Of a stretch of 64,000 bases of DNA, positions 1-64,000 are shown in pieces. The notes beneath the pieces were generated by a model, which saw only the letters and a list, made by a program, of their open reading frames with translations, searched no databases and was not told the DNA's origin. Numbering within the stretch: the stretch's first letter is position 1; the number at the start of each line of letters is the position of its first letter. A program made the position numbers and the translations under genes. Origin of the DNA: a bacterium (GTDB taxonomy: Bacteria; Elusimicrobiota; Elusimicrobia; UBA1565; UBA9628); NCBI GenBank assembly GCA_021822495.1, contig JAKAQO010000003.1:124001-188000 (forward strand), in the 5' to 3' direction.

Positions 1-188
1 TCGCACCATTGATCCATTCCCTGATTCTGGAATTGATTGCCGAAAGTAATCCGGTCGACCGTCGCCGGATTATACTTTGAATAGCCTCCTGCGGGATCGG
101 CAGGAACCCAGCCGGAAGCGGAAGAGTCCGCATAAACAGAAGGAGAAATGAGCATTCCCCCCCAAAAAAGCCAGATTAATAATTTCAT
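1..188 (-). CDS. Exported protein, N-terminal fragment (runs off the window)
   Basis: The leftward frame opens with ATG at 188-186 and stays open to the window edge (62 codons). The start reads MKLLIWLFWGGMLISPSVYA followed by DSSASG, a clear Sec signal peptide with cleavage after VYA. The ATG overlaps the TGA of the exported kinase gene as ATGA, so the two are probably translationally coupled and share one exported-protein operon. The rest of the protein lies outside the window. The mature part seen is Gly/Asn/Gln rich and suggests no family. Confidence 0.75.
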   Translation of the reverse strand, partial: MKLLIWLFWGGMLISPSVYADSSASGWVPADPAGGYSKYNPATVDRITFGNQFQNQGMDQWC

Positions 189-1252
189 TTGGATAAGAAT
201 AAGGAAATTTTATTATCTTCCTCACGGCGCGCCAAGGCTAATTGATATTTTGCGCCTGCGGCATTGAGAAGCTTGTTGCAATCTTGAATTAAGTCCTCAA
301 TATCAACAAATGGACTGGCAAAAAGACTTCTTGCCGCTAAAAGCCCGGCGTCAATGATATAGGCCTGCGGTTCGGGGTTTGAGGCCGTATATCCCACCAT
401 GACATTGCTGGGAGTCAAATCCATAATTGAAAAATGACTGTTCAAAAATTGATTCAACATTTCACGCAAGAGCTTTAAGTCTTGAATCCCAAATTCTTTC
501 TGCCTGATTTTCGCTTCCAGAGTCTCTCCATGGACTCGCTCGGAGACGATGTAGGGAATTCCCTGAATCAGTCTGGTATCCACGGGATGAGGCGCAAGCC
601 CCAATTTGGACAATTTTTCAAGGTTTTGAAACTCTGGGTGTTCGTAAAACGCGACATTCCCATAAATTCTGCTGCCGTGGATGATTTTAACCACCCAATC
701 CGAGTTATTCGGGTGTTCAAAAACCCGTCCAAACGAACCTTCTCCCATCAGACGCGCTTTTTTTCCGGAAAGCCACAGGGCTCCCTCGGAATCATATTTC
801 CAAGTCTGCGCCTGTCCGTCAAATAAAGCGTTTCCATTAACTTTTGGACTATCCGCGATTTGGGATTTAGAAGAGGGAGTATCCTGAAGATTCAGCAAAG
901 AATGGTCCGCGGAAACAACATACGGAAGAGAAACTCCTGAGATACGGGCGGATTGAGTCTGGCGTTTTGGGGAACTAACTTTTGCGGCTTTCTGGGTAAA
1001 GGCCTCGCTTGGAAAATGAATTTCCGGCCTCAAAACCTGGTTTTGAAAATCAGGATTTTTTTCTAAGTCCTGATCCAAAAACTGAGAGGTCGTCGGCGCA
1101 ACTTCGGGGGAAGGAAGATTAAAATTAAAAGAAGGGGATTCCGATGGAATGCGCTCGGATGACTCAATAGCCCACAGCGAACGGCCCATTCCCAAAGCGG
1201 CCGCCAGCGCCCAGAAGCCTAAATTACGGATTAATTTCCGCAAAAATATCAC
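185..1252 (-). CDS. Exported protein kinase-like protein
   Basis: A 355-aa protein beginning with GTG. Residues 1-29 form a signal peptide (hydrophobic run then SLWAIE), 30-140 a Pro/Ser-rich linker, and 160-355 a protein-kinase-like fold. Visible motifs are a glycine loop GEGSFGRV (170-177), a candidate beta-3 lysine in VVKII (189), a hinge-like SERVHG, a catalytic-loop equivalent MDLTPSNVMV (D278, N283) and a DFG equivalent IDAG (D301). The HRD histidine is replaced by I/M and the C-lobe is short, as in Kdo/aminoglycoside-type small-molecule kinases. Sec export is odd because ATP is absent from the periplasm; the protein may be membrane-retained or a pseudokinase. The GTG start is supported by a TATAAT 6 nt upstream and by the shared promoter module. 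Function unknown. Confidence 0.75.
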   Translation of the reverse strand: MIFLRKLIRNLGFWALAAALGMGRSLWAIESSERIPSESPSFNFNLPSPEVAPTTSQFLDQDLEKNPDFQNQVLRPEIHFPSEAFTQKAAKVSSPKRQTQSARISGVSLPYVVSADHSLLNLQDTPSSKSQIADSPKVNGNALFDGQAQTWKYDSEGALWLSGKKARLMGEGSFGRVFEHPNNSDWVVKIIHGSRIYGNVAFYEHPEFQNLEKLSKLGLAPHPVDTRLIQGIPYIVSERVHGETLEAKIRQKEFGIQDLKLLREMLNQFLNSHFSIMDLTPSNVMVGYTASNPEPQAYIIDAGLLAARSLFASPFVDIEDLIQDCNKLLNAAGAKYQLALARREEDNKISLFLSK

Positions 1253-1258
1253 AATTAA

Positions 1259-1325
1259 ATTATAAAGGAAATTACTTTTTTAGGCTTGGGCCTAAAGGCC
1301 CATGAAGGCCTCGGCAAAGGGCCTA
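1259..1325 (-). promoter_or_regulatory. Tandem-palindrome promoter module of the exported kinase gene
   Basis: On the coding strand a weak palindrome TAGGCCCTTTGCC lies about 24 bp (centre to centre) before a strong one, TGGGCCTTTAGGCCCA (1302-1287). Twenty-two nt further is a perfect TATAAT (1264-1259), then 6 nt, then the GTG. The same arrangement with the same spacing precedes two other exported-protein genes (14858-14926, 51074-51141). The palindromes sit at and upstream of the -35 position, so a DNA-binding activator site is likelier than an RNA element. Confidence 0.7.
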
Positions 1326-1392
1326 CCTCTTCTATTTGAAATCGGCGCCCCCTTAGACAGGCCTTTCATAAATGAGTAGAATAGTCTATAAC

Positions 1393-1477
1393 GCCGGCGT
1401 GGCGGAACTGGCAGACGCAAGCGACTCAAAATCGCTCGGCGCTTCGCGCCGTGTGGGTTCGACTCCCTCCGCCGGCA
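1393..1477 (+). tRNA. tRNA-Leu (CAA)
   Basis: An 85-nt class II tRNA. Acceptor GCCGGCG pairs with CGCCGGC, discriminator A at 1477. The anticodon stem AGCGA/UCGCU encloses loop CUCAAAA with anticodon CAA. A long variable arm (CGGCG..CGCCG) and the T loop UUCGACU are visible. The T stem has one U-U mismatch. CCA is not encoded. Its 3' end is duplicated 124 bp downstream. Confidence 0.93.
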
Positions 1478-1602
1478 ATTTTTTAAACGAAGAGTCGAAG
1501 CCGACATCCGGAAGCCAAGGGTTTGGCTTCCGGATGCGGCGGGCCTCGAAGGAGAACAAAGCGTAGCGAAGTTCGGGCAAGAGGGACTCCCTCCGCCGGC
1601 AA
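1461..1602. repeat. 18-bp duplication of the tRNA-Leu 3' end
   Basis: GACTCCCTCCGCCGGCAA occurs at 1461-1478 inside tRNA-Leu and again at 1585-1602. The 124-bp unit between them holds a long hairpin and no ORF. The layout resembles a very small element that used the tRNA 3' end as target, or a partial tandem duplication followed by divergence. The second copy ends 16 nt before the alaS start, so it lies in the alaS leader. Confidence 0.7.
1500..1540. other. Long hairpin between tRNA-Leu and alaS
   Basis: A 14-bp perfect inverted repeat, CATCCGGAAGCCAA (1505-1518) against TTGGCTTCCGGATG (1523-1536), with a 4-nt loop GGGT. It extends by four more pairs past one bulged A. There is no trailing U tract, so it is not a standard intrinsic terminator. 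It could be a processing or attenuation structure between the tRNA and alaS, or part of the small duplicated unit around it. Confidence 0.7.
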
Positions 1603-1618
1603 ATTTCTAATCATATCA

Positions 1619-4258
1619 ATGAATCAAAGTTCTATTCTCCGCCAAGAATTTCTGTCTTTTTTTAAAAATCTTAATCACCGCATCACACCCTCTTCCCCCC
1701 TCATTCCTCCAGGCGACAAGAGTTTGATGTTTACTTCCGCCGGAATGGTGCCGTTTAAACCTTATTTTTTAGGGCTTGCATCAGGTCTATCAAGAGCGGC
1801 CAGCTGTCAAAAGTGTTTTCGCACAACCGACATCGGAAATGTCGGGCTAACCGTCAGGCACTTGACGTTTTTTGAAATGCTGGGAAATTTTTCCTTCGGA
1901 GATTATTTCAAAGAAGACGCCATTCATTGGGCCTGGGAATTTCTGACCCAAAAGGCGAGTTTTGATCCTCAACGTCTATACCCCACTATTTTTAAAGATG
2001 ATCCAGAAGCCGAAAAAATTTGGAAGTCCCTCAATGTTCCGAACTCGCCCATTGGTCTGGGCGAAGACACCAATTTCTGGACCATGGGCCCGACCGGACC
2101 TTGCGGCCCGTGCTCTGAAATCTATTTCGACCGGGGTCCGCAATTTTCCTGCGGAAAACCCGGCTGTTCGGTGGGATGCGACTGCGACCGCTATCTTGAG
2201 GTCTGGAACTTGGTTTTTACGCAATTTGACCGCCAGGAAGACGGAAGCCTAAAGCCGCTTCCGAGAAAAAATATTGATACCGGCATGGGTCTTGAGCGCC
2301 TCGTTTTCTCTTCTCAGGGAAAACTTTCGCCCTTCGACACCGATTTATTTCTCCCTATCATTGAAAAAGCGTCTTCGCTCTTCAACAGAGATTTTCGCGA
2401 GTCCGCAAAAACGGAAACCTCCTTTCGCGTCATTGCTGATCATCTGAGGGGATCTGTCTTTTTACTCAGCGAAGGAATTATTCCCTCCAACATCGAACGC
2501 GGATATGTCCTCAGACGACTCATTCGCCGGGCAGCCAGATACGGAAAAATGTTGGGCGCGAGCGCTCCGTTTCTCCACAAGCTCGTCGAGTCTTCTTTAA
2601 GCATCTTTAGCGGCGTTTATCCTGAAATAGAGAAATCCAAAGATTTAATTCAAATGACGCTCAAATCGGAGGAGGAGAAGTTTTTAGAAACCTTAAGCGT
2701 GGGCGAAGCGACCTTGGCAGGGCTTCTTTCCAAACAAAACGGAAAAACTTTGAACGGAAAAGAAGCTTTTAGACTTTATGAAACCTTCGGATTCCCCTTG
2801 GAACTCACCAAGGAAATTTGCGCGGAAAAGGGATTTCAAGTAAACGAAGCGGAATTTCAAGACGCCTTTGAGCAATCGGTCGAAATCGCGCGCTCATCCT
2901 GGAAAGGTTCGGGAGAAAACCATATTGAGATTCCCCACTTTAACCACCCCACCCACTTTCTGGGCTATGAGAAACTTGAGTGCGAGGCAAAAGTCGTCAA
3001 TTCTGATTTTAGAAGAAATCGCGGCTTTGTCGTTCTTGATCAAACTCCTTTTTATCCGGAAGGCGGCGGCCAGATCGGAGACCGGGGAGAATTTTTAGAT
3101 GACAAGGGAAATATTCTTGCAGAAGTAATCGACACCCAGAAGCAAGGTTCCACCATCGTCCACATTTTAGATTCGGCTGATATCAGCCCTTTTCAGAAAG
3201 GCCGCTCGATCATCGCCCGCGTAAACCAAAAACGCAGGTCTCTTATCGCCCCTCATCACACAGCCACGCATCTCCTCAACGCCGCCCTGCGAATGGTTCT
3301 AGGAAGCCATGTCCGGCAGGCCGGTTCCTATGTCGGCCCGGACAAGCTACGTTTTGATTTTACCCATCCCTCGGCCTTAAGCAAGGACCAAATTGAAAAA
3401 ATCGAGGCCATCGTCAATGCGGAGATAAAAAAATCAGATCCGGTCAGCCCGAAAGAAGATTCTATTGAAAAAGTTCAAGAGTTGGGGGCGACGGTCCTTA
3501 TTGGAGAAAATTACGGCGACAACCCTCGCTTTTTGCTCATCGGCCCGCAAGGCTGGAAAGCCCCTCATGATCGCTTCAGCCTCGAACTTTGCGGCGGCAC
3601 CCACGTTTCCAATACTTCCGAAATCAAGACCTTTAAGATTATCAAGGAATCCTCCGCGGCCTCAGGAATCCGCCGGATAGAGGCGGTTGCGGGGAAAGCC
3701 GCCGAAATTTGGGAAAAAGAAAAAAAAGAAGAAGAGCAAACGCTCATTGAGGATTTACAATCTCGACAGAAAGCGCTTTTAGAAGAAATCGCCTCCTTGG
3801 GCGGGAAGACCCCCTCAAATATCGGCTTAAGTCATGACCTTCATATATTGCGAACTCAGGAAAAAGAGCTTCACGCCGTTTTAAACCATTTAAAAACCCA
3901 GAAAATATATTCCGAAACCAGCGCCAACATTCAAATTATTCCTGTCAAAGGCATCCCCGTTCATCTCCAGAAACTCGATGGGGCGGAGCCCAAGATGTTG
4001 CGAGAATTCGCCGACAAAGCCAAGGCGCAAGCGAAAGCTGGAATTATCTTCGTGGCTTGCCCGGCAAATGAAAAACTTTCCTTTGTTCTGTCCTTAAATT
4101 CGGATGTCATCGCCCGAGGGCTTGACGCTTCAAAAATAGCCAAAAGCCTCGCCTCTCATTTATCGGGATCGGCAGGAGGAAGGCCTGATTTCGCCCAAGG
4201 CGGAATCGCTTTGACAGACTGGGAAAAAGTGACGGGCGTTTTAATTTCTCTTTTGTGA
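1619..4258 (+). CDS. alaS: Alanine--tRNA ligase
   Basis: An 879-aa class II synthetase that charges tRNA-Ala in the cytosol, close to the usual length of about 875. The N-terminal catalytic domain shows MFTSAGMVPFKPYF and the CGPCSEIYFDRG region. The editing domain has HHTATHLL and the downstream zinc site CGGTHV. The C-terminal oligomerisation/C-Ala domain ends in GRPDFAQGG. The ATG at 1619 is preferred because the family begins with residues equivalent to QSSILRQEFLSFF; an upstream in-frame extension runs back through the duplicated tRNA end and is not plausible. The next gene overlaps the stop by 4 bp. Confidence 0.97.
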   Translation: MNQSSILRQEFLSFFKNLNHRITPSSPLIPPGDKSLMFTSAGMVPFKPYFLGLASGLSRAASCQKCFRTTDIGNVGLTVRHLTFFEMLGNFSFGDYFKEDAIHWAWEFLTQKASFDPQRLYPTIFKDDPEAEKIWKSLNVPNSPIGLGEDTNFWTMGPTGPCGPCSEIYFDRGPQFSCGKPGCSVGCDCDRYLEVWNLVFTQFDRQEDGSLKPLPRKNIDTGMGLERLVFSSQGKLSPFDTDLFLPIIEKASSLFNRDFRESAKTETSFRVIADHLRGSVFLLSEGIIPSNIERGYVLRRLIRRAARYGKMLGASAPFLHKLVESSLSIFSGVYPEIEKSKDLIQMTLKSEEEKFLETLSVGEATLAGLLSKQNGKTLNGKEAFRLYETFGFPLELTKEICAEKGFQVNEAEFQDAFEQSVEIARSSWKGSGENHIEIPHFNHPTHFLGYEKLECEAKVVNSDFRRNRGFVVLDQTPFYPEGGGQIGDRGEFLDDKGNILAEVIDTQKQGSTIVHILDSADISPFQKGRSIIARVNQKRRSLIAPHHTATHLLNAALRMVLGSHVRQAGSYVGPDKLRFDFTHPSALSKDQIEKIEAIVNAEIKKSDPVSPKEDSIEKVQELGATVLIGENYGDNPRFLLIGPQGWKAPHDRFSLELCGGTHVSNTSEIKTFKIIKESSAASGIRRIEAVAGKAAEIWEKEKKEEEQTLIEDLQSRQKALLEEIASLGGKTPSNIGLSHDLHILRTQEKELHAVLNHLKTQKIYSETSANIQIIPVKGIPVHLQKLDGAEPKMLREFADKAKAQAKAGIIFVACPANEKLSFVLSLNSDVIARGLDASKIAKSLASHLSGSAGGRPDFAQGGIALTDWEKVTGVLISLL

Positions 4259-4935
4259 GAACCCGCTTCTATTTCTGTCTTGCTCTAAATCTCATTCTTT
4301 TATCAGCCTCCGGATGCGTCTACCGCCAACCCTATTCCCTCCCATCCCCGCAACTAGGAAAAACCTACGACTCGCCGGAATCCTTAATCAGCGGCGAAGC
4401 GTCTTCTTGGAATTTTCTATGGTTTAAACCCATTGGAGATGCCGCCGCCGCCCAAGCCCTTAAAAATGCCGAACAAAAACAAAATGTCAACGCGGACGCC
4501 ATCAGTCAAGCCCAAGTTGAAAAAACTGTTTACTGCTTTCCAATATGCAGCTGGCCGGTGATTGAATACACCAAAACGAAATTTAGGGGAGCCTTGCTCG
4601 CCAATTCTCTTATCAAGCCTTATCACTCAAATCCCAAAATAAGAAATCCAAAAAAATTGCGTCCGGGAGAACTCCCAAGCGCCCGCACCCTTAAAAGAAC
4701 TCTGGTTAGTCTCTTTGCTCAAGACCCTCATGAAGCTTTCAACTTCTATTCAAGCCTCGACACAAACACCCGAGGTCAAATAAGAGATTTAATCGTGACC
4801 GAAAATGGCACGCTGGATAAGAACCGGAATTTCTTTCTCATCCCAGCCGATACCAAACCCAAATACAAAAAATTTCTTCACTGGTTTATTTCTCGTTTTA
4901 CGCCCTATATTCCAGAATATCTAAGCCGGGAATAG
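4255..4935 (+). CDS. TRL-like domain lipoprotein
   Basis: A 226-aa protein starting with GTG inside the alaS stop (GTGA overlap), so it is probably co-translated with alaS. The N-terminus is a lipoprotein signal with lipobox LSASGC (Cys about residue 21). Residues about 45-115 contain the pattern of TRL-like small envelope proteins: a Gly-Glu-Ala-Ser start, a GDAAAAQALKNA helix and CSWPVIEYTKTKFRG near the end. The C-terminal half (about 130-226) has no family I recognise. It likely sits in the outer membrane or periplasm; the function is unknown. Its 3' end overlaps the convergent helicase gene by 31 bp. Confidence 0.65.
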   Translation: MRTRFYFCLALNLILLSASGCVYRQPYSLPSPQLGKTYDSPESLISGEASSWNFLWFKPIGDAAAAQALKNAEQKQNVNADAISQAQVEKTVYCFPICSWPVIEYTKTKFRGALLANSLIKPYHSNPKIRNPKKLRPGELPSARTLKRTLVSLFAQDPHEAFNFYSSLDTNTRGQIRDLIVTENGTLDKNRNFFLIPADTKPKYKKFLHWFISRFTPYIPEYLSRE

Positions 4936-6209
4936 AATTTCACAATCGCAGAATCGCAAATGATGTCTCTGGCTTGAAGAGGCCTTAATAGGGAAATATG
5001 AGCCAAATCCCGACAACGGCTTAAAGCGACATAGGCTTGTCCCGAGGCAAAGGCGCCGTATCCCAAATCAATTTCTACCGAACTAAGCGTTTTTCCCTGC
5101 GCTTTGTGAATGGTCGTCGCCCAGGCCAAGGTCAGGGGAATTTGATGAAATTGTCCAGCGTTTTCCTTATGGAGAACTTTTTGCTCGGGATCCCACTGGT
5201 AACGAACAGATTCCCAGGTGGTCGCTTCAACCTCGGCCATTCTAGGCGTTTCATCCATAATTTCAACGACGACGCTGTCTTCCTTGAGTTCCTTGACAAG
5301 GCCCAGACTGCCGTTCACCCACTCCCGTCCGTTTTTGGTCAGCATCACCTGCGCGCCCACCTTGAGTTTAAGAAATTCAGGAGACGGCAGGCGATCCCTG
5401 AGAGAATCAAAAGCCCCTTTAAATACTCCGGAATAAACCTTGCTTCCGCCTGTCAAGGAGGCCAGGGCCTGTTCATTGCGAAAATCCGCTGCGCGGTTGG
5501 TCGTTGTCAAGAGAACGCTGGGAGTTTGAGATTGCGTCTTTTTTTTAAAGCAATTCCGGTTGATTTCCGCCACAACTTCAGAAATATTTTCGCCCGTCCG
5601 AATTTGATTTAAAAGCCCGGCGAAAAACCGGTCCTTTTGCCGAAACGTTTCCTCAAGCTCGAAAAATTTAATCGGCATCTCCCGAAGAATCCGGGAACTA
5701 AAAAAATAGGGGTTTGGGTAAATCTCGCTAAAAAATGAATTCAAATCGTTTCCAGAAACCACCGGCGGCAGTTGAAAGAGATCTCCCACCAAAAGGATTT
5801 GAACGCCGCCGAAAGGTTGCCCGGGATGAGGCCCATTTTTACCGAGAAAGTTGGAGATGGCATCCATCACATCCGCCCGAACCATCGAGATTTCGTCAAT
5901 AATCAAGAGCTCCAGATTCTCATAAAGGCCGCGTTTGGACACCCTGCGAATATCGGAATTTTGAAGAAGACGGGACGGAAATTTAAAAAAAGAATGAATG
6001 GTCGCTCCGCCGACATTCAGAGCGGCTATTCCAGTTGGCGCGACGATGGCGGAGCTCCATTTTTTTTGCTCGACAATCCAGCGAATCAGGGTTGACTTGC
6101 CGCTCCCCGCATGCCCGCTGACAAAGACCACGGGAGCGCGGCCCTTGAGCGCATCAAAGATGCGAAGATAGCTTTCCGTTACAATGAGTTCGCCTAAGCC
6201 CGTGGGCAT
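4905..6209 (-). CDS. Pif1/RecD-like DNA helicase (SF1)
   Basis: A 434-aa ATP-dependent 5'-3' DNA helicase of the Pif1 type, expected to act on G-quadruplexes, forks or recombination intermediates. Walker A SGHAGSGKST is near the N-terminus, followed by APTGIAALNVGG (motif Ia), LIIDEISMV (Walker B), GDLFQLPP (motif III), and near the end TIHKAQGKTL and YVALSRC (motifs V-VI). The start is placed at the ATG at 6209; an alternative ATG at 6278 would add 23 residues (VISHWTILKL...) lacking family character. It is a single gene, convergent with the lipoprotein gene on one side and divergent from the ATPase on the other. Confidence 0.9.
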   Translation of the reverse strand: MPTGLGELIVTESYLRIFDALKGRAPVVFVSGHAGSGKSTLIRWIVEQKKWSSAIVAPTGIAALNVGGATIHSFFKFPSRLLQNSDIRRVSKRGLYENLELLIIDEISMVRADVMDAISNFLGKNGPHPGQPFGGVQILLVGDLFQLPPVVSGNDLNSFFSEIYPNPYFFSSRILREMPIKFFELEETFRQKDRFFAGLLNQIRTGENISEVVAEINRNCFKKKTQSQTPSVLLTTTNRAADFRNEQALASLTGGSKVYSGVFKGAFDSLRDRLPSPEFLKLKVGAQVMLTKNGREWVNGSLGLVKELKEDSVVVEIMDETPRMAEVEATTWESVRYQWDPEQKVLHKENAGQFHQIPLTLAWATTIHKAQGKTLSSVEIDLGYGAFASGQAYVALSRCRDLAHISLLRPLQARDIICDSAIVKFYSRLRYSGI

Positions 6210-6304
6210 ACCTCTATCTTCTACAAAACCTATAGGCCCGCCGCCTAATTTCAGAATTGTCCAATGCGAAATTACCAATGCCGTCGTTGCCTGTCGCCTA
6301 TTTT

Positions 6305-6349
6305 CTAAACGAATATATGTTTGCGTTTAGTATTACTTTATGCTAATAT
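6305..6349 (+). promoter_or_regulatory. Sigma-70 promoter with overlapping inverted repeat
   Basis: TTGCGT (6321-6326), 17 nt, TAATAT (6344-6349), then the ATG at 6358, leaving 8 nt: a leaderless or nearly leaderless transcript for the ATPase. The 7-bp inverted repeat CTAAACG (6305-6311) / CGTTTAG (6324-6330) overlaps the -35 and looks like an operator. The other two ATPases of this family in the window also have inverted repeats at their promoters. Confidence 0.6.
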
Positions 6350-6357
6350 GAAGACAT

Positions 6358-7494
6358 ATGGTAAAACGTGCTTTCTGGCTGTCCAAGATCGAAACGCTCT
6401 GGAAGCGCCGTTCCATTCTCTGGCTTTCGGGAATACGGCGCTGCGGAAAAACTGTCTTGAGTCAAAGCCTTCCAGCGATCGAGTATTTTGATTGCGAGCT
6501 GCCAAGAACGCGTGCGCGGATGGAGGACGTCGAATCCTTTCTCTCCGAACTCAAGGGCAAGCGCGCAGTTCTCGATGAAATCCAGCGCTTACCGAATCCC
6601 GCCCAGCTTTTGAAAATCGCGGCGGATCATTTTCCGAGCGTTCGCATTCTAGCGACAGGTTCTTCCATCCTTGAGGCTTCCGTAAAATTCAAGGACACCC
6701 TAACTGGCCGCAAGGAGACGCTTTGGCTGACTCCAATGATTACGGCGGATATGCACGATTTTAAAAACACAAGCCTTGAACATCGGCTTTTGCATGGCGG
6801 ACTTCCGCCCTTTTTTCTTGAGAAGACCTTGCCCGAACGGGATTTCCAGGAGTGGATGGATTCGTATTGGGCCAAGGATATTCAAGACCTTTTCCGTCTA
6901 GAGCGCCGGGCCTCCTTCCAGAAATTCCTGGAGCTTCTGTTTGTCAACAGCGGCGGCATCTTTGAAGCCGCGAAATACGCTTCTCCCTGCGAAGTCAGCC
7001 GGCAAACTATCGCGAATTACTTGAAAGCCGCCGATGCGACCTATGTCGCCCACGTCCTGCGGCCGTTTAGCGGACACAAACCCACGGAGATCATCGCCGC
7101 TCCCAAAGTCTACGCTTTCGACACGGGATTTGTCTGTTATTTTCGCGGATGGGACAAATTGCGAAGCCAGGACATGGGAGGACTCTGGGAGCATTTCGTT
7201 CTCAATGAAATGATGGCCCATCTTCAGTCGCGCGCCGTCCGCTATTGGCGCACGAAACAAGGGCGGGAGATTGATTTCATACTGCCTCTTAGAGGAGGAG
7301 AAGTCCACACAATTGAATGCAAACTCTCAGAGAAAGACTATGATCCGTCGGCGACGATCGCCTTCCGCCGCGATTACCCAAAAGGCCGAAATTTCGCGGT
7401 CTGCCACGATGTCGAAAAGTCTTTCGAGCGACGCTACGGAAGCGTCAATGTCCGAATGACGAGCCTGCCAGAATTCCAGGAACACATCACTTAA
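6358..7494 (+). CDS. AAA_14/DUF4143 ATPase
   Basis: A 378-aa ATPase of the widespread AAA_14 + DUF4143 family. Walker A GIRRCGKT lies at about residues 25-32 and Walker B AVLDEIQRLPNP near 76, with a sensor-like ATGSS. The C-terminal DUF4143 half carries a winged-helix segment and a nuclease-like fold with REIDFILPL..ECKLS (Asp and Glu-Cys-Lys as in PD-(D/E)XK proteins). Members have no agreed function; they are scattered, frequently lost, and behave like selfish or defence genes. It is monocistronic with its own operator-like promoter. Confidence 0.85.
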   Translation: MVKRAFWLSKIETLWKRRSILWLSGIRRCGKTVLSQSLPAIEYFDCELPRTRARMEDVESFLSELKGKRAVLDEIQRLPNPAQLLKIAADHFPSVRILATGSSILEASVKFKDTLTGRKETLWLTPMITADMHDFKNTSLEHRLLHGGLPPFFLEKTLPERDFQEWMDSYWAKDIQDLFRLERRASFQKFLELLFVNSGGIFEAAKYASPCEVSRQTIANYLKAADATYVAHVLRPFSGHKPTEIIAAPKVYAFDTGFVCYFRGWDKLRSQDMGGLWEHFVLNEMMAHLQSRAVRYWRTKQGREIDFILPLRGGEVHTIECKLSEKDYDPSATIAFRRDYPKGRNFAVCHDVEKSFERRYGSVNVRMTSLPEFQEHIT

Positions 7495-7567
7495 TTCCCC
7501 GTTATTCTAAAAGAGCAAGCCTTCGGCCTTTTGTGATAAAATAAACTAAAGTCGCTTGAGTCAAACA

Positions 7568-8044
7568 ATGGATTTCACTGAAGAAACAAGCATCGGTTTT
7601 CTATTAACCGCGAAAACAATTGTTCGCGCCGAACCTTTTACCAAGAAAGAAGCTCTCATGAACGCGCTCATCTCCAGAATTTGCGAAGTCCATCAAATCA
7701 CGGATTTGGAGATTCTTCAATCAAAAGTTCACGAGCGCGAACAAGGAATCAGCACGACCTTGGACACGGGCTTAAGCATTCCGCACGCCCGCGTTGACGG
7801 TCTTAATGATTTCGCCGCCGCCTTGGCTTTACTTCCCTATGGGCTTGACGAACAAAAGAAATCCTCTTCCTCCATCATTCGCCTCATGTTCATCTTCCTT
7901 TCGCCCAATAAAAAGGAATTTTATTCCCGACACCTTCAAATACTCCGAAAAGCCTCCCTCTTGTTTCAACCAGATTTCATCGACACCCTCAACCTGGCCT
8001 CGGCGGAAGAAGCGCTGCGGCTCATTCGTTCCAGAAAAATATAA
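7568..8044 (+). CDS. PTS EIIA type-2 domain protein (PtsN-like)
   Basis: A 158-aa single-domain EIIA of the fructose/mannitol/nitrogen type. The phosphorylatable histidine is in LSIPHARVDG (about residue 75), and the C-terminal LRKASLLFQPDFIDTL helix fits. No transporter EIIB/EIIC is nearby and it heads a translation operon, so a regulatory role like PtsN (EIIA-Ntr) is likelier than sugar uptake. The ATG at 7568 is preferred to a TTG 12 nt upstream; no strong ribosome-binding site is seen. Its stop overlaps the next ATG by one base (TAATG). Confidence 0.85.
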   Translation: MDFTEETSIGFLLTAKTIVRAEPFTKKEALMNALISRICEVHQITDLEILQSKVHEREQGISTTLDTGLSIPHARVDGLNDFAAALALLPYGLDEQKKSSSSIIRLMFIFLSPNKKEFYSRHLQILRKASLLFQPDFIDTLNLASAEEALRLIRSRKI

Positions 8045-8556
8045 TGACCGTGATGAGAATCACTAAGCATGGAGAAAAAGTCCTCAAAATTGTTTCTTCT
8101 CCCATTGATTACGCCAAAATCAAACCCAATCTTCCCAAACTACTTAAAGATATGTGGAAAACCATGTATGCCGTCAACGGCGTGGGGCTGGCCGCGCCTC
8201 AAATAGGGCTCAACATCCGGCTTTGCATCATTGACGTCAAACCCGAAGGGAAATCCCAGAAACTCGTTCTCATCAATCCTGAAATTATCGAACAGAGCGG
8301 ACGCCTTGAAGAAGAAGAAGGTTGCTTGTCGGTCCCGGGGGTTTATGCCAAAGTGAAAAGGTTTTCCCACGCGAGAGTCCGCGCCCTCAATGCCGAGGGA
8401 AAATCCTTTGAAATGTCCGGAGAAGGTCTCCTGGCCCGCGCTTTCCAACACGAAGTCGATCATTTAGACGGCAAACTCTTCATTGACCATCTTGACTTCG
8501 CCAACAAACTCAAGGTTTTGTCGCTTATCAAAGACTTGAAGAAAGATTGGAACTGA
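8044..8556 (+). CDS. def: Peptide deformylase
   Basis: A 170-aa cytosolic metalloenzyme that removes the formyl group from nascent N-terminal Met. All three motifs are present: NGVGLAAPQIG (family GxGxAAPQ), EEGCLSVPG (Cys metal ligand) and QHEVDHLDG (two His ligands and catalytic Glu). The length is normal. It sits directly before fmt, the classic def-fmt pair. The start is ATG at 8044, with an alternative ATG at 8053 (MRITKHGE). Confidence 0.96.
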   Translation: MTVMRITKHGEKVLKIVSSPIDYAKIKPNLPKLLKDMWKTMYAVNGVGLAAPQIGLNIRLCIIDVKPEGKSQKLVLINPEIIEQSGRLEEEEGCLSVPGVYAKVKRFSHARVRALNAEGKSFEMSGEGLLARAFQHEVDHLDGKLFIDHLDFANKLKVLSLIKDLKKDWN

Positions 8557-8561
8557 GTCTC

Positions 8562-9518
8562 ATGCGGACTCTATTTTACGGGACCCCGGGTCTTGCCGTC
8601 CCCTATCTCAAACTCGTAGCAGAAGAATCAAACGTCGCGGCCGTGATTACCCAACCAGACCGCCCCATGGGTCGAGGCCTCGACACAAAACCAGGCCCCA
8701 TCAAGGAAGCGGCTTTAAAACTCAATTTGCCGGTTTTTCAGCCCGAACGCCCTTCGGAAATTTCCAGGGAAATCCAAGCCTTGAACGCTGATCTCGGCAT
8801 CGTCATCGCCTATGGGCGGATTCTCAAAACCGATATTTTAAAATCCACCCGGCTTGGACACCTCAACGTCCATTTTTCGCTTTTGCCTAAATACCGGGGA
8901 TCCGCTCCCGTCCCCTGGGCATTGGTTCATGGAGAAAAGAAAACCGGGGTTTCCCTTTTTTGGCTGGATGAAGGGATGGACACAGGACCTCTCTTTAGCC
9001 AAAAAGAAGTAGAGATACTCCCCCAGGAAAACGCCGCGCAAGTCATGGAAAAACTCGAAATTCTAGGACTTCATCTGCTCAAGGACGCCCTTCAAAAAAT
9101 TGCCCACGGACATTATCCCCAAATTCCACAAGAAGGAACGCCCAGTTACGCCCCATTATTAAAAAAGAGCGACGGGCTCATCAATTTCGAAAATTCGGCT
9201 ACTCAAATTCATAACCTAGTCCGCGGGCTTATCTTATGGCCCCGCGCTTATTTTATTCTCAAAGATTCTTCCGGAGAAAAACGCATCTCCATTCTCCAAA
9301 GCGCCTTAGAGCCTTCCAGCGGCGCGCCCTTTCCGGCCCCGATCGGGACCCTCCTACGCGTTGAACAAGAGCGGGGCTTTTTGATACAATGTGGATACGG
9401 CAGTTCTGTTTGGATTTCTCGCGTCCAGCCTGAGGGAAAAAGTCCGATGGGAGCAGCCGAATTCTTAAATGGTCGACGTTTAACCATGGGGCAAAGTCTC
9501 CCTTTAAAACGTGGATAA
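8562..9518 (+). CDS. fmt: Methionyl-tRNA formyltransferase
   Basis: A 318-aa enzyme that formylates Met-tRNAi using 10-formyl-THF. The catalytic region shows LNVHFSLLPKYRGSAPVPWA, followed by GVSLFWLDEGMDTGPL; the C-terminal OB-like domain runs from about 205. The ATG at 8562 is chosen because the family begins with a short strand like MRTLFYGTPGLAVPYL; it lies 5 nt after the def stop. The 3' end overlaps the next gene by 8 bp. Confidence 0.96.
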   Translation: MRTLFYGTPGLAVPYLKLVAEESNVAAVITQPDRPMGRGLDTKPGPIKEAALKLNLPVFQPERPSEISREIQALNADLGIVIAYGRILKTDILKSTRLGHLNVHFSLLPKYRGSAPVPWALVHGEKKTGVSLFWLDEGMDTGPLFSQKEVEILPQENAAQVMEKLEILGLHLLKDALQKIAHGHYPQIPQEGTPSYAPLLKKSDGLINFENSATQIHNLVRGLILWPRAYFILKDSSGEKRISILQSALEPSSGAPFPAPIGTLLRVEQERGFLIQCGYGSSVWISRVQPEGKSPMGAAEFLNGRRLTMGQSLPLKRG

Positions 9519-10485
9519 TAGAGAAAATTTATCGTTCGTGCGTTGGTGGGAAGCCGCCATCGCTCTTATTTTTTTAGGATTTGTTTTATTTTTTATGTTT
9601 CAGTGGGCTATTGAAGGCGCGGTGCACAGCAGAAAAACGCAGGTCGTCCCCGATCTGCGTGGAAAATCATTGTCTGCGGCGCTGGATATGCTTTCCCCCT
9701 TGCATTTAGGTCTTGAAAAAACCAGCTCCGACTTTGACGCTTCCGTTCCCATTGACTCGGTCCTAAGACAAACCCCGCCGGGCGGCACGGTCGTGCGCGA
9801 AGATAAAATCATTCGCGTCGTCATCAGCCAAGGCGGCGAAACCGTTTTCGTTCCCGGCATTACGGGTCTCCCTCTTAGAAATGCGGAAATGCTTCTCCGT
9901 GAATCCCAGCTCGCTGAAGGAGATGTAAGCCAAGCCTACTCGCTTAAGGAAGATAAGGGAATTGTTCTGTCTCAAGACCCCAAAGCCGATCTTGGGGTTG
10001 CCCGTAATTCCGCCGTCAGCTTGGTTGTTTCTGATGGTCCTCCCCCAACGGGAGTGGTTTTGATGCCCGATTTTCTCCGCAAAAACGTGACCGAAGCGCA
10101 AGCTTGGGCCGCGCAACAGAACTTGTCCATCACCATCAACCAGGATACATCTTCCCTTTTCCCCACCGGAGTTATCCTCAGCCAAACTCCCAATGCCGAT
10201 ACGATGCTTTCTTCCGCCACAGCGATTGTCCTAACCGTCAGCGCCCGGCCTTCTGGACAAACCGCTTCCACTTCGCCCCAAACCAATGAGTTCCACTATG
10301 AAGTGCCGCAAGGCGCCAGCGAGAGCCTCGTCAGAATCGTCGCTATTGACAAATACGGGGAACACGAAATTTTTAACGGACTAAGGAAACCCGGAACAAA
10401 AATTGACGTTCCGCTCAACGAATCGGGCAAAGCCCAAATTCGGATATTCCTCAATGGAATACTCATCGAAGAAAAAGATTTATGA
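9511..10485 (+). CDS. PASTA-domain membrane protein
   Basis: A 324-aa protein with one N-terminal membrane segment (about residues 14-35) and a periplasmic part of three PASTA repeats (about 43-110, 112-178, 183-248). Each has the usual VPDLRGKSL or VPGITGLPL start and a QTPPGG/SQDPKAD turn. A beta-rich tail (255-324) follows. PASTA domains bind peptidoglycan fragments. There is no kinase domain in this polypeptide, unlike PknB-type proteins. The start is GTG at 9511, inside fmt. It sits between fmt and rpe, the slot where many bacteria place a PknB-type PASTA kinase. Confidence 0.85.
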   Translation: MDNRENLSFVRWWEAAIALIFLGFVLFFMFQWAIEGAVHSRKTQVVPDLRGKSLSAALDMLSPLHLGLEKTSSDFDASVPIDSVLRQTPPGGTVVREDKIIRVVISQGGETVFVPGITGLPLRNAEMLLRESQLAEGDVSQAYSLKEDKGIVLSQDPKADLGVARNSAVSLVVSDGPPPTGVVLMPDFLRKNVTEAQAWAAQQNLSITINQDTSSLFPTGVILSQTPNADTMLSSATAIVLTVSARPSGQTASTSPQTNEFHYEVPQGASESLVRIVAIDKYGEHEIFNGLRKPGTKIDVPLNESGKAQIRIFLNGILIEEKDL

Positions 10486-10541
10486 CCGAGCCTAAGCGAA
10501 AAAATGGTTGGTTCCAGAGTCTGTACAGAAGAAAGCCATGA
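10482..10541 (+). CDS. 19-codon ORF bridging two genes by ATGA overlaps
   Basis: MTEPKRKNGWFQSLYRRKP, very basic (7 Lys/Arg of 19). Its ATG overlaps the TGA of the PASTA gene (ATGA at 10482) and its own TGA overlaps the ATG of rpe (ATGA at 10538). It would fill exactly the gap between two genes of a tightly coupled operon, either as a ribosome relay or as a true small protein. It has no recognisable family. Confidence 0.45.
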   Translation: MTEPKRKNGWFQSLYRRKP

Positions 10542-11215
10542 CCATGACGAAAAAACGCGCCGTTGAAATCGTGCCGTCTCTCCTCGCTTGCGATTTGGCG
10601 CGCATGGGAGAAGCAATCGAAACGGTTAAAGCGGCCGGCATCTCCTGGGTTTCGGTGGACGTCATGGACGGGCATTTCGTCCCCAATTTAAGCTTCGGGC
10701 CCGATCATGTGCGCATGGCCAAAAAATATGGTCTGACCGTGGATTCTCATTTAATGGTTCACGAGCCCGAATCCATCGCCCCCTGGTTTGTTAAAGCCGG
10801 CGCCGACATCATCACCTTCCATATCGAGGCGGCCAAGGACGCCCGCAAACTCGCAAGAACAATTCGCGAAGGCGGGAAAAAAGCGGGCATCGCGCTTAGA
10901 CCGCAAACCCCCGCCGAGAAAGTTCTTCCGTTGCTCGAAGAAATTGATTTAGTCCTGGTCATGACCGTTGATCCGGGGTTTGGCGGAGCGCATTTCATGA
11001 AGGAAATGCTTCCCAAGATTTCGACCTTAAGAAGCGCCATTGATTCTGGAAACTTCGATTGTTGGATTCAAGCCGACGGGGGAATTAATTTGCAAACCGC
11101 GCTTCTTGCGGCCGAGGCCGGGGCGGACAGCTTGGTCGCGGGAACGGCCATATTCGGCCAAGAAAATCCGGCCCAAGCCGCGCGAAATTTAAAGGAACAG
11201 GTAAAAAATAAATAA
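10538..11215 (+). CDS. rpe: Ribulose-phosphate 3-epimerase
   Basis: A 225-aa TIM-barrel metalloenzyme interconverting ribulose-5-P and xylulose-5-P. Visible signatures are VPSLLACDLARMG, SVDVMDGHFVPNLSFG (metal ligand Asp), DSHLMVHEP, MTVDPGFGGAHF (second catalytic Asp) and QADGGINLQTA. The ATG at 10538 is supported by its 4-bp overlap with the preceding 19-codon ORF; a second ATG lies at 10544. With the split transketolase at 16-18 kb it covers part of the non-oxidative pentose phosphate pathway. Confidence 0.96.
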   Translation: MTMTKKRAVEIVPSLLACDLARMGEAIETVKAAGISWVSVDVMDGHFVPNLSFGPDHVRMAKKYGLTVDSHLMVHEPESIAPWFVKAGADIITFHIEAAKDARKLARTIREGGKKAGIALRPQTPAEKVLPLLEEIDLVLVMTVDPGFGGAHFMKEMLPKISTLRSAIDSGNFDCWIQADGGINLQTALLAAEAGADSLVAGTAIFGQENPAQAARNLKEQVKNK

Positions 11216-11230
11216 CAGGGGGAATGTTCG

Positions 11231-11491
11231 ATGTCAGTGACCATTAGACTTAAAAGAGTTGGAAAACCCAAGCACCCGCATTTTCGCGTGGTGGCTATTG
11301 AAAAAATGAGAGGCCCGTCCGGGCGTCCTCTTGAAATTCTCGGAACCTATGATCCGAAAGAGGTAAGCGCGGCCAAGAAATTGACTCTTAATCAAGAGCG
11401 CATCAATCACTGGATTAAAAATGGAGCAAAACCCTCGGATACGGTCGCTCAATTACTCAAGGTCTCGGCGACAAAAAAGGAGAAAGCTTAA
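11231..11491 (+). CDS. rpsP: 30S ribosomal protein S16
   Basis: An 86-aa ribosomal protein, normal length. It begins MSVTIRLKRVGKPKHPHFRV, followed by EILGTYDPK and the QERINHWIKNGAKPSDTV helix typical of bS16. A purine-rich AGGGGGA lies 7-8 nt before the ATG. It heads the conserved rpsP-khpA-trmD-rplS block. Confidence 0.97.
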   Translation: MSVTIRLKRVGKPKHPHFRVVAIEKMRGPSGRPLEILGTYDPKEVSAAKKLTLNQERINHWIKNGAKPSDTVAQLLKVSATKKEKA

Positions 11492-11510
11492 TCCGGAGTT
11501 TTAAATTAAA

Positions 11511-11738
11511 ATGAAAGACCTCACTCTCTATCTCATTCAAAAATTGACCTCACGTCCCGAATCCGTAATTGTTGAGGAAAAAGAAGAGAATGGGATCACA
11601 AACATTACCGTCAAGGTCGCTGACGAAGACAAGGGACGCGTAATCGGCAAGGAAGGCCGGATTATCAAGGCAATACGGGCGCTGGTTGGCGCCGCCGCCG
11701 CTAAACAAGGGAAACGAAGTCATGTCCAAATCAGCTAA
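11511..11738 (+). CDS. khpA: KH-domain RNA-binding protein KhpA
   Basis: A 75-aa single KH domain with the GxxG loop in GRVIGKEGRIIKAIRALVG. The family (YlqC/KhpA) binds RNA, partners KhpB, and affects cell length and small RNAs in Gram-positives. Its place between rpsP and trmD is the standard one. The last 17 nt overlap trmD. Confidence 0.93.
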   Translation: MKDLTLYLIQKLTSRPESVIVEEKEENGITNITVKVADEDKGRVIGKEGRIIKAIRALVGAAAAKQGKRSHVQIS

Positions 11739-12444
11739 GCCCCCTCTGAAAATAGACTTCGTGACCCTGTTTCCCGAAATGGTTCAGAGCGTTTTGGATA
11801 CCAGCATCATTTCAAGGGCAAGAAACAACAAACTCCTTGAAACCCGCTGCATCAACCCGCGCGACTTTAGCGATGATAAACACCGGAAAGTGGACGCAAG
11901 GCCCTACGGTGGCGGCCCGGGAATGATTCTGATGGCCGAGCCGGTGCACCAGGCGATTCAAAAGGCCGTCTCCCCCAAATCCCACGTTATTTTTCTTTCA
12001 CCCCAGGGACGACGCCTCAACCAAGAAATCGCGAGAGATTTGTCCCTCAAACCGCATCTCGTACTTGTTTGCGGCCATTATGAGGGCGTTGATGAACGAT
12101 TGAGAAGCGATTTTGACGATGAGATTTCAATCGGCGACTACGTCCTAACGGGCGGAGAATTGCCCGCTCTCGTTTTGGCCGACTCGGTCACGAGACTCAT
12201 TCCCGGCGTACTAAAAAAAGCGGACGCCATCGAACAAGAATCTTTTTCCAGCCCGCTTCTTGATTTTCCGCAGTACACCCGCCCCAAGAACTGGCGCGGG
12301 AAAAAAATTCCAGAAGTCCTCATTTCTGGGAATCATGAGCTCATTAGACAATGGCGAAACCAGGCGGCCGAAACCAGCACCCGCCTAAAAAGGCCCGATT
12401 TAATGACGCAGAGGCAAGGAGAAAACAATGACCGTAGACCATAA
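11722..12444 (+). CDS. trmD: tRNA (guanine37-N1)-methyltransferase
   Basis: A 240-aa SPOUT-fold enzyme that uses SAM to methylate G37 and prevent frameshifting. Motifs: DFVTLFPEM at the N-terminus, [29 protein letters not shown] and [15 protein letters not shown] (the trefoil-knot SAM site). The ATG at 11722 gives the canonical N-terminus; the longer in-frame extension is shadow sequence of khpA. It overlaps khpA by 17 bp and rplS by 17 bp. Confidence 0.96.
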
Positions 12445-12907
12445 AGACCCAATAAAGAAAAACCCTGAATTTCGGGTGGGAGACTCCGTTCGAGTTTCCA
12501 TTAAAGTCGTTGAAGGAGATTCCGAGCGCGTCCAAGCCTTCGAGGGAGTCGTTTTGCTCAAAAGAGGCTCCGGGATCGCGGAAAACTTCACGGTAAGGAA
12601 AATCTCTTTCGGCGTTGGAGTCGAAAGAACTTTCCCCGTTCACTCGCCTTTGATTGAAAAAATCGAAGTTGTCCGCTCCGGAAAGGTTCGCAGGTCTCGC
12701 CTTTATTACTTGAGGAACTTAAAGGGAAAAGCCGCGAGATTAGACGAAACCTCCAGCTCTTCCTCTGAAACCATGTCGGCGAAGACTCAAGCCAAATCCG
12801 CGCCCAAACCCCAAAGCGGAAAATCCTCTGCCGAAAAAGGAAATGGAATGGCGAATGCGGCGCAGGCAAAAATTCAGTCCGCTCCCGTCCTTGGAAGCGC
12901 CAAATAA
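12428..12907 (+). CDS. rplS: 50S ribosomal protein L19 with C-terminal extension
   Basis: The first 110 or so residues are canonical bL19 ([58 protein letters not shown]). The usual protein is about 115 aa; this one is 159 aa, with an added Ser/Ala/Lys-rich, probably disordered tail from about residue 113. The tail codes across the first 65 bp of rnhB in another frame. AAGGAG lies 7 nt before the ATG. Confidence 0.95.
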
Positions 12908-13541
12908 AACCCCAAGAGACTTTGATCGGGAGCTAAAGCGCGTCTTTGCTTCCGATTGTCTGATCGGGATTGATGAAGCGGGGCGCGGCCCACTGGCCGG
13001 CCCCGTTTTTATTGCCGCCGTTGTTCTTAAAGAAGACAATTTCCCGGGCTCCGAAGAAATCCGGGATTCAAAAAAAATCAACCCCCAAAAGCGAAAGCGT
13101 TTATCCTTGGAAATACGCCGTCATGCCGAAAAAATCACGGTCGCCTGGGCATACCCCACAGAAATTGACCGGATCAACATTTTAAAAGCGACCCTTTTCG
13201 CCATGAGACGCGCCGCCCAAAAAGCCTCCAAATTTAAAGCCGCTCCCGTTCTCATTGACGGGCCCTTTCCTATTCCTGATTTTAAAGGCGAGCAAAAACC
13301 CATCGTCAAGGGAGATCAAAAATCCTTGGCCATCGCCTGCGCCTCCATTATCGCCAAAGTCTACCGCGACCGTTGGATGGAAATCATCAACCGAAGGTTT
13401 CCCGGATACGGATTTTCAAGGCATAAAGGCTACGGGACCAAGGAGCATTTGGAGGCGCTCGCTTTATTGGGAGCCTCTCCCGTTCACCGAAAAACTTATA
13501 GCCCCGTCGCCCAAAGAATCAGCGCCAAACTTTCCAAGTGA
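12843..13541 (+). CDS. rnhB: Ribonuclease HII
   Basis: A 232-aa enzyme that cuts RNA in RNA:DNA hybrids and at single ribonucleotides. The signature is [16 protein letters not shown] (Asp-Glu pair near residue 43), then [16 protein letters not shown] (third acid) and [21 protein letters not shown]. The N-terminal 38 or so residues before the domain are non-conserved and overlap rplS, so the true start may be ATG 12843, 12855 or later. It is followed by yraN with a 4-bp overlap. Confidence 0.95.
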
Positions 13542-13876
13542 ACCGAAGAGAAAAGGGCGCTCAGTCGGAAGAAATAGCCGCCCAATATCTTAAGGAAAAA
13601 GGATACCGAATTCTCCAAAGAAATTTCCGCTGGAAAGGCGGGGAAATTGACATCATCGCCCGTCAAAGAGATTTGATTGTGTTCGTGGAAGTGCGCTCTC
13701 GCGCCTATTCTGAATTTGGCCTGGCTGCGGAAACAATTAACTTCTCAAAGAGAGAAAAAATCAAGCGCACCGCTCTTCTTTATCTTCAAAAAGACCATTT
13801 GGACTCCCCCACGCGCTTTGACGTCATCGCTTTTGACGGGGAAAACATGACGCATATCGAAAATGCCTTTGACTAG
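13538..13876 (+). CDS. yraN: UPF0102 protein YraN, endonuclease-like
   Basis: A 112-aa protein of the UPF0102 family, which has a PD-(D/E)XK-like fold: GAQSEEIAAQYLKEKGYRIL, then GGEIDIIARQRDLIVFVEVRSR (Asp, Glu-x-Arg/Lys triad) and RFDVIAFDG. GTG start overlapping the rnhB stop (GTGA). Pairing with rnhB is common and suggests a role in nucleic-acid processing, but the biochemical function is not established. It is the last gene of the operon. Confidence 0.93.
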   Translation: MNRREKGAQSEEIAAQYLKEKGYRILQRNFRWKGGEIDIIARQRDLIVFVEVRSRAYSEFGLAAETINFSKREKIKRTALLYLQKDHLDSPTRFDVIAFDGENMTHIENAFD

Positions 13877-13891
13877 GATATTTGAGGTTCG

Positions 13892-14851
13892 TTAAGCCGA
13901 GAGATTACGGGGAGCGACGCGACCGCTATAATTAACTTTTTCGCCCGTCAGGCGAAAATAATTCCCAAAAACTTTTTTCACATAATCAATGGTCTCATGA
14001 AAGCGCGGAATCAACCCATAGCGAAAAGACTTTCTCCCCTCTCCGCTGTTGTAGGCGGCCACCATCAAAACCTTGTCATTATTAAACTTCTGTTTTAAAA
14101 ATCTCAAGTAGCGGATCATCCCCGCGATATTTTGCCTCGGGTCAAAGGGATTTGCAACTCCAAAGCGGCGCGCCGTGGCGGGCATGAGTTGACCAAGCCC
14201 CATCGCCCCTGTCCTTGAAACCGCATAACGGTTGCCCCCGCTTTCCTGCTTGACCATCGCCAAGGCCAAGTTAGGATCGACGGAATATTTTCTCGCGTAG
14301 CGATCAATCAAGCCGCGAATATAACTGGGAACTTTAAGAGCATAAGATTTAGCTTGTCCCCATCTTGAGGCGAACTCATTATCTATCCAGCTTCTATGAC
14401 TCAGACGCTTATTTGAAAGCATTGGCCGCTCCAAGGGAGGCGGAACATCAAAACGAGGGGTTTTAACCGCTGGCAAAATTTTATTAGAAGGAAACTTCCC
14501 GCGAGAAATGGGGAGAGATTGAGCCGCGAAAACCCCATAAACTCTTGGGAAATAGGCATGAGATTCTTCCCGATTAGACGCGCCCGAATTAAAAATGTTC
14601 TTTTTCTTTAAATTCGCGAGTTTCTCTTTCACGCAATCAAAATGGCTGTTTTTCTCCGTCTCCTGGCATTCTTTAAACCCTTCCAAATTGTCTTTTTGAT
14701 TTAAGTTCTTTTTTGGGGCAGAGATGGAAGCCTTTAAAGAGGCCGAACGCGCCGCGGGAATTGCGGGGCTAGAAGGAATCACCGCTCCCAACTGCGCATG
14801 CGCCGAGGAAGCTCCCAGAGCGAGAAGAAACGTCGCTATCATTTCCTTCAT
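13892..14851 (-). CDS. Exported lytic transglycosylase (SLT domain)
   Basis: A 319-aa periplasmic murein hydrolase. Signal peptide MKEMIATFLLALGASSAHA, a poorly conserved linker to about residue 190, then an SLT domain: DPNLALAMVKQESGGNRYA (catalytic Glu in QESG), GAMGLGQLMPATA, NIAGMIRYLRFL and VAAYNSGEGR. It cleaves the MurNAc-GlcNAc bond. The ATG at 14851 is preferred to a TTG two codons upstream because it fits the fixed 34-nt spacing of the shared promoter module. It is convergent with yraN with only 15 bp between. Confidence 0.92.
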   Translation of the reverse strand: MKEMIATFLLALGASSAHAQLGAVIPSSPAIPAARSASLKASISAPKKNLNQKDNLEGFKECQETEKNSHFDCVKEKLANLKKKNIFNSGASNREESHAYFPRVYGVFAAQSLPISRGKFPSNKILPAVKTPRFDVPPPLERPMLSNKRLSHRSWIDNEFASRWGQAKSYALKVPSYIRGLIDRYARKYSVDPNLALAMVKQESGGNRYAVSRTGAMGLGQLMPATARRFGVANPFDPRQNIAGMIRYLRFLKQKFNNDKVLMVAAYNSGEGRKSFRYGLIPRFHETIDYVKKVFGNYFRLTGEKVNYSGRVAPRNLSA

Positions 14852-14857
14852 ATCCAA

Positions 14858-14926
14858 AGGGTAAGTGAAAAGCCGCTCTCGCGCCTGGGCCTAAGGTCCC
14901 AGATAAATACTAGGCCTTTAGTCCCA
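14858..14926 (-). promoter_or_regulatory. Tandem-palindrome promoter module of the transglycosylase gene
   Basis: Coding strand: imperfect palindrome GGGACTAAAGGCCTA (14925-14911), then TGGGACCTTAGGCCCA (14901-14886), 22 nt, a -10-like TACCCT (14863-14858), 6 nt, ATG at 14851. The palindrome-to-start distance of 34 nt is identical to the exported kinase and LOG genes. The element also abuts the stop of the upstream GYF-like gene. Confidence 0.65.
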
Positions 14927-14928
14927 CC

Positions 14929-16167
14929 TTACTGGGGATTCTGTGGAGAGTTAGGGCTTGGGTTTTGTTTTTGCCCCGCGCCTTGGCCGCGCTTGAGATA
15001 TTTGTTGAGCTCATCCAAACTCATATTCGCGGCGTTTTTGTGATGAGCGCTGCCTTGAGAGGCCTGGGGCGCGGGCGTTGGAGTCGGTTTTGAATTCTGG
15101 TATTTTCCATTGGGCTGAGGCGGCGCTTTTAGAGGTTTAGCTGTCTTGAATCCTTTTGGCCCGGGCTTTTGAACTGCGGCTCTTTGGGCCATGTCTTTAA
15201 GAGAATACGCCGGCGCAGAGGTGATTTCCTCATTAATATTTTGCCAGAAAAGCTCGTTTGCTTTCGCCCATTTTCGAGCCGCTTGAGGGTCCAAATCAAA
15301 CCAAGCGTTGAAATTAAGAGGCTGAACCGCCTTATTTTTGACATCACAATCGAAAATATCTTTCCGTCCCGCCAAGGACCAGGGATTTGGGGAAGCCGCC
15401 TCTATTCGAACATGGGAATCAGAATTGGGAATAGAAAAAGTGGTCCACTGAAAAGCTAAATTTTTACCAAGAAAGGCTTCTCCCCAATTTTTCCAGGCAT
15501 CAGCATTTTGAGCGAGAGTTTTTTCTCCCAAAATAGGGCTTAGGCCTTCCGCCTTTAAAAGCATAAGCGTATCCAAAGAAAGAGCGCCCAACGCCCTGGC
15601 CTTAAGCAATGCGCCAAGAGTTTTAGGGGTTTTCCATTTTGAAGGTAAAAGAATATCCTCGATTTGAAGCGGATATTTTCGCTCCGAAGGCGCCACGGGA
15701 AAATTTTTGACGATTTGGAGCGCTTGAACGCTTAAATCCTGCGGCGCCGAGGAAGCTAAATTAAGCGCTGGAACATGAGACCCAAAATAAGAGAGAACCC
15801 TTGGGAAAAAATAGACGACAGAAGCCAGCAGAGAGGACAGCAGGAAAATTTTAAGTCCGGTTCTTCTAGACGGCGGAACCTGCCCTTGAGCGGCGGGAAG
15901 CTGGTTCTCCTTTTCTTTTTTCGCGGCCTCGGCCTCTTCAATTTCAGCCAAGCGACCCATCCGATTTTTCTCGGGAAGTTGCGCTTCTTCCCGCATTTTT
16001 TGCGGAGGCGGCTTAATCAAATAATATTGAGCCGGCCGCCATTGATTGGAACTCTGAGCGTTTTCCGGACAAATAAGACTCTTAGCGTTAAACCCCGGAA
16101 GATTTTTAAGTTCTTCTTCCTCAAAAGGCCCTGTCGGACTTTTTCCGTCGAAGAGCCAGTATCTCAA
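14929..16167 (-). CDS. GYF_2-like domain membrane protein
   Basis: A 412-aa protein. Residues 1-50 (MRYWLFDGKSPTGPFEEEEL, then FNAKSLICPE) match the GYF_2 pattern, in which a short domain near the N-terminus mediates binding. A Lys/Glu-rich linker follows, then one membrane segment (about 106-124, IFLLSSLLASVVYFF), a periplasmic region of about 200 residues without recognised domain, and a Pro/Gln/Asn-rich tail. It is likely a bitopic scaffold protein; the function is unknown. It lies between the transketolase genes and the transglycosylase, all leftward. Confidence 0.55.
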   Translation of the reverse strand: MRYWLFDGKSPTGPFEEEELKNLPGFNAKSLICPENAQSSNQWRPAQYYLIKPPPQKMREEAQLPEKNRMGRLAEIEEAEAAKKEKENQLPAAQGQVPPSRRTGLKIFLLSSLLASVVYFFPRVLSYFGSHVPALNLASSAPQDLSVQALQIVKNFPVAPSERKYPLQIEDILLPSKWKTPKTLGALLKARALGALSLDTLMLLKAEGLSPILGEKTLAQNADAWKNWGEAFLGKNLAFQWTTFSIPNSDSHVRIEAASPNPWSLAGRKDIFDCDVKNKAVQPLNFNAWFDLDPQAARKWAKANELFWQNINEEITSAPAYSLKDMAQRAAVQKPGPKGFKTAKPLKAPPQPNGKYQNSKPTPTPAPQASQGSAHHKNAANMSLDELNKYLKRGQGAGQKQNPSPNSPQNPQ

Positions 16168-16182
16168 CGGAATTGTTTCCTT

Positions 16183-17124
16183 CTAATCCAGATTTTTGAG
16201 ACAGGCCTCAACGATATGCGGAGAGGAGATGCCGTGTTTATGGTAAAGCTCTTCTCCCGTTCCTGATTCCCCGAAAGAACGTGCCCCTAGTTTTACAACC
16301 GGGACCGGCGCTCCCGCTTCCGCGACCGCTTCACAGACCGCGCCGCCAAGGCCGCCGTTGACGTTGTGATCCTCGACGGTCACAAAGCGCGAAGTGTCGA
16401 GAGTAAATTTCTCGATGGACTCAGGCCCAAACGGAGACAAGGTCGCGACATTGACCACCCTCACTTTAAAGCCTTTTTCCAAAAGAGCTTTCGCCGCATT
16501 GACGGCCGGCCCCACCGTTCCGCCGGAAGCGAAAACAGTCGCCTGATAGTGCTTGGGTTTTGATTCCGGCTCCCAAACGACATCCGGAACTCCGAAAGCG
16601 AAGCGATACCCAGCGTCATGAACGTCCTCAAGCTTTTGGCGGGTCAGCCTTAAATAGACCGGCCCCTCATGCGCCAACGCCCAGGCCACGACTTGCTTAG
16701 TCTCAACCGCATCCGCGGGTTGCAAGACCGCCATGTTCGGAAGAGCCCTCATCGCCGCGATATCCTCAAGGCCCATTTGAGAAGCCCCGTCATCTCCAAT
16801 TCCAAGCCCCGCATGAGTTCCCACAAGCTTGACATTCGTTTTATTGTAAGCGACAGCAATGCGGATGCTTTCAAGCCGTCCGCTTAAAAAACAAGCGAAA
16901 CTCGCCGCGAAGGGAACTTTGCCGCACAGGGCCATGCCCGCGGCCGCGCCAATCATGTTGTGCTCAGCAATCCCAAAATCAAAATGGCGATCGGGAAATT
17001 TCTTCGCGAAGTCCTGCGTCATCGTGGATTTAGACAAATCCGCGTCAAGAACCACCAGCTGGGGGTTTTTCGGAGCGAACTCCGAGAGGGCTTCTCCAAA
17101 TGATTCACGAGTCGCTTTAGGCAT
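16183..17124 (-). CDS. Transketolase, C-terminal subunit
   Basis: A 313-aa subunit holding the pyrimidine-binding and C-terminal domains of a split transketolase. Visible parts: VVLDADLSKSTM, RHFDFGIAEHNMIGAAAGMA (the catalytic Glu of the Pyr domain) and VRVVNVATLSPFGPESIEKF. It forms the active enzyme with the adjacent N-terminal subunit, transferring two-carbon units in the pentose phosphate pathway. The ATG at 17124 (MPKATRESFGEAL) is chosen over an upstream extension inside the partner gene. The two genes overlap by 8 bp. Confidence 0.93.
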   Translation of the reverse strand: MPKATRESFGEALSEFAPKNPQLVVLDADLSKSTMTQDFAKKFPDRHFDFGIAEHNMIGAAAGMALCGKVPFAASFACFLSGRLESIRIAVAYNKTNVKLVGTHAGLGIGDDGASQMGLEDIAAMRALPNMAVLQPADAVETKQVVAWALAHEGPVYLRLTRQKLEDVHDAGYRFAFGVPDVVWEPESKPKHYQATVFASGGTVGPAVNAAKALLEKGFKVRVVNVATLSPFGPESIEKFTLDTSRFVTVEDHNVNGGLGGAVCEAVAEAGAPVPVVKLGARSFGESGTGEELYHKHGISSPHIVEACLKNLD

Positions 17125-17956
17125 TGAGTATTTCCTCCACGGCGCGGTCCGCTTCCTCTTTGTTAGGAGCTTTTCCGTGCCAGGCAATGGCGTTTTCCAT
17201 GAAGCTCACGCCCTTGCCTTTGACTGTTTTTGCGATAATGGCGTGCGGAACTTCGCCCGCTTTTTGCGCCAGAGATAAGGCCTTTTCGATTTGCGCAAAA
17301 TCATGACCATCAATAGATGAAACTTCCCATCCGAAAGATTTGAGTTTATCTTCCATGGGATCAATGGGCAACACTTCATCAACATGCCCGTCAATCTGGC
17401 CGTTATTGTGATCCAAAATCATAACGAGGTTATCAAGCTTAAATTTAGGCGCCGCCATGAAGGCCTCCCAACATTGCCCTTCTTGAATTTCCCCATCTCC
17501 CAAGATAACGTAGGTTTTAAAGTCCTTTTTGTCTAATTTTGCGGCCATGGCCATTCCGAGACCCACTGAAAGCCCTTGACCCAAGGAGCCGCTTGAAAAC
17601 TCAATGCCGGGAAGACGTAAGCGATCGGGATGGCCCTGAAGAGGGCTTCCCAATTTTCTGAGCGTCATCAAATTCTCCTTTGGAAAATAGCCGGTATGGG
17701 CCATGACCGCGTAAAGAGCGGGACAGGCATGACCCTTGGACAAGATTAAACGATCCCTATCGGCCCAATCAGGACGCTTCGGGTCATGCTTTAAGAATTT
17801 TAAATAGAGAACCGTTAAAATATCGATGACCGACAAGGAACCTCCGGGATGGCCGGAGCCGGCCGCTTCAATCATGCGAATGATATCAACTCGAAGCTGT
17901 TTTGTGATTTCCTTGAACTCAACTGCCTGATTTGGAACTGTCGCCGTCTTACTCAT
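17117..17956 (-). CDS. Transketolase, N-terminal subunit
   Basis: A 279-aa thiamine-diphosphate-binding subunit. Features include AAGSGHPGGSLSVIDIL, SKGHACPALYA, the GDG...N motif (ILGDGEIQEGQ, with HNNGQIDG) that binds Mg-ThDP, and KTVKGKGVSFME. The ATG at 17956 follows GAGAGGTG about 7 nt upstream; the longer frame upstream has no homology. Split transketolases are common in archaea, Thermotogae and many candidate phyla. Confidence 0.94.
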   Translation of the reverse strand: MSKTATVPNQAVEFKEITKQLRVDIIRMIEAAGSGHPGGSLSVIDILTVLYLKFLKHDPKRPDWADRDRLILSKGHACPALYAVMAHTGYFPKENLMTLRKLGSPLQGHPDRLRLPGIEFSSGSLGQGLSVGLGMAMAAKLDKKDFKTYVILGDGEIQEGQCWEAFMAAPKFKLDNLVMILDHNNGQIDGHVDEVLPIDPMEDKLKSFGWEVSSIDGHDFAQIEKALSLAQKAGEVPHAIIAKTVKGKGVSFMENAIAWHGKAPNKEEADRAVEEILNA

Positions 17957-18008
17957 AACAACACCTCTCGCAAACGCTTTAAAGAAAGACTTTCTAATCC
18001 CATTATAA

Positions 18009-19043
18009 CTAAATCCTAGGATATTGCAAATTTTTAATGAGTTCCAGAAGCGGGTCTCGTATCTTTTCATACGGGACATCCCGACAGGAATTCCAATCCT
18101 CGCTTTTAAAAGCGTAATCTCTTTGTCCTCCGCTATTCCAAATAGCATAGGTATAACCGGTATGAATGGCAAAGGTTGGGGTCCCCACGGCAATGGCCAG
18201 ATGGGTCGTTCCGGTCGTATTGCAAAAAAATAAATTCATCTTTTTCATTAAGGCCGCAAGAATCCCCAATGGGACGGAACTGATAATCGGAATAGATAAG
18301 GCCGCTTGATTGAGTATTTCTTGCGTTTTTTGTTTTTCTCCGGGTCCCGCAAGGCAAAAAACCTCCATGGCCGGGTTCTCAAGAATCTCTTGAATCAAAC
18401 GCGTAAAATAATTTCCCCGCCAGCAAGAGCTTTCGCGCTTGAAATTTCCCATATGAACAAGAATCCGAAAAGAAGCGCCTTGCCTTTTCGGAAGAGACCC
18501 CCAAATTTTATCCGCTCCTTCGCTATCGCCCGGAGACGAATGCAGTTCCAAGCGCGGTTCATAAGGCGCGGCTAACGCCCGGGCCAAGCGCTCATACCGC
18601 TTGAGCATCGGTTCATCATCCTCCGCGCGAGAGACGGTGTAATTATAAATTCCCTCGGCGCGGATTTTCTCAAACGACAATTTAAAAGGAGCGCGCATCA
18701 GCTGGCACAAAAGAGAAGCCGTCTTGGAAAAAGAGGGATTTAAATCCACCACTAGGTCGCAGGGACGGAAAAGCGCGTAAAGAAGACTTGCGTGCCGCAT
18801 TATTTCCGTCGGCTTTCCTAGAATCACCCCTTTGTCAATAAACGGAATCAAAGGAAGAACTTCCGCCGAACGATAGCTCACTAAAAGACGAATGCGCGCC
18901 TTCGGGAAACGCGCCTCAAGACCGCGCAAAAACGGCGTTGCGACAATCACATCCCCCAGACGACCAATCCAGACAACCGTAATCGAATGAATCTCATCCG
19001 CGCGAATTTCTTGAAGGGACTGAAGAGGCGTTTTGAGCTTCAT
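18009..19043 (-). CDS. Glycosyltransferase family 9 (heptosyltransferase-like)
   Basis: A 344-aa cytosolic GT-B enzyme expected to add heptose or a similar sugar to LPS core. The N-terminal domain has VVWIGRLGDVIVATPFLRGL (the Gly-Asp pair of the family) and LVVDLNPSF; the C-terminal domain has RILVHMGN, LAGPGEKQKT and NTTGTTHLAIAVGTPTFAIHTG. The ATG at 19043 begins MKLKTPLQ, 4 nt after the upstream GT9 stop. It and the next gene are tandem paralogues. Confidence 0.9.
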   Translation of the reverse strand: MKLKTPLQSLQEIRADEIHSITVVWIGRLGDVIVATPFLRGLEARFPKARIRLLVSYRSAEVLPLIPFIDKGVILGKPTEIMRHASLLYALFRPCDLVVDLNPSFSKTASLLCQLMRAPFKLSFEKIRAEGIYNYTVSRAEDDEPMLKRYERLARALAAPYEPRLELHSSPGDSEGADKIWGSLPKRQGASFRILVHMGNFKRESSCWRGNYFTRLIQEILENPAMEVFCLAGPGEKQKTQEILNQAALSIPIISSVPLGILAALMKKMNLFFCNTTGTTHLAIAVGTPTFAIHTGYTYAIWNSGGQRDYAFKSEDWNSCRDVPYEKIRDPLLELIKNLQYPRI

Positions 19044-19047
19044 ATCT

Positions 19048-20046
19048 TCAACAAAGAAGAGACTTAATCGCCTGATACGCTCGTTCGACCTCGATACCTC
19101 TGCAATCATGCCAGTCTCCCGCCAAACCAAAATCCCGCTCCCCTGGAATGCGCCAAACCCGCCAAGCAGAGCCCGTGTAGATGGAAAAAGTGCGGACCCC
19201 AAGAGCCCCCGCGATATGAGAGGCGCCGTCTACGCTTGAGACGAACAAGTCCATTTGAAGAATGAACGCCGCCGCCTCCCGCAAGGGCCGGGGGCCAATA
19301 ATCAGGGAAGATGAAACATCCATGTCTCGCGCAAGGCTCTCGACAAATTCTTTCTCTCCCGGCCCTGCCAAGAAAAAAAGAATAAAACCATCTTTTTTTA
19401 GCCGCTTCCCTAGTTCGACAAATTTGTCTCTTGGCCAGCGCGCCCCGGATTCCCTTTTTAAATCTCCGGGATGGATGAGAATTTTTTTTGCCTTGCCAAA
19501 TTGATTCTCCCGATGAGCAATCTCGCTTTGGGCCAGTTCAATATCCGCTGGGTTTATCTTTAATTCCGTCCGCATTTCATAAGGAAGTCCAAGAGAATCG
19601 GCCATGCGTTGATAGCGAGAAAGCATCGGTTCATCTTTATCTGGAGTTGGAACGCGAAACTGGAAGCTCTCGTTTTTCTTCCTTAAAAACCCTACTTTAT
19701 ATCGCGCGGAAATAAGATGCGAGAAAATCCAGCCGCCGCGGGAAAAAGCCGGATTGGGATCAAGATCAATATAGAGGTCCCAGGTTCCTGAACTCAGCAG
19801 AAATTTCAAAAGCCTCAGATTTTGTCCAAGGTTCTCCGGGCGCCCAAGAATATGGAAACTGTTAATAAAAGGAATGAGGGGTAAGACCGCCGCGCTTTTG
19901 GCCGAACAAACCGCGACGATTTCAGCTTCCGGAAACTTTTGGCGAAGCCCGCGCAAAAAAGGGGTCGTCGCCACCCAATCGCCAATACGGCGCGGATAAA
20001 ACATTAAAATCCGGCGCGGTTTTTCAGTCCAGAATTCCTTCATCAA
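19048..20046 (-). CDS. Glycosyltransferase family 9 (heptosyltransferase-like)
   Basis: A 332-aa paralogue of the downstream GT9 gene. It has RRIGDWVATTPFLRGLR, LYIDLDPNPAF, KKILIHPGDLKRESG, FLAGPGEKEFV and SVDGASHIAGALGVRTFSIYTG. Two tandem GT9 enzymes suggest successive sugar additions to the same LPS core or surface glycan. It sits 9 nt after panB in a mixed leftward operon. Confidence 0.91.
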   Translation of the reverse strand: MMKEFWTEKPRRILMFYPRRIGDWVATTPFLRGLRQKFPEAEIVAVCSAKSAAVLPLIPFINSFHILGRPENLGQNLRLLKFLLSSGTWDLYIDLDPNPAFSRGGWIFSHLISARYKVGFLRKKNESFQFRVPTPDKDEPMLSRYQRMADSLGLPYEMRTELKINPADIELAQSEIAHRENQFGKAKKILIHPGDLKRESGARWPRDKFVELGKRLKKDGFILFFLAGPGEKEFVESLARDMDVSSSLIIGPRPLREAAAFILQMDLFVSSVDGASHIAGALGVRTFSIYTGSAWRVWRIPGERDFGLAGDWHDCRGIEVERAYQAIKSLLC

Positions 20047-20055
20047 GCTCGTTTT

Positions 20056-20847
20056 TTAAAAAGAGTGTTCCGTGCCGGGGAATTTTCCTTGACGCACATC
20101 CTTAAGATACTCGCGCGCGGAAGAAATCATCGTTTCTCGAAGACGCGCGTAGCGTTTGACGAATTTAAGACTGGGCCCTTTGGAAATCCCCCACAAATCA
20201 TCGGAAACCAAAATTTGCCCGTCGCAATGAACTCCGGCTCCAATTCCAATCGTGGGGATGGAAAGGCTCGCGGTAATTTTTCTCGCTAAACCCGACGGAA
20301 CGCATTCAAGGACGACGGCAAAAGCCCCGGCTTTCTCAAGAGCTTTAGCGTCTTCCAAAATTTTCTTCGCGTTTTTGGGCTCTTTTCCTTGAACTTTATA
20401 TCCCCCCAACTGGTTGACCGATTGAGGGGTGAGTCCCAAATGTCCCATAACGGGAATATGAATTTTTAAAAGCTCACGCACAATGTCCGTGACAAAACCG
20501 CCGCCTTCGATTTTAACCGCCTGGGCTCCGCCTTCTTTAATGAGCCGCCCGGCATTGCGCAAAGCTTCTTTCAAATCAATTTCATAACTGAGATACGGCA
20601 TATCCGCCACAAGCAAGGGCCCGGAAATTCCACGCTTGACCGCAAGAAGATGATGGAGCATTTCCTCCATCGTCACGGGAACCGTGCTTGAATATCCCAA
20701 TTTGACCATCCCGAGGGAATCCCCGACCAAAAGAACGTCCACTCCGCTTTCGCTTAAGATTTGAGCGGTCGGAAAATCATAGGCGGTCAAGGCCGCGATT
20801 TTCTCGCCTTTTTTCTTCATCTCGATAAGAGACTGATGTGTCATCAT
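20056..20847 (-). CDS. panB: 3-methyl-2-oxobutanoate hydroxymethyltransferase
   Basis: A 263-aa TIM-barrel enzyme making ketopantoate from 2-oxoisovalerate and methylene-THF, the first committed step to pantothenate and CoA. Signatures: TAYDFPTAQILSESGVDVLLVGDSLGM (metal-binding Asp), GGAQAVKIEGG, VMGHLGLTPQSVNQLGG and PTIGIGAGVHCDGQILV. The start overlaps the folK stop by 4 bp. No panC or panD is in the window. Confidence 0.96.
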   Translation of the reverse strand: MMTHQSLIEMKKKGEKIAALTAYDFPTAQILSESGVDVLLVGDSLGMVKLGYSSTVPVTMEEMLHHLLAVKRGISGPLLVADMPYLSYEIDLKEALRNAGRLIKEGGAQAVKIEGGGFVTDIVRELLKIHIPVMGHLGLTPQSVNQLGGYKVQGKEPKNAKKILEDAKALEKAGAFAVVLECVPSGLARKITASLSIPTIGIGAGVHCDGQILVSDDLWGISKGPSLKFVKRYARLRETMISSAREYLKDVRQGKFPGTEHSF

Positions 20848-21332
20848 GAGAATAATTTAACACTTTGAGAAATGCCCTTCAATCGAGAAAACGCTTCTTG
20901 AACCGTTTCTCCAGAATGGAGCTTGGCCTTCGGCGCAATCTCGAACAAGGGAACTAAAACAAAAGCCCTCCGCGCGGCTTGTGGGTGCGGGATTTTAAGC
21001 CAAGCGGTTTTTACTTTCGCGTCTCCGTAAGCGATTAAATCAATATCCAAAGGGCGCGGTCCCCAACGAAGACCGGGTTTTCGTCCAGCAAGGGCTTCCA
21101 AACGCTTAAATTCAATGAGAAGCCCCATCGCGCTTCGCGTCGTTTTGATTTTAAGGGCGCAGTTGAGAAATTTCCGGCGACTCGGGCCTAAAGGTTCGGT
21201 TTGATAGATTCGCGATTTTTTGAGGACCTTAACTCCAGCAATTTTTCCGATGGATAAAATCGCCCTTTGCAGATGACTTGTCCGGTTTCCCACATTGCTT
21301 CCCAAGGAAAGGAGGCATTCAACAGCTTTCAC
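20844..21332 (-). CDS. folK: 2-amino-4-hydroxy-6-hydroxymethyldihydropteridine pyrophosphokinase
   Basis: A 162-aa HPPK of folate synthesis, transferring pyrophosphate from ATP to the pterin. LLSLGSNVGNR near the N-terminus, YQTEPLGPSRRKFLNCAL, GLRWGPRPLDIDLIAYGD (catalytic Asp pair) and IPHPQAARRAFVLVPL are all visible. The GTG at 21332 places LSLGSN at the usual distance from the start; an ATG at 21359 would overlap the upstream gene by 20 bp and add a non-homologous MPLRKNNRV. Confidence 0.92.
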   Translation of the reverse strand: MKAVECLLSLGSNVGNRTSHLQRAILSIGKIAGVKVLKKSRIYQTEPLGPSRRKFLNCALKIKTTRSAMGLLIEFKRLEALAGRKPGLRWGPRPLDIDLIAYGDAKVKTAWLKIPHPQAARRAFVLVPLFEIAPKAKLHSGETVQEAFSRLKGISQSVKLFS

Positions 21333-21339
21333 AACTCTA

Positions 21340-21774
21340 TTATTTTTTCTGAGCGGCATTTTGATAGAGGCGATGCAGGAAAAAGATAATTCCAAGCGAG
21401 ATCATCAAAGCCCCGAGATTTCCCACCCAACCGCGGAACACTCCCATCTGATAGGGCGAGCCTAGGTAGCCGTAATCCGCCAGGGTTTTAGTCCCTTTCC
21501 TCAATGAACTTAAGGTTGGGACAATGCCGACCTTATGATTATAGAGGAAAGGCATAGAACCAATAAGGACTTTGAAAAAAGGCCCTACTTTAGAAAAGAA
21601 ACCGCCGTCGTAAACTAAAAGCGTCCATAAAAGCCAGTAAAGAAGGCCCAAGGCGGCCAGAGTTCCAATCAAAACCGCGGCCAAATGAGTTGGATCATAA
21701 ATGGGCTCATCCGGATTATCGTCGTCGCCAATCCAGCGCCCCAAGGCAGTCAAGAATAATTTAACCTTTTGCAT
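21340..21774 (-). CDS. Small membrane protein of unknown function
   Basis: A 144-aa protein with two clear membrane helices (about residues 32-57 and 112-137), a cytosolic acidic segment IGDDDNPDEPIYDP before the first, and a Gly/Phe-rich middle loop. The ATG at 21774 overlaps dapB by 14 bp. No family recognised. The position between dapB and folK gives no functional clue beyond co-transcription. Confidence 0.6.
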   Translation of the reverse strand: MQKVKLFLTALGRWIGDDDNPDEPIYDPTHLAAVLIGTLAALGLLYWLLWTLLVYDGGFFSKVGPFFKVLIGSMPFLYNHKVGIVPTLSSLRKGTKTLADYGYLGSPYQMGVFRGWVGNLGALMISLGIIFFLHRLYQNAAQKK

Positions 21775-22441
21775 TTTGGCTGAACAAATCTTCCATTCCA
21801 TAAAGCCCGGGGTTTCGAGAATGAACCCACGCGGCGGCTTCCAAAGCTCCTTTCGCAAACACGTCCCGGCTGTGCGCCAAATGGGTTATTTTCAGGCGCT
21901 CAAAAGGCCCGGCCAAAACGAGCGTGTGCTCGCCGACCACATCCCCAATGCGGGAGGAAAGAATCTCAACCTTGCGGCCTAAAACAGAGGCCAAAGCCTT
22001 CCCGGTGCCGGACGGCGCGTCTTTTTTGGCCTTGTGATGGGTTTCCAGAATCGAGAGATCATAAGCGGGCAAAGCCTTCGCCGCCTCTTTCGCCAAGCGC
22101 TTCATCCAAAAGATTCCCGGGCTGAAATTAGGCGATAAAAAAATCGGGATTTTTCTCGACGCCGCCTTGATTTGAGACATTTGAGAATTTGAAAATCCGG
22201 TCACGCCAATAACGACGGCTATTTTGCTTGTAACCGCTTTCCTCAAGGCCGTTAAAGAACTCTCAGGCGTTGAAAAGTCGATGAGAACGTTCAAATTCGA
22301 CCAAGGAGCCCGCGCAAAATTGTCGCGCGCAATCTGAGCCGCAAGCTGAAAGCGAGAATCTTCCCGGGCCAAGGCGCAAACCCGCGTCCCCATGCGACCT
22401 AAAGAACCTACAACCCCTAACTTTAGAGCGTGTTTCATCAA
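21761..22441 (-). CDS. dapB: 4-hydroxy-tetrahydrodipicolinate reductase
   Basis: A 226-aa NAD(P)H-dependent reductase of lysine and diaminopimelate synthesis. It has the Rossmann GVVGSLGRMGTRV, LIDFSTPES, the catalytic ETHHKAKKDAPSGTGKAL (His-His and Lys) and a short C-terminal domain, slightly shorter than the usual 240-270 aa. It is probably the first gene of the leftward operon; AAAGG precedes the ATG. Confidence 0.95.
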   Translation of the reverse strand: MMKHALKLGVVGSLGRMGTRVCALAREDSRFQLAAQIARDNFARAPWSNLNVLIDFSTPESSLTALRKAVTSKIAVVIGVTGFSNSQMSQIKAASRKIPIFLSPNFSPGIFWMKRLAKEAAKALPAYDLSILETHHKAKKDAPSGTGKALASVLGRKVEILSSRIGDVVGEHTLVLAGPFERLKITHLAHSRDVFAKGALEAAAWVHSRNPGLYGMEDLFSQNAKG

Positions 22442-22515
22442 GACCTTTATTTTATCAGTTCTTGCCCGCCCTCAGGCCCTTATTAAAAAAGATCTGGGCC
22501 GAGCGGGTTTGATTT

Positions 22516-23076
22516 TCAAAGACCTATGGCCGCGAGGCCTTCTTGCCAGAAAAGAGCGTCGATTTTCCCAAATTTTTGAGGGTGGGGATCGAGCGAAAAA
22601 CAAAAGGCTTGAATTTGAGGCTCGGTTTCAATAAAACGCGCTAAATGGCGCATATCTTTTTCCTGAACGCGAGAGGAAGATTTAATTTCGATAAAAATAG
22701 GATTCTGTCCAGGCCTTTCGGCCACGAGATCAATTTCAGCTCCATCTTTAGTCCTCAAGTAAGAAAAACGGAAATTTGCCCGCAGGTATGAGTTGCGACG
22801 ATGAGCTTCCAGAATCACCAGGTGCTCGAAAGCTCGACCGAACTCCACGGAACGGGGCGACAAAGGATATTCCACCATCCGGGCCAAGGCCCTCTGGACT
22901 CCGAGGTCAAAGAAATAAAATTTTGGATTTTTGCGCTGCTGTTTGCGGATATTTTTTCCATAGGGCGCAAGCAAAACGCCTAAAAGAGTGTCTCCCAAAA
23001 TTTCAAATTTTAACAGGGGATAAAATTCTCTGGAACATACTCCATTATTATACTCCAAAAATGGAGTATGCTCCAC
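22516..23076 (-). pseudogene. Truncated AAA_14/DUF4143 ATPase, C-terminal remnant
   Basis: The frame encodes only the C-terminal half of a DUF4143 protein: FEILGDTLLGVLLAPYGK, NPKFYFFDLGVQRALA, FGRAFEHLVILEAHRRNSYLR, then the nuclease-like KDGAEIDLVAERPG..FIEIKSSSRV. The AAA_14 domain with Walker A and B is missing, and the 15-20 residues before EFYPLL come from the promoter/operator palindrome, not from a start region. An internal deletion seems to have joined the promoter to the middle of the gene. It is unlikely to be functional. Confidence 0.8.
23032..23074 (-). promoter_or_regulatory. Operator-like palindromes around a TATAAT
   Basis: Coding strand holds GGAGCATACTCCATT and AATGGAGTATGTTCC as a 15-bp inverted repeat with one mismatch, plus a central copy giving ATACTCCA-TTTT-TGGAGTAT. 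A perfect TATAAT lies at 23052-23047, followed 8 nt later by an ATG at 23038 that is now out of frame with the ATPase remnant. This looks like the retained, self-regulated promoter of the deleted gene. Confidence 0.55.
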
Positions 23077-23092
23077 TTTTATTTTTCACGCT

Positions 23093-24361
23093 TTACGGAA
23101 GTCCGCTCGGCCAAACGGGTTGAATCTCTTCCCACGACACGCGGGAATAACTGGTCCGGGTCACATTGAGATTGTTGCCAACGTTCGAGTTATAATAAAC
23201 CGCGACATGAGAATTGGAATTGAGATGGACCGTCCCAGCCACCATCAACACCCCATAGGTTAACGTGCTGTTTCCACCGCCGTTGGGACCGGTGAAATCT
23301 CCGCCCACATAAAGAAGACCTTGAACCACGGGACTGATGGGATAGGTAATGGACGGAGACGACAAATAACTGCTACTGAGACCCGGGCAAGAGCTGGGAT
23401 AATGAGACTGCGCATACGTATCATTATAAGTCGTCAAATAGAAATTCCAATCATTGCAGTATTGCGCCCAGGCGTTTTGCGGCATTGCCGCGGAAATAGA
23501 CTCTCCACTTAAAGCGCCGTTGGGGGTCGACATATCTCCCAAGACAACGACGTTCCCCAAAATTGGCCCGTCAAAGGAAGTCCAATTGCCAGTCACGTAA
23601 TAGGTGTTGCCGCTTAAGTCGCTACAACTTCCGGAACGATTTCCATTGGTGTAATAATTGCCTCCGCAAGGGCTCACTCCTTCGGACTGAGCAAGATTCT
23701 CGTAATAATTAAAATTAAGAGAAGGCATGGGCGGCAAGTTTGGATCATAGGCATGCCACCACCAGCAATTGGGAGAATCGCAGTTCGGCGGAGTGTTGGT
23801 AGTGTCAAAAGGCGCTATTTCCCCGCTACTCCAGAGGGATGGATGAAGCTGGGAGGAATTGGCCGTCATCGAGCTTTGACTGATAATCGCGCCCCATTCC
23901 ACATGCATATTCGTCCCGCTCGCGTTTACTCCGCTTCCCCCAACAATCGCATTCTTCCCTCCGGCTCCATTTTCATAACGTGACTGAATCTCGCGCGTTT
24001 CTTTCTTTAGATTATCGCGCCCAATTCCGGTAATGATGATATCCGCCGAGGAATCGCTCGCAATCTGAATGGCATAGGTTCCCCCCGCAAGATCGGAATA
24101 TTCCTGATCGAAATTATAGCCTGTAATCGGGATATTGGCGGTCGGAGAACTGAGCTGGCTAATTTCCCAATAGCCTCTTTCCGTCGCGGCTTCGGCCAGT
24201 TGAAAAGCGACGGTCGTTTTTTGCTCTTTAACGGTCCATTTAGACTCATAAAAAATATAAGAAATCATAGCGGCTCCCAAAATCATGAGTCCAATCAAAA
24301 GCGCCATCGCCCCAATGGAAATCTGTCCGCGAGACCGCACCTTGAAAATTTTTCTCATCAA
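23093..24361 (-). CDS. PilX-like pilus assembly protein
   Basis: A 422-aa protein with an N-terminal membrane helix (RGQISIGAMALLIGLMILGAAMISYIFY) and a downstream AFQLAEAATERGYWEISQL segment, the PilX/PulK-type pattern of a type IV pilus minor component. The long C-terminal part is Ser/Asn/Tyr rich with several Cys (for example CDSPNCWWW, SGSCSD) that may form disulfides. It overlaps the PilW-like gene by 4 bp. The three-gene order PilV-PilW-PilX matches minor-pilin operons that prime pilus assembly. Confidence 0.75.
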   Translation of the reverse strand: MMRKIFKVRSRGQISIGAMALLIGLMILGAAMISYIFYESKWTVKEQKTTVAFQLAEAATERGYWEISQLSSPTANIPITGYNFDQEYSDLAGGTYAIQIASDSSADIIITGIGRDNLKKETREIQSRYENGAGGKNAIVGGSGVNASGTNMHVEWGAIISQSSMTANSSQLHPSLWSSGEIAPFDTTNTPPNCDSPNCWWWHAYDPNLPPMPSLNFNYYENLAQSEGVSPCGGNYYTNGNRSGSCSDLSGNTYYVTGNWTSFDGPILGNVVVLGDMSTPNGALSGESISAAMPQNAWAQYCNDWNFYLTTYNDTYAQSHYPSSCPGLSSSYLSSPSITYPISPVVQGLLYVGGDFTGPNGGGNSTLTYGVLMVAGTVHLNSNSHVAVYYNSNVGNNLNVTRTSYSRVSWEEIQPVWPSGLP

Positions 24362-24852
24362 TTCATCACCCTCACTTCCTCGATGGAAAGCTCCAGGGCC
24401 TTGCTACGGCCCAAATAAGTGCTTTTTTGAGTCGTCATGGCGACTGATAAAATACCGGGATCCGAACTGTCGGGAAAAGTAAACGAGACAAATTCTAAAT
24501 TCTTAGTCATCATGGAAACCGTCGTGTTAAATTTCTCATAGAGATAGTTTCCCTCCTGATAAAAAGAAACGAAATTTCCCTTAACATCGGTAAAACTGAT
24601 TTCCGAATAAGGCGGTTGATTGGGATAATTAGAAAGAACAATCGTCGAACTCTGCGCCTGGCGAATGGCGCGGTTCATCAAATCCATGGAAACCCGTGCG
24701 TCCCGCTGAATCAAGGTCCGGGCCTGGGTCAAACGCCAAAAACTGGTCATATTCGTCAACAAAGGAGATACTAAAGCGGTCACGACCGACATAATCGCGA
24801 CCACAATCATGATTTCGATAAGCGTATATCCCTTCACGCTCAAATGTTTCAT
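24358..24852 (-). CDS. Prepilin-type N-methylation protein (PilW/PulJ-like)
   Basis: A 164-aa minor pilin. The type III signal is MKHLSVKG followed by YTLIEIMIVVAIMSVV, with prepilin peptidase cleavage after Gly8 and Glu5 of the mature form present. A helix with QRDARVSMDLMNRAIRQA and a compact beta-rich domain follow, as in PilW/GspJ. It lies between and overlaps the other two pilin-like genes. Confidence 0.88.
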   Translation of the reverse strand: MKHLSVKGYTLIEIMIVVAIMSVVTALVSPLLTNMTSFWRLTQARTLIQRDARVSMDLMNRAIRQAQSSTIVLSNYPNQPPYSEISFTDVKGNFVSFYQEGNYLYEKFNTTVSMMTKNLEFVSFTFPDSSDPGILSVAMTTQKSTYLGRSKALELSIEEVRVMN

Positions 24853-27527
24853 AATCCCGAGAAATTAACCGTCTGGCTTTGACCGGCATTCACCGAACCG
24901 CTTTGAGATTGAGAAACAACGCTGACAGCCCCGCTTCCTTCATTGACTGAGGGATAAATCGCCAAAAGATTATAAGTATAAGAAGTCGAGGAATTACTCC
25001 CGCGCACGAGCAAAGAATAACTGCCGTCCGGTTGACTCATGGTCGTGTAATAAATTTGCCCCGCGCCGGAACCCGTAATATTCGGAGGCGGATAGGAAAG
25101 AGTTCCAGTTGAAGCCATGATAATGACTCCCGTTGTAATCGGGTTCCCGCCCGCGGAAACCGTGCCCGTAAAAGTTCCCATGATTCCCGAAATAGTGAAA
25201 CTCGCGGAAAAAACCGCTAAATTGCCGCTCGTCACACTGACTGAAGCCTGGGCCGGACTTGAGGTTTGTCCGGTGGAAAGCTGTGGCGTCACCGTATAGG
25301 TTCCCGTGGTTAAATTCGCGATATAGAAATGTCCGGTGTCATCGGTGGTCCCGGCCTGGGAAGTCTCCGTGTTGGACGCGACAAAGACAATGCCTGGCAA
25401 GGCCGAAAGCCCACTAGTCGCATATCCCGTGACTTCCCCTCCCTGAGATAACGCAAAATTTTGATTCGTCACTTCTCCAGTATAAACATTATCGGAGGCC
25501 TGCTGGCTGACATAAAGAGGATTTTGCTGGTTAGGATTGGCGGTCACCGTAATGGCTGTCCCTAAGGCCGCCGTTCCTGTCGAGGAGGCAAGAAAATAAA
25601 AACCTGATGAGTTGGTCAGGACGCTCCCCGAGCCTCCTAAAATCGTAATCCCGCTTAAAGGAGTCCCTTGAATATTGGTCACCGTCCCCGCGATGTATCC
25701 CCCAACGCTGGTTGAGGAAAGCGGCAAAAAACCAACCGGAACAAAAGAAGAAACGGGCACAGTCAAGAAATTAAGAATCGGAATGGTTTGGCCGGTAGCA
25801 GTAATCGTAACGCTTGAAACCGTCTGTTCATAAGCTCCGCTAGCCACTGTCACTGTCCAGGTTCCAGTGGCAATATTGGTCAGATTAAAATTCGCATAAG
25901 GGCAATAACCCGCAGGCGGCGTTGAGTCAAAAGGATTGGCCAAAAGAGATTCCGCAATCACCGCCGGAGCGGAAAGACCATCATCGGAAGAAGCGTATCC
26001 ACCAATGGCGGGGTCTCCGGCAATCGAAGTTTGAGTCGAAGACAAACTGTCATAAGCGGGATTGATAAAATAACCGCCTATGACTCCGCTGGTATCATAG
26101 CCGAAATTGTCGGCGTTATCTTGGGTGTCATACGCCCGCCCCAGCCCCGGAATAACCGCGCAAGGGCTCGACATCCGTACAATCTGGTTTCCACTTTGAA
26201 CACCACCACCTCCGGAATTGTTCTTTTGCGGAATTGGCGTCCCTAAATAGTATTGGGGCTTATTGCCGTTTCCGGCATTCGACCAACCCACCTCGTCAAT
26301 CATACCGCTTCCAATAATTCCCGGCCCTTGAATTTGGACGGCCCCCGAGTGATTAGTCTGGATGATTTCGGTCGAAGGCAACGAGTTCCACGAATAAGCC
26401 GGATAATAGTTGTTTTTAAAATAAGCATCTGGAGAAACATTGTTTCCATCAACCTCAAAGGATTCGGTGGTATTGGCGATCAAATAATAGCCTCCAGCAA
26501 ACACGGAAGATGAAATATAACAGAGCGGAATCGGAGTTAGATCGCTGGAACTGCAACTCAAGCCGTTTCCGCAATAATAGTTAATCTGAATCAACGGCGT
26601 GACGGAATTGGAACACCCCGGGCCCGAGATATCGCTGGCTACTGAAACAGGCGCGGTTGTGGGATTGAAAAGCTCAACGTATTGAATATCCTGGCTGCTG
26701 CCGTCAGAAACCACGGTCTTGGTATCGGCAACAATCTGACTAATGAGAACATGGCTTGAGAAATAGACGCTATTAGCAATGACCGAACCCGAAGCCATTT
26801 GAACCAGATAAAAATTCTGGTTCACAGAACCGCCCGAAGGCGCTGACAAAAGCGGAGAAGACGCGGAGAAAAAACCGATAGAGGAAGCGACCACGGTGTA
26901 GGACCCCGCAGCCACGCTCAGGCTAAACGCCCCGTTGGTTTGCGATTCGGTATTCCACTGAGGGCTTCCCAAGACGCTGACAATCGCCCCTGACAATGGA
27001 GCGTTTCCAGCGGAAGCGTCGTAAACAAAACCGGAAATTTGAGAATTCAAAGTCGCGATATTGGGATTCTCAAGTAAATTTTGCATCTGGACATCGTGCC
27101 AAGCCGTTCCGTCATTCCACCAAACGTAAACGGTAATCATTTTAAGTCCGGGATCATTGGAAGTGTAAGGCAAGGGCTGAATCTGCCCGCTGACGGGCGC
27201 CGCATACTGAATATAAACGGCGCGGGTGAGCGAATTTCCCCAATAACTGAAACTCTGAGGCGGATAAGAGGCGTTATCGTAGGTGAGATTCGGGCTAAAA
27301 TTACTATTGACGGAAGTGGAGGTCGTCACCAAAAGAGTGTAGTAAGAAAAATTTTTAAGATATTCCACCTCTTCTTGCGCCAAATTAGTCGCAATGGTCC
27401 TCATTCTTGAAGATTGCAACGCTCGGTTAATTCCCTGAAAAGCGCTGACAAAAGCCATGGCCCCCACCGCGATTAGAGCGACGGTCACCATCACTTCAAT
27501 AATCGAGATTCCTGGGGATTGTCTCAT
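24849..27527 (-). CDS. Giant PilV-like minor pilin with adhesin-type domains
   Basis: An 892-aa protein; ordinary PilV is about 150-200 aa. The N-terminus MRQSPG/ISIIEVMVTVALIAVG is a prepilin signal with Glu5. Around residue 160 a carboxypeptidase-regulatory-like beta domain begins (ISGFVYDASAGNAPLSGAIV), then a lamin-tail-like domain about 245-400 (LISQIVADTKTVV, IQYVELFNPTTAPVSV), and two or three more regulatory-like repeats (GYIAGTVTNIQGTPLSGITI, GEVTGYATSGLSALPG, GTFTGTVSAGGNPI). It probably sits at the pilus tip as an adhesin. Low Lys and high Ser/Thr/Asn fit an extracellular protein. Confidence 0.8.
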   Translation of the reverse strand: MRQSPGISIIEVMVTVALIAVGAMAFVSAFQGINRALQSSRMRTIATNLAQEEVEYLKNFSYYTLLVTTSTSVNSNFSPNLTYDNASYPPQSFSYWGNSLTRAVYIQYAAPVSGQIQPLPYTSNDPGLKMITVYVWWNDGTAWHDVQMQNLLENPNIATLNSQISGFVYDASAGNAPLSGAIVSVLGSPQWNTESQTNGAFSLSVAAGSYTVVASSIGFFSASSPLLSAPSGGSVNQNFYLVQMASGSVIANSVYFSSHVLISQIVADTKTVVSDGSSQDIQYVELFNPTTAPVSVASDISGPGCSNSVTPLIQINYYCGNGLSCSSSDLTPIPLCYISSSVFAGGYYLIANTTESFEVDGNNVSPDAYFKNNYYPAYSWNSLPSTEIIQTNHSGAVQIQGPGIIGSGMIDEVGWSNAGNGNKPQYYLGTPIPQKNNSGGGGVQSGNQIVRMSSPCAVIPGLGRAYDTQDNADNFGYDTSGVIGGYFINPAYDSLSSTQTSIAGDPAIGGYASSDDGLSAPAVIAESLLANPFDSTPPAGYCPYANFNLTNIATGTWTVTVASGAYEQTVSSVTITATGQTIPILNFLTVPVSSFVPVGFLPLSSTSVGGYIAGTVTNIQGTPLSGITILGGSGSVLTNSSGFYFLASSTGTAALGTAITVTANPNQQNPLYVSQQASDNVYTGEVTNQNFALSQGGEVTGYATSGLSALPGIVFVASNTETSQAGTTDDTGHFYIANLTTGTYTVTPQLSTGQTSSPAQASVSVTSGNLAVFSASFTISGIMGTFTGTVSAGGNPITTGVIIMASTGTLSYPPPNITGSGAGQIYYTTMSQPDGSYSLLVRGSNSSTSYTYNLLAIYPSVNEGSGAVSVVSQSQSGSVNAGQSQTVNFSGL

Positions 27528-27605
27528 GGAAAAACCTGGCTAATAAAGTAGTGTAGCGGAGAAGTCAGAGACTGTCAATAGAAAGGAAGTTTTAGGAGAA
27601 GAAAC

Positions 27606-27650
27606 TGCCCCCGACGAGAATCGAACTCGTGTTTCGGCCTTGAAAGGGCC
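27606..27650. repeat. att repeat, left copy (displaced tRNA-Glu 3' part)
   Basis: 45 bp identical to 40557-40601, from the discriminator through the T arm and most of the anticodon arm, on the minus strand. The D arm and 5' acceptor are missing and the sequence after 27650 diverges, so this is the displaced 3' end. Unlike the right copy, it lacks an encoded CCA (ACT precedes it instead of TGG on the plus strand). Confidence 0.9.
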
Positions 27651-27757
27651 TAAATATTTCATTATTTTTACGGTTCCAAAAACCATAAAAAACGTAGGTT
27701 TTATAAGGAAAATTAGACGCCTCAGCAAACCCTTCTCTAAAAAAATCATTGTATTAA

Positions 27758-27781
27758 AGTGTGCGCTTTTATGTGCGCTTT
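27758..27781 (+). repeat. Arm-type repeat block, left end
   Basis: AGTGTGCGCTTTTATGTGCGCTTT: two direct copies of a TGTGCGCTTT-like decamer. A block identical at 20 of 24 positions occurs at 40427-40450 near the other end in the same orientation. This is the layout of integrase arm-binding sites. It lies between the left att and the first gene. Confidence 0.6.
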
Positions 27782-27803
27782 GAAGGGAGGAGAGAAATCA
27801 ACC

Positions 27804-29939
27804 ATGAACACACAAGAAATTTCTGAAACTTTAAAATCTGAACAGAAATGCGATGCGGTTAACACAGATGATATTTTAGCCGTCCTGGATGAATTTCTTG
27901 AGGAGAGTGGAAAATCTTCTCGCGGCCATTGTTCCAAAGAGGCGACTAAAACCGGCATCGAACACTTAAAAAAAGCTCTCAAGGAATCAGGCTTGCCTCT
28001 CAAACAATTCGTCGCGGAAGACGGCCTCATTCACTATACCCAAAAATTGCGATTAAGCGTCTCGGCAAAATATATTGAGCGGCTCAAAGACCCCTGGCGC
28101 AAAGCCTTCCGCTATTTTTGCAAGAGACGGCTTTTAGCATTGGATTATAGCCGTTGCGCGGCTTTGTCTAAGGAAAAAGACCCCTATGACCTTGAGAAAT
28201 GGGAGAGCGGCTATCCTGAAGCCTGGCTGGGGATTTATCCCGCCTCCATTGTGCCCATCCAGACCATGGCGGCCATCCAACTCAACGATTCCATACCGGA
28301 ACAGATTAAAAAAGAATATCGCCTCATTGTCGAGAATCACCCGGAATGCGAACGAGACGCCACGCGGGCGACCCACTGGGCCACCATCAGGCAACTGGCT
28401 TTAGAGCTCAAACTTAATTCTCTCAAGGACTTAGCATCCCTGGAAGGAGCCCAAAAACTCATGGATTATTTTCTCATGAAGGGCTTCACCAAAAATTCAA
28501 CTTCTTTGCGGCGTATCATGGGAATGTATTTAAACTTAAAGAAACTCGGGATCACGGGAGACCCTTTTAAGATTCAAGAGCGCGTCAACGGCGTTCTTCG
28601 TCCCGTCATTGATTTGAACCGCTTGCCGAAAACTAACTCCACGAGGATGTTTTTCGGAATTAAAGGCCGCCTTCATGTGCGCGTCGGGGAGCAGATTCTT
28701 GAGTGCCGACTGACCATGGAAGATTTGAAAAAAATCGCCGCCTATGGAAACCCCGCGCTTGAACGCTGGAAAGACAAACCTCAAGAAGAGCTTCTCTCTG
28801 TTTTTCAAGAAGCCCAGGAAAACATCATCGCCCGAACCGTCCTTTACTTTCAGCCCAGGCCCATTGAATTTTCAAGCATGAATTGGGGAAACTGGGGAAA
28901 AATAGAAGAGGCTCATGCCAGCGAATTTCTTCTTCTCTACAACAACGCCCATGAACACCGGAGAAAAACGCGGCCTGATCGCCCTCTCCCATGCAGCTAT
29001 TTTAAAGAATTGAGCAACCTATGGGAGTTGCGCCGCGCGGCGTTTGCCTTGAAAGGCGACCCAGATAAGGAAGAATCTTTGCGCCCCGGAATGCTTCGCT
29101 CGGGAATTGCGATGTGGATTGATCCCCAGACGGGAAAGCGACTCAACCCGACACGGATCAATCAATTTCTCAGAAAGGCCCTCTTGAGAATGGGAATTTC
29201 CCCCCTTCGCGCCGAACGAGCGACTCTCTACTGGTTAAGAAAGGCCGATCAGACTTTCGCCAGAACTCATGCAGGCGGAGTTGGAGATAAGTTTTTAGCC
29301 GCTCAGGCAGGTCACAGCGAAGAGGTGATGAAAAAACGCTATGACGGGCCGGAAATTCTCGCTCAAGCCCAACACATGCGGGATCACCTATGGAGCCCGC
29401 TTGGAGTGGTTTCCGCCCCGGAAGAAAAGCTGTCTGCCTCCTCTTCTTTTTCCGCGCCCATGATGGGTCACGTGACAGGACAAGACCTCATATTATGGAG
29501 CGGTGAGATGATCAAGGCCCTTAAAGAGCAAAATATTGGTATTGAAACGACTGTCGAGCCAAAACGACTCAATGAAATCACGGCCCAGGCCGCCTTCCAC
29601 GCCGGACTTCTTTATTCTTATCAGGAAGCTGCAAAAATTTTGGATGTTGATGTCCGCACCCTGGAACGCTGGGAAAACTCGAAAATCATTGAGCCGATTC
29701 GCTTATCCGGGCATCGCTATATTTTGAAATCCCAGGTCAACGAGCTGGCTCAATCTCTCAGTCCTGAAGAAGCCGGACGCTTGATTGAACTGAGCGGAAG
29801 ACAGGTGAGAAACCTCATTCAGGAAGGGAAATTCCCGGAGGCCTTTGCGCGCGGCAAAAAATGGTTTATTCCCCTGGCGGCCTTAAGAGCTTATCGAGGC
29901 TCTCAATCTAAAGATTCCGGCCAAGCTTCCGCCGCCTGA
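27804..29939 (+). CDS. Large tyrosine-recombinase-like protein with two C-terminal excisionase-type HTH domains
   Basis: A 711-aa protein. Residues about 320-540 resemble a tyrosine recombinase core: an Arg-I-like VLYFQPRPIEFSSMNW, a box II reading YWLRKADQTF in place of HxLR, then AAQAGHSEEVMKKRYDG with the GH and a candidate nucleophile Tyr. From about 615 come two MerR/excisionase-type helices: YSYQEAAKILDVDVRTLERWE..GHRYI and RLIELSGRQVRNLIQEGKFP. Recombinase and excisionase functions thus appear fused. The N-terminal 300 residues are unrecognised. GGGAGGAG lies upstream of the ATG at 27804; an in-frame upstream extension is read from the arm repeats. The catalytic assignment is an inference. 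Confidence 0.65.
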   Translation: MNTQEISETLKSEQKCDAVNTDDILAVLDEFLEESGKSSRGHCSKEATKTGIEHLKKALKESGLPLKQFVAEDGLIHYTQKLRLSVSAKYIERLKDPWRKAFRYFCKRRLLALDYSRCAALSKEKDPYDLEKWESGYPEAWLGIYPASIVPIQTMAAIQLNDSIPEQIKKEYRLIVENHPECERDATRATHWATIRQLALELKLNSLKDLASLEGAQKLMDYFLMKGFTKNSTSLRRIMGMYLNLKKLGITGDPFKIQERVNGVLRPVIDLNRLPKTNSTRMFFGIKGRLHVRVGEQILECRLTMEDLKKIAAYGNPALERWKDKPQEELLSVFQEAQENIIARTVLYFQPRPIEFSSMNWGNWGKIEEAHASEFLLLYNNAHEHRRKTRPDRPLPCSYFKELSNLWELRRAAFALKGDPDKEESLRPGMLRSGIAMWIDPQTGKRLNPTRINQFLRKALLRMGISPLRAERATLYWLRKADQTFARTHAGGVGDKFLAAQAGHSEEVMKKRYDGPEILAQAQHMRDHLWSPLGVVSAPEEKLSASSSFSAPMMGHVTGQDLILWSGEMIKALKEQNIGIETTVEPKRLNEITAQAAFHAGLLYSYQEAAKILDVDVRTLERWENSKIIEPIRLSGHRYILKSQVNELAQSLSPEEAGRLIELSGRQVRNLIQEGKFPEAFARGKKWFIPLAALRAYRGSQSKDSGQASAA

Positions 29940-30311
29940 AAACATTCCGCTCGTTTCCGAAAATGTCCCCTCAAAATTTCCCCGGATGTCGCACTTTCCC
30001 ATCAATGAAAAATTATCATTATATTTCAATGATTTTTTCAATCTGTATAATGAGCAGCTATGGCAAAGGCTTTTCGTTAGACAGCAACATCAAACAACAT
30101 CCACCAACGAGAAGGACTCTCAAGCAACATGGACATTTCCGCAAATGTCGCCCCCAAATTTCCGAGGAAAAGAATGGATTTTTATTTCGTTTTTGGCATT
30201 TATGTCCCACATGGAGACCTTCAGGAATCATTATGTCTTTTCCTTTTTTGATGCGCACTATTAAGTTAATTGATGTAATATTGCTAAAATTTTAACTTTA
30301 GGAATATAAAA
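29940..30311. other. 372-bp intergenic region with imperfect direct repeats and a promoter-like site
   Basis: A 32-bp direct repeat with several mismatches starts TTTCCG at 29954-29985 and 30136-30167 (shared core TTTCCG-N-AAATGTC, then AAATTTCC). Between them TTTCAA (30024-30029), 16 nt and TATAAT (30046-30051) form a rightward promoter. No credible ORF follows it. A small RNA or accessory integrase-binding DNA is possible. The downstream helicase gene starts with only a weak AGGA. Confidence 0.4.
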
Positions 30312-33300
30312 ATGAATGAACGATTCATTAAAAATGTAGTAGAAAAATTGCGTGACAAGCTTCTGGATCGTTCAAAAAGGAATCCGCTAATCTCGTTCCG
30401 TCATAGTGAACGTTCACGCAAACAGATCAGGATTGTCAATCTGCTTATTGACCAAGCCTTTGCGGCTCTTGAGACATTAAAAAGTATAGCGATACAACCC
30501 CTTCCATCTTTCGAGTCTCCAGATGAGCAAATGCCAGAGTTCATTGAAGCTCTAAAAAGAGTAAAGCAAGAAGATAAAGATTATCTTAATGCCGTAAAGG
30601 CACTTGGAGAGAAACCTCCGACGAAATCACTTCTGAAGTTAGAACGTAAATTGCGCGACCAACTGCGTTCCAGTTTGAGTATGGCGCCGATTAAAAATTC
30701 GCCAGAAGAATATGCGAAGATACTAGGCATTTCACCGAATTACGATCTATCAAAAGGACCCTATAAAGGCGTTAGAAAACAACTTCAAACAATTCTCTAT
30801 TCAGATGATCTTGAACGAAAACTTTCTGGAATATATGAACAAGCACATCTTTCTGAATCAGAGACAGGCATCAATACTTTGCAATTTGCGTTCGGATTCC
30901 TCGAATGGTATGAAAACGAAAATTCAGAGGAACCAATTTACTCACCACTAACGCTTTATCCTGTACAAATCAATCGTGAAATTTCCAATGGCGAATATGT
31001 CTACACAGTTTCTTCTCGTGAAGAAGATCTTTCAGACAATATCTGCCTTCTCGAACGATTGAAGGAAGATTTTGCCATTAATCCATTACGGCTTAAGAAG
31101 GAGGAGTCCCCTGAACACTATCTCGCGCGTTTTGAAATATTAATCAAGAAACACCGATCCTGGAAGGTCCATAAATTCATCACCCTAAGCTTCTTTTCCT
31201 TCGCAAAACTTGTAATGTATCATGATCTTGAATCAGCCCTATCAACGAAACTACCTGATAATTCTGTCTTATCGAAACTAATTGAGGGAACAGAAAGCTT
31301 AAATAATACGTCTTTTGCCGAAGACTATGAAGTTGATAAACCCGAAATAAACTCCCGATTGCAAGATGTAATTCTGGATGCTGATTCATCGCAACTAAGC
31401 GCAATTGTTGATGTCTTAGAGGGAGAAAACATCGTAATACAAGGACCTCCAGGGACAGGGAAATCACAAACAATAACGAACATCATTGCGGTAGCAATAG
31501 CCGCAGGAAAATCAGTCCTTTTTATCGCAGAGAAGAGAGCTGCGTTAGAAGTTGTCAAGAAGAGGCTTGATGATGTTGGTCTCGGCACCTTTTGCCTAGA
31601 ATTACATTCCAATAAAACTCGAAAAACCGATGTTTTAGCTTCACTTAAAGACTGGACAAATCAACAGCACTCTCATGGAAAAAAATTGATTCCTATCGAA
31701 GCTAGGCTTGCTGCTCACTTGAACCAAATAAAGAATACAATTGGAGATTACGTCAGTGTTCTTCACACTCCATTCGGGAAAACCGGAGAGACTCTCCATT
31801 CAATTCTTTGGATGGCATTACGATTAAGATATGAAGCCTCGGAACTACCGCCCCAATTAAGTGACGTGACTATAGGAAATGCTACTGAACTCACGAAATC
31901 CGATATCCAAAAAAACCAAGATGCACTACGGGCACTGGAGATTCATCTCAAGGCAAATCTTTCAGATTATCCCTCGATAGAGGTTCATCCATGGTACGGT
32001 TTGGCTCAAGCAAATCACTCTCCAGATGATTCTAAGCTTCTTCAAGTCTACATTGCCGATAGCATTAAAACCCTTAAAGACCTTTTCAAATCTGTTTCAG
32101 TAATTCGGCATTTTGGAAAATCATTGGAGTTGTTGTCCGTTAATGAGATTCAGAAGTTGGTAAATGCCATTTCAAATGGTTTTATTATTGAACAAAATGC
32201 GGCCTTTGACATTGCCCACGTTATTAACGAGAATCTGGACTCCGTTAAAAAGGCTCTAGAAAATACTGAAGCTTTGTGGATTACAGAAAGAGAACTTGCC
32301 GGTTATATCGATTCAGATGCCGATAATCGGGTTCAGGTAAAAGATATAACGGAATTAAGCAATTTAGTGCAACGGCTGGATATAACAATATTTTCACCCG
32401 CAGAAATACCCTCTTTAATTGGACCAGCTCAAGATATCCTGAACAACTGGACAGAACTTCAAGCAATCATAGCTCGCATTGCGAATATTCTTTCAATTGA
32501 TTCCAGGGCGCTTACATTTCGGCATGTAAACTGGTTGCTTTTGGCAATCGGATTTGCCAAAGAGGCATCATCTCGGATTCTGGAGTATAGGCACCCTGCA
32601 ATTCTTAATCCGGATAACTGTGTTCCGATTGCCATTGCTGTCCGCCCAATCAAGCGACTGCGTGATGAACGCGAGTTCCTGGGAAACGTGTTTAAAAAAA
32701 CGATTTCAATCTCACGCAAGGATATTTCGGCCGCTGCTACTTGCCTTGGGAACTTTACACTATTGAGCTTTTTCCAACGGCGCTATTGGGCGGCACGTCG
32801 CTTGTACTATTCAATTGCTATTTCTTCCAAACACGTAAGCAACCGCCACATGAGCCAAATGCTGGAACGATTGATTTCATTCCAGGATGATTTGGAGCAA
32901 TTCGAATTGGACCAAAAACTAAAAAATATTTTGGGTGATTTATGGAATGGGATTGATTCCGATATTGAAGGTATTAGTGAGATGGCATCCTGGAGCAAAA
33001 AGGTTGCTGAGGAATTTCCAACTTACGATGATTTCTCAAAGAAGATTAGAAAATGGCTTTTTGAAGCACAACCAGGAGAGATAGCACTCCTTAAAGAATT
33101 CGCGAATCATCCACTTCGTGAATTATTCTTAGATATTATTTCACCAAGAAGAGTTTCTCCTCGCAAGCAGTTTATTGATGAGTTGAATGAGCGGAGCGAG
33201 AGAGTGATTGGTCTTACACGAGTTAATGCTCTTTGTCGTTTAATAGGATTGCGGAGTAATCTTCGATTTGAGGAAATCCTAAAGATAAAAAAGACTGCGA

Positions 33301-35375
33301 GCGACCGAGATCGTCTGCGCGAAACCCTAGCATCTGAAGAGATAAAGAATATACTTTCAGCACATTACCCTATAAACCGTGAAAACATAGATCGTATCCG
33401 ATCTACAGTAACCTTAGTAAATAGTCTCAATAAATTGCCCTTGGCTGACAAATGGATAGAGTTATTATTGGAGCATGATTGTAGACGGGTAATTGAAGAA
33501 GTTAGCAGTGCTCTTCAGAATTTGAATACCCCATTGATCCAGGCTATGGAGAGTATTAATAAGATTGAATCTCTTTGTCATAATTCAACTCCAATGTTGC
33601 GTGATAATACACTTATTGGAGTTATTGAGCGCTTAGAAAAGGCGTTGAGCAATCCTGCGGCTCTTGGAGTTCTTATTGACTTTTTGCGGGCAGAAGAACA
33701 TGTTATAAGGGTTGGAGCAGGTCCTGTTTTGGATGCGTATAGGAGTGCGAAGATTCCGTTCAAGAAACTCGAAATGATTTATAGCTTTTCGGTTTACAAT
33801 TCTATTTTAAAGGCTGCTCAAGAAAAATTTCCTCAACTCAAAGAATCTGTCAGTTTCCAATTTAAAGAGCTTCGGGAACGGTTTGTTCAGATCGAAAATG
33901 AGCTTTTAGATCTTCGTCGAAAAAAGATTGCTAGTCAATTATTGTCTCGAAGTATAAACAAGGGCACCTCCAGCGGCAAGGCAAGCGACCTAACTCAGTT
34001 AGGTCTAATCATCCATGAACTTTCTAAACAAAGGAAACATATCTCTATTCGTGAACTGCTTTCCCGTGCTGGAAGCGCTATACGACAGATGAAACCATGC
34101 TTTATGATGAGCCCGCTCTCTGTGGCACAGTTTCTTTCTGGAGATTTTACATTTGATGTAGTCATTATGGATGAAGCATCTCAGTTGCGGCCAGAGGATG
34201 CTGTTGGTGCCGTGATGCGGGCAAAACAAGTTGTTATTGTTGGTGATCCCAAGCAACTACCTCCGACAAATTTCTTTAATTTTTCTGATGATGCGCCATC
34301 TATTGATACGGCTGAAGATGTAGACAGCAATGTTGATCAGGAATCCATCCTTGACTTGGCTTATCGCTCATTCCGTCCAGTCCGTCGTCTCCGTTGGCAT
34401 TATAGATCACGACATGAATCTTTGATCGCTTTCTCCAACCATGCCTTTTACGATAAAAATTTAATCATATTCCCTTCGCCATTTCCCGGACTAACACACG
34501 GCATAAAATTCATTCCTGTTGATGGACTTTATGATAAGCGAAAAAACTTGCCTGAAGCACAGAAGATCGTTGAGGATGTAATTAAATTTATGGAAGAGCA
34601 TCCTGATCGAAGCTTAGGCATTGTTTCAATAAATCAGGAACAACGTGATCTAATCGCGGAGCTGATTGAAACAAGAACCATCCACGATCCTATAATCCAG
34701 AAGTACCTTAGCAAATGGCAAGAATCCTTGGAGCCATTTTTTGTAAAGAATCTTGAGAATGTTCAGGGTGATGAGAGAGATGTCATCGTGATCTCCACTG
34801 TCTATGGGAAGGATACAAACGGTAATCTTTTCCAGCGGTTTGGTCCTATAAATGGTGTGATGGGACACAGGCGACTAAATGTTTTGTTTACACGCGCCAA
34901 GGAGCAAATGCTCGTTTTTTCCTCAATTAATCCGGAGGAAATAATAACAGATAATAAAAGCTCCGAAGGACTTCGTGCGTTCAAGGAATTTCTTAAGTTT
35001 GCAAAAAATCGGCGTTTAGACACAGAAACTCAAGTGGATTCCAATCGTGAGCCGGATTCTGATTTCGAAGTATTTGTGATGGAGAGGCTTCGCGAAAAAG
35101 GATATCAAGTTGTCCCTCAGGTAGGGGTAGCTGGATACTCAATTGATCTGGCTGTTCAGGATCCGCATCTACCCAGTAAATACGTGCTCGGAATTGAGTG
35201 CGACGGTGCCACCTACCATTCAGCAAAATGTGCTCGCGATCGCGATAAGACTCGGCAGGAAATTCTTGAAAAACTCGGCTGGACAATTCATCGCATATGG
35301 TCAACAGATTGGTTTCAGCATACAGATAGGGAACTTGCCAAGGTCCTAGAACTCTTACCACCTATTGCCGCATAA
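30312..35375 (+). CDS. DUF4011 SF1 helicase with C-terminal restriction-endonuclease-like domain
   Basis: A 1687-aa protein. The N-terminal DUF4011 region shows LRDKLLDRSKRNPLISFRHS. The helicase has Walker A QGPPGTGKSQT (about 377), DVVIMDEASQL (about 1285), VIVGDPKQLPPT (about 1309), VQGDERDVIVIST (about 1483) and LNVLFTRAKEQM (about 1521), with a roughly 850-residue helical insertion between the first two. The C-terminal 110 residues are an MTES_1575/Vsr-like nuclease: YSIDLAVQDP, GIECDGATYHSA, ARDRDKTRQEILEKLGW, HRIWSTDWF. The DUF3320 domain often found last in this family is absent. Such proteins are typical of defence islands and probably unwind and cut invading DNA. AT-rich relative to the host. 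Confidence 0.88.
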   Translation: MNERFIKNVVEKLRDKLLDRSKRNPLISFRHSERSRKQIRIVNLLIDQAFAALETLKSIAIQPLPSFESPDEQMPEFIEALKRVKQEDKDYLNAVKALGEKPPTKSLLKLERKLRDQLRSSLSMAPIKNSPEEYAKILGISPNYDLSKGPYKGVRKQLQTILYSDDLERKLSGIYEQAHLSESETGINTLQFAFGFLEWYENENSEEPIYSPLTLYPVQINREISNGEYVYTVSSREEDLSDNICLLERLKEDFAINPLRLKKEESPEHYLARFEILIKKHRSWKVHKFITLSFFSFAKLVMYHDLESALSTKLPDNSVLSKLIEGTESLNNTSFAEDYEVDKPEINSRLQDVILDADSSQLSAIVDVLEGENIVIQGPPGTGKSQTITNIIAVAIAAGKSVLFIAEKRAALEVVKKRLDDVGLGTFCLELHSNKTRKTDVLASLKDWTNQQHSHGKKLIPIEARLAAHLNQIKNTIGDYVSVLHTPFGKTGETLHSILWMALRLRYEASELPPQLSDVTIGNATELTKSDIQKNQDALRALEIHLKANLSDYPSIEVHPWYGLAQANHSPDDSKLLQVYIADSIKTLKDLFKSVSVIRHFGKSLELLSVNEIQKLVNAISNGFIIEQNAAFDIAHVINENLDSVKKALENTEALWITERELAGYIDSDADNRVQVKDITELSNLVQRLDITIFSPAEIPSLIGPAQDILNNWTELQAIIARIANILSIDSRALTFRHVNWLLLAIGFAKEASSRILEYRHPAILNPDNCVPIAIAVRPIKRLRDEREFLGNVFKKTISISRKDISAAATCLGNFTLLSFFQRRYWAARRLYYSIAISSKHVSNRHMSQMLERLISFQDDLEQFELDQKLKNILGDLWNGIDSDIEGISEMASWSKKVAEEFPTYDDFSKKIRKWLFEAQPGEIALLKEFANHPLRELFLDIISPRRVSPRKQFIDELNERSERVIGLTRVNALCRLIGLRSNLRFEEILKIKKTASDRDRLRETLASEEIKNILSAHYPINRENIDRIRSTVTLVNSLNKLPLADKWIELLLEHDCRRVIEEVSSALQNLNTPLIQAMESINKIESLCHNSTPMLRDNTLIGVIERLEKALSNPAALGVLIDFLRAEEHVIRVGAGPVLDAYRSAKIPFKKLEMIYSFSVYNSILKAAQEKFPQLKESVSFQFKELRERFVQIENELLDLRRKKIASQLLSRSINKGTSSGKASDLTQLGLIIHELSKQRKHISIRELLSRAGSAIRQMKPCFMMSPLSVAQFLSGDFTFDVVIMDEASQLRPEDAVGAVMRAKQVVIVGDPKQLPPTNFFNFSDDAPSIDTAEDVDSNVDQESILDLAYRSFRPVRRLRWHYRSRHESLIAFSNHAFYDKNLIIFPSPFPGLTHGIKFIPVDGLYDKRKNLPEAQKIVEDVIKFMEEHPDRSLGIVSINQEQRDLIAELIETRTIHDPIIQKYLSKWQESLEPFFVKNLENVQGDERDVIVISTVYGKDTNGNLFQRFGPINGVMGHRRLNVLFTRAKEQMLVFSSINPEEIITDNKSSEGLRAFKEFLKFAKNRRLDTETQVDSNREPDSDFEVFVMERLREKGYQVVPQVGVAGYSIDLAVQDPHLPSKYVLGIECDGATYHSAKCARDRDKTRQEILEKLGWTIHRIWSTDWFQHTDRELAKVLELLPPIAA

Positions 35376-35625
35376 CAATCCGCGCTCTTTTCGGTGCTGA
35401 TTAACCTGCAAAGTCGCTTCAAGGGCTCTTTACGGCGAAGGAGAGTTCAAGCGACAGGAGGAGATGGAATTGACTCCGGAATCAGAAAATACGAGAACAC
35501 TCCTCAAATTTGCTCAATGCTATGAAGCATAGCTAAAAAATAAAGACCGTCGAGAAAAGGCTCATCTGTGACACGGACGGTGTTAGAGGCAATCGAAGAT
35601 GGAGCTGAAACTAAAAATCGCCTCT

Positions 35626-36297
35626 TTAAGATTTCTTTTTAAGCCAGTCATCTAAGGCAGGGTTGACTCTAATTGTATCATCGCTTGAATTACACGTTTT
35701 GTCGTGAACTTTGCATTTAGCATTGTGTTTCATCATTTCTTGCGAATTGGCAATTAGATGGGCGCGAGAAGTTCTTGCCTTAGAAGCATCCTCGATATAA
35801 CCTCGCAAGTCTTCTACGGTTTTCGGGTAAGTCCGTACTCGCGCATAGCAGTTGATATCTTCTGATTTCCAATTGTCCGTCAGCCGTTGGGGCAAATGAG
35901 CTAACCCTTTTACTGACGGAAGAAAAATTCCCAAGACCCCATTTGGTAAAGAATTATTTTCCTGTCTTAAAGAGGCTTTCAACTCCCAATCAACATACCG
36001 CCGGCTATGCGTACAGCTGCCAATTAAAACAATGGTTACAGTGGAATCAGAAAGATATTTAGAACGAATCTGGCGCATAATATACTCAGGGTCGCTACTA
36101 TTGACAAAATCGCCCTGCCCAAGCAGTCCTACGACTTTGGGTATAAAAACATTATCACCTTCGGGACCGAAGGTCTTTATAAAATTTTCAACTTCCAACT
36201 TATCGCCTTCATGATAAGAAATAAATACGGAGCATGGAACTTGTGAATTATACAAGTGGGCTCTAAGGGCATCTAATCTATTGGAAGTCGTTCCCAT
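35626..36297 (-). CDS. TIR-like protein (MTH538 / ThsB-type)
   Basis: A 223-aa protein with a TIR-like domain from about 20 to 130: CSVFISYHEGDKLEVENFI at the first strand, then YIMRQIRSKYLSDSTVTIVLIG and SRRYVDWELKASLRQE, whose Trp-Glu position matches the catalytic Glu of MTH538/ThsB domains. In Thoeris systems ThsB senses phage and makes an ADP-ribose-derived signal. The C-terminal 90 residues have clustered His/Cys (HNAKCKVHDKTCNSS), possibly metal-binding. No ThsA (SIR2-SLOG) or macro effector is adjacent; the small membrane protein 20 bp upstream is the obvious partner. GGAG precedes the ATG. Confidence 0.8.
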   Translation of the reverse strand: MGTTSNRLDALRAHLYNSQVPCSVFISYHEGDKLEVENFIKTFGPEGDNVFIPKVVGLLGQGDFVNSSDPEYIMRQIRSKYLSDSTVTIVLIGSCTHSRRYVDWELKASLRQENNSLPNGVLGIFLPSVKGLAHLPQRLTDNWKSEDINCYARVRTYPKTVEDLRGYIEDASKARTSRAHLIANSQEMMKHNAKCKVHDKTCNSSDDTIRVNPALDDWLKKKS

Positions 36298-36317
36298 TTG
36301 TTTTCTCCATAGGCTGT

Positions 36318-36731
36318 CTAACAGAAATTATAAGTCATCATCGAAATTAAGATAAGCGTGGCAATCAGGACACCATAGAAAATCAACAAAGTATTAGAGA
36401 TGATCGCACAGGCCCAGCAGTGAACTTCTTGCATTACCGAATTGGTATCCATCGAATAATCGGTGTTACCCACACCCTTTCGAGTCAGGTCATAAAGTCT
36501 TCGGAACAAGCGTTCCTGCCATAGAAAATACCCATCTAAAATCCAGAACGCAATAACGGGAACAAAGGTGATTAGCACGAATACCGGATCTGATTTATCG
36601 GCCGCAAGAGCAAAAAGCCCAGCAACAAGCGTTACGGTCCAAGCTTTTATAGTAAAAGAATTTTGGGCCATTCGGCTTATGACGGCTTGAATCATTTCGA
36701 GGTGGCGCAATTTCTTCTCGTCGGAGTCCAC
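36318..36731 (-). CDS. Small membrane protein paired with the TIR-like protein
   Basis: A 137-aa protein: an amphipathic N-terminus (LRHLEMIQAVISRMAQNSF), two membrane helices (about 28-44 and 48-70, the latter ending in FWILDGYFLWQERLF), a short polar loop, then a third helix (about 107-131). I recall this type as recurring next to TIR-like genes, but no function is assigned. It could be the membrane-damaging effector answering a nucleotide signal from the TIR protein. GTG start; a TATAAT 7 nt upstream implies a leaderless mRNA. Confidence 0.7.
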   Translation of the reverse strand: MDSDEKKLRHLEMIQAVISRMAQNSFTIKAWTVTLVAGLFALAADKSDPVFVLITFVPVIAFWILDGYFLWQERLFRRLYDLTRKGVGNTDYSMDTNSVMQEVHCWACAIISNTLLIFYGVLIATLILISMMTYNFC

Positions 36732-36738
36732 GAATACA

Positions 36739-36762
36739 ATTATAGCTCTTTAAGGGTATAAT
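36739..36762. promoter_or_regulatory. Face-to-face -10 hexamers of a divergent defence gene pair
   Basis: The 36 bp between the membrane protein gene and the TIR gene hold two perfect TATAAT hexamers: 36744-36739 (minus strand, 7 nt from the GTG at 36731) and 36757-36762 (plus strand, 5 nt from the ATG at 36768). Both transcripts would be leaderless. No good -35 is seen for either, so an activator or an extended interaction may be needed. Confidence 0.6.
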
Positions 36763-36767
36763 TAATT

Positions 36768-37349
36768 ATGCCCTTATTTATTAAATCCCAGCTTCAGAAA
36801 CTTGCGAAATCTCTGGAAAAATCTTCTGCACAAATTCTTAAGAATTCCGCCGAAACCACATCAGATTATAATCAGTTCGACATATTCCTATCGCATTCTT
36901 CTATGGATGCCGATGCGATCCTTGGATTAAAAAATCAACTGGAGAATTTTGGCTACTCCGTTTACGTTGATTGGATTGTCGATCTAAAAATGGATCGACA
37001 ACGCGTAACAAGAGCCATTGCTGACCTAATTCGGAAAAGGATGCGACAATGTAAATGCTTGTTTTATGTGCCGTCCGATAACGCAAAGACATCGGTATGG
37101 ATGCCCTGGGAACTGGGCTATTTTGATGGGTTAGATAGAGTTAAGTCAATGAATATTGATGGAAAAGTGGCGATCTGTCCTTTGGCAAATGAAGAAGTCT
37201 ATGATTATAAGGGTCATGAATATCTTGGACTCTATCCATTTATATCCGCAGACAAACCACAGGGTGGTGAGAAACCTATTTTATGGGTCAATAGAACTCA
37301 AAAAACATACATATCCTTTAAGAAGTGGCTCGCGGGACATCAACTTTAA
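36768..37349 (+). CDS. TIR-domain protein
   Basis: A 193-aa protein. A helical N-terminal segment of about 30 residues, then a TIR domain: NQFDIFLSHSSMDADAIL, a GYSVYVDWIVD strand, ADLIRKRMRQCKCLFYVPS and VWMPWELGYFDGL, where the Glu after Pro-Trp is the expected NADase catalytic residue. The domain class includes NAD-consuming effectors of prokaryotic defence. It faces the membrane protein/TIR-like pair divergently across 36 bp, so a joint system is plausible. The last 69 bp overlap a remnant DUF1016 gene on the other strand. Confidence 0.82.
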   Translation: MPLFIKSQLQKLAKSLEKSSAQILKNSAETTSDYNQFDIFLSHSSMDADAILGLKNQLENFGYSVYVDWIVDLKMDRQRVTRAIADLIRKRMRQCKCLFYVPSDNAKTSVWMPWELGYFDGLDRVKSMNIDGKVAICPLANEEVYDYKGHEYLGLYPFISADKPQGGEKPILWVNRTQKTYISFKKWLAGHQL

Positions 37350-37727
37350 ATCATGTCCGCAGTGGTCAGAAAAATGGGGAAGTGCCTCATCCCATGTGTT
37401 TTTATGCCAACGCCGGGAAAAGCCACGCAGTGCGTGACCTTTTTCTAGGCCAAGCAAGTCATCGTAAACCAGATAGAATTGCCTGAATGTTTTCAGATTG
37501 GTAAGTCCGTAACCGGAACGATAGTCCTCCTTCAAGCGTTCGGCCAAGACTCGCATCAACCGCTCTCCATATGCGGCTCTCTGGCTGCCTTTCTGCTCTT
37601 CCTCTACAATCTCGCGGCCAATGAGCCAATTTGAAACCACCTGCGCCGTGTTGACCGAACGCGCCGCGCCCGCGCGGGCCGATTCAATGATGCCCTTAAT
37701 TCGCTCGTAAAGAGGCGGTTTATTCAT
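37281..37727 (-). pseudogene. DUF1016 (YhcG-type) nuclease gene, N-terminal remnant
   Basis: Residues 1-90 match the DUF1016 N-terminal domain: ARSVNTAQVVSNWLIGREIVEEEQKG, YGERLMRVLAERLKEDYRSGYG, TNLKTFRQFYLVY. The C-terminal PD-(D/E)XK nuclease half (about 200 aa more in intact members) is missing, and the last 40 or so residues, which overlap the end of the TIR gene antisense, look non-homologous. The gene was probably cut when the TIR-side cargo inserted. Confidence 0.7.
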
Positions 37728-37785
37728 CGCGTCTTCTCCTATCTAGCATTACGGAAAGCCTCACGGAACCAAACCTGCTTTTTGA

Positions 37786-37802
37786 ATGATAATCATTATC
37801 AT
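37786..37802. promoter_or_regulatory. Fur-box-like perfect palindrome
   Basis: ATGATAATCATTATCAT is a 17-bp perfect palindrome containing the 7-1-7 Fur consensus TGATAATnATTATCA exactly. It lies 59 bp upstream of the DUF1016 remnant start. No iron gene is adjacent. It may be bound by a Fur-family or another palindrome-binding regulator. Confidence 0.45.
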
Positions 37803-37831
37803 CCAAGGTTCCTCAAATAAAACATATTTTC

Positions 37832-37984
37832 TCAATTATTCGCCAAGGCTTTTTCCAACAGCAAAGCAATCATGTTACTGAAAGAACGCCGCTCCTTTTG
37901 GGCGCAGGCAAGCACCTTCCTGTTAAGACTTTCTGGAATTGAAGCCGAAATTCTGACTAATTTCTCAACCGGATTTTGTCGCAT
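37832..37984 (-). CDS. Small ribbon-helix-helix protein
   Basis: A 50-aa protein: MRQNPVEKLVRISASIPESL then NRKVLACAQKERRSFSNMIALLLEKALANN. The short strand KLVRISASIP followed by two helices, with ERRSFSNMIALLLEKAL matching the Arc/CopG second helix, is a classic RHH DNA-binding fold. It lies opposite the consensus promoter of the GIY-YIG-like gene and may repress it through the repeated TGATGTATA in that promoter. No toxin is adjacent. Confidence 0.7.
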   Translation of the reverse strand: MRQNPVEKLVRISASIPESLNRKVLACAQKERRSFSNMIALLLEKALANN

Positions 37985-37999
37985 TTAATTATCCCCCAC

Positions 38000-38028
38000 T
38001 TGACAAATTAAGCATTGTGATGTATAAT
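38000..38028 (+). promoter_or_regulatory. Consensus sigma-70 promoter
   Basis: TTGACA (38000-38005), exactly 17 nt, TATAAT (38023-38028), with direct repeats of GATGTATA around the -10. It starts about 16 bp from the divergent RHH gene and drives the GIY-YIG-like gene with a 5' leader of roughly 75 nt holding the inverted repeat ATGTA-TCT-TACAT. Being full consensus it should be strong unless repressed. Confidence 0.75.
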
Positions 38029-38111
38029 GATGTATATAGTAATTTAAAGAGCCTCTAAAATGTATCTTACATAATTTTTTAAAAAATGAAAAATCAATGG
38101 AGAAATTAAAA

Positions 38112-38618
38112 ATGAAAAACAAAAATACCGGAGAAAAGAAAATTAAGCGCAAAAGAAAAAATACCCTGTCAATTGAAAATAATCCCGCCATCTGGGTCGA
38201 ACGAAGTTTTATTCACCTTCAGGAGCCAAATAGAGTCGTCTATTTTATTTTGGGCTCAAAGCCCATTCCCTATCCTAACGGAGCCAGCTCCAGAATTCTC
38301 TATATCGGAGAAAGCAGCAGAAAAGACTTATCAGAGCGTCCATTGGAGTCTCTTAAGGAACACGCCGTTGAATTTCTAAATATTCGCGGCATGAAATATT
38401 TAACGGTTATCTGCGTGCGACTTCGGGCTCGACAAAAAATCAAAATGTCAAAGCTCCTTCAAGACGCCCTATTATTTGAGTTTAAGGCTCTTTACGGCGC
38501 GCTTCCTAAAGGAAATTCCCAGAGCGGAACTGAGCATAAACATTGGCCCATCGAGAGATTAAGGGAAATTCTCAGAAAATACGAAAAGGCATCTGGTGCC
38601 GATATCCGCTCAAAATAA
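38112..38618 (+). CDS. GIY-YIG-like nuclease-fold protein (tentative)
   Basis: A 168-aa protein with a very basic N-terminus (about 20 residues rich in Lys/Arg), then RVVYFILGSKPI, ILYIGESSRKDLSERPLESL, a helix with RARQKIKMSKLLQDALLFEFK and YGALPKGNSQS. The spacing of YFI..LYIGES, a downstream Arg, a late Glu and a final Asn matches GIY-YIG domains, although the classical GIY is YFI. The ATG at 38112 is chosen for a GGAGA 9 nt upstream; an ATG at 38097 is possible. The role in the element is unknown. Confidence 0.5.
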   Translation: MKNKNTGEKKIKRKRKNTLSIENNPAIWVERSFIHLQEPNRVVYFILGSKPIPYPNGASSRILYIGESSRKDLSERPLESLKEHAVEFLNIRGMKYLTVICVRLRARQKIKMSKLLQDALLFEFKALYGALPKGNSQSGTEHKHWPIERLREILRKYEKASGADIRSK

Positions 38619-38685
38619 AAAAAGGGAGAAATTATGAATAAAAGAAAAATAAATATTCCGAATAAAAAATTAATTTTTGTGAAAA

Positions 38686-38714
38686 TTGTCGTTTTTAACT
38701 TTTCCGCGTATAAC
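38686..38714 (+). promoter_or_regulatory. Promoter of the first excisionase-like gene
   Basis: TTGTCG (38686-38691), 17 nt, TATAAC (38709-38714), preceded by GAAAA and with CCGCG directly before the -10. It closely resembles the promoter at 38980-39008. Transcription would start about 33 nt before the ATG of the excisionase-like gene, leaving room for its AGGAGG. Confidence 0.6.
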
Positions 38715-38754
38715 CAAAGAAGGGTGAATTTAAATCCCCCTTCAGGAGGACGAT

Positions 38755-38955
38755 ATGCGGAAAGAAGAAACAGCTCATCAGGTGGAACCGTTATGGACCA
38801 TCGAAGAAGTGGCGCAATATTTATCGCTCAGCCCTTTCACTATTCGGCGAATGTCGCGGCAGGGGCGATTGCCCGCGATTCGCCTTGGACGTCAATGGCG
38901 ATTTTCCGGGACGGCCATCAAGAATTGGGTTCTAAAAAATCAAATAAAAAAATAG
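38755..38955 (+). CDS. Excisionase-family DNA-binding protein
   Basis: A 66-aa HTH_17 protein: WTIEEVAQYLSLSPFTIRRM then GRLPAIRLGRQWRFSGTAIKNWV, the standard MerR-like wing arrangement of Xis proteins. AGGAGG lies 6 nt before the ATG. As a small basic DNA binder next to an integrase it likely directs excision or regulates the element. Confidence 0.88.
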   Translation: MRKEETAHQVEPLWTIEEVAQYLSLSPFTIRRMSRQGRLPAIRLGRQWRFSGTAIKNWVLKNQIKK

Positions 38956-38979
38956 CCGAAATATGGGTATTTTTGAAAT

Positions 38980-39008
38980 TTGTCAAAAATTCATTTCGCG
39001 CGTATAAT
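38980..39008 (+). promoter_or_regulatory. Promoter of the second excisionase-like gene
   Basis: TTGTCA (38980-38985), 17 nt, TATAAT (39003-39008), then AAGC and the ATG at 39013: a leaderless transcript. The upstream GAAATT and the CGCGCG before the -10 repeat features of the promoter at 38686-38714, suggesting duplication or common control. Confidence 0.65.
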
Positions 39009-39012
39009 AAGC

Positions 39013-39339
39013 ATGACCGAACAACTAAATTCTACTTTGGCCGCGAGCCCCTCGCAGATCAGCGCAGAGATTTCGCATTGTCCGACTTGTCGTTGCTCAG
39101 CTGGATTAAATCCCGCCCCAATTATTCCAGCTTTTCCAGCCCAGGAACACAACTTACTCACAATGAAGGAAGCCGCGCAAAAATTACGAATGAATTATTT
39201 TTGGCTCGCGAGAAATTGGAAAAAAATGGGACTTCATCCAACCAATTTTGGCCATGGCCGTTTCTTTGATGAAAAAGAAATTAATGACTATATTTTGGAT
39301 CACCGCTACAGCTATAAGGGAAGGCCGAGGAAAAAATAG
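39013..39339 (+). CDS. Second excisionase-like HTH protein
   Basis: A 108-aa protein. The N-terminal half contains CPTCRC, a possible metal knuckle, and a Pro-rich linker. The C-terminal half is MerR-like: LLTMKEAAQKLRMNYFWLARNWKKMGLHPTNFGHGRFFDEKEINDYI. The ATG at 39013 is favoured because a TATAAT lies 4 nt upstream. It lies 17 bp before the integrase and is probably co-transcribed with it. Confidence 0.75.
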   Translation: MTEQLNSTLAASPSQISAEISHCPTCRCSAGLNPAPIIPAFPAQEHNLLTMKEAAQKLRMNYFWLARNWKKMGLHPTNFGHGRFFDEKEINDYILDHRYSYKGRPRKK

Positions 39340-39356
39340 ATGTCTGGGGAAATCCA

Positions 39357-40415
39357 GTGAAAGTACTGAGAAACGGCGACAAAGTGTCTCTCGAATATCG
39401 CTATCAGGGTCTGTACATTCGCCGAAGCGTTTCTCTAGACGCGTTAACGATTTTTTTAAACGGCGAACAGCCTGCCGAATCAAATTTATGCGTAGGCCAA
39501 GAACCTATGACTTTTGAAAAATTTTGCGATAAAACTTATCTTCCAATGAACGCTCGGCATCGGCTTAAAGATTCATCCTACCAGCGCGAATTAGGGCTTA
39601 TACATGCGCTTAAGAGATTCTTTTCTAAAACCAAACTTCACGAGATCACGCGCAAGGATTGGGAAGAGTATAAGGATCAGCGGCTCTCAGGGCGTCTCTC
39701 GGCCAAAGCAAAACCCTGCGCTCAAGGGACAGTACTTAAAGAATTTAAGTGCTTGCGGACTATTCTTCAATATGCAACCGATATGGAATTGATTCAACGC
39801 AACGTCCTTTCCGATATCAAGAAACCTGGCCTGGTGGATGGAAATCGCGCCGAAGTCTGGTTGACTAAGGACGAAATCAAAAAATTACTTCCGCATTTCG
39901 AAGAGAATCACAAACTTTTTGCCGAATTCAGAATCTGGACCGGAGCAAGGCCGGGAGAGGCAAGCCAATTCGGGCGAGAGAATATAAATTGGGAACGGGG
40001 CGAAATTTCGTTATTAAACTCAAAACAAAAAAAGGGCTCGCGACGCCTCACACATCGGTATTTGAAAATCAAATCGCTGGGACCGCGTTTTGAGGAGCTT
40101 CTTAAAAGTTTGGTTCCGCATCCAGTCAGCAGGCTCTTTTTCTGTCACCAAGATACGGGAAAGCCCTATTCAAGAATACACCTCGCGCGAGTTTTCAAGA
40201 AAGCTTTGCAAAAATCAGGAATAAATAAAAAAGCGGTGGCTTATGATCTTAGAGGAACATTCGCGGTCCATCGCGCAATGGTCGTGCGAAATTTCAGGCA
40301 ACTTCAAGTTGAGCTTGGACATGCTTCACCGGAATCGATTCAGCACTACCTGAATCAGGCCACGCATTTCGATCCAAAAGAGTCCATTTTTTACGGGATT
40401 GAGGGACTCAAATGA
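39357..40415 (+). CDS. Tyrosine-type site-specific integrase
   Basis: A 352-aa recombinase. N-terminal core-binding region about 50-150 (TFEKFCDKTYLPMNARHRL), catalytic region about 165-345: ArgI in TGARPGEASQF, Lys in LNSKQKKGSRR, box II YDLRGTFAVHRA (Tyr in the HxxR His position), GH in VELGHASPE, and the nucleophile Tyr in SIQHYLNQ. It probably recombines the 45-bp tRNA-Glu sites. GTG start, tightly behind the HTH gene. Placing the integrase next to its att/tRNA end is standard for such elements. Confidence 0.92.
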   Translation: MKVLRNGDKVSLEYRYQGLYIRRSVSLDALTIFLNGEQPAESNLCVGQEPMTFEKFCDKTYLPMNARHRLKDSSYQRELGLIHALKRFFSKTKLHEITRKDWEEYKDQRLSGRLSAKAKPCAQGTVLKEFKCLRTILQYATDMELIQRNVLSDIKKPGLVDGNRAEVWLTKDEIKKLLPHFEENHKLFAEFRIWTGARPGEASQFGRENINWERGEISLLNSKQKKGSRRLTHRYLKIKSLGPRFEELLKSLVPHPVSRLFFCHQDTGKPYSRIHLARVFKKALQKSGINKKAVAYDLRGTFAVHRAMVVRNFRQLQVELGHASPESIQHYLNQATHFDPKESIFYGIEGLK

Positions 40416-40426
40416 CACTGAAAAAA

Positions 40427-40450
40427 AGTGTGCGCTTGACTGTGCGGTTT
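40427..40450 (+). repeat. Arm-type repeat block, right end
   Basis: AGTGTGCGCTTGACTGTGCGGTTT, identical at 20 of 24 positions to 27758-27781. It starts 11 bp after the integrase stop. A following A/G-rich run repeats AGCAAAAAG/GAGCAAA. Likely integrase arm sites at the right end. Confidence 0.6.
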
Positions 40451-40553
40451 TGGGCAAAAAGAAGCAAAAAGGAGCAAATATCAGCAATCTTAACGACGGA
40501 GGTCAAATTATGAAATTACGCTTAGAAAATAACAGTTTCGTCGAGAAAAAACC

Positions 40554-40628
40554 TGGTGCCCCCGACGAGAATCGAACTCGTGTTTCGGCCTTGAAAGGGC
40601 CGCGTCCTAACCGTTAGACGACGGGGGC
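40554..40628 (-). tRNA. tRNA-Glu (UUC), host of the element
   Basis: A 72-nt tRNA plus encoded CCA. Acceptor GCCCCCG/CGGGGGC, anticodon stem around CUUUCAA (anticodon UUC), T arm ACGAG-UUCGAUU-CUCGU. The 3' portion (40557-40601) is supplied by the element and restores a full gene; CCA is present here but not in the displaced left copy. Confidence 0.95.
40557..40601. repeat. att repeat, right copy (inside tRNA-Glu)
   Basis: 45 bp identical to 27606-27650. Its right edge falls at the base of the anticodon stem, beyond which only this copy continues with the D arm. It marks the right junction of the element. Confidence 0.9.
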
Positions 40629-40647
40629 TTAAATTCACAAACCCACA

Positions 40648-40719
40648 TGAGCCCGGTGGGATTCGAACCCACGACCCCTCGCTTAAAAGGCGAATGCTCT
40701 ACCCCTGAGCTACGGGCTC
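40648..40719 (-). tRNA. tRNA-Lys (UUU)
   Basis: A 72-nt tRNA. Acceptor GAGCCCG/CGGGCUC with discriminator A, anticodon loop CUUUUAA (UUU), T arm GUGGG-UUCGAAU-CCCAC. CCA is not encoded. It lies 19 bp upstream of tRNA-Glu on the same strand, so the pair is likely co-transcribed. Confidence 0.95.
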
Positions 40720-40757
40720 AACTTTTCCATTTTACAATATTAATGTAGAATCAGGAT

Positions 40758-42203
40758 ATGAAGTCTTTAAAAATTCTGCTCCTTTTTTGTCTTTTTTCGT
40801 CCGGCGCCGCTTCTTTGCGCGCCGCCCAGATGTGGGCCGCCGCCGGAAAAGTAGACATCACGCCAAACCTAAAAACCGAGAAGACCTATCTCGCTGGTTA
40901 TGGATTCATGGGACGAAATCCCGCGGGCGTTCACGATCCGCTCTACGCGCGCATCCTCATTCTTTCCAATAAAAAAACGACCCTGGCGATTGTGGGGCTG
41001 GACCTCATCGGCTTTTTTAGAAATCAAGTCGAAGAGTTGAGAGCGCTGTCGAATTTTAACGCGCCGGGACGATACCTTTTTGTCGTCTCAACCCATGATC
41101 ATTCCGGGCCTGATACGCTGGGGCTTTGGGGGCCTTTCCCTGGCGTTTCCGGAGTCAATCCCCAATATCTTAAGCGCATCGAAGGCCTTGTCGCAAAAAA
41201 AATAAATGATTTGTCCAAAAACTTAAAACCCGTCCGGCTTTCCGGAATCACCCGGATATTACCGCCCAATGGTCTTTGCCGCGATAGCCGCGATCCGGTC
41301 GTCATCGATCCCTATTTTTCCCTGGTTCACGTCCAAGAACTAAACGGGAAGACGCTCGCCAATCTCGTTCACTGGCCCTGCCATGCCGAAGTCTTAAGTC
41401 ACACCAACCAATTTCTAACCGCCGATTTTCCCGGGGTTCTTTGCGACCGCGTGGAGCAAAAATCAGGAGGAACTTGCGTGTTCGTCAACGGCCCCATCGG
41501 CGGACTCTTGACCCCGGAAGAAACTAAAGGAAAAGATGGAACTTGGGAAGAAAACACGCGCATTGGAAACGCCGTCGCCAATTTCGCGCTTAAAAATCTC
41601 CCCAAAGCTCGCCCGATCACGAGTTCAAAAATCCTGATTTCAAGCGCGCCCCTTCTTGTTCCGGTTGAAAATTCGCGCTATCTCCTTTTCCTTTATTCCC
41701 TCGTTTTTGGACACAGACTTTTTCTGAGAGACGGCGCGCCTCTCAATACAAGTCCTTATTGGATCGCCCTTAAACACGCTTTTGGACTTTTAAAACCGGA
41801 AGAAAGCCCTTGGATTAAAAGCGAGCTTTCCCTCATTAGAATCGGACCTCTCACCATTTTAGGAATCCCCGGAGAAATTTTTCCGGAACTGGTGATCGGC
41901 GGATACCACGGAAGATACCGTTTTGGGCATCCTTTAATTAAACCGGACAATCCCAATCCGCCGGACCTCTCCAAAGCGCCGAAAGGCCCTTATTTATGGG
42001 ATGAGATGCCGGGAAAAATTAAAATCGTGGCCGGCCTTGCTAACGATGAACTCGGCTACATCATCCCGGGATATGATTTTAAAATCACCCATGACCTCAT
42101 CATGGAACCCCGGCCCAAGGGCGATCATTATGAGGAAACCAACTCCGTCGGCCCCTCGATTACCCCAATTCTCCTTAAGGCCGCGCGCGGGCTTCTAAAA
42201 TAA
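40758..42203 (+). CDS. Secreted neutral/alkaline ceramidase-like protein
   Basis: A 481-aa protein with signal peptide (MKSLKILLLFCLFSSGAASL, cleavage near RAA). The mature part fits the neutral ceramidase superfamily: AAAGKVDITPN, LAGYGFMGRNPAGVHDPLYAR, STHDHSGPDT and LVHWPCHAEVLS (zinc-binding His residues), then LGIPGEIFPEL and LANDELGYIIPGYD. Intact ceramidases are longer (about 650 aa) and carry a C-terminal Ig-like domain absent here, so the substrate may be another amide. A TAGAAT 6 nt before the ATG (40746-40751) implies leaderless transcription. Confidence 0.82.
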   Translation: MKSLKILLLFCLFSSGAASLRAAQMWAAAGKVDITPNLKTEKTYLAGYGFMGRNPAGVHDPLYARILILSNKKTTLAIVGLDLIGFFRNQVEELRALSNFNAPGRYLFVVSTHDHSGPDTLGLWGPFPGVSGVNPQYLKRIEGLVAKKINDLSKNLKPVRLSGITRILPPNGLCRDSRDPVVIDPYFSLVHVQELNGKTLANLVHWPCHAEVLSHTNQFLTADFPGVLCDRVEQKSGGTCVFVNGPIGGLLTPEETKGKDGTWEENTRIGNAVANFALKNLPKARPITSSKILISSAPLLVPVENSRYLLFLYSLVFGHRLFLRDGAPLNTSPYWIALKHAFGLLKPEESPWIKSELSLIRIGPLTILGIPGEIFPELVIGGYHGRYRFGHPLIKPDNPNPPDLSKAPKGPYLWDEMPGKIKIVAGLANDELGYIIPGYDFKITHDLIMEPRPKGDHYEETNSVGPSITPILLKAARGLLK

Positions 42204-42281
42204 AAAAAGGAACGGCCATTTTTTGGTAAAATCAAATCAAAGGGTGAACGCTTTAAGTTCATTCTTTTGAGGAGAATACTG

Positions 42282-42692
42282 ATGAAAAAACTCACCATTG
42301 CCTTCTTGGCCGCGTCACTGATGACCGCCGCTTCCGCGAGCTGGTCTCATGACATGGACATGAAAGGTATGAACATGAAAAGCGAAAAGCACGAGGCGGC
42401 CGACAAAACCGTCACGGGCGAAATCGTTGATCTCGCGTGCTATCTTGGCCACGGCGCCAAGGGAGCCAAACACGCGGACTGCGCGAAGGAATGCCTGACC
42501 AAGGGATATCCCATGGGACTTCTGACCAAGAAAGGTTCGCTGTATCTTCTGGTCAATAACCACGAGAAACAATCGGCCTATGAAACGGCAAAGAAACTCG
42601 CCTCAAAACTGGTTAAAGTCACTGGCGATATGTCCCACAAAGGCGGCCTTAAAGCCTTGATCGTGGACAAAGTCGAAAAAGTTAAAAGCTAA
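42282..42692 (+). CDS. Small periplasmic protein with Met/His/Cys-rich N-terminus
   Basis: A 136-aa protein. Signal peptide to about residue 22 (ASASWSHD), a Met/His-rich stretch (HDMDMKGMNMKSEKH) that could bind copper, then a compact domain: VTGEIVDLACYLGHGAKG, CAKECLTKGYPMGLLTK, SLYLLVNNH, LVKVTGDMSHKGGLKALIV, which resembles OB-like small periplasmic domains. Three Cys may form a metal or disulfide site. AGGAG precedes the ATG at 42282. Metal binding is an inference. Confidence 0.65.
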   Translation: MKKLTIAFLAASLMTAASASWSHDMDMKGMNMKSEKHEAADKTVTGEIVDLACYLGHGAKGAKHADCAKECLTKGYPMGLLTKKGSLYLLVNNHEKQSAYETAKKLASKLVKVTGDMSHKGGLKALIVDKVEKVKS

Positions 42693-42700
42693 TCGCTAAA

Positions 42701-42730
42701 AAAGGGACAGTCTTTAAAGACTGTCCCTTT
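42701..42730 (+). terminator. Intrinsic terminator
   Basis: AAAGGGACAGTCTTT directly followed by AAAGACTGTCCCTTT, a perfect 30-bp palindrome with a T run after it. It ends the periplasmic-protein transcript; the next gene starts 6 nt later, so that gene probably relies on its own promoter or on readthrough. Confidence 0.85.
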
Positions 42731-42736
42731 TTCTTT

Positions 42737-43186
42737 ATGAAAATTCCGCCTATTTATCTTTTCCATCCCATTGCCGTTCATTTTCCCCTCGCGCTTTTAT
42801 CCTTGGGATTTATCCTGGGCCTCTTGGCTGGAACTTTAAGAAAGAAAAAGAATTTTGAATGGATTGACGCCGCTGTTTCTTGGACCTTATGGCTGGGAAC
42901 ACTTGGAGCCTGGACGGCCATGGGGCTTGGGCTTTTAGCCGAAGACAAAGCCCCTCATGTGCCCCCAGCCTGGGAAGTTTTGGCCGATCACAAAACGCGG
43001 GCTTTTTGGACCGTTGGAGTTTTCAGCGTCTTGTCCTTGTGGCGACTCTTTCGCAAACAAGACAAAACCTGGCAAATAATTTTCTGGGCCGCAGCCCTGG
43101 GTCTTCTTTTATCCACCGCCTATCTCGGCGGGCGGCTTGTCTTTGACTACGGAATGGGCGTCGTTAAGGTTGGCTGGGGCGGATAA
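42737..43186 (+). CDS. DUF2231 membrane protein
   Basis: A 149-aa protein with four predicted membrane helices. The N-terminal LFHPIAVHFPLALLSLGFILG is typical of DUF2231, with an HPIxVHFPxA motif that may bind haem or metal. The later helices read WTLWLGTLGAWTAMGLGLLA and IIFWAAALGLLLSTAYLGG. The family often accompanies respiratory or copper genes. Function unknown. Confidence 0.75.
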   Translation: MKIPPIYLFHPIAVHFPLALLSLGFILGLLAGTLRKKKNFEWIDAAVSWTLWLGTLGAWTAMGLGLLAEDKAPHVPPAWEVLADHKTRAFWTVGVFSVLSLWRLFRKQDKTWQIIFWAAALGLLLSTAYLGGRLVFDYGMGVVKVGWGG

Positions 43187-43212
43187 ATTAAGCGGACTTT
43201 TCAGGAATTTAA

Positions 43213-43494
43213 GGGCTCGCAGCAAAATAATATGAGCAACTGGCCAGGGGGATTTTGGAGCGAGGCGAGGCGCGAGGAGGGAGCAATGCCGAAGCGCATT
43301 GTAACCGACGAGCAACGAAGCCGTAAAAGCGCCCTGGCCCTTTCGTCGACAAAACAGGACGAGGGGAGGCCCACCTTTGGCCGATTTCGTTGTTGCTCCT
43401 CATTCACATAGCTTAAGCTATGCTCAATCGTCGCGCCTAGAAATCGGCTCAAATTTGGGCCTTCCAGTTGCTCATATTATTTCGCTGAGAGCCC
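43213..43494. mobile_element. MITE-like element with long terminal inverted repeats
   Basis: 282 bp with terminal inverted repeats of about 31 bp (GGGCTCGCAGCAAAATAATA... at the left, its complement at 43464-43494), differing at two positions. It is flanked by TAA on both sides (43210-43212 and 43495-43497), a candidate 3-bp target duplication. There is no transposase; the interior is GC-rich without an ORF of note. Its right edge lies at the stop of the neighbouring ATPase gene. Confidence 0.75.
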
Positions 43495-44678
43495 TAAGAA
43501 CGCGCGGCAATCTGCTCAAAAAATGGCCACGGCATGACTTTAACATGCGCGCTTAAGCGTTGAGGACGGTCGGCCTGACTGAGGATTGTCCCGGCAAACG
43601 ATTTAAAGGAAGTCCCTAAATTTTCCAGCGGGCGGGCCTCCCGCTCGGAATGCGTCATCGAAGACTTAATTTCAATGAGTTCGACGCCAGTTCCGCGATC
43701 CAAGAGGATATCCGCTTCAACATTATTTGAATCCCTTAAAAAATAAAGTTCATAGGGCCTGTCATGGTTAAATTTTTGTTTGAGAAACTCAATGACAATC
43801 ATATTTTCAAAGATGGATCCCGCCATTGGGCCCGCCCGCAGGGTTTCGGAATTGGGGTATTTCAATAGGTAAGATAAGAGCCCGGTATCCGTAAAATAAA
43901 CTTTCGGGCTTTTAACGATGCGTTTGGATAAATTACGGAAATAAGGCCTCAGAAGATAAAGAATGCGCGTCGTTTCAAGCAGGGAAATCCACTGTTTCGC
44001 GTTAGAGGGACTGATTCCGCAATCCCTGGCCAAATCGCTCAAATTCAGCAGGGAACCGGCTCTAGCGGCCAAGAGTTCCAGAAAAGACTGAAAAAGGTTG
44101 AGATCATGAACGGCTTTGACCTGGCGGATGTCTCTTTCCAGATAAGTCCGCAGATAGGAAGAATAGTATTCTCGAGCAGGAACTCCGTAGAGGGCGGGTC
44201 TAGGATAAAACCCATTGAAAATTTGGCGAAAACAGGAGGCGGGGCTAGAGGGATAGGCGCTGGGCATTTCCTCCCACGAAAATCCAAGAAGCTCGAAAAT
44301 CGCCGCCCGCCCGGCCAAGGATTCCGATACGCCGGCCATCAGTGGAAATATTTGGGACCCGGTCAGGACAAACGCCCCCCCCTTGTCTGGATTCCGGTCC
44401 ACGGACATTTTGATGAAAGGCAAAAGCTCGGGCGCGTATTGAATTTCGTCAATGAAAACATGGGACCCAAAATCGCTTAAGAAAAGTTTTGGATCCCGCT
44501 TAGCCAAGGCGCGGAAAGAAGGATCGTCCAGGGAAACATAGGTGTGTTTTGGAAATATCCGGGACAATAGCGTTGATTTTCCGCTTTGACGCGGCCCGGT
44601 CAGAATGATCACGGGGAAATTTTCCCCAGCTTTGCGGATTCTAGGTTCGATGGCCCGGCGAAAATATCGAAATTTCAC
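43494..44678 (-). CDS. AAA_14/DUF4143 ATPase
   Basis: A 394-aa protein. Walker A LTGPRQSGKST (about 26-36), YVSLDDPSFRALAKRDP, Walker B HVFIDEIQYAPEL (about 73-85), sensor VLTGSQ, then DUF4143 with LLNLSDLARDCGIS (winged helix), VYFTDTGLLSYLL, and a nuclease-like end VEADILLDRGTGVELIEIKSS. It is more typical of the DUF4143 family than the paralogue at 6.4 kb. GTG start with TATAAT 16 nt upstream; the inverted repeat ATAGC..GCTAT overlaps that -10. A MITE borders the 3' end. Confidence 0.9.
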   Translation of the reverse strand: MKFRYFRRAIEPRIRKAGENFPVIILTGPRQSGKSTLLSRIFPKHTYVSLDDPSFRALAKRDPKLFLSDFGSHVFIDEIQYAPELLPFIKMSVDRNPDKGGAFVLTGSQIFPLMAGVSESLAGRAAIFELLGFSWEEMPSAYPSSPASCFRQIFNGFYPRPALYGVPAREYYSSYLRTYLERDIRQVKAVHDLNLFQSFLELLAARAGSLLNLSDLARDCGISPSNAKQWISLLETTRILYLLRPYFRNLSKRIVKSPKVYFTDTGLLSYLLKYPNSETLRAGPMAGSIFENMIVIEFLKQKFNHDRPYELYFLRDSNNVEADILLDRGTGVELIEIKSSMTHSEREARPLENLGTSFKSFAGTILSQADRPQRLSAHVKVMPWPFFEQIAARS

Positions 44679-44742
44679 AGTTTCTTATTTATGTATTATA
44701 GCTTTTATTTTGCTATTTTACATAAACAAGAAAGAGTCGTAT

Positions 44743-45438
44743 TTAAAAACTATCCGCAGAGGATGAAGGTTTGGGGCCCAAAGACAACAAATAATCCGCA
44801 ACATCCGAAATTTCAGACTGAGATAAAACTTTTCCCCAAGACGGCATGAAGATCATTGGAAGAGGTTTATTGGGGTCAGCCGGAGCCGGCTGTGGAACGC
44901 CGTCGGTAATTTTTCGAATTAATTCTTTCCGACTATATCCCAAGGAAACCTGGGTCAGCCCAGGAATTTGACCGCCAACCACGTTATTATTGGGGTATCC
45001 GCCTCTTCCGTCTTGCCCGTGACACGCCACGCAACCCGCTTTGTTAAAAAGAATGTGGCCGCGTTCGAGCTCGGTCAAACCCGGCTTATTCCAAGGCCTT
45101 TCAGCATCAGTCCACGCCTGACCTTTTTGGGAGGATAAATAAGACACCAAGGAGTTCAATTCATCCTGGGTCAAGTGAAAGTTCGGCATGACTGTTTTTT
45201 GATTCCACGAATGAGGACTCTTAAGCCACAGGGCTAACCACTGAGGACTTTTTCTAAATCCGATAAAAGTCAAATTCGGCCCCCAGGTTCCGCCTTCATT
45301 TCCAATCTGATGACATTGCATACACCCCAAGGCGTGAAAATAAACCTTTCCTCGAACCACCGGATCCTCAGAAACCGTTTGACAAGCCGCCAAAACTCCC
45401 ATCAAAAGTCCAAATCCGATCACAGTTCTCTTCATCAT
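44743..45438 (-). CDS. Dihaem cytochrome c lipoprotein
   Basis: A 231-aa electron carrier with lipobox GVLAAC (Cys about 19) and two haem-binding motifs, CMQCH (about 39) and CVACH (about 135), each followed by a Met-containing ligand region (VMPNF, FMPSW). Two class I cytochrome domains in tandem, anchored to the membrane. As the last gene of the oxidase operon it probably delivers electrons to the CuA site of subunit II. Start MMKRTVIGFG, one base after the ctaB stop. Confidence 0.93.
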   Translation of the reverse strand: MMKRTVIGFGLLMGVLAACQTVSEDPVVRGKVYFHALGCMQCHQIGNEGGTWGPNLTFIGFRKSPQWLALWLKSPHSWNQKTVMPNFHLTQDELNSLVSYLSSQKGQAWTDAERPWNKPGLTELERGHILFNKAGCVACHGQDGRGGYPNNNVVGGQIPGLTQVSLGYSRKELIRKITDGVPQPAPADPNKPLPMIFMPSWGKVLSQSEISDVADYLLSLGPKPSSSADSF

Positions 45439-45439
45439 T

Positions 45440-46279
45440 TTACGCTCCTATCCAAAGCATTCCAAAAATAAGAGGAAGGTAAAAGAGAGACGCGAAAAAC
45501 AATCGTTTCGTATCCGTTCTTTCCAATCCCCAGCTGGCCTTAAGGCCCAAACCCAGGTAGGCGGCGCCCACGCACAGAGCCCCGAGCTCATATCCCGTTC
45601 CCGCCATGCCGCAAAAAGCCGGCAAAAGAACGACGGGCAAAACGGTAAATGAATGAAGCGCGATCTGGGCGGAAGTAATTTTTCCATCGGGGTCAATGGC
45701 CGGCATCACCTTAAAGCCAGCGCGGGCATAATCCTCGCGGTACATCCAAAACAAAGCTAAAAAGTGCGGAATCTGCCATAAAAATTGAATTCCAAATAAA
45801 ATCCACGCCTCTAAAGAAAGTTTGCCTGCCGCCGCGGCCCAGCCAATCAAAGGAGGCGTCGCTCCAGCAAAAGCCCCAATCCAAGTCGTTTGAGGCGTCA
45901 CCATTTTAAGCGGAGTATAAACTAAAACATAAACCGCCACCGTCAACTCCGTTAAAAACAAGGCGAGAAGATTGGACTTAAAGAAAAGAATCAAAAATCC
46001 AAGAGTGAGCAGGGAAATCCCGAAAACAAAAGCCGCTTTCGGCGCGACTCTCCCCTGAGGGATAGGACGCCTTTTGGTTCGTTCCATCAAAGCGTCTTGC
46101 TTAAATTCCATCCACTGGTTAAGACACGCGCTGGCCGCCGAGCTTAAGGAAACGCCGAGTAGCATCCAATATAAATTTGCTCCGCGAGTTCCATGCGCCA
46201 AGGCATATCCCAAAGCCGCCGTCAAAGCCACTAAGAGAGAAATCCGAGGTTTCGCAAGAGACAAATAATCTTTAATCAT
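45440..46279 (-). CDS. ctaB: Protohaem IX farnesyltransferase (haem O synthase)
   Basis: A 279-aa membrane prenyltransferase of the UbiA superfamily, making haem O from haem B. Signatures: LAKPRISLLVALTAALGYA, ACLNQWMEFKQDALMERTKRRPIPQGRV (Asp-rich motif) and MYREDYARAGFKVMPAIDPDG. The ATG at 46279 overlaps the ctaA stop (ATGA). Confidence 0.95.
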   Translation of the reverse strand: MIKDYLSLAKPRISLLVALTAALGYALAHGTRGANLYWMLLGVSLSSAASACLNQWMEFKQDALMERTKRRPIPQGRVAPKAAFVFGISLLTLGFLILFFKSNLLALFLTELTVAVYVLVYTPLKMVTPQTTWIGAFAGATPPLIGWAAAAGKLSLEAWILFGIQFLWQIPHFLALFWMYREDYARAGFKVMPAIDPDGKITSAQIALHSFTVLPVVLLPAFCGMAGTGYELGALCVGAAYLGLGLKASWGLERTDTKRLFFASLFYLPLIFGMLWIGA

Positions 46280-47145
46280 CGAATTTGAGCGGCGCGAAAA
46301 GTCCATAAAACCGAAGAGCCTAAAAGTAAGGCCCCTAAAGCCACGTGAATGGAGGTCAAAAGAGCGCCTTGACTGTAGCCGGGCTGCATGTCCAGCGAAA
46401 CCCGGCGCATATAGGCTAAAAGGCCAAGCGCGACTTGAAGAAAAACAAAAATTCCAGCGAAAATAGAAAGGGCTTTTAAATTTTTAAGTTTACTCTTAAG
46501 TCCCATGATGGATAAAACAATTAAAGAAATGGCCGCCCCAATAGACCAAGCGTAATGAAGATAGCCATATTTCCCCGAATGCCTTAAAATCGCGCCGAAA
46601 AGAAGTTGAAGATAAAGCGCCGTTACCGCGGCGGCTCCATATTTCCACAGCCCTGGCTTTGAAGACTCAATTTTAGATTTGGAAGACTCAGAAGAGGCGT
46701 CCGCTAAAATTAAAAGAAGACAGAAAACAGTCTGTCCCAGAAGAGCGTGAAAGACGGCAATGGAAGGCGGCAAAAGAAGAAGAACGGTCAGCCCCCCTAA
46801 AATCGCTTGAAGCAAAATCGCAAAAGCAATGAGGTAACTTAAAAGTCTCACGGGTTTGGATAAATGAGAAAAATAAGCCCATAAAGCCAAGCCCCAGGTC
46901 ATCAAGGCGACAGTTCCGGCAATCATGCGGTGTCCATGCTCAAACAAAACTCCGCCCGTCATCGGCGGGAAAAATTTTCCAAAAGAAAGCGGCCAATCTG
47001 GAACTGCTAAAGCCGAACCGGTTGAGGTCACCATCGCGCCGGCAAACACCAGAATAAAAGCGCAAACAGCGGTTACAGCGGCAAAAAGATGAAAAGACGG
47101 TGGAACTGGACGAATTTCAAGCGGCGTGGGAGAAACTTCACTCAT
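46276..47145 (-). CDS. ctaA: Haem A synthase
   Basis: A 289-aa eight-helix membrane protein oxidising haem O to haem A. GAMVTSTGSALAVPDWPLSFG and FEHGHRMIAG (haem-ligand His) in the first half and ILRHSGKYGYLHYAWSIG, SIHVALGALLLG in the second half are visible. Together with ctaB it shows that an A-type haem is used in the oxidase. It lacks the extended Cys pair of some CtaA proteins. Confidence 0.93.
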   Translation of the reverse strand: MSEVSPTPLEIRPVPPSFHLFAAVTAVCAFILVFAGAMVTSTGSALAVPDWPLSFGKFFPPMTGGVLFEHGHRMIAGTVALMTWGLALWAYFSHLSKPVRLLSYLIAFAILLQAILGGLTVLLLLPPSIAVFHALLGQTVFCLLLILADASSESSKSKIESSKPGLWKYGAAAVTALYLQLLFGAILRHSGKYGYLHYAWSIGAAISLIVLSIMGLKSKLKNLKALSIFAGIFVFLQVALGLLAYMRRVSLDMQPGYSQGALLTSIHVALGALLLGSSVLWTFRAAQIR

Positions 47146-47360
47146 GAATGGTGGGAGGCATCAACCGCATTTTTGCGGCTTTCCATATCATAGACGGTTT
47201 TAATTAAAACGCCCAAAATCGAAAAAACAAAAGCCAGAAGTATGGCTCCGCTGATAATGAGACCCCTCAGTAGTTCGGGAGAGCCTGCGGCGCCAAAACA
47301 AACCGCGCAAGCAAAAGAAGAGCGCGCGATTTGACTGAAAAGCGGAAAAAGAAAATTCAT
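47142..47360 (-). CDS. Small membrane protein of the oxidase operon
   Basis: A 72-aa protein: an N-terminal hydrophobic stretch with SFACAVCFGAAGSPELLRG (a CxxC), then one membrane helix LIISGAILLAFVFSILGVLI and a charged tail. It overlaps both neighbours by 4 bp. Small proteins with an ACAVCFG motif recur in cytochrome oxidase loci of several phyla, but no function is known; CxxC could bind copper. Confidence 0.6.
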   Translation of the reverse strand: MNFLFPLFSQIARSSFACAVCFGAAGSPELLRGLIISGAILLAFVFSILGVLIKTVYDMESRKNAVDASHHS

Positions 47361-47548
47361 AAATTTTTATATTTCACTCTAAACCAATTCGCGTAAAAAA
47401 GCCCGGCAATAAAACCAATAATAGCCATCACTCCCGTGCCGACCCACGCTTCTCCCCTATGGAATTGATAAGCCGCCCAAGCGCCGACAAAAACCATCAA
47501 GCTCAGGCTCACGGTGATAAAAAATAAATGGAATTTTTTAAGAGACAT
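47357..47548 (-). CDS. Small membrane protein of the oxidase operon
   Basis: A 63-aa protein with two membrane helices (FHLFFITVSLSLMVFVGAWA and GTGVMAIIGFIAGLFYANWF) and a basic C-terminus. Start and stop are coupled to neighbours (1-bp and 4-bp overlaps). It is likely an accessory or assembly subunit of the oxidase; no family recognised. Confidence 0.55.
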   Translation of the reverse strand: MSLKKFHLFFITVSLSLMVFVGAWAAYQFHRGEAWVGTGVMAIIGFIAGLFYANWFRVKYKNL

Positions 47549-47895
47549 TATTTCTCCGCCTGCATTGCGACTGGCGCGTGAGCGGAATGCCCTCCGACGC
47601 TCAGCACATCGAAAGAAGGCCCCGCGATAAGAAAAAGAACGAAAAACACGGTGATCCCCAAGAGTCCGTAAATGATAATTCGCTCTCCTCTTAGGTGCAT
47701 GAAAACGGCGGCAACCAGCGCGGATTTTAAAGTGGCGATAGCCAAGGCCACCGCAACCGCCATTTTAATGGGTAAATGCCAATAGGAGACCAAAACCGTC
47801 ACGACAGTTAAGAAAAGAAGCGCCCCAAAAACCGTCATATAGGCCCGAACATTGGGCCCATGGGAAGAATGCTCGTTCAACGCGGTTGCGCTCAT
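47548..47895 (-). CDS. ctaF: Cytochrome c oxidase subunit IV
   Basis: A 115-aa protein with three membrane helices (YMTVFGALLFLTVVTVLVSYW, KMAVAVALAIATLKSALVAAVFMHL, IIYGLLGITVFFVLFLIAG) as in the prokaryotic COX4 family. The ATG at 47895 follows GGAGG by 4-5 nt; the longer frame overlaps ctaE and lacks support. Confidence 0.88.
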   Translation of the reverse strand: MSATALNEHSSHGPNVRAYMTVFGALLFLTVVTVLVSYWHLPIKMAVAVALAIATLKSALVAAVFMHLRGERIIIYGLLGITVFFVLFLIAGPSFDVLSVGGHSAHAPVAMQAEK

Positions 47896-47906
47896 ATTGC
47901 CTCCAA

Positions 47907-48500
47907 CTATAGCAGGTATAGGGCCGGAAACAAAAAGATCCAAACGATATCGACGAAATGCCAATAAAGTCCGGCGCCTTCGACGCGACCCACGAAAAGC
48001 GGATGATCAAAATCTGTTCGTGAAAGATAGAGCAACCCTGAGTTGACGATAATACCGCCAATAACGTGAAGACCGTGAAGCCCCGTTAGAGTAAAATAAA
48101 CGGCGTGAAAAATAGAGGTGGACGGAAATTCGTTATGGCGGAAATGAGCGTCCCACTCAAAACCCTTGACTATTAAAAACACAAACGCCAGTAAAATCGT
48201 CAAGGAGATATATCTTTGAAAGCCCTTAAGGTCCCGGTCATGGGCTTTGGCATAAGCCATGACCATGGTGACGCTGGAAGTAATCAAGACAAAAGTGTTG
48301 AGCATCCCCAAAGGCACGTTCAAAACATCCCAGCCCCTAGGCCAGGAAGCGGCGCCAAGCCTTAAGACGATATAGGTCGTAAAAAGAGTCGAGAAAAGCA
48401 TGATTTCGGAAGCCAAAAAAAGCCAGATGCCTAATTTAGCGTTGGTGACTCCGGTTGATTCTCCGGGTTGGTGAACGAGCGTCGCTGTTGAAGAACTCAT
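47907..48500 (-). CDS. ctaE: Cytochrome c oxidase subunit III
   Basis: A 197-aa five-helix subunit. KLGIWLFLASEIMLFSTLFTTYIVLR at the start (family Glu in the first helices), TGLHGLHVIGG, and the C-terminal VEGAGLYWHFVDIVWIFLFPALYL are characteristic. It stabilises the proton uptake path of subunit I. The start overlaps the ctaD stop by 4 bp. Confidence 0.95.
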   Translation of the reverse strand: MSSSTATLVHQPGESTGVTNAKLGIWLFLASEIMLFSTLFTTYIVLRLGAASWPRGWDVLNVPLGMLNTFVLITSSVTMVMAYAKAHDRDLKGFQRYISLTILLAFVFLIVKGFEWDAHFRHNEFPSTSIFHAVYFTLTGLHGLHVIGGIIVNSGLLYLSRTDFDHPLFVGRVEGAGLYWHFVDIVWIFLFPALYLL

Positions 48501-50221
48501 GCTAGAATCTCCTCATTTTGGGGAATCCAATCGGCCTTGTGTCCAACAGGAGAATATTCATAAGGTCCGTGATAGACGTGAATGGGCTTAGTGAAATTGC
48601 CATGCGGAGGCGGGGAAGGGCACGCCCAATCCAAGGTTGTCGCCTGCCACGGATTATCATCTGTTTTCTCGCCATGACGAATGCTATAGAAGAAATTATA
48701 GATAAAAGGAATCTGGGAAAGAAAGAGAAGCCCCGCAAAAACGGAACTGACAACGTGAAGGGGTTGAGTGGGAACGCTATGCAAGGCCGCCATGGGGTCG
48801 TAATAGCGGCGGTCTTGACCGGCCAGACCCTGGATAAACATCGGGAAAAAGACGCCGTTCATGCAAATAAGAGAAGTCCAAAAATGCCATTTCCCCAAGG
48901 TGTCATTCATTTTCCGACCGAACCATTTCGGGAACCAATAATAAACGCCGCCCATCAGGGCCAGAAGAGAACCGGGAACGACGATATAATGGAAGTGGCC
49001 GATAATATAATAAGTATCGTGCAAATAAATATCGGTGACCGTTAACCCCAAGGGGAGACCCGTGAGCCCGCCAATTCCAAACATCGGAAGAAAGGCCAAG
49101 GCAAAGAGCATCGGAGTCGTAAAGCGAATGGAGCCCCCTCTTAAACTGAAAACAAAACTAGTCAGAATGGCGACCGAGGGAACCGAGATAATCATCGTCG
49201 TGACCAGGAAAAAGTCGCTTAACACCGCGCTCATGCCGCTGATGAACATATGATGGGCCCAAACAACGAAGGCCAAAATTCCAATTGAGATCATCGAACC
49301 CACGATGACGTTGTAGCCGTGAAGGGGTTTGCGCGTATTATTGGCAAGAATTTCGGAAACAATTCCCATAGCGGGAAGCAAAAGCACATAAACCTCAGGA
49401 TGGGCCAAGAACCAAAAAAGATGCTGCCACAAAAGCGGCTGCCCGCCGCCGGAGGCGATATGGCGCATCCCCAAAATTACAAGACCTTGCGGCAAATAAA
49501 AACTGGTATGAGCAATACGGTCCATCAACTGCAAAACCGAAGCGGCTTCAAGAGGCGGGAAGGCCAATAAAAGAAGAAACGCCGTCACAATCTGCGCCCA
49601 AACGAAAATTGGAAGACGCGATAATTTCATTCCCATTGCGCGCATATTAAAAGAAGTGACCAAGAAGTTGACCGCTCCCAAAAGAGACGAGGTAATGAGC
49701 ATCACCATCGCAAAAAGCCAAACCGTTTGTCCGGGATTGATAATAGCCAAGGGCGGATAGGAAGTCCAACCCGATTGCGCCGCGCCGCCCGGCATGATAA
49801 AAGAGGAAAGCATCAAAAGTCCGCCGAGAAGGAAAAACCAGTAGCTGGCAAGGTTCAGCCGCGGAAAAGCCATGTCTTCGGCGCCAATCTGAAGAGGGAG
49901 GACATAATTTCCAAACCCGCCGACGCCTAAAGGAACAATCCCTAAAAAAACCATAATGGTCCCGTGCATCGCGCCCAAGGCATTGTAGAAATCGGGAGTC
50001 ATGACGCCGTTAGGCGCCAAGTTTGGAGAAAGAATGCGTCCCAAAAACGGAATCGGGCTTCCAGGAAAAGCCAATTGCCAGCGCATGACCAGCATCAACA
50101 TGAAGCCGCACAAGAGAAAGAACAGAGCGGTAATTGTGTAAAGAAGGCCGATCACTTTGTGATCAGTCGAAAAGAAATAGCGGTAAAAAGGTTTTGATGA
50201 AGAATGAGAATCTTGACTCAT
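48497..50221 (-). CDS. ctaD: Cytochrome c oxidase subunit I (aa3/A-type)
   Basis: A 574-aa twelve-helix haem-copper oxidase subunit reducing O2 to water. Seen: ALGAMHGTIMVF (low-spin haem His), GFGNYVLPLQIGAEDMAFPRLN, WFLAHPEVYVLLLP (CuB His with cross-linking Tyr and the Glu of A1-type enzymes), VWAHHMF (two CuB His) and IGHFHYIVVPG (haem ligands). The Glu in HPEVY assigns the A1 class. Subunit II carries CuA, so cytochrome c is the donor. Confidence 0.97.
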   Translation of the reverse strand: MSQDSHSSSKPFYRYFFSTDHKVIGLLYTITALFFLLCGFMLMLVMRWQLAFPGSPIPFLGRILSPNLAPNGVMTPDFYNALGAMHGTIMVFLGIVPLGVGGFGNYVLPLQIGAEDMAFPRLNLASYWFFLLGGLLMLSSFIMPGGAAQSGWTSYPPLAIINPGQTVWLFAMVMLITSSLLGAVNFLVTSFNMRAMGMKLSRLPIFVWAQIVTAFLLLLAFPPLEAASVLQLMDRIAHTSFYLPQGLVILGMRHIASGGGQPLLWQHLFWFLAHPEVYVLLLPAMGIVSEILANNTRKPLHGYNVIVGSMISIGILAFVVWAHHMFISGMSAVLSDFFLVTTMIISVPSVAILTSFVFSLRGGSIRFTTPMLFALAFLPMFGIGGLTGLPLGLTVTDIYLHDTYYIIGHFHYIVVPGSLLALMGGVYYWFPKWFGRKMNDTLGKWHFWTSLICMNGVFFPMFIQGLAGQDRRYYDPMAALHSVPTQPLHVVSSVFAGLLFLSQIPFIYNFFYSIRHGEKTDDNPWQATTLDWACPSPPPHGNFTKPIHVYHGPYEYSPVGHKADWIPQNEEILA

Positions 50222-50994
50222 TAGAAGGCCTCGCTTGCGGAAACTGGTTGTGCGGCCTGGGGTTCATGACTCTTGAGCCACGCATCGTAGTCCGCGCGGC
50301 TTTGAACCACGACTTTACCCCGCATGAAACTGTGCGCCATTCCGCACAACTGGGCGCAAGAAATTTCAAAAGTTCCGATTTTAGTGGGCTTCACCCAAAC
50401 AGGTATTTTCATACCCGGAACCGCGTCCTGTTTCAGCCGAAATTCTGGGATAAAAAGACTGTGAATGACGTCCATCGAAGTTAATTCAATGACGGTCGGC
50501 TCGTTGACCGGCAAATGAAGCTCGTTGGCAATTACGATATCGTCTTTGGCCGCCGGATCGTTATAGTCGAGACCGATGGGATTGGAAAAATGAACGTATT
50601 TAGATTCAGTCTTTCCAAATTTTCCATCCGGGCCGGGGTAGTGAATATTCCAAGACCATTGCTGGGCCTCAATGGCGACTGTATTGACATTCCCAGAAGC
50701 GGGAGTGTCAATTTTAATTTTACTCCAAACCGGAATCGCGTAAACCGCAATCAAAACAATTTCAAAAACCATTACGATAAGATCGGGAATCAGGCTTTTG
50801 AAAACCCCATGGGTTTCATCGCGCTCAGCCGAAACTCCCGTTTTCTTTCGGTACTTAATAAGAAGGTAGGTAAAGAAAACGCCCCAGATGACGAAAATCA
50901 AAATCATCACGGCGTGAATCAAGTAAATTCCGAAGTCGATACTTCCCGCGTAGCTCGACGCGGCCAACGGCAAACCCCATCCATATTGCTTCAT
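50221..50994 (-). CDS. ctaC: Cytochrome c oxidase subunit II
   Basis: A 257-aa subunit with two N-terminal membrane helices (IYLIHAVMILIFVIWGVFF, LIPDLIVMVFEIVLIAVYAI) and a periplasmic cupredoxin domain: AIEAQQWSWNIHYPG (aromatic donor patch), DVIHSLFIPEFR and the CuA site EISCAQLCGMAHSFM. The ATG at 50994 is chosen; a TTG 36 nt upstream is less likely. First gene of the oxidase operon. Confidence 0.95.
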   Translation of the reverse strand: MKQYGWGLPLAASSYAGSIDFGIYLIHAVMILIFVIWGVFFTYLLIKYRKKTGVSAERDETHGVFKSLIPDLIVMVFEIVLIAVYAIPVWSKIKIDTPASGNVNTVAIEAQQWSWNIHYPGPDGKFGKTESKYVHFSNPIGLDYNDPAAKDDIVIANELHLPVNEPTVIELTSMDVIHSLFIPEFRLKQDAVPGMKIPVWVKPTKIGTFEISCAQLCGMAHSFMRGKVVVQSRADYDAWLKSHEPQAAQPVSASEAF

Positions 50995-51073
50995 GTCTTT
51001 ATTAAACCAAAACCCGCGCGGAGTATGCAAACTTTAAGACGACGGTCAAGGGATTAGGTCATACTCAAACAAG

Positions 51074-51141
51074 ATAGGCCTTTTGCCGGAGCTTTTCTAG
51101 GCCTTTTGGCCCAGGCGACTTTTCACCGTTCGCATTATCCT
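51074..51141 (+). promoter_or_regulatory. Tandem-palindrome promoter module of the exported LOG gene
   Basis: TAGGCCTTTTGCC (51075-51087), then TAGGCCTTTTGGCCCA (51098-51113), 22 nt, -10-like TATCCT (51136-51141), 6 nt, ATG at 51148. Spacing equals that at the kinase and transglycosylase genes (34 nt from the second palindrome to the start codon). It lies in the 153-bp gap between divergent ctaC and the LOG gene, so it could also affect the oxidase operon. Confidence 0.7.
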
Positions 51142-51147
51142 AATATC

Positions 51148-52377
51148 ATGAAAACACAAACACATCTTCCATCTAAAATTTGGGCGTTTTTCATCGTCAC
51201 GTTTCTGGCTACGCCCCGCGTTTGGGCCCTGCCGGAAGCCTCTCAGACCCGAGACGCCACGGATGAAATCGCGCCGGTGACTATCCCGCTCATAATTCCG
51301 CAAGATTCATTGACTCTTCCAGACCCATCCATTAATAACACCGAGCTCTTAGAAGATTCAATTTCCCCCTCTGAAAGGGAACTGTCCAGAACCTTGCCTG
51401 TCATTGAAACAAAGCAAAAATCCATCAAAACCGGCGCCAATCAAACGCTCCGGCAAACGAAAGATGGGAAAACTCCTTTTGGCCCAAGCCTTCCCGTTCA
51501 GACCGGACAAACCCTCAAAAAGTCCGAAAAAGAAGTCGCAAAGACCCTCGCGCCATTCGCCCATTCCTTAAAAGAGTCAAACGCCCTGGGGGCCCTTTCT
51601 CGTTTGATGGACGGCGCAAAAACCTTTCCGGTCGCGGATATCGGCGAAGGCGAAAGATTCGCCCGCGAGATTGAGGATGCTCCAAAGGAAATCAATAAAC
51701 AAGGAGTCGCCGCTTCCATCACCGTTTTCGGCAGCGCGCGTCTTCTTCCTCAAACAAAAGCCCGAGACGCGCACAAAAAAGCGTTAGCCCTCGCGCGATT
51801 AAACCCTGACGACAAAAACGTCCAGGAAGCGCTAAAGCTCGCTCGTCAAAATTTACAGATGTCTAAATATTATGAGGAAGCCTACCGGTTCGGCCAAATC
51901 GTCGCCCAAAAAAGCGGTGGAAAAATCGCGGTTGCCACCGGAGGCGGCCCCGGCATCATGGAGGCGGCCAACCGCGGAGCCTACGAGGCCGGCGGAATTT
52001 CCATCGGACACACCATACGCCTTCCCCATGAAGAGGCGTCCAACCCCTACATCAGCCACGGCCTTAATTTTCTCTACGATGATTTTGCCCCAAGAAAAAT
52101 GAATCTCCGGCGCGGCGCGGTGGCCCTCGCGTTTTTCCCCGGCGGTTTTGGAACGATGGATGAACTTTTTGAAACCTTGACCTTGATCCAGACCGGCAAA
52201 ATTCCGCGCGTTCCCATCGTTCTGGTGGGCAAGAAATATTGGAAACAGATTCTCAACTTCGAGAATTTTTCAAAAATGGGAGTCATCTCGCCCAAAGACC
52301 TTTCTCTTTTTAAAATTGTTGATACGGCGGACGAGGCCTGGGCCGCTTTGACCGCTGAAGAAAACGTTGCCCAATAA
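51148..52377 (+). CDS. Exported LOG-family protein (cytokinin-riboside phosphoribohydrolase-like)
   Basis: A 409-aa protein. Signal peptide to about residue 28 (ATPRVWA), a long Ser/Thr/Lys-rich linker (30-185), then a LOG/TIGR00730 domain: SITVFGSARLLPQT, GGGPGIMEAANRGAYEAGG (265-283) and FPGGFGTMDELFETLTL (catalytic PGGxGTxxE, 331-339). LOG enzymes release the base from nucleoside 5'-monophosphates and are normally cytosolic and about 180-250 aa. Sec export is unusual and suggests extracytoplasmic nucleotide salvage; the next three genes are nucleoside salvage enzymes. The start is fixed by the promoter-module spacing. Confidence 0.82.
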   Translation: MKTQTHLPSKIWAFFIVTFLATPRVWALPEASQTRDATDEIAPVTIPLIIPQDSLTLPDPSINNTELLEDSISPSERELSRTLPVIETKQKSIKTGANQTLRQTKDGKTPFGPSLPVQTGQTLKKSEKEVAKTLAPFAHSLKESNALGALSRLMDGAKTFPVADIGEGERFAREIEDAPKEINKQGVAASITVFGSARLLPQTKARDAHKKALALARLNPDDKNVQEALKLARQNLQMSKYYEEAYRFGQIVAQKSGGKIAVATGGGPGIMEAANRGAYEAGGISIGHTIRLPHEEASNPYISHGLNFLYDDFAPRKMNLRRGAVALAFFPGGFGTMDELFETLTLIQTGKIPRVPIVLVGKKYWKQILNFENFSKMGVISPKDLSLFKIVDTADEAWAALTAEENVAQ

Positions 52378-52445
52378 ATTTTCGCAAAACCTCTCTTCGG
52401 TAAACCGCCGCGCGCCTTATTGGATGTGCTAAAATTCAAGACTAG

Positions 52446-53273
52446 ATGAACACCCGAATTTATCTGGAGATGATCGAGGAGTCCTCCCGGTTTATCCGCA
52501 AACAAACAAGCCTCAAGCCGCAAATGGGAATCATCCTGGGAAGCGGGCTTTCCAAAGCGACGCCGGAATTATCCCAAAGACGTGAAATCTCCTATCAAGA
52601 CATTCCGGGTTTCCCCAAGACCCATGTCGCCGGGCACCTGGGGAAATTGGTCTTTGGAGAATATCGTGGACGGCCGATTGTTCTCATGCAGGGACGTCTT
52701 CATTATTACGAGGGGCACGATTTATCCGAGGTCGCCTTCCCCCTTCGGGTTCTCAAAACCTTGGGCGTTGATTCTCTCATCATCACCGCCGCCGTGGGGG
52801 CGCTTCACACAAAATTAAAACCGGGGCAAATCGTAGTCATTAAAGACCATCTCAATCTCATGGGACAAAACCCTCTCCGCGGACTGATCAGTCCGGAATT
52901 TGGAACGATGTTCCCCGATTTAAGTAATGCCTACGATCCGCAAATGACCAAGACCGCTTTGTCAATATGCCGCAAGCTTAAAATTCGCGCGCAAACAGGG
53001 GTCTATGTCGCGGTTTCAGGGCCTTCCTATGAAACCCCGGCTGAAATTCGCGCGTTTCGAAAACTCGGGGGAGACGTGGTGGGAATGTCGGTCGTTCCAG
53101 AAGTTATCGCCGCCGCTCAAATGAAGATTAAAACCGCGGCTTTGACCTGGGTCTCAAACATGGGAAGCGGGCTTAAGGGCGCGCTTCTCAGCCATGAAGA
53201 AGTTTTGTCTCTGGGCGAAAAAGTTTCCGGATCCATCGGCAAAGTTTTAGGAGAGTTGATTGCGGTTCATTGA
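52446..53273 (+). CDS. punA: Purine-nucleoside phosphorylase
   Basis: A 275-aa trimeric PNP splitting purine nucleosides with phosphate. GIILGSGLSKATPEL, GRLHYYEGHDLSEVAFPLRVL, ITAAVGALH, YVAVSGPSYETPAEIRAF, VVGMSVVPEVIAA and WVSNMGSG (base-binding Asn position) define the class. It is followed directly by the pyrimidine phosphorylase with 14 bp overlap. Confidence 0.95.
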   Translation: MNTRIYLEMIEESSRFIRKQTSLKPQMGIILGSGLSKATPELSQRREISYQDIPGFPKTHVAGHLGKLVFGEYRGRPIVLMQGRLHYYEGHDLSEVAFPLRVLKTLGVDSLIITAAVGALHTKLKPGQIVVIKDHLNLMGQNPLRGLISPEFGTMFPDLSNAYDPQMTKTALSICRKLKIRAQTGVYVAVSGPSYETPAEIRAFRKLGGDVVGMSVVPEVIAAAQMKIKTAALTWVSNMGSGLKGALLSHEEVLSLGEKVSGSIGKVLGELIAVH

Positions 53274-54627
53274 TCTCATCGAGAAAAAGAAATTAGGACA
53301 AGCCCACACCCCAGAAGAACTTCGCTTTATCGCCCAAGCCGCCGCTAAGGGTTCTGTTCCCGACTACCAGCTAAGCGCATGGCTCATGGCGGTGCGCTGG
53401 CAAAAAATGAAGGACGACGAAATCGCGGAAATGACCCGCGCGATGGCCCAATCCGGAGAAACTCTCAATTTAAAAAGTCTTAAGCGCGCCAAAATCGACA
53501 AACATTCAACCGGCGGAGTCGGAGACGGGGTGTCCCTGGTTTTGGCGCCGCTTTTAGCCGAGGCGGGCCTTATCATTCCCATGATGTCGGGAAGAGGTCT
53601 TGGTCACACTGGCGGGACCTTGGACAAACTTGAATCTATTCCCGGCTTTCGCGTCCGGTTTTCAAAACCAGAAATAGAATCTCAAATAAAAAAAATCGGG
53701 GTCTGCCTCTTCGGGCAAAACCAAGACATCGCTCCGGCTGACCGAAAACTTTATCAACTTCGAGACGCAACCTCGACAGTTGATTCTTTGCCCTTGATTG
53801 TCTCAAGCATTCTTTCCAAAAAAATGGCGGAAGATTTAGACGGCCTTGTTTTGGACATCAAGGTGGGTTCGGGCGCCATTTTCAAAACTGCCCAAGAAGC
53901 TGAGGCTCTGGCCCAGGCCCTCATTGAAACCAGCCACCGCCTTAAACTCAAAGCGGTCGCCGTTTTGACCGCGATGGATGAGCCCCTGGGCCGCGCGGTA
54001 GGAAACGCGCTCGAAGTCAAGCAAGCTATTGAAGTCCTTCACGGGGACTTTTCAGCTAAAGATTTTGTGGAATGCACTCTCTCTTTGGGAGCCTGGGCTC
54101 TTAAAATCGCCCAAAAGTCCCGAAGTCTTGACGAGAGCCGAAAAATTTTAGAAAAACTTCTTAAAAATGGAAAAGCTCTTAAGCGCATGGAAGAAATCAT
54201 CCGCCTCCAAGGCGGAGACGCGCGCGTCATAAAAAATCCGTCCCTCCTTCCAAAATCCAAGAAAACATTTATTTTTAAGGCTCCTCAATCCGGCATCATT
54301 AATCACATAGACGCCCGCAAAACAGGCGAAGCCGCCATTTTACTAGGAGCCGGAAGAAGCCGGGCGGAAGACACGATTGACCCAGGCGCGGGAATTATTT
54401 TTTTCAAAAAAATGGGAGACGCGGTCAAACACGGGGAAGCTATTGCCGCATTTTATGCGCAAGACAATCAAAAGATCAAAGAAGCGCTCGCTCGATTTCA
54501 AGAAGGCTTTTTCATTTCTTCTAATAAAGCGAAAGAAAAGCCGCTGGTCATCAAAATATTAGTCCCTTCCTTCCGTAATCTTAAGATTGGGACAATACCA
54601 TCTAAGAATTATGAGGAAGTGGTATAG
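53260..54627 (+). CDS. Pyrimidine-nucleoside/thymidine phosphorylase
   Basis: A 455-aa enzyme of nucleoside phosphorylase family II, cleaving thymidine/uridine with phosphate. IDKHSTGGVGDGVSLVLAPLLA, MMSGRGLGHTGGTLDKLESIPGF, RDATSTVDSLPLIVSSILSKKMAE and DIKVGSGAIF are diagnostic. The C-terminal domain includes AILLGAGRSRAEDTIDPGAGI. TTG start overlapping punA, with AGGAG 8-9 nt before it. The symbol could be deoA or pdp; the sequence alone does not decide. Confidence 0.93.
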   Translation: MRFIDLIEKKKLGQAHTPEELRFIAQAAAKGSVPDYQLSAWLMAVRWQKMKDDEIAEMTRAMAQSGETLNLKSLKRAKIDKHSTGGVGDGVSLVLAPLLAEAGLIIPMMSGRGLGHTGGTLDKLESIPGFRVRFSKPEIESQIKKIGVCLFGQNQDIAPADRKLYQLRDATSTVDSLPLIVSSILSKKMAEDLDGLVLDIKVGSGAIFKTAQEAEALAQALIETSHRLKLKAVAVLTAMDEPLGRAVGNALEVKQAIEVLHGDFSAKDFVECTLSLGAWALKIAQKSRSLDESRKILEKLLKNGKALKRMEEIIRLQGGDARVIKNPSLLPKSKKTFIFKAPQSGIINHIDARKTGEAAILLGAGRSRAEDTIDPGAGIIFFKKMGDAVKHGEAIAAFYAQDNQKIKEALARFQEGFFISSNKAKEKPLVIKILVPSFRNLKIGTIPSKNYEEVV

Positions 54628-54637
54628 GAGCTTAGAA

Positions 54638-55264
54638 ATGCCCGCGAAAGTCAACGTCTCAAATCATCCCCTCGTTCAAGACAAACTCTCGACCCTGAGA
54701 GACAAAAGAACCCGCCCCGAGGATTTTCGCCGCATTTTGGGTGAAATCTCAGCCTTGATGGCTTACGATATTTTTAAGGGCCTGAGAACTCGAAGGTCGC
54801 TGGTCCAAACTCCGCTTAAGAGCGCGCCAGCGGAATATATTGATCAGGAAATTGCCCTTGTCGCCATTCTGCGCGCGGGACTTGGGATGGTTGAGGGCGT
54901 CAGCAAAATCGTTCCCAACGCCCAAATCGGGCATATCGGGCTTTACCGAAACGAGGAATCTTTAAACCCCGTGCGCTATTACGTACGGCTTCCAAAACAA
55001 ATCTCGGAATCCTTCGTTTTACTTTGCGATCCGATGCTGGCCACCGGCGGCTCGGCAACAGAGGCCATTCAGATTCTCAAGACCGACGGAGCGCGCCAAA
55101 TTTATCTTCTCACTCTTTTGTCCTGCAAGGCGGGAATCAAGCGCGTTCAGGAAGCCCATCCCGATGTTCCTATTTATACCGCCGTTATCGATCCCATCCT
55201 CAACAAATCCGGATATATCGTGCCGGGCCTGGGAGACGCGGGAGACCGAATTTTCGGAACCTAG
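54638..55264 (+). CDS. upp: Uracil phosphoribosyltransferase
   Basis: A 208-aa enzyme making UMP from uracil and PRPP. VSNHPLVQDKLSTLRDKRT at the N-terminus, LVAILRAGLGMVEG, VLLCDPMLATGGSATEAI (PRPP loop) and the uracil-binding GYIVPGLGDAGDRIFGT are all present. The ATG at 54638 follows AGGAG. It completes a salvage operon: phosphorylases free the bases, Upp recaptures uracil. Confidence 0.96.
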   Translation: MPAKVNVSNHPLVQDKLSTLRDKRTRPEDFRRILGEISALMAYDIFKGLRTRRSLVQTPLKSAPAEYIDQEIALVAILRAGLGMVEGVSKIVPNAQIGHIGLYRNEESLNPVRYYVRLPKQISESFVLLCDPMLATGGSATEAIQILKTDGARQIYLLTLLSCKAGIKRVQEAHPDVPIYTAVIDPILNKSGYIVPGLGDAGDRIFGT

Positions 55265-55279
55265 AGGAAAAATATTGAC

Positions 55280-55990
55280 TTAAGAAGCGGAAGAAGCCAA
55301 GCGGCGCAATTCGTCTTCTTTTAGAATCTTGATATTTTTCTCCGCGCGCTTAATGAGGCCTTTGAGCTCAAGTTCATGAAGGGTACGAACCGAGGTTTCT
55401 AAAGTGAGCCCCGCCAACTCCGCCAGATCTTTTCTTTTAATGTTGATGAGAATCGGATAGGATTTCCCTTGAGGGCGGGCAGTTCTTAGAAGGGTATCGG
55501 CAATGCGGGCCTTGGCGGATTTAAAGGCGATGTCGCGGGCTTTGTTTTCTCCGCGGCGAACGTCCCGGGATAATTCTCTTAAAAGGGCGCGCGTCGCATC
55601 CGGAAACTGCGCCAAGAAGTCAAAAAAGTTTTTTGAGTCTATCATCGAAATGACGCTGGACTCTAACGTCTCGGCAGTGCCGGTATAGGGGCCGTCATCA
55701 GCCAGCAAAGTGATATGCCCCAACAAATCTCCGGCCAACTCAATTCGAGCGATAAGCTGCTGTCCGCTTCGAGTGGATTTATAAACCTTGGCGCTTCCCT
55801 TACAGATGACATAAAGCCCCGGCGCGGGAGCTCCCTCATGGAAAACGACCTCGCCGGATTTAAACGGGGCGGCAACTCGCATTTCTCGCCAGGCCTTTTT
55901 GGCCTCGGCGTCCCCCAAGAAATTATAAAAACAGGTTTTCTTGTGCGGACACCAATCGCAGTTCGGCGCTTCGCTCTTTAAAAATGCCAT
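55280..55990 (-). CDS. Crp/Fnr-family transcription regulator
   Basis: A 236-aa regulator: a cyclic-nucleotide-binding-type beta roll (about 35-125), dimer helix and winged HTH with KRKDLAELAGLTLETSVRTLHEL (about 185-215). The N-terminus has CDWCPHKKTC (Cys 11, 14, 20), like the FNR cluster-binding set, and a further Cys63 (VICKGS), so an oxygen-sensing [4Fe-4S] cluster is plausible. It could control the oxidase, but no FNR box was confirmed. Convergent with upp. Confidence 0.88.
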   Translation of the reverse strand: MAFLKSEAPNCDWCPHKKTCFYNFLGDAEAKKAWREMRVAAPFKSGEVVFHEGAPAPGLYVICKGSAKVYKSTRSGQQLIARIELAGDLLGHITLLADDGPYTGTAETLESSVISMIDSKNFFDFLAQFPDATRALLRELSRDVRRGENKARDIAFKSAKARIADTLLRTARPQGKSYPILINIKRKDLAELAGLTLETSVRTLHELELKGLIKRAEKNIKILKEDELRRLASSAS

Positions 55991-56052
55991 TCTACCTTGA
56001 ATATACTATTTTTTGCCCCCCATTCGGGCGAAATAGTATAATAAGCCATCTT

Positions 56053-56130
56053 GGTGGCTGTAGCTCAGTTGGTTAGAGCGCCTGGCTGTGAACCAGGAGG
56101 TCGGGGGTTCAAGTCCCCTCAGCCACCCCA
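56053..56130 (+). tRNA. tRNA-His (GUG)
   Basis: Acceptor GUGGCUG/CAGCCAC plus the extra G-1 (56053) opposite discriminator C (56127), the hallmark of tRNA-His. Anticodon loop CUGUGAA (GUG). CCA is encoded at 56128-56130. A T-rich run follows. Confidence 0.95.
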
Positions 56131-56144
56131 GGTTTTTCTAGTTT

Positions 56145-57359
56145 TTATCTATGCCAAGCGGCGTCGAGAACCCGCTCAATGGAAGCGCGATCAGAATCCG
56201 CAGTATCAGCGCGGCGTTTGAGGCCCACGCAGCCAAAAAGACGCGGATAAGACTCGGCCTCAAGGCCGTGAGCCAAAATATAATCCTGATCGTCGGGGTT
56301 GATAAAGGAAATAATTTTTCTCGGGGCGTAAAGAGTTGCGAGAGTTTGGAGCATCTTTTGAGAATTTTTTTCTTCCGCGCGGCCCACAATCTCAAGCTCG
56401 ATTCGGCCGCGCAAGCGCATATCTAAAATAGAAGCGAAAGCGGCCTCCGCGCCCGGAGTTTTTTCATCCAAAAACCGGCGAAGCCCCAGGTCTATCCATT
56501 TAAAATAAGAGTTTTGCCCCTTGAGATACCCTAGCCGCCACAAAGCCTCAAAAGCCTGCGCATTGTTTAAAAGCGCCTCTTTGGAAATTTTTTCTTGCGA
56601 TGAATCCGCTTTGACATGAGACAGAAACCCGCCTTTCTCCCGGTTCCACAATTCTTGAAGCATGGATTTAGCCAAGACATCGGCGAAATCTCGATAAGAT
56701 TTATTTCCGCTTTGGAGATAGGCGTCGGTAAAAGCGAGAATGGAAGCCGCGTAATCATCCAAGTATCCATATTCCAGTTCTTTCGACTCAAAAGGGAAAC
56801 GGCGAATCAAACCCAAAAGCGGATCATAAAGTCTTTCTTGAATAAACTTAAGCGCACGTTCGGCTTTCTCCCGAATTTTTTGATTTTGAAGATGCGGAGA
56901 AACCGAAAAAAAAGTCCGGGCGCCCATGGCATTTTGAAAAGTAAAAGCCGCGTCAGTCTCTGATTCGGCAAAGGCCCCCAGTTTTTCGTTATAAAAACTG
57001 TCCAAAATTTCAACGAGTTTCAAACTGGATTTGAGAAACTCATCAATTTGAAAAACAGAAAAGGCGTCCAATAAAAGCCGGGCTGTTTCGGCCGCTTGAG
57101 AAAAAGAATTTCCATCCGTTCCAAAATCTGAGAATTGAAGACTGGCCGCTTGACGAAGTTTTTTTTCCAGAATTGGCCGAATCTCTTCATATTTTTTTTC
57201 AGCAAAAGCGTAGAGAAGAAAATAGAGAGAGTTTAAATCAAAATTTTCTTTTGCGGCAAGATGAGATTTTAATTCCTTGAAAACCCGCGAAAAAATCTCG
57301 GGGTCAAAGCCCAAAACTGGCTTTGAAGTTCCAGCAGCGCCTCCCCACCCGCCAGCCAT
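56145..57359 (-). CDS. Six-hairpin (alpha/alpha barrel) protein, YyaL C-terminal-like
   Basis: A 404-aa protein, mostly helical, with repeats such as GYLDDYAASILAFTDAYLQSG, YRDFADVLAKSMLQELW then GGFLSH, and LLNNAQAFEALWRLGYL, resembling the barrel half of DUF255/YyaL (SSP411) proteins. The N-terminal thioredoxin-like domain of that family is absent and the N-terminus is Gly-rich (MAGGWGGAAG). No signal peptide. It overlaps the nadA stop by one base. Catalytic activity is not inferable. Confidence 0.5.
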   Translation of the reverse strand: MAGGWGGAAGTSKPVLGFDPEIFSRVFKELKSHLAAKENFDLNSLYFLLYAFAEKKYEEIRPILEKKLRQAASLQFSDFGTDGNSFSQAAETARLLLDAFSVFQIDEFLKSSLKLVEILDSFYNEKLGAFAESETDAAFTFQNAMGARTFFSVSPHLQNQKIREKAERALKFIQERLYDPLLGLIRRFPFESKELEYGYLDDYAASILAFTDAYLQSGNKSYRDFADVLAKSMLQELWNREKGGFLSHVKADSSQEKISKEALLNNAQAFEALWRLGYLKGQNSYFKWIDLGLRRFLDEKTPGAEAAFASILDMRLRGRIELEIVGRAEEKNSQKMLQTLATLYAPRKIISFINPDDQDYILAHGLEAESYPRLFGCVGLKRRADTADSDRASIERVLDAAWHR

Positions 57360-58426
57360 TAGAGCTTAACCGCGTCTTCCGCCATCTCAAACATCTTTTC
57401 AATCGGCTTTTTGGCCCTTTCCGCGATTTCTTTCGGAACTTCTATGACGCTTGAAGGTTGCGGGTCTTCAAGAGCCCGCAAGATGGACTTTAAATCCGTC
57501 GCCCGCATGTGGGGACAAAGGCGGCACATAGGCACAAAGACCTTATCGGGAAATTCCGTTCGCGCCAAATCTCCAAGTCCGCATTCCGTAATCAACATAT
57601 AATAAGGAGCCTTGGTTTTTTCAACATAGCGCATCATGTCTCCAGTTCCGCCAACTAAATCAACCACGGAAACAAGTCCCGGGCTACATTCTGAATGAGC
57701 CAAAATCTTGACCCCGGGATAAATTTTTCGGTAATAATCAATGGAAGAAGCGTCAAAATTTTCATGGACGATACAGCGGCCTTTCCAAAGGATAATCTCC
57801 GCGCCGATTTTTTTATTGAGAGCTTTAGCCAGATTCTTTCCCATGAGCTCATCCGGTAAAAAGATGATTTTTTTATGCGCCTCGAACAATTTAGAGAGTA
57901 TCTTTGGCGCGTTAGCGCTGGTCACAATCACATCCGACTCAGCTTTGACCTCGGCAGAAGTATTGATATAGGTCGCAACTGGAGCCCCTGGGTGTTCCGC
58001 GCGCAGTTTACGAACGTCTTCGCCGCTGATACTTTCAGACAGAGAACATCCTGCCTGGGGAGCCGGCAATAAAACTTCTTTTTCCGGGTTTAAAATTTTG
58101 GCGGTCTCGGCCATGAAACGCACACCACAAAAAATAATACGCTCAGCCGGGCTTTTTTGGCAGAGGCGCGCGAGTTTGTAGGAATCCCCGATAAAATCCG
58201 CCACTCCGTGAAGAATTTCGGCCCGTTGATAGACATGAGCCGGAATTACGGCGCGCTTTTCTTTTTTGAGAATATTTATTTTCCAGGTCAATTCCGCGCA
58301 ACGTCGCAGATCATCTTCCGAATAGCCCAAATCGCCCAGCCCTTTTCCAAAAAGCCGCTCGGCTTCAAGAGCAATGTCTTTCTCCGTCGGCTCTGGGGAT
58401 TTTGAAATAGTCTTAATAGAATTCAT
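57359..58426 (-). CDS. nadA: Quinolinate synthase
   Basis: A 355-aa [4Fe-4S] enzyme condensing iminoaspartate and DHAP to quinolinate in NAD synthesis. VIPAHVYQRAEILHGVADFIGDSYKLA, FCGVRFMAETAKILNPEKEVLLP, the three cluster Cys in AGCSLS, ITECGL and CRLCPHM, and AHSECSPGLV identify it. No nadB or nadC is in the window. The cluster requirement fits the neighbouring SUF operon. Confidence 0.95.
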   Translation of the reverse strand: MNSIKTISKSPEPTEKDIALEAERLFGKGLGDLGYSEDDLRRCAELTWKINILKKEKRAVIPAHVYQRAEILHGVADFIGDSYKLARLCQKSPAERIIFCGVRFMAETAKILNPEKEVLLPAPQAGCSLSESISGEDVRKLRAEHPGAPVATYINTSAEVKAESDVIVTSANAPKILSKLFEAHKKIIFLPDELMGKNLAKALNKKIGAEIILWKGRCIVHENFDASSIDYYRKIYPGVKILAHSECSPGLVSVVDLVGGTGDMMRYVEKTKAPYYMLITECGLGDLARTEFPDKVFVPMCRLCPHMRATDLKSILRALEDPQPSSVIEVPKEIAERAKKPIEKMFEMAEDAVKL

Positions 58427-59126
58427 TTCTCATCTCTGGAAAATTAGTAAAAATTCCATCCACCCCGATTTTTTGAAGCTTCCTTGCCTCTTGGATTCTA
58501 TTAATGGTGTAGACCAAAACCTTAAACCCCTTTGCATGAGCCTCAGAGACAATTTGAGCATTAACCTGCCGCCCGCTCAAATTCAGGCTCTCCGCTCTCA
58601 ACTCCTCCATCTCTTTAAACGCTCTTGAAATAGAAGTTCTCCCCAAAAGATATCCTATGCGCGCTTTTTCGTCCAAAGCCCGAAAATGAAACAAGGCCTC
58701 ATGATCAAAACTGGAAATGAGAAACTGGGACATTTGGGCTTGTCTTTTAAGCAAGCGACTTAGCTTCTCTTCTATTTTAGGATAAATTCGGCACCCGCCT
58801 TTCATCTCAATGTTGATCTCCGCTTTCTTTCCCACCAACTTCAAGACCTCATCCAAAGTTGGAATCCCCTCGCCCGCATATTCTTTTGCGAACCAGGAAC
58901 CCGCGTCCATTTTTTTCATTTGCGAGGCGCTGTAGGTCTCAACTCGCCCCGGCATTTTCGCGACTCTTTTGAGAGTGTCATCATGGATGACAACCAGCCG
59001 CCCATCCCGGCTTTCGGCGATATCAAGTTCAAGGGCTTTTGCCTTCATCTCAAGGGCCTTCTTAAAAGAGGCCAAGGTGTTTTCCGGGGCATGGGCGCTC
59101 GCCCCTCTATGAGCGATAAATTCCAT
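58413..59126 (-). CDS. Glycerophosphodiester phosphodiesterase
   Basis: A 237-aa TIM-barrel GDPD hydrolysing glycerophosphodiesters. EFIAHRGASAHAPENTLASF (catalytic His with Arg-Gly and metal-binding PENT), ALELDIAESRDGRLVVIHDDTLKR (Glu-Asp and second His) and the C-terminal LVYTINRIQEARKLQKIGVDGIFTNFP are typical. No signal peptide, so UgpQ-like and cytosolic. It overlaps both neighbours. Confidence 0.94.
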   Translation of the reverse strand: MEFIAHRGASAHAPENTLASFKKALEMKAKALELDIAESRDGRLVVIHDDTLKRVAKMPGRVETYSASQMKKMDAGSWFAKEYAGEGIPTLDEVLKLVGKKAEINIEMKGGCRIYPKIEEKLSRLLKRQAQMSQFLISSFDHEALFHFRALDEKARIGYLLGRTSISRAFKEMEELRAESLNLSGRQVNAQIVSEAHAKGFKVLVYTINRIQEARKLQKIGVDGIFTNFPEMRNEFY

Positions 59127-59934
59127 CAGGACACCTCGAAAGTCGATCTAAAAATCTTTGATAAATTTCATCCGGAATTTGAACTCCGAAAACTTTATCC
59201 CGCCCGCTTCCCGGGCCGTGGAAATCGCTCCCGCCGGTTAAAAGCAGATTCTTTGAGTGCCCCAAATCCCGCCATTTTTGGGGGTGATTTAAATCCGCGT
59301 AATAACCCTCAAGGCCCTCAAGTCCAGCTTCCATCCACTCCGAAATTCTTTCGGATTTTTTGATGAGATGGGGATGAGCCAAGGAGGCAAAGCCTCCAAA
59401 GAGACGAATAATTTCAATGGCCTCTTTCGGAGACGGGCCCAAGGACTCGACATAGCCGGGCTTTCCTCCGCTTAAGAAACGGTCAAAGGCTTCTTGCCTG
59501 CTTTTGACGATACCTTTTTTAATCAAGGCGTCCGCGATATGCGGACGCCCCAGACTTTCCTTGGAGACATTCCCGACATCATCTAAAGAAATCGAAAATC
59601 CCAGGGATTTCATCTTCTCAACCATCTTCTCAACCCGCATCAGCCTTCGCGAGCGAAAATCCGACAAAATTTTCATCAAAGACGGCGACTCCCATTCAAA
59701 ACCATAGCCCAAAATATGGACGCCGGAATCAGCGGTATTAATTTCGATTCCACAGGAGACGGGAATATTGCGAGCCTTGGCCGCCTCCAATAATTCCGGA
59801 AATCCCGCCACGCTGTCGTGATCGGTTAAAATTAAAAGCTCAAGACCGGCTTTCTCGGCTCGAACAGCCAAATGCTCCGGGCTTGAAGTTCCATCGGAAT
59901 AATACGAGTGGGTGTGAAAATCTATTTTTTTCAG
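59107..59934 (-). CDS. PHP-domain phosphoesterase with non-ATG start
   Basis: A 275-aa metal-dependent phosphoesterase (TrpH/RNase AM-like). The first metal motif DFHTHSYYSDG lies only if translation begins upstream of the first ATG/GTG/TTG: the frame reads ATT-CTG-AAA-AAA-ATA-GAT directly after the NifU-like gene stop. CTG at 59934 (or ATT at 59937) must serve as start, since the TTG at 59871 would delete the HxH ligands. Other motifs: LILTDHDSVAGF, GIEINTA, SLAHPHL and LTGGSDFHG. Product probably acts on nucleotides or RNA 5' ends. Confidence 0.8.
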   Translation of the reverse strand: MKKIDFHTHSYYSDGTSSPEHLAVRAEKAGLELLILTDHDSVAGFPELLEAAKARNIPVSCGIEINTADSGVHILGYGFEWESPSLMKILSDFRSRRLMRVEKMVEKMKSLGFSISLDDVGNVSKESLGRPHIADALIKKGIVKSRQEAFDRFLSGGKPGYVESLGPSPKEAIEIIRLFGGFASLAHPHLIKKSERISEWMEAGLEGLEGYYADLNHPQKWRDLGHSKNLLLTGGSDFHGPGSGRDKVFGVQIPDEIYQRFLDRLSRCPDGIYRS

Positions 59935-59936
59935 AA

Positions 59937-60182
59937 TTAATTCGCCAGCACGACTTCTTTAATTTCCGGCGCCTCGGCTTTGACCGCTCTCTCAATTCCG
60001 CCCTTTAAAGTCGCTTGCGCGCCAGGACATCCATGGCACGCCCCCTTCAAAAAAACGCTGACGACTCCCCGCTTTTCATCAATCCCGGCCAACGCCACCT
60101 TGCCGCCGTCCATCTCGATATAAGGGCGGATTTTGTCCAGCCCCCTTGAAACTCGATCGCTTAAGACGTCTTCTCTCTTCAC
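59937..60182 (-). CDS. NifU-like C-terminal domain protein (Fe-S carrier)
   Basis: An 81-aa Nfu domain: RPYIEMDGGKVALAGID and the cluster-binding LKGACHGCPGAQATLKGGIERAV (CxxC). Such proteins carry [4Fe-4S] clusters to apo-targets. The start overlaps the Rrf2 gene by 4 bp, placing it in the SUF operon. Confidence 0.92.
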   Translation of the reverse strand: MKREDVLSDRVSRGLDKIRPYIEMDGGKVALAGIDEKRGVVSVFLKGACHGCPGAQATLKGGIERAVKAEAPEIKEVVLAN

Positions 60183-60640
60183 ACGACCGCCTCCGCCTCT
60201 GGCGATGGAAAAATTTGAGCGCGGGAGGTTTTCTCCCCCATTAATTGTTCAATGGTTACGGAATCAAGGTAATCCTCAATCAAGACCCCAAGCTTTCTCC
60301 AAACTGGAGAAATAGCGCAAGAGCCGTGACGTCCACATTCCTTCTCCCCGGATTGATATTTCTCGCAGACATCATCAAAAATCCGTCCGTTCATTGCGCG
60401 CAAAATATCGCCCAGTTTAATTTTTGACGGCGAAAGAGCGAGAATGTATCCCCCCCCGGCGCCTCGTTGGCTTTTCACTAGTCCCGCCCGGCGCAAGTGC
60501 ATGAGAATCTGATCGACAAAATCCGCCGGAATATTTTCAATCTCGGCCAGTTTTTTGGACGAAACCGCTTCTCCTCCGTGGAATTTTCCCAAAGAGACCA
60601 TCAGTCTGGTCGCGTATTCAATGGAACTTGTAATTTTCAT
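60179..60640 (-). CDS. Rrf2-family regulator (IscR-like)
   Basis: A 153-aa repressor with a winged helix (SIEYATRLMVSLG, VSSKKLAEIENIPADFVDQILMHLRRAGLV, QRGAGGGYILA) and three Cys (VCEKYQSGEKECGRHGSC) in the IscR/NsrR cluster region, here spaced 9 and 5. It probably senses Fe-S cluster status and controls the SUF operon. It lies within the operon, not at its head. Whether it binds [2Fe-2S] or [4Fe-4S] cannot be told. Confidence 0.9.
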   Translation of the reverse strand: MKITSSIEYATRLMVSLGKFHGGEAVSSKKLAEIENIPADFVDQILMHLRRAGLVKSQRGAGGGYILALSPSKIKLGDILRAMNGRIFDDVCEKYQSGEKECGRHGSCAISPVWRKLGVLIEDYLDSVTIEQLMGEKTSRAQIFPSPEAEAVV

Positions 60641-60642
60641 AT

Positions 60643-60972
60643 TTAGAATAACCCCAATTGTTCTTTTGCTTCCTCACTCGCCATCGTCTTTGGATCCCAA
60701 GGCGGATCAAAAACCAGGTCAATATCCACTTGTTCCATGCCTACGATTTTAGCGAGAGAACCGTGCGCCGAGGAAAGAAGCATCGGCCCATAAGGACATG
60801 CGGGAGATGTCAAACTCATGTATACTTTCACCATCGGCGTCTCGCCTTTGCGAATTTCCGCCCCGTAAATAAGGCCCAAATCCACGATGCTCATATGAAT
60901 CTCGGGATCAAAAACCGGGCGCAAGGCGTCTCCAATTTCCTTAAAAGTGATTTCTTTCGTTAACTCACTCAC
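60643..60972 (-). CDS. DUF59/MIP18-family Fe-S assembly protein (SufT-like)
   Basis: A 109-aa protein with FDPEIHMSIVDLGLIYG, the MIP18/PaaD signature, and TSPACPYGPMLLSSA with the conserved Cys, ending VFDPPWDPKTMASEEAKEQLG. SufT-type proteins help mature Fe-S proteins. The GTG at 60972 overlaps the sufU stop as GTGA, better than an upstream extension inside sufU. Confidence 0.9.
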   Translation of the reverse strand: MSELTKEITFKEIGDALRPVFDPEIHMSIVDLGLIYGAEIRKGETPMVKVYMSLTSPACPYGPMLLSSAHGSLAKIVGMEQVDIDLVFDPPWDPKTMASEEAKEQLGLF

Positions 60973-61427
60973 GCGGTTTTCTCCTCCGGGAAACTTTTTT
61001 GAATCGTGTTCCAAGCCAAGGTCGCGCATTTGACGCGCAGGGGAAATTTCCGAACGCCCTCAAGAGACTTCATCACCGAAAGTTCCGGCGGCAAAACTTC
61101 AAGCGGGGTTTTAGATAGCATCATGTCCTTGAAAGCCAAAACCAGTTCGCGCGCTTGTTTAGGGGTTTTCCCTTCCAGACATTCCGCCATCATCGCGGAA
61201 GAAGCCTGGCTAATCACGCAGCCGTGCCCGCTATAGCGAATTTTTTCAATACTCCCATCCGCCTTTCCGGTTTTCATCGTAATTTCAATCTCATCTCCGC
61301 AAACGGGGTTAATCCCGTGAGAATGAAAATCCGCGCCTTCAACCGTTCCCTTATGAGCCCCGCTTTGGGAATAATCCAAGAGGATATCCTGATAAAGCTC
61401 TTTGAGCTCTTGATCTCCTTCCATCAC
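60969..61427 (-). CDS. sufU: SufU-type Fe-S scaffold/sulfur-transfer protein
   Basis: A 152-aa IscU-fold protein: GINPVCGDEIEI, YSGHGCVISQASSAMMAE and FPLRVKCATLAWNTI supply the three conserved Cys, with the insertion typical of SufU between the second and third. SufU accepts sulfur from SufS. It overlaps sufS by 4 bp. Confidence 0.94.
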   Translation of the reverse strand: MMEGDQELKELYQDILLDYSQSGAHKGTVEGADFHSHGINPVCGDEIEITMKTGKADGSIEKIRYSGHGCVISQASSAMMAECLEGKTPKQARELVLAFKDMMLSKTPLEVLPPELSVMKSLEGVRKFPLRVKCATLAWNTIQKSFPEEKTA

Positions 61428-62677
61428 TTGGCCCCTGCCGTTTTTAATTTAGGCTTAAAAAACTCGACGGTTTTTCGAAGCGCATGGCCAAAAATTTCGA
61501 CTTCTTCAAGCGTATTGTAAAAGTAAAAACTGGCGCGCGCGGTTCCGCCAACGCCCAGACATCTCATGAGGGGTTGACAACAGTGATGCCCGGTCCTGAC
61601 CGCCACTCCCTCTAAATCCAAGGAAGTTCCCACGTCATGCGAGTGAAGGCCTCTTAAATTAAAAGAAATGACTCCGCCGCGGCCTTGAGGAAGCGGAGAA
61701 CCGTAGAGTTCGACTTCCGGCTCATTTTTTAAAATCTCAAGAGTCCTTTTTAAGAGCGCTTGCTCCTGATCTTCAATGGCGGCAAAACCAATTTGAGAAA
61801 GATATTTTAAGGCCTCCGGGAAAACGGCGGCTTCGGCAATCGCCGGGGTCCCGGCTTCGAATTTCGCCGGCAAAACATTTGGCGTGAAACTCTCAAGCTC
61901 CACTCTCTCAATCATGTCTCCGCCGCCTAGAAAAGGATCCATGCCCTCAAGCAAACTTTCCCGGCCGTAGAGAACCCCAAGCCCCGTCGGACCCAACATC
62001 TTGTGAGCGGAAAAAGCTAAAAAATCGCAGTCCCAGTCCTGGACATCGGTTTTAAAATGCGGAGTCCACTGGGAAGCGTCAATAAGGGTTTTCGCGCCCG
62101 CCTGTTTAGCCAAGCCAATGATTTCTTTAACGGGCGGAAGCGTCCCTAAGACATTTGAGGCCGCGGTAAAAGAAATAAGTTTAGTTTTATCTGAAAAAAG
62201 TTTTTTCGCTTCGGACAAATCCAAATCCCCGTTTTTCTCAATCGGAATAAAGCGAAGCTTGACTGATTTTTCCTTGGATAAAATCTGCCACGGCACTAAA
62301 TTTGAATGATGTTCCAGTTCTGTGAGAATGATTTCATCGCCGGATTTAAGAAATTTGCGGCCCCAGGAATGAGCGACCAGATTGATCGCCTCGGTGGCGT
62401 TCCGAGTAAAAACAATCGTTTCGGGCTTGGGGGCGTTGATAAAACTCGCGGTTTTTTGGCGCGACTCTTCAACCAGGGTCGTCGCTTCGTCCGAAAGGGT
62501 ATGCGCCCCGCGGTGAATGTTTCCGTTATGATTCTCATAGAAAGAACTTAAGGCGGAAATGAGGGACTTCGGCTTTTGCGTCGTCGCCGCATTGTCAAAA
62601 TAAACGAGGGGTTTTCCATGCACCTTTCTGGAGAGAATGGGGAAATCCCGGCGAATTTCCGAAACCTCAAAGCCCAT
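61424..62677 (-). CDS. sufS: Cysteine desulfurase SufS
   Basis: A 417-aa PLP enzyme releasing sulfur from cysteine. YFDNAATTQKP, NIHRGAHTLSDEAT, TRNATEAINLVAHSWG, TELEHHSNLVPWQ, FLAFSAHKMLGPTGLGVLYG (PLP Lys) and RTGHHCCQPLM (catalytic Cys) are class II group features. The ATG at 62677 has AGAGG upstream and starts MGFEVSEIRRDFPILSRK; the longer frame lies within sufD. It overlaps sufD by 11 bp. Confidence 0.96.
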   Translation of the reverse strand: MGFEVSEIRRDFPILSRKVHGKPLVYFDNAATTQKPKSLISALSSFYENHNGNIHRGAHTLSDEATTLVEESRQKTASFINAPKPETIVFTRNATEAINLVAHSWGRKFLKSGDEIILTELEHHSNLVPWQILSKEKSVKLRFIPIEKNGDLDLSEAKKLFSDKTKLISFTAASNVLGTLPPVKEIIGLAKQAGAKTLIDASQWTPHFKTDVQDWDCDFLAFSAHKMLGPTGLGVLYGRESLLEGMDPFLGGGDMIERVELESFTPNVLPAKFEAGTPAIAEAAVFPEALKYLSQIGFAAIEDQEQALLKRTLEILKNEPEVELYGSPLPQGRGGVISFNLRGLHSHDVGTSLDLEGVAVRTGHHCCQPLMRCLGVGGTARASFYFYNTLEEVEIFGHALRKTVEFFKPKLKTAGAK

Positions 62678-63998
62678 CGAAAGACCTCTCAAGGCCGGAT
62701 TTTTTAGACAGAAGTTCCAAGACCGCCAAGCGAACGCTCTCAACGGGAATTGAGTTGACAACCTCGCTCTGAAAGGCATACAGAAGAGCTTCTTTCGCCT
62801 CTTTTTCGCCAAAGCCGCGACTCTTGAGATAGAAAAGGGCGTTTGCGTCCATCTGTCCAATGGCGGATCCGTGCTTACAGCGAACATCATCGGCCTCAAT
62901 TTTAAATTCGGGGCTGGTGTGAACCTGAGACTCTTCCGAAAGAATCAAATTTTTATTGTAGAGACTCGCGTCGGTTTTTTGCGCTTCGGGTTTGACCACA
63001 ATCAAGCCTTCAAAAGCCGCCTTTCCCTGTCCATTTAAAATTCCTTTATAAAGTTCAATGCTTTTCGTGCGCGACTTTGAGTGAGTGATAGTCGTCTTGA
63101 TATTTTTGCTTTGAGAGCCGTTTGAACGGTAGAGCCCGTTAATTAAGCACTCGGCATCTTCGCCCTGAAGTTCAACTTGGACTTCCTGCCTTGAGGAAGA
63201 TTCGCCCAAAAAAACCGAAGAAGCGGAAAAGCGGCTATGCGAAGCCTGATGAACGGCGATGGATTCCAAGTGAAACGCCCCCGCGCCTTCTCTTTCAATG
63301 ATGATTAAATCGAGTTGCGCGCCTTCATCGAGAAAAATTTCAGTGAGCGTATTGGTTAAACAAGCTCCCGGTTCCCCGGCGTATTCTTGAATGACCACCG
63401 CCTTTGCGCGAGGGCCCAGGGCAATTAAGTTCAGAGGATGGGTCATAGACGCATGATTAGAGGGCCGATTGAAGAAAAAAAGATGAATGGGCTTAGGAGA
63501 GACAAATTCCCGCGGCAAAACAATGGCCGCACCGTCTTGAAAGAAAGCCCCGTTTAACGCCTCAAAAGCCCCCAAATTTCCGACGGGGCGATGTCCCCAA
63601 AAATTTTCAAACCGTTCCGGATTGTTTTTTAGAAGAGCGGACAGGCTCCCGGCAATAAAACCTTCCGAATGCGGACTCTTAAGATCGGAAAGATAATGCC
63701 CATTTAAAAATAAAAGAGAGAAGAAATCTTCATGGGAGAAAAGAGAAGAGTCTTTTAAATCCCCGGCGCGGGCGTTTAAGGGAAACTCAAAGAGTTTCCA
63801 CAAAGTCTCTTGAACTTTAGACGCCGGAAAAAACTTCCAACCAGGATTTTTCTCTTCTGGAAACCCAATTTGGGTAAAACGCTCAAAAGAGCGTTTTCTC
63901 AGGCGCTCAACCCAGGGAATTTCCCCTGCGGGCAGATAAGGGGCTGCCTGTTCAAACTCAACTTCCAGCGGGGATTTTTCCAAAACCGCTTCCTTCAT
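62667..63998 (-). CDS. sufD: Fe-S cluster assembly protein SufD
   Basis: A 443-aa beta-helix protein of the SufBCD complex. The N-terminal helical region has ERFTQIGFPEEKNPGWKFF; the core shows LIIIEREGAGAFHLESIAVH, INGLYRSNGSQSKNIKTTITH, KAAFEGLIVVKPEAQKTDASLYNKNLILS and ADDVRCKHGSAIGQMD (conserved Cys-Lys-His-Gly). It ends two bases before the window edge; sufB and sufC presumably lie beyond it. Confidence 0.95.
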   Translation of the reverse strand: MKEAVLEKSPLEVEFEQAAPYLPAGEIPWVERLRKRSFERFTQIGFPEEKNPGWKFFPASKVQETLWKLFEFPLNARAGDLKDSSLFSHEDFFSLLFLNGHYLSDLKSPHSEGFIAGSLSALLKNNPERFENFWGHRPVGNLGAFEALNGAFFQDGAAIVLPREFVSPKPIHLFFFNRPSNHASMTHPLNLIALGPRAKAVVIQEYAGEPGACLTNTLTEIFLDEGAQLDLIIIEREGAGAFHLESIAVHQASHSRFSASSVFLGESSSRQEVQVELQGEDAECLINGLYRSNGSQSKNIKTTITHSKSRTKSIELYKGILNGQGKAAFEGLIVVKPEAQKTDASLYNKNLILSEESQVHTSPEFKIEADDVRCKHGSAIGQMDANALFYLKSRGFGEKEAKEALLYAFQSEVVNSIPVESVRLAVLELLSKKSGLERSFDGL

Positions 63999-64000
63999 CC

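What the first reader, a model, noticed from the sequence alone, without database searches (positions are those of the whole stretch)
185..1252. Kinase-fold protein with a Sec signal peptide
Glycine loop, candidate Lys, D-x-x-x-x-N and IDAG motifs are all present behind a signal peptide, although the periplasm lacks ATP. It heads an operon of exported proteins and is under the shared promoter module. It might be a secreted effector, a membrane-retained kinase or a pseudokinase.
Basis: partly seen in the sequence, partly recalled or inferred. Interest (0 to 1): 0.6.

Follow-up and report, generated by a model that had tools for sequence, protein, structure and literature searches.

The report
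Exported minimal kinase of Elusimicrobia
An uncultured Elusimicrobia bacterium makes a small protein kinase with an intact active site and appears to send it out of the cell, together with dozens of other exported enzymes that share one unusual promoter; this is odd because kinases need ATP, which is thought to be scarce outside the cytoplasm.

Summary
On the minus strand (1252 to 185) lies a 355-aa protein: a Sec-type signal peptide (about 28 aa), a variable leader of about 120 aa, and a compact kinase-like domain with glycine loop, Lys189, Asp278/Asn283 and Asp301-Ala-Gly. Start and export are supported four ways: the GTG lies 6 nt after a -10 box, as in other genes of the same module; signal peptides recur in genus homologues and nearly all readable homologues in other Elusimicrobiota; no transmembrane segment follows the signal peptide; cysteine is almost absent from the family's kinase domains (0.10% against 0.87%). 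The kinase domain is under purifying selection (dN/dS 0.09; leader 0.47). AlphaFold gives a minimal kinase fold nearest PRPK/Bud32, OspG and Rio1; by sequence it passes Pfam's YrbL cut-off. The 'shared promoter module' is real: a GGCCTTTNGGCCCA palindrome, exactly 22 nt, a -10 box, usually 6 nt, then the start codon. About 30 sites per genome across the genus mostly head signal-peptide proteins: many hydrolases, and two extra FtsH-like AAA proteases. Best reading: an exported, probably active kinase, cargo of a leaderless exported-enzyme regulon. Substrate and ATP source are unknown. New variant of a known kind.

The parts
185..1252 (-). Exported kinase-fold protein, 355 aa, GTG start
   Evidence: ORF; PF10707 36.0 bits (cut-off 31.5); homologues; dN/dS 0.088 for the kinase part
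1169..1252 (-). Sec-type signal peptide, residues 1-28
   Evidence: Sequence; conserved in genus; heuristic score over threshold
803..1168 (-). Variable leader, residues 29-150
   Evidence: About 30% gap-rich alignment in genus; leader dN/dS 0.47
815..826 (-). LFDG box, residues 143-146, shared with unrelated regulon proteins
   Evidence: 8 of 29 strict, shuffle mean 0.59, maximum 4; position-specific scan
287..802 (-). Kinase-like domain, about residues 151-322
   Evidence: AlphaFold2 pLDDT 82.6, pTM 0.79; fold matches
722..745 (-). Glycine loop GEGSFGRV, residues 170-177
   Evidence: Invariant G170, G172, G175 in genus and in most of the branch
686..688 (-). Candidate ATP-anchoring Lys189
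   Evidence: Conserved in this branch, Thr in most of the second branch
404..421 (-). Catalytic loop D278-LTPS-N283
344..352 (-). D301-A-G (DFG equivalent)
1287..1302 (-). Palindrome TGGGCCTTTAGGCCCA of the promoter module
1312..1325 (-). Upstream half-copy TAGGCCCTTTGCCG, 23 bp before the palindrome
   Evidence: Read directly; similar copies upstream of most module sites
1259..1264 (-). -10 box TATAAT, 22 nt after the palindrome and 6 nt before GTG
   Evidence: Same geometry in G001, G002, G004
3..188 (-). Start of the co-transcribed 739-aa exported protein (continues left of the window)
   Evidence: ATGA overlap; full gene in L002:13970-16189; pair conserved in genus
51099..51141 (+). Second copy of the promoter module, heading a 409-aa signal-peptide protein (51148-52377)
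14858..14899 (-). Third, more degenerate copy of the module, heading an SLT-domain signal-peptide protein (13892-14857)

Best explanation
A Sec-exported minimal kinase of a family found so far only in Elusimicrobiota and distantly related to YrbL. It is transcribed with a second exported protein from a leaderless-type promoter that also drives about 30 other, mostly exported proteins. After export and probable signal cleavage, the flexible leader with its LFDG box carries or presents the C-terminal kinase domain outside the cytoplasm. There it phosphorylates a protein, most likely a fellow secreted or surface protein or a target in a neighbouring, prey or host cell, using ATP found outside the cytoplasm. 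Supported by computation: fold, intact motifs, signal peptide, promoter membership, purifying selection, cysteine depletion. Inferred: catalytic activity, cleavage, final location. Unknown: substrate and ATP source.
For: Fold and motifs. Purifying selection on the kinase domain, dN/dS 0.088 against 0.47 for the leader. Signal peptide in genus homologues and nearly all readable homologues in other genera. Promoter geometry placing the start at the GTG. Module genes: 24 of 28 signal-peptide positive against 8 of 54 window genes, 21 of 22 in sister genomes. Cys 0.10% in the family's kinase domains against 0.87%. No TM segment after the signal peptide, in contrast to Hanks kinases L079 and L080. 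Secretins in the genome.
Against: No ATP supply is known outside the cytoplasm. A related branch of the family has lost the Lys, so the fold may serve without catalysis. The signal peptide was judged by eye and by a home-made heuristic, not by SignalP. Kinase domains of cytosolic-facing Hanks kinases here are also fairly Cys-poor. Linkage to the 739-aa protein is conserved only in the genus.
Confidence: 0.6

Rival explanations
1. Exported pseudokinase: the fold serves as a binding or scaffold domain in the periplasm or outside, possibly for the 739-aa partner, without using ATP.
For: ATP is scarce outside the cytoplasm; the second branch of the family has Thr for Lys and GGGFKD in the glycine loop, and L007 carries a degenerate second kinase copy.
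Against: In this branch all catalytic residues are kept, under strong purifying selection.
Confidence: 0.22
2. Membrane-retained kinase: the signal peptide is not cleaved and anchors the protein, with the kinase domain facing the periplasm.
For: The hydrophobic core is modest and the heuristic score is low (2.3) for the window protein.
Against: A usable cleavage site SLWA|IE is present and its WA-[IL]ESS surroundings are conserved in the genus; most module genes have ordinary cleavable-looking signals.
Confidence: 0.13
3. Cytosolic kinase whose real start lies downstream of the signal region.
For: GTG start without an obvious Shine-Dalgarno sequence.
Against: Leaderless-type promoter geometry points at this GTG; signal peptide conserved within and between genera; membership in a promoter class that mostly heads signal-peptide genes; Cys depletion.
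Confidence: 0.04

Closest known systems
YrbL (PF10707, PhoP-regulated protein of enterobacteria)
   Same: Sequence profile match over Pfam's cut-off (36.0 against 31.5 bits); compact kinase fold
   Different: The match covers only parts of the profile; the YrbL equivalog model of NCBIfam is far from met (14.4 against 227 bits); signal peptide, leader and export regulon here, none of which I know for YrbL
PRPK/Bud32 and Rio1 (minimal atypical kinases)
   Same: Nearest solved folds, Z 14.5 and 13.2; short C-lobe
   Different: Those act in the cytoplasm (established knowledge); sequence identity only 16-18%
OspG, NleH, HopBF1 (type III effector kinases)
   Same: Compact effector kinase folds, Z 11.7-13.6; NleH also weakly by profile
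   Different: They are injected through type III systems; this one has a Sec-type signal peptide
Fam20C, VLK, CotH (secretory-pathway kinases)
   Same: Kinases that act outside the cytosol (PMC7948968 for Fam20)
   Different: No CotH or Fam20 model among the Pfam or NCBIfam hits
Receptor-type Hanks kinases of the same genome (L079, L080)
   Same: Kinase domain together with N-terminal membrane targeting
   Different: They have a TM segment before the kinase domain, keeping it in the cytosol; the window protein has none, and it scores 11.4 against the 31.7-bit Pkinase cut-off

Membership tests
Protein-kinase-like superfamily | Glycine loop, Lys, catalytic Asp, Asn and metal-binding Asp in order | tested here: met
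Protein-kinase-like superfamily | Two-lobed kinase fold | tested here: met
   AlphaFold2 model and Z up to 14.5 against solved kinases
YrbL-PhoP_reg (PF10707) | Score over the curated Pfam cut-off | tested here: met
   36.0 against 31.5 bits; L009 also passes, other members fall below
YrbL equivalog (NF007671) | Score over the NCBIfam cut-off | tested here: not met
   14.4 against 227 bits
Hanks-type Ser/Thr kinases (PF00069) | Score over the curated Pfam cut-off | tested here: not met
   11.4 against 31.7 bits
Receptor-type bacterial Ser/Thr kinases | TM segment that keeps the kinase domain in the cytosol | tested here: not met
   No TM-like segment after the signal peptide; present in L079 and L080
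Bud32/PRPK | Same fold and KEOPS context | tested here: inconclusive
   Nearest fold by Z; no KEOPS partner seen beside the gene, none sought elsewhere
Type III effector kinases (OspG/NleH/HopBF1) | Delivery by a type III system | not tested
   Type III genes were not searched for; a Sec-type signal peptide is present instead
Fam20/VLK/CotH secretory kinases | Sequence family membership | tested here: inconclusive
   No such model among Pfam or NCBIfam hits up to E = 1; not compared directly

The most novel reading that the evidence does not exclude
This lineage runs an ATP-using biochemistry outside its cytoplasm: one leaderless promoter class drives the export of ATP-dependent enzymes (this kinase and two cysteine-free extra FtsH-like AAA proteases) with many peptidases and other enzymes, addressed by a common leader with an LFDG box. 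They would work either in an ATP-containing extracytoplasmic compartment or inside another cell.
Probability: 0.25. Interest if true: 0.88.

Novelty: new variant of a known kind. Interest (0 to 1): 0.62.

Why it matters
Sec-exported kinases with a complete catalytic set are, to my knowledge, rarely described in bacteria, and whether ATP-dependent protein modification happens outside the cytoplasm is an open question that this family makes testable. The promoter class also gives a sequence handle on the exported enzymes of an almost uncultured phylum: genomes of this genus can be scanned for the module to list its members.

Tried and rejected
Cytosolic start: rejected (promoter geometry, conserved signal). 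Phage or plasmid gene: no match in phages, plasmids, viral contigs or PHROGs. Defence kinase: weak PADLOC hits only (PD-T4-6, 17 bits). PDB sequence search: nothing with the single protein, weak PknB/NleH hits with the family profile. First genome-contig scan with the single protein found nothing; the alignment found three genus members. Partner protein: no Pfam, low-confidence model, no significant fold match. The barrel-like gene near the G017 kinase is not a sequence relative of the window genome's 244-aa barrel protein. A first regular expression for module sites in sister genomes was wrong and found none; repeated by mismatch count. Absence of the family outside Elusimicrobiota was not tested in depth. 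Literature: no paper found on an exported kinase or a leaderless export regulon in this phylum; the library is open-access only.

Full report
What is there. The reading frame at 185-1252 is on the minus strand and encodes 355 aa from a GTG at 1252. It belongs to a 2.2 Mb genome whose genus relatives include a record titled 'Elusimicrobia bacterium'. The protein has three parts: a Sec-type signal peptide (1-28), a leader of about 120 residues that drifts quickly, and a C-terminal kinase-like domain. The glycine loop, Lys189, Asp278, Asn283 and Asp301 are invariant in the four genus members. Between two of them (G001, G004) dN/dS is 0.088 for the kinase part and 0.47 for the leader. The domain is therefore maintained by selection.

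Fold. AlphaFold2 on a 21-member alignment gives a confident kinase fold (pLDDT 82.6, pTM 0.79). The closest solved structures are small atypical kinases and injected effector kinases: PRPK Z 14.5, OspG 13.6, Rio1 13.2, HopBF1 11.9. By sequence the only curated family passed is YrbL-PhoP_reg, PF10707 (36.0 bits against 31.5); the YrbL equivalog model is not passed and PF00069 is far below its cut-off.

The family. A profile finds it in 30 of 340 Elusimicrobiota genomes, mostly of the same family and order. Two branches are visible. The window's branch keeps the full catalytic set; the other has GGGFKD in the glycine loop and usually Thr for the Lys. Where the N-terminus can be read, members carry a signal peptide: 19 by a simple heuristic and about 6 more by eye, one of them (L069) in another frame just upstream, which looks like an indel. 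The heuristic is my own and is not SignalP. Some members are embedded in giant ORFs of about 2500-5400 aa.

Export. Independent of the signal itself, the kinase domains of the family hold 5 Cys in 4773 residues (0.10%), against 0.87% for other proteins of the window. Kinase domains of the genome's Hanks-type kinases have 1-2 Cys per 280 residues, so part of the difference may be general to kinases here. In L079 and L080 a TM segment precedes the kinase domain, which would put that domain in the cytosol; no TM segment follows the signal peptide of the window protein. The genome has secretin genes, so a route across the outer membrane is possible.

Promoter. Upstream lies TGGGCCTTTAGGCCCA, then 22 nt, then TATAAT, then 6 nt, then GTG. 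The 22-nt spacing is identical in G001, G002 and G004. A search of the genome with palindrome plus spaced -10 box gives 57 sites at up to 3 mismatches against 16 for the reversed pattern; in five genus genomes there are 28-33 sites each at up to 2 mismatches against 2-7. Twenty-eight downstream genes were read: the gap from -10 box to start codon is most often 6 nt, and 24 score as signal-peptide proteins, against 8 of 54 window genes (Fisher p 4e-10). The 28 were chosen from the listed sites, leaving out a few whose downstream frame was short or had no signal peptide: L097, L098, L099, L102 and L107, so the 24 of 28 is somewhat flattering; counting them as negatives gives 24 of 33. Among strong sister-genome sites, 21 of 22 score, without such a choice beyond a frame of over 60 aa. 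Diverged versions with similar geometry stand upstream of kinase genes in other genera (read by eye). A transcription start 6-7 nt after a -10 box would coincide with the start codon, so the mRNAs should be leaderless; this is an inference from sequence.

What the regulon exports. Pfam assigns an M1 aminopeptidase, an M3 oligopeptidase, a bleomycin-hydrolase-like C1 peptidase, an S8 subtilase, a C39-like peptidase, a trypsin/PDZ/Rce1 protein, GH15 glucoamylase, PLD, a LOG/lysine-decarboxylase-like enzyme, two SLT transglycosylases, ankyrin repeats and two FtsH-like AAA-M41 proteases. The two FtsH-like proteins have no cysteine and are additional to two other M41 proteins of ordinary length; their topology is not settled, because they also have TM-like segments. 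The mature regions of the 28 proteins have 0.22% Cys. Many have an LFDG-type box at residues 129-179 (8 of 29 strict, shuffle mean 0.59, maximum 4); the pattern was noticed in some of these proteins before it was counted. The kinase has it at 143-146, and kinases of other genera show it as well. The box may be a sorting, docking or processing signal; this is untested.

Operon partner. The 739-aa exported protein overlaps the kinase gene by ATGA and follows it in G000, G001 and G004. Its family is wider than the kinase (32 of 57 relatives), and its paralogue in the same genome has the same promoter module (L090/L119). It has no Pfam match; its model is weak and gave no significant fold match. 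In G017 a 739-like gene lies about 5 kb from the kinase gene.

Mechanism, and what is shown. Supported: reading frame, motifs, fold prediction, conservation, promoter class, signal-peptide association, Cys depletion. Inferred: export, cleavage, activity. Unknown: substrate and ATP. I rate an exported active kinase at 0.6, an exported pseudokinase at 0.22, a signal-anchored kinase at 0.13 and a cytosolic kinase at 0.04.

Novelty. The fold is known, the location is unusual, and the promoter class with its cargo appears undescribed in the open-access papers searched. I file it as a new variant of a known kind.

Noticed in passing
window 1259-1325 (-), 14858-14899 (-), 51099-51141 (+); about 30 sites per genome in G000-G004: Genus-wide promoter module (palindrome, 22 nt, -10 box, about 6 nt, start codon) that mostly heads genes for signal-peptide proteins; it looks leaderless and undescribed.
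   Followed up: partly
window 51148-52377 (+): 409-aa signal-peptide protein with a LOG/lysine-decarboxylase-like domain (PF03641, 97 bits), a family I know as cytosolic, under the same promoter.
   Followed up: partly
L118:86-2857 (+), L128:90-3110 (+): Two extra FtsH-like AAA-M41 proteins (one with two AAA domains) with signal-peptide-like N-termini, long leaders and no cysteine; their topology is puzzling.
   Followed up: partly
L113-L141, N-terminal 130-180 residues: An LFDG-type box recurs at a similar position in the leaders of otherwise unrelated exported proteins; possibly a sorting or processing signal.
   Followed up: partly
L028:1-10020, L029:699-10601, L030:8934-18671: Giant ORFs of about 3300 aa contain the same kinase domain; L028 also has DAO, Sigma70_r4, M50, M48 and C39 domains in one frame, and L030 ends with a deaminase-like motif by eye.
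   Followed up: partly
L007:742-2922 (+): Signal-peptide protein with two kinase domains in tandem, the second with degenerate catalytic residues.
   Followed up: no
L032:5424-7642 (+): In G017 the exported kinase gene overlaps a 388-aa signal-peptide protein with an HEATHH motif near its end, and a 739-like gene lies about 5 kb away.
   Followed up: no
L069 (G230, single contig of 3.8 Mb): The kinase gene appears frameshifted near its start, with the signal peptide in another frame. Size and contig count fit the nanopore genome from an Amoebozoa culture (PMC9476967); the identity is a guess.
   Followed up: no

What the first reader, a model, noticed from the sequence alone, without database searches (positions are those of the whole stretch)
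1259..1325. One promoter module with identical spacing before three unlinked exported-protein genes
At the exported kinase (1259-1325), transglycosylase (14858-14926) and exported LOG (51074-51141) genes, two palindromes about 24 bp apart precede the start. The second reads TGGGCCTTTAGGCCCA, TGGGACCTTAGGCCCA and TAGGCCTTTTGGCCCA. In all three it ends exactly 34 nt before the start codon, with TATAAT/TACCCT/TATCCT 6 nt before the start. Fixed spacing over 50 kb on both strands argues for a functional regulatory element and a regulon of Sec-exported proteins. Its position upstream of the inferred start site points to a DNA-binding activator.
Basis: partly seen in the sequence, partly recalled or inferred. 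Interest (0 to 1): 0.85.

Follow-up and report, generated by a model that had tools for sequence, protein, structure and literature searches.

The report
Class-wide promoter switch for exported proteins
Three genes share a rigid two-box promoter that turns out to sit in front of about 45 genes in this genome and in most relatives across one bacterial class, nearly always before proteins that leave the cytoplasm, so it looks like an undescribed master switch for exported proteins.

Summary
The module is an upstream box, then TRGGHCYTTNGRCCCW 23-25 bp downstream, then 22-23 nt to a TANNNT -10 box, then a start codon often 6 nt later, as in a leaderless promoter. It occurs about 45 times in this 2.2-Mb Elusimicrobiota genome. 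In 45 curated sites a TAnnnT starts at +22 or +23 in 32, and ATG lies at exactly +34 in 14. By eye about 40 of the 45 first genes carry a Sec signal peptide. A strict box-plus-minus-10 pattern hits 188 of 340 genomes of the phylum, with 4 control hits. The hits fall in nine families of one class and in none of the 105 genomes outside it. Elusimicrobium relatives, probably including cultured E. minutum, carry it before exported proteins. The position (centres about -42 and -66, no -35 box) argues for a class II activator. CRP/FNR is excluded as a common regulator. The best candidate is a NarL/FixJ response regulator nearest to VraR/LiaR: the only GerE-type protein found in three module-bearing genomes, with the same family distribution as the module; the box shares the core GHCY-nn-NGDC with the published CesR/LiaR box. 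Binding is not shown.

The parts
1310..1325 (-). upstream box of module 1, TAGGCCCTTTGCCGAG
   Evidence: 23 bp upstream of the proximal box, form shared with many copies
1287..1302 (-). proximal box of module 1, TGGGCCTTTAGGCCCA
1259..1264 (-). -10 element TATAAT, 22 nt after the box, 6 nt before GTG
185..1252 (-). target gene 1: exported protein with kinase-like YrbL-PhoP_reg domain; GTG start at 1252 is also the inferred transcription start (leaderless)
   Evidence: Pfam PF10707 E 7e-9; signal peptide
14911..14926 (+). upstream box of module 2, TAGGCCTTTAGTCCCA, inverted relative to its gene
14886..14901 (-). proximal box of module 2, TGGGACCTTAGGCCCA
14858..14863 (-). -10 element TACCCT
13892..14851 (-). 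target gene 2: exported SLT-domain lytic transglycosylase, ATG at 14851 exactly 34 nt after the box
   Evidence: Pfam PF01464 E 5.6e-25; N-terminus MKEMIATFLLALGASSAHAQ
51075..51090 (+). upstream box of module 3, TAGGCCTTTTGCCGGA
51098..51113 (+). proximal box of module 3, TAGGCCTTTTGGCCCA
   Evidence: highest-scoring copy in the own genome (44.2 bits)
51136..51141 (+). -10 element TATCCT
51148..52377 (+). target gene 3: exported protein with LOG / lysine-decarboxylase-like domain, leaderless ATG
   Evidence: Pfam PF03641 E 1.1e-27

Best explanation
The element is an activator-dependent sigma-70-type promoter. A dimeric activator occupies two tandem boxes centred near -42 and -66, replaces the missing -35 contact (class II geometry) and recruits RNA polymerase to a TANNNT -10 box; transcription starts at or near the start codon (leaderless), or 30-70 nt upstream with a Shine-Dalgarno site. 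It controls a large regulon, roughly 45 genes here, made almost entirely of Sec-exported and cell-surface proteins, and is conserved through much of the class that contains Elusimicrobium. The activator is most likely the NarL/FixJ response regulator called group A here (G000:C4:82821-83564), of VraR/LiaR-like type. In E. minutum and other families it is encoded with a dCache-HAMP sensor kinase and a receiver-kinase hybrid, so an outside signal would reach exported-protein genes through a phosphorelay. Shown by sequence: the module, its fixed geometry, its phylogenetic range, the signal-peptide enrichment. Inferred: activation, transcription start sites, identity of the regulator (about 0.55), the signal. 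Confidence that it is an activator-type promoter of an exported-protein regulon: about 0.9. The confidence given is for the whole statement.
For: Fixed geometry in 45 sites: TAnnnT at +22/+23 in 32, ATG at +34 in 14, no conserved -35 hexamer; the TA-like signal about 12 bp before the start codon is the published mark of leaderless bacterial genes (PMC3160421). Signal peptides; relatives (18 of 21 sites in G133 precede signal-peptide-like N-termini, by eye). Phylum pattern search: 188/340 genomes, 4 control hits, nine families positive, none outside the class. Named records: rumen Elusimicrobium MAGs L111 (module, TACAAT, leaderless signal-peptide gene) and L108. CRP/FNR excluded as common regulator. 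GerE proteins in all 17 genomes tested, only one in G003, G052 and G095, where it is group A; group A found at E<1e-100 in the same nine families, recognition helix invariant or nearly so in A4, best PDB relatives VraR/LiaR. CesR motif TCAGHCTnnAGDCTGA (PMC4447274) matches TRGGHCYTTNGRCCCW at the core and outer T/A. Boxes with >=14/15 matches upstream of group A in G005, G006, G007, against 1.7% of random stretches. Kinase operon.
Against: No binding or expression data. Module and group A are both clade-restricted, so their co-occurrence is confounded by descent. Some genomes with group A have no strict-pattern hit (for example genus g9: G012, G018, G022), and a few fragmentary module-bearing genomes gave no group A match. 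Weaker relatives of group A (E 1e-51 to 1e-84) exist in module-less families f7, f8, f9. In several families group A sits beside Tad-pilus-like genes, which might be its true target. Only two transcription-factor families were surveyed. The outer positions of the box (2, 3, 14, 15) differ from the CesR motif, and the E. minutum kinase is not LiaS-like.
Confidence: 0.6

Rival explanations
1. Same promoter and regulon, but the activator belongs to another transcription-factor family (for example a Fis/HTH_8-type or an uncharacterised clade-specific regulator), and group A controls something else such as Tad pili.
For: Group A is next to Tad-like genes in f12 genomes; only PF13545 and PF00196 were surveyed; some group A genomes lack strict modules.
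Against: Box core identical to the CesR/LiaR core; closest solved relatives of group A are VraR/LiaR; matching family distribution; boxes upstream of the group A gene in three genera.
Confidence: 0.3
2. The palindromes are part of a transcribed leader (riboswitch, thermometer or attenuator) acting as RNA.
For: Paired palindromes can fold; some targets have leaders.
Against: A TANNNT box at a fixed 22-23 nt downstream places the boxes outside the RNA; no Rfam match; no pair with compensatory changes; the upstream box is flipped in many copies.
Confidence: 0.03
3. The boxes are operators of a repressor of exported-protein genes.
For: Palindromic sites near promoters often bind repressors; in G007 a box lies next to the -10 of the group A gene.
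Against: In the standard module both boxes lie upstream of the -10 at activator positions, and no -35 hexamer is conserved, so the promoter would be weak without help.
Confidence: 0.07
4. A dispersed repeat or mobile element spread the module by copying.
For: Dozens of copies; some adjacent paralogues share long similar upstream regions (C15:59466 and C15:60491, C15:243830 and C15:244587).
Against: Outside the box and -10 positions the logo is nearly flat; copies sit at promoter position and are conserved across families with very different flanks.
Confidence: 0.01

Closest known systems
LiaR / CesR / VraR regulons (NarL/FixJ response regulators of the cell-envelope stress response in Firmicutes)
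   Same: 16-bp inverted repeat with the core GHCT-nn-AGDC; NarL/FixJ regulator whose best solved relatives are VraR and LiaR; extracytoplasmic theme; VraR also uses two sites (R1, R2) in the vraSR promoter (PMC6612188).
   Different: Outer arm TRGG instead of TCAG; two boxes at a rigid 23-25 bp and a fixed distance to the -10 in dozens of genes; no LiaF/LiaS-like partners identified, in E. minutum a dCache-HAMP-HisKA kinase plus a receiver-kinase hybrid; targets are mostly exported proteins, many without a known family.
Class II activator promoters (CRP, LuxR, NarL types)
   Same: Operator centred near -42 overlapping the -35 position, consensus-like -10.
   Different: CRP/FNR itself is absent from module-rich genomes; start codon coupled to the -10 in about half of the copies.
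Leaderless genes with a TA-like signal (PMC3160421)
   Same: TANNNT about 12 bp before the start codon.
   Different: Here tied to a specific operator and to one functional class of genes.

Membership tests
NarL/FixJ (GerE) response regulator family, for the candidate regulator | Receiver domain plus C-terminal GerE HTH | tested here: met
   PF00196 hits, receiver sequence with conserved DD and D in LMDIKLP, full-length alignment to VraR 4gvp E 8.3e-45
LiaFSR / VraTSR envelope-stress system | Operator TCAGHCTnnAGDCTGA (CesR box) | tested here: inconclusive
   Core GHCY-nn-NGDC and outer T/A shared, positions 2, 3, 14, 15 differ
LiaFSR / VraTSR envelope-stress system | LiaS-like kinase and LiaF partner encoded with the regulator | tested here: not met
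   E. minutum operon has a dCache-HAMP-HisKA kinase and a receiver-HisKA hybrid; in the own genome the gene is not next to a kinase
CRP/FNR class II promoters | A CRP/FNR protein in every genome with the module | tested here: not met
   g37 genomes with 16-24 module matches yield only LexA-, ArsR- and other non-CRP weak matches
Class II activator promoter | Operator centred near -42, no -35 box, normal -10 | tested here: met
   assuming the start site lies 6-7 nt after the -10 as in leaderless genes
Class II activator promoter | Activation of transcription by the bound protein | not testable with these tools
   Needs reporter or in vitro transcription
Known RNA families | Match to an Rfam model | tested here: not met
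   only tRNAs

The most novel reading that the evidence does not exclude
A single phosphorelay with a rigid two-box, leaderless promoter has controlled a dedicated exported and surface proteome through the diversification of a bacterial class. In this genus many targets are ordinary enzyme families (FtsH, LOG, M48, MFS, PQ-loop) carrying an extra exported N-terminal extension, so the regulon may mark an undescribed sorting or surface-assembly route.
Probability: 0.25. Interest if true: 0.85.

Novelty: new variant of a known kind. Interest (0 to 1): 0.66.

Why it matters
Regulation in Elusimicrobiota appears little studied. This gives the class a large predicted regulon with a promoter grammar readable from sequence alone, a specific candidate regulator and sensor pathway, and a way to find co-regulated exported proteins of unknown function. 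It probably includes E. minutum, a cultured gut symbiont, so it can be tested. It also ties leaderless expression to one regulon instead of to housekeeping genes.

Tried and rejected
CRP/FNR as regulator: three members in this genus, one at window 55280-55990, looked promising, but the module-rich g37 genomes have none. RNA element: rejected. The NCBIfam scan of ten targets added essentially only HtpX for one. Autoregulation of group A in the own genome: no box; boxes found only in G005, G006, G007. The genome-contig scan with a strict direct-orientation pattern found only two Elusimicrobium records and two probable chance matches. Paper searches for Elusimicrobia promoters or regulons found nothing on this element; the library lacks most subscription papers. 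My signal-peptide predictor is crude and misses obvious cases.

Full report
CHECK. The three sites in the window are as described, to the base. The start codons are GTG 1252, ATG 14851 and ATG 51148; the encoded proteins are a kinase-like YrbL-PhoP_reg protein, an SLT transglycosylase and a LOG/lysine-decarboxylase-like protein. Loose matches in the window are only mildly above chance, so the case rests on the genome.

GENOME. The window is G000:C6:124001-188000 of a 2.2-Mb genome. Pattern and profile searches and curated stretches give about 45 modules with a plausible first gene. Upstream box: TAGGTCYTTTGCCGGA, or an inverted box; proximal box: TRGGHCYTTNGRCCCW, 23-25 bp further. Over 45 sites TAnnnT starts at +22 in 25 and +23 in 7; ATG lies at +34 in 14; the logo is nearly flat elsewhere, with no -35 hexamer. 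Of the 45, about 21 have the start codon 6-9 nt after the -10 (leaderless) and most others have a leader with a Shine-Dalgarno-like site (counted by eye).

TARGETS. By inspection about 40 of 45 first genes start with a Sec signal peptide. A crude predictor gives 34/45 against 21/64 window genes scored more liberally, p=4e-6. Domains include SLT, FtsH-like AAA plus M41, M48/HtpX-like, PLD, M1, S8, trypsin plus Rce1-like, GH15, PQ-loop, MFS, ankyrin, pentapeptide and LOG; many have no Pfam family. Exceptions: a PAS-GGDEF protein (C5:76942), a lone receiver (C6:70662), a 60-aa protein (C14:84060) and an IspA-like membrane protein (C15:27998). Several signal-peptide genes in the window have no module, so the regulon is a subset of the exportome.

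RELATIVES. Same-genus genomes have about 30 copies each. A model that includes the -10 matches 149 of 340 genomes of the phylum. A strict pattern, proximal box plus TANNNT 21-23 nt later, matches 188 of 340 with 4 control matches in total: nine families positive (f1-f5, f10, f11, f12, f14), six families of the same class and all 105 genomes outside the class negative. Named evidence: two uncultured rumen Elusimicrobium records, of which L111 has the exact module, TACAAT and a leaderless signal-peptide protein. G133 is a single contig of 1,643,562 bp, which I take from memory to be E. minutum Pei191; of 21 sites examined there, 18 precede signal-peptide-like N-termini (by eye), nearly all without a Pfam family in the ten tested. 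In these relatives the upstream box is usually inverted, as expected for a dimer binding a near-palindrome.

MECHANISM. Box centres lie near -42 and -66 of the inferred start with no -35 box: class II activator geometry (inference from established promoter biology). CRP/FNR proteins fit the geometry but are absent from module-rich g37 genomes. NarL/FixJ-type proteins also fit. All 17 genomes tested have at least one GerE protein, and G003, G052 and G095 have just one; it belongs to one orthologous group, group A, with a conserved SVKT[IV]KNHLN recognition helix. Group A is found at E<1e-100 in all nine module-bearing families and not in f6, f13 or f15; only weaker relatives (1e-51 to 1e-84) appear in f7, f8, f9 and one genome outside the class. 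Its nearest solved relatives are VraR and LiaR, and the published CesR/LiaR box TCAGHCTnnAGDCTGA (PMC4447274) shares the module's core GHCY-nn-NGDC. In E. minutum, G095, G069, G052 and others group A follows a sensor kinase (in E. minutum dCache-HAMP-HisKA) and a receiver-kinase hybrid. Strong boxes lie upstream of group A in G005, G006 and G007, suggesting autoregulation there.

LIMITS. Co-occurrence is confounded by shared ancestry; other TF families were not surveyed; some group A genomes have no strict module; group A often neighbours Tad-like genes. No experiment has been done. I put the promoter and regulon at about 0.9 and the identity of the regulator at about 0.55.

NOVELTY. Nothing on this element was found in the paper library, which lacks most subscription journals. 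The kind (response-regulator-activated promoter) is known; the class-wide exported-protein regulon with a rigid two-box, leaderless promoter is, as far as I could test, a new variant.

Noticed in passing
G000 targets C4:57324, C4:157576, C4:385431, C15:185320, C14:681, C15:138643, C6:175098 and others, residues ~25-180: Many targets with unrelated catalytic domains share an N-terminal extension after the signal peptide, with weak cross-family similarity (E 1e-5 to 5e-5) and a recurrent (L/F)FDG motif near residues 120-180. Possible sorting or surface-assembly domain.
   Followed up: partly
window 55280-55990 (-): CRP/FNR-family regulator with an N-terminal cysteine cluster (CDWCPHKKTC), conserved in the genus, 3 kb from target gene 3; not the common regulator of the module.
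   Followed up: partly
window 1462-1479 and 1585-1602: The 3' end of tRNA-Leu (GACTCCCTCCGCCGGCAA) is repeated about 120 bp downstream, as at an integration site or tRNA remnant.
   Followed up: no
C4:259561, C5:26976, C14:90556 proteins (G000): The peptide KGTVPF recurs inside several exported proteins and seems to be the translation of a dispersed GGGGACTGTCCCC-type repeat inserted in coding regions.
   Followed up: no
C14:84060 (L092), L102, L105: A module precedes a conserved 59-60-aa protein (ending ..RQMTxGSxDxLxESYHWVVKRxTCLIEK) without a signal peptide in three species of the genus; unknown small protein.
   Followed up: no
C6:80409 (L085): MFS-like target with a Shine-Dalgarno site (AAGGAG) followed by ATTAAAAAAATA and no ATG at the expected start; possible ATT start codon.
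   Followed up: no
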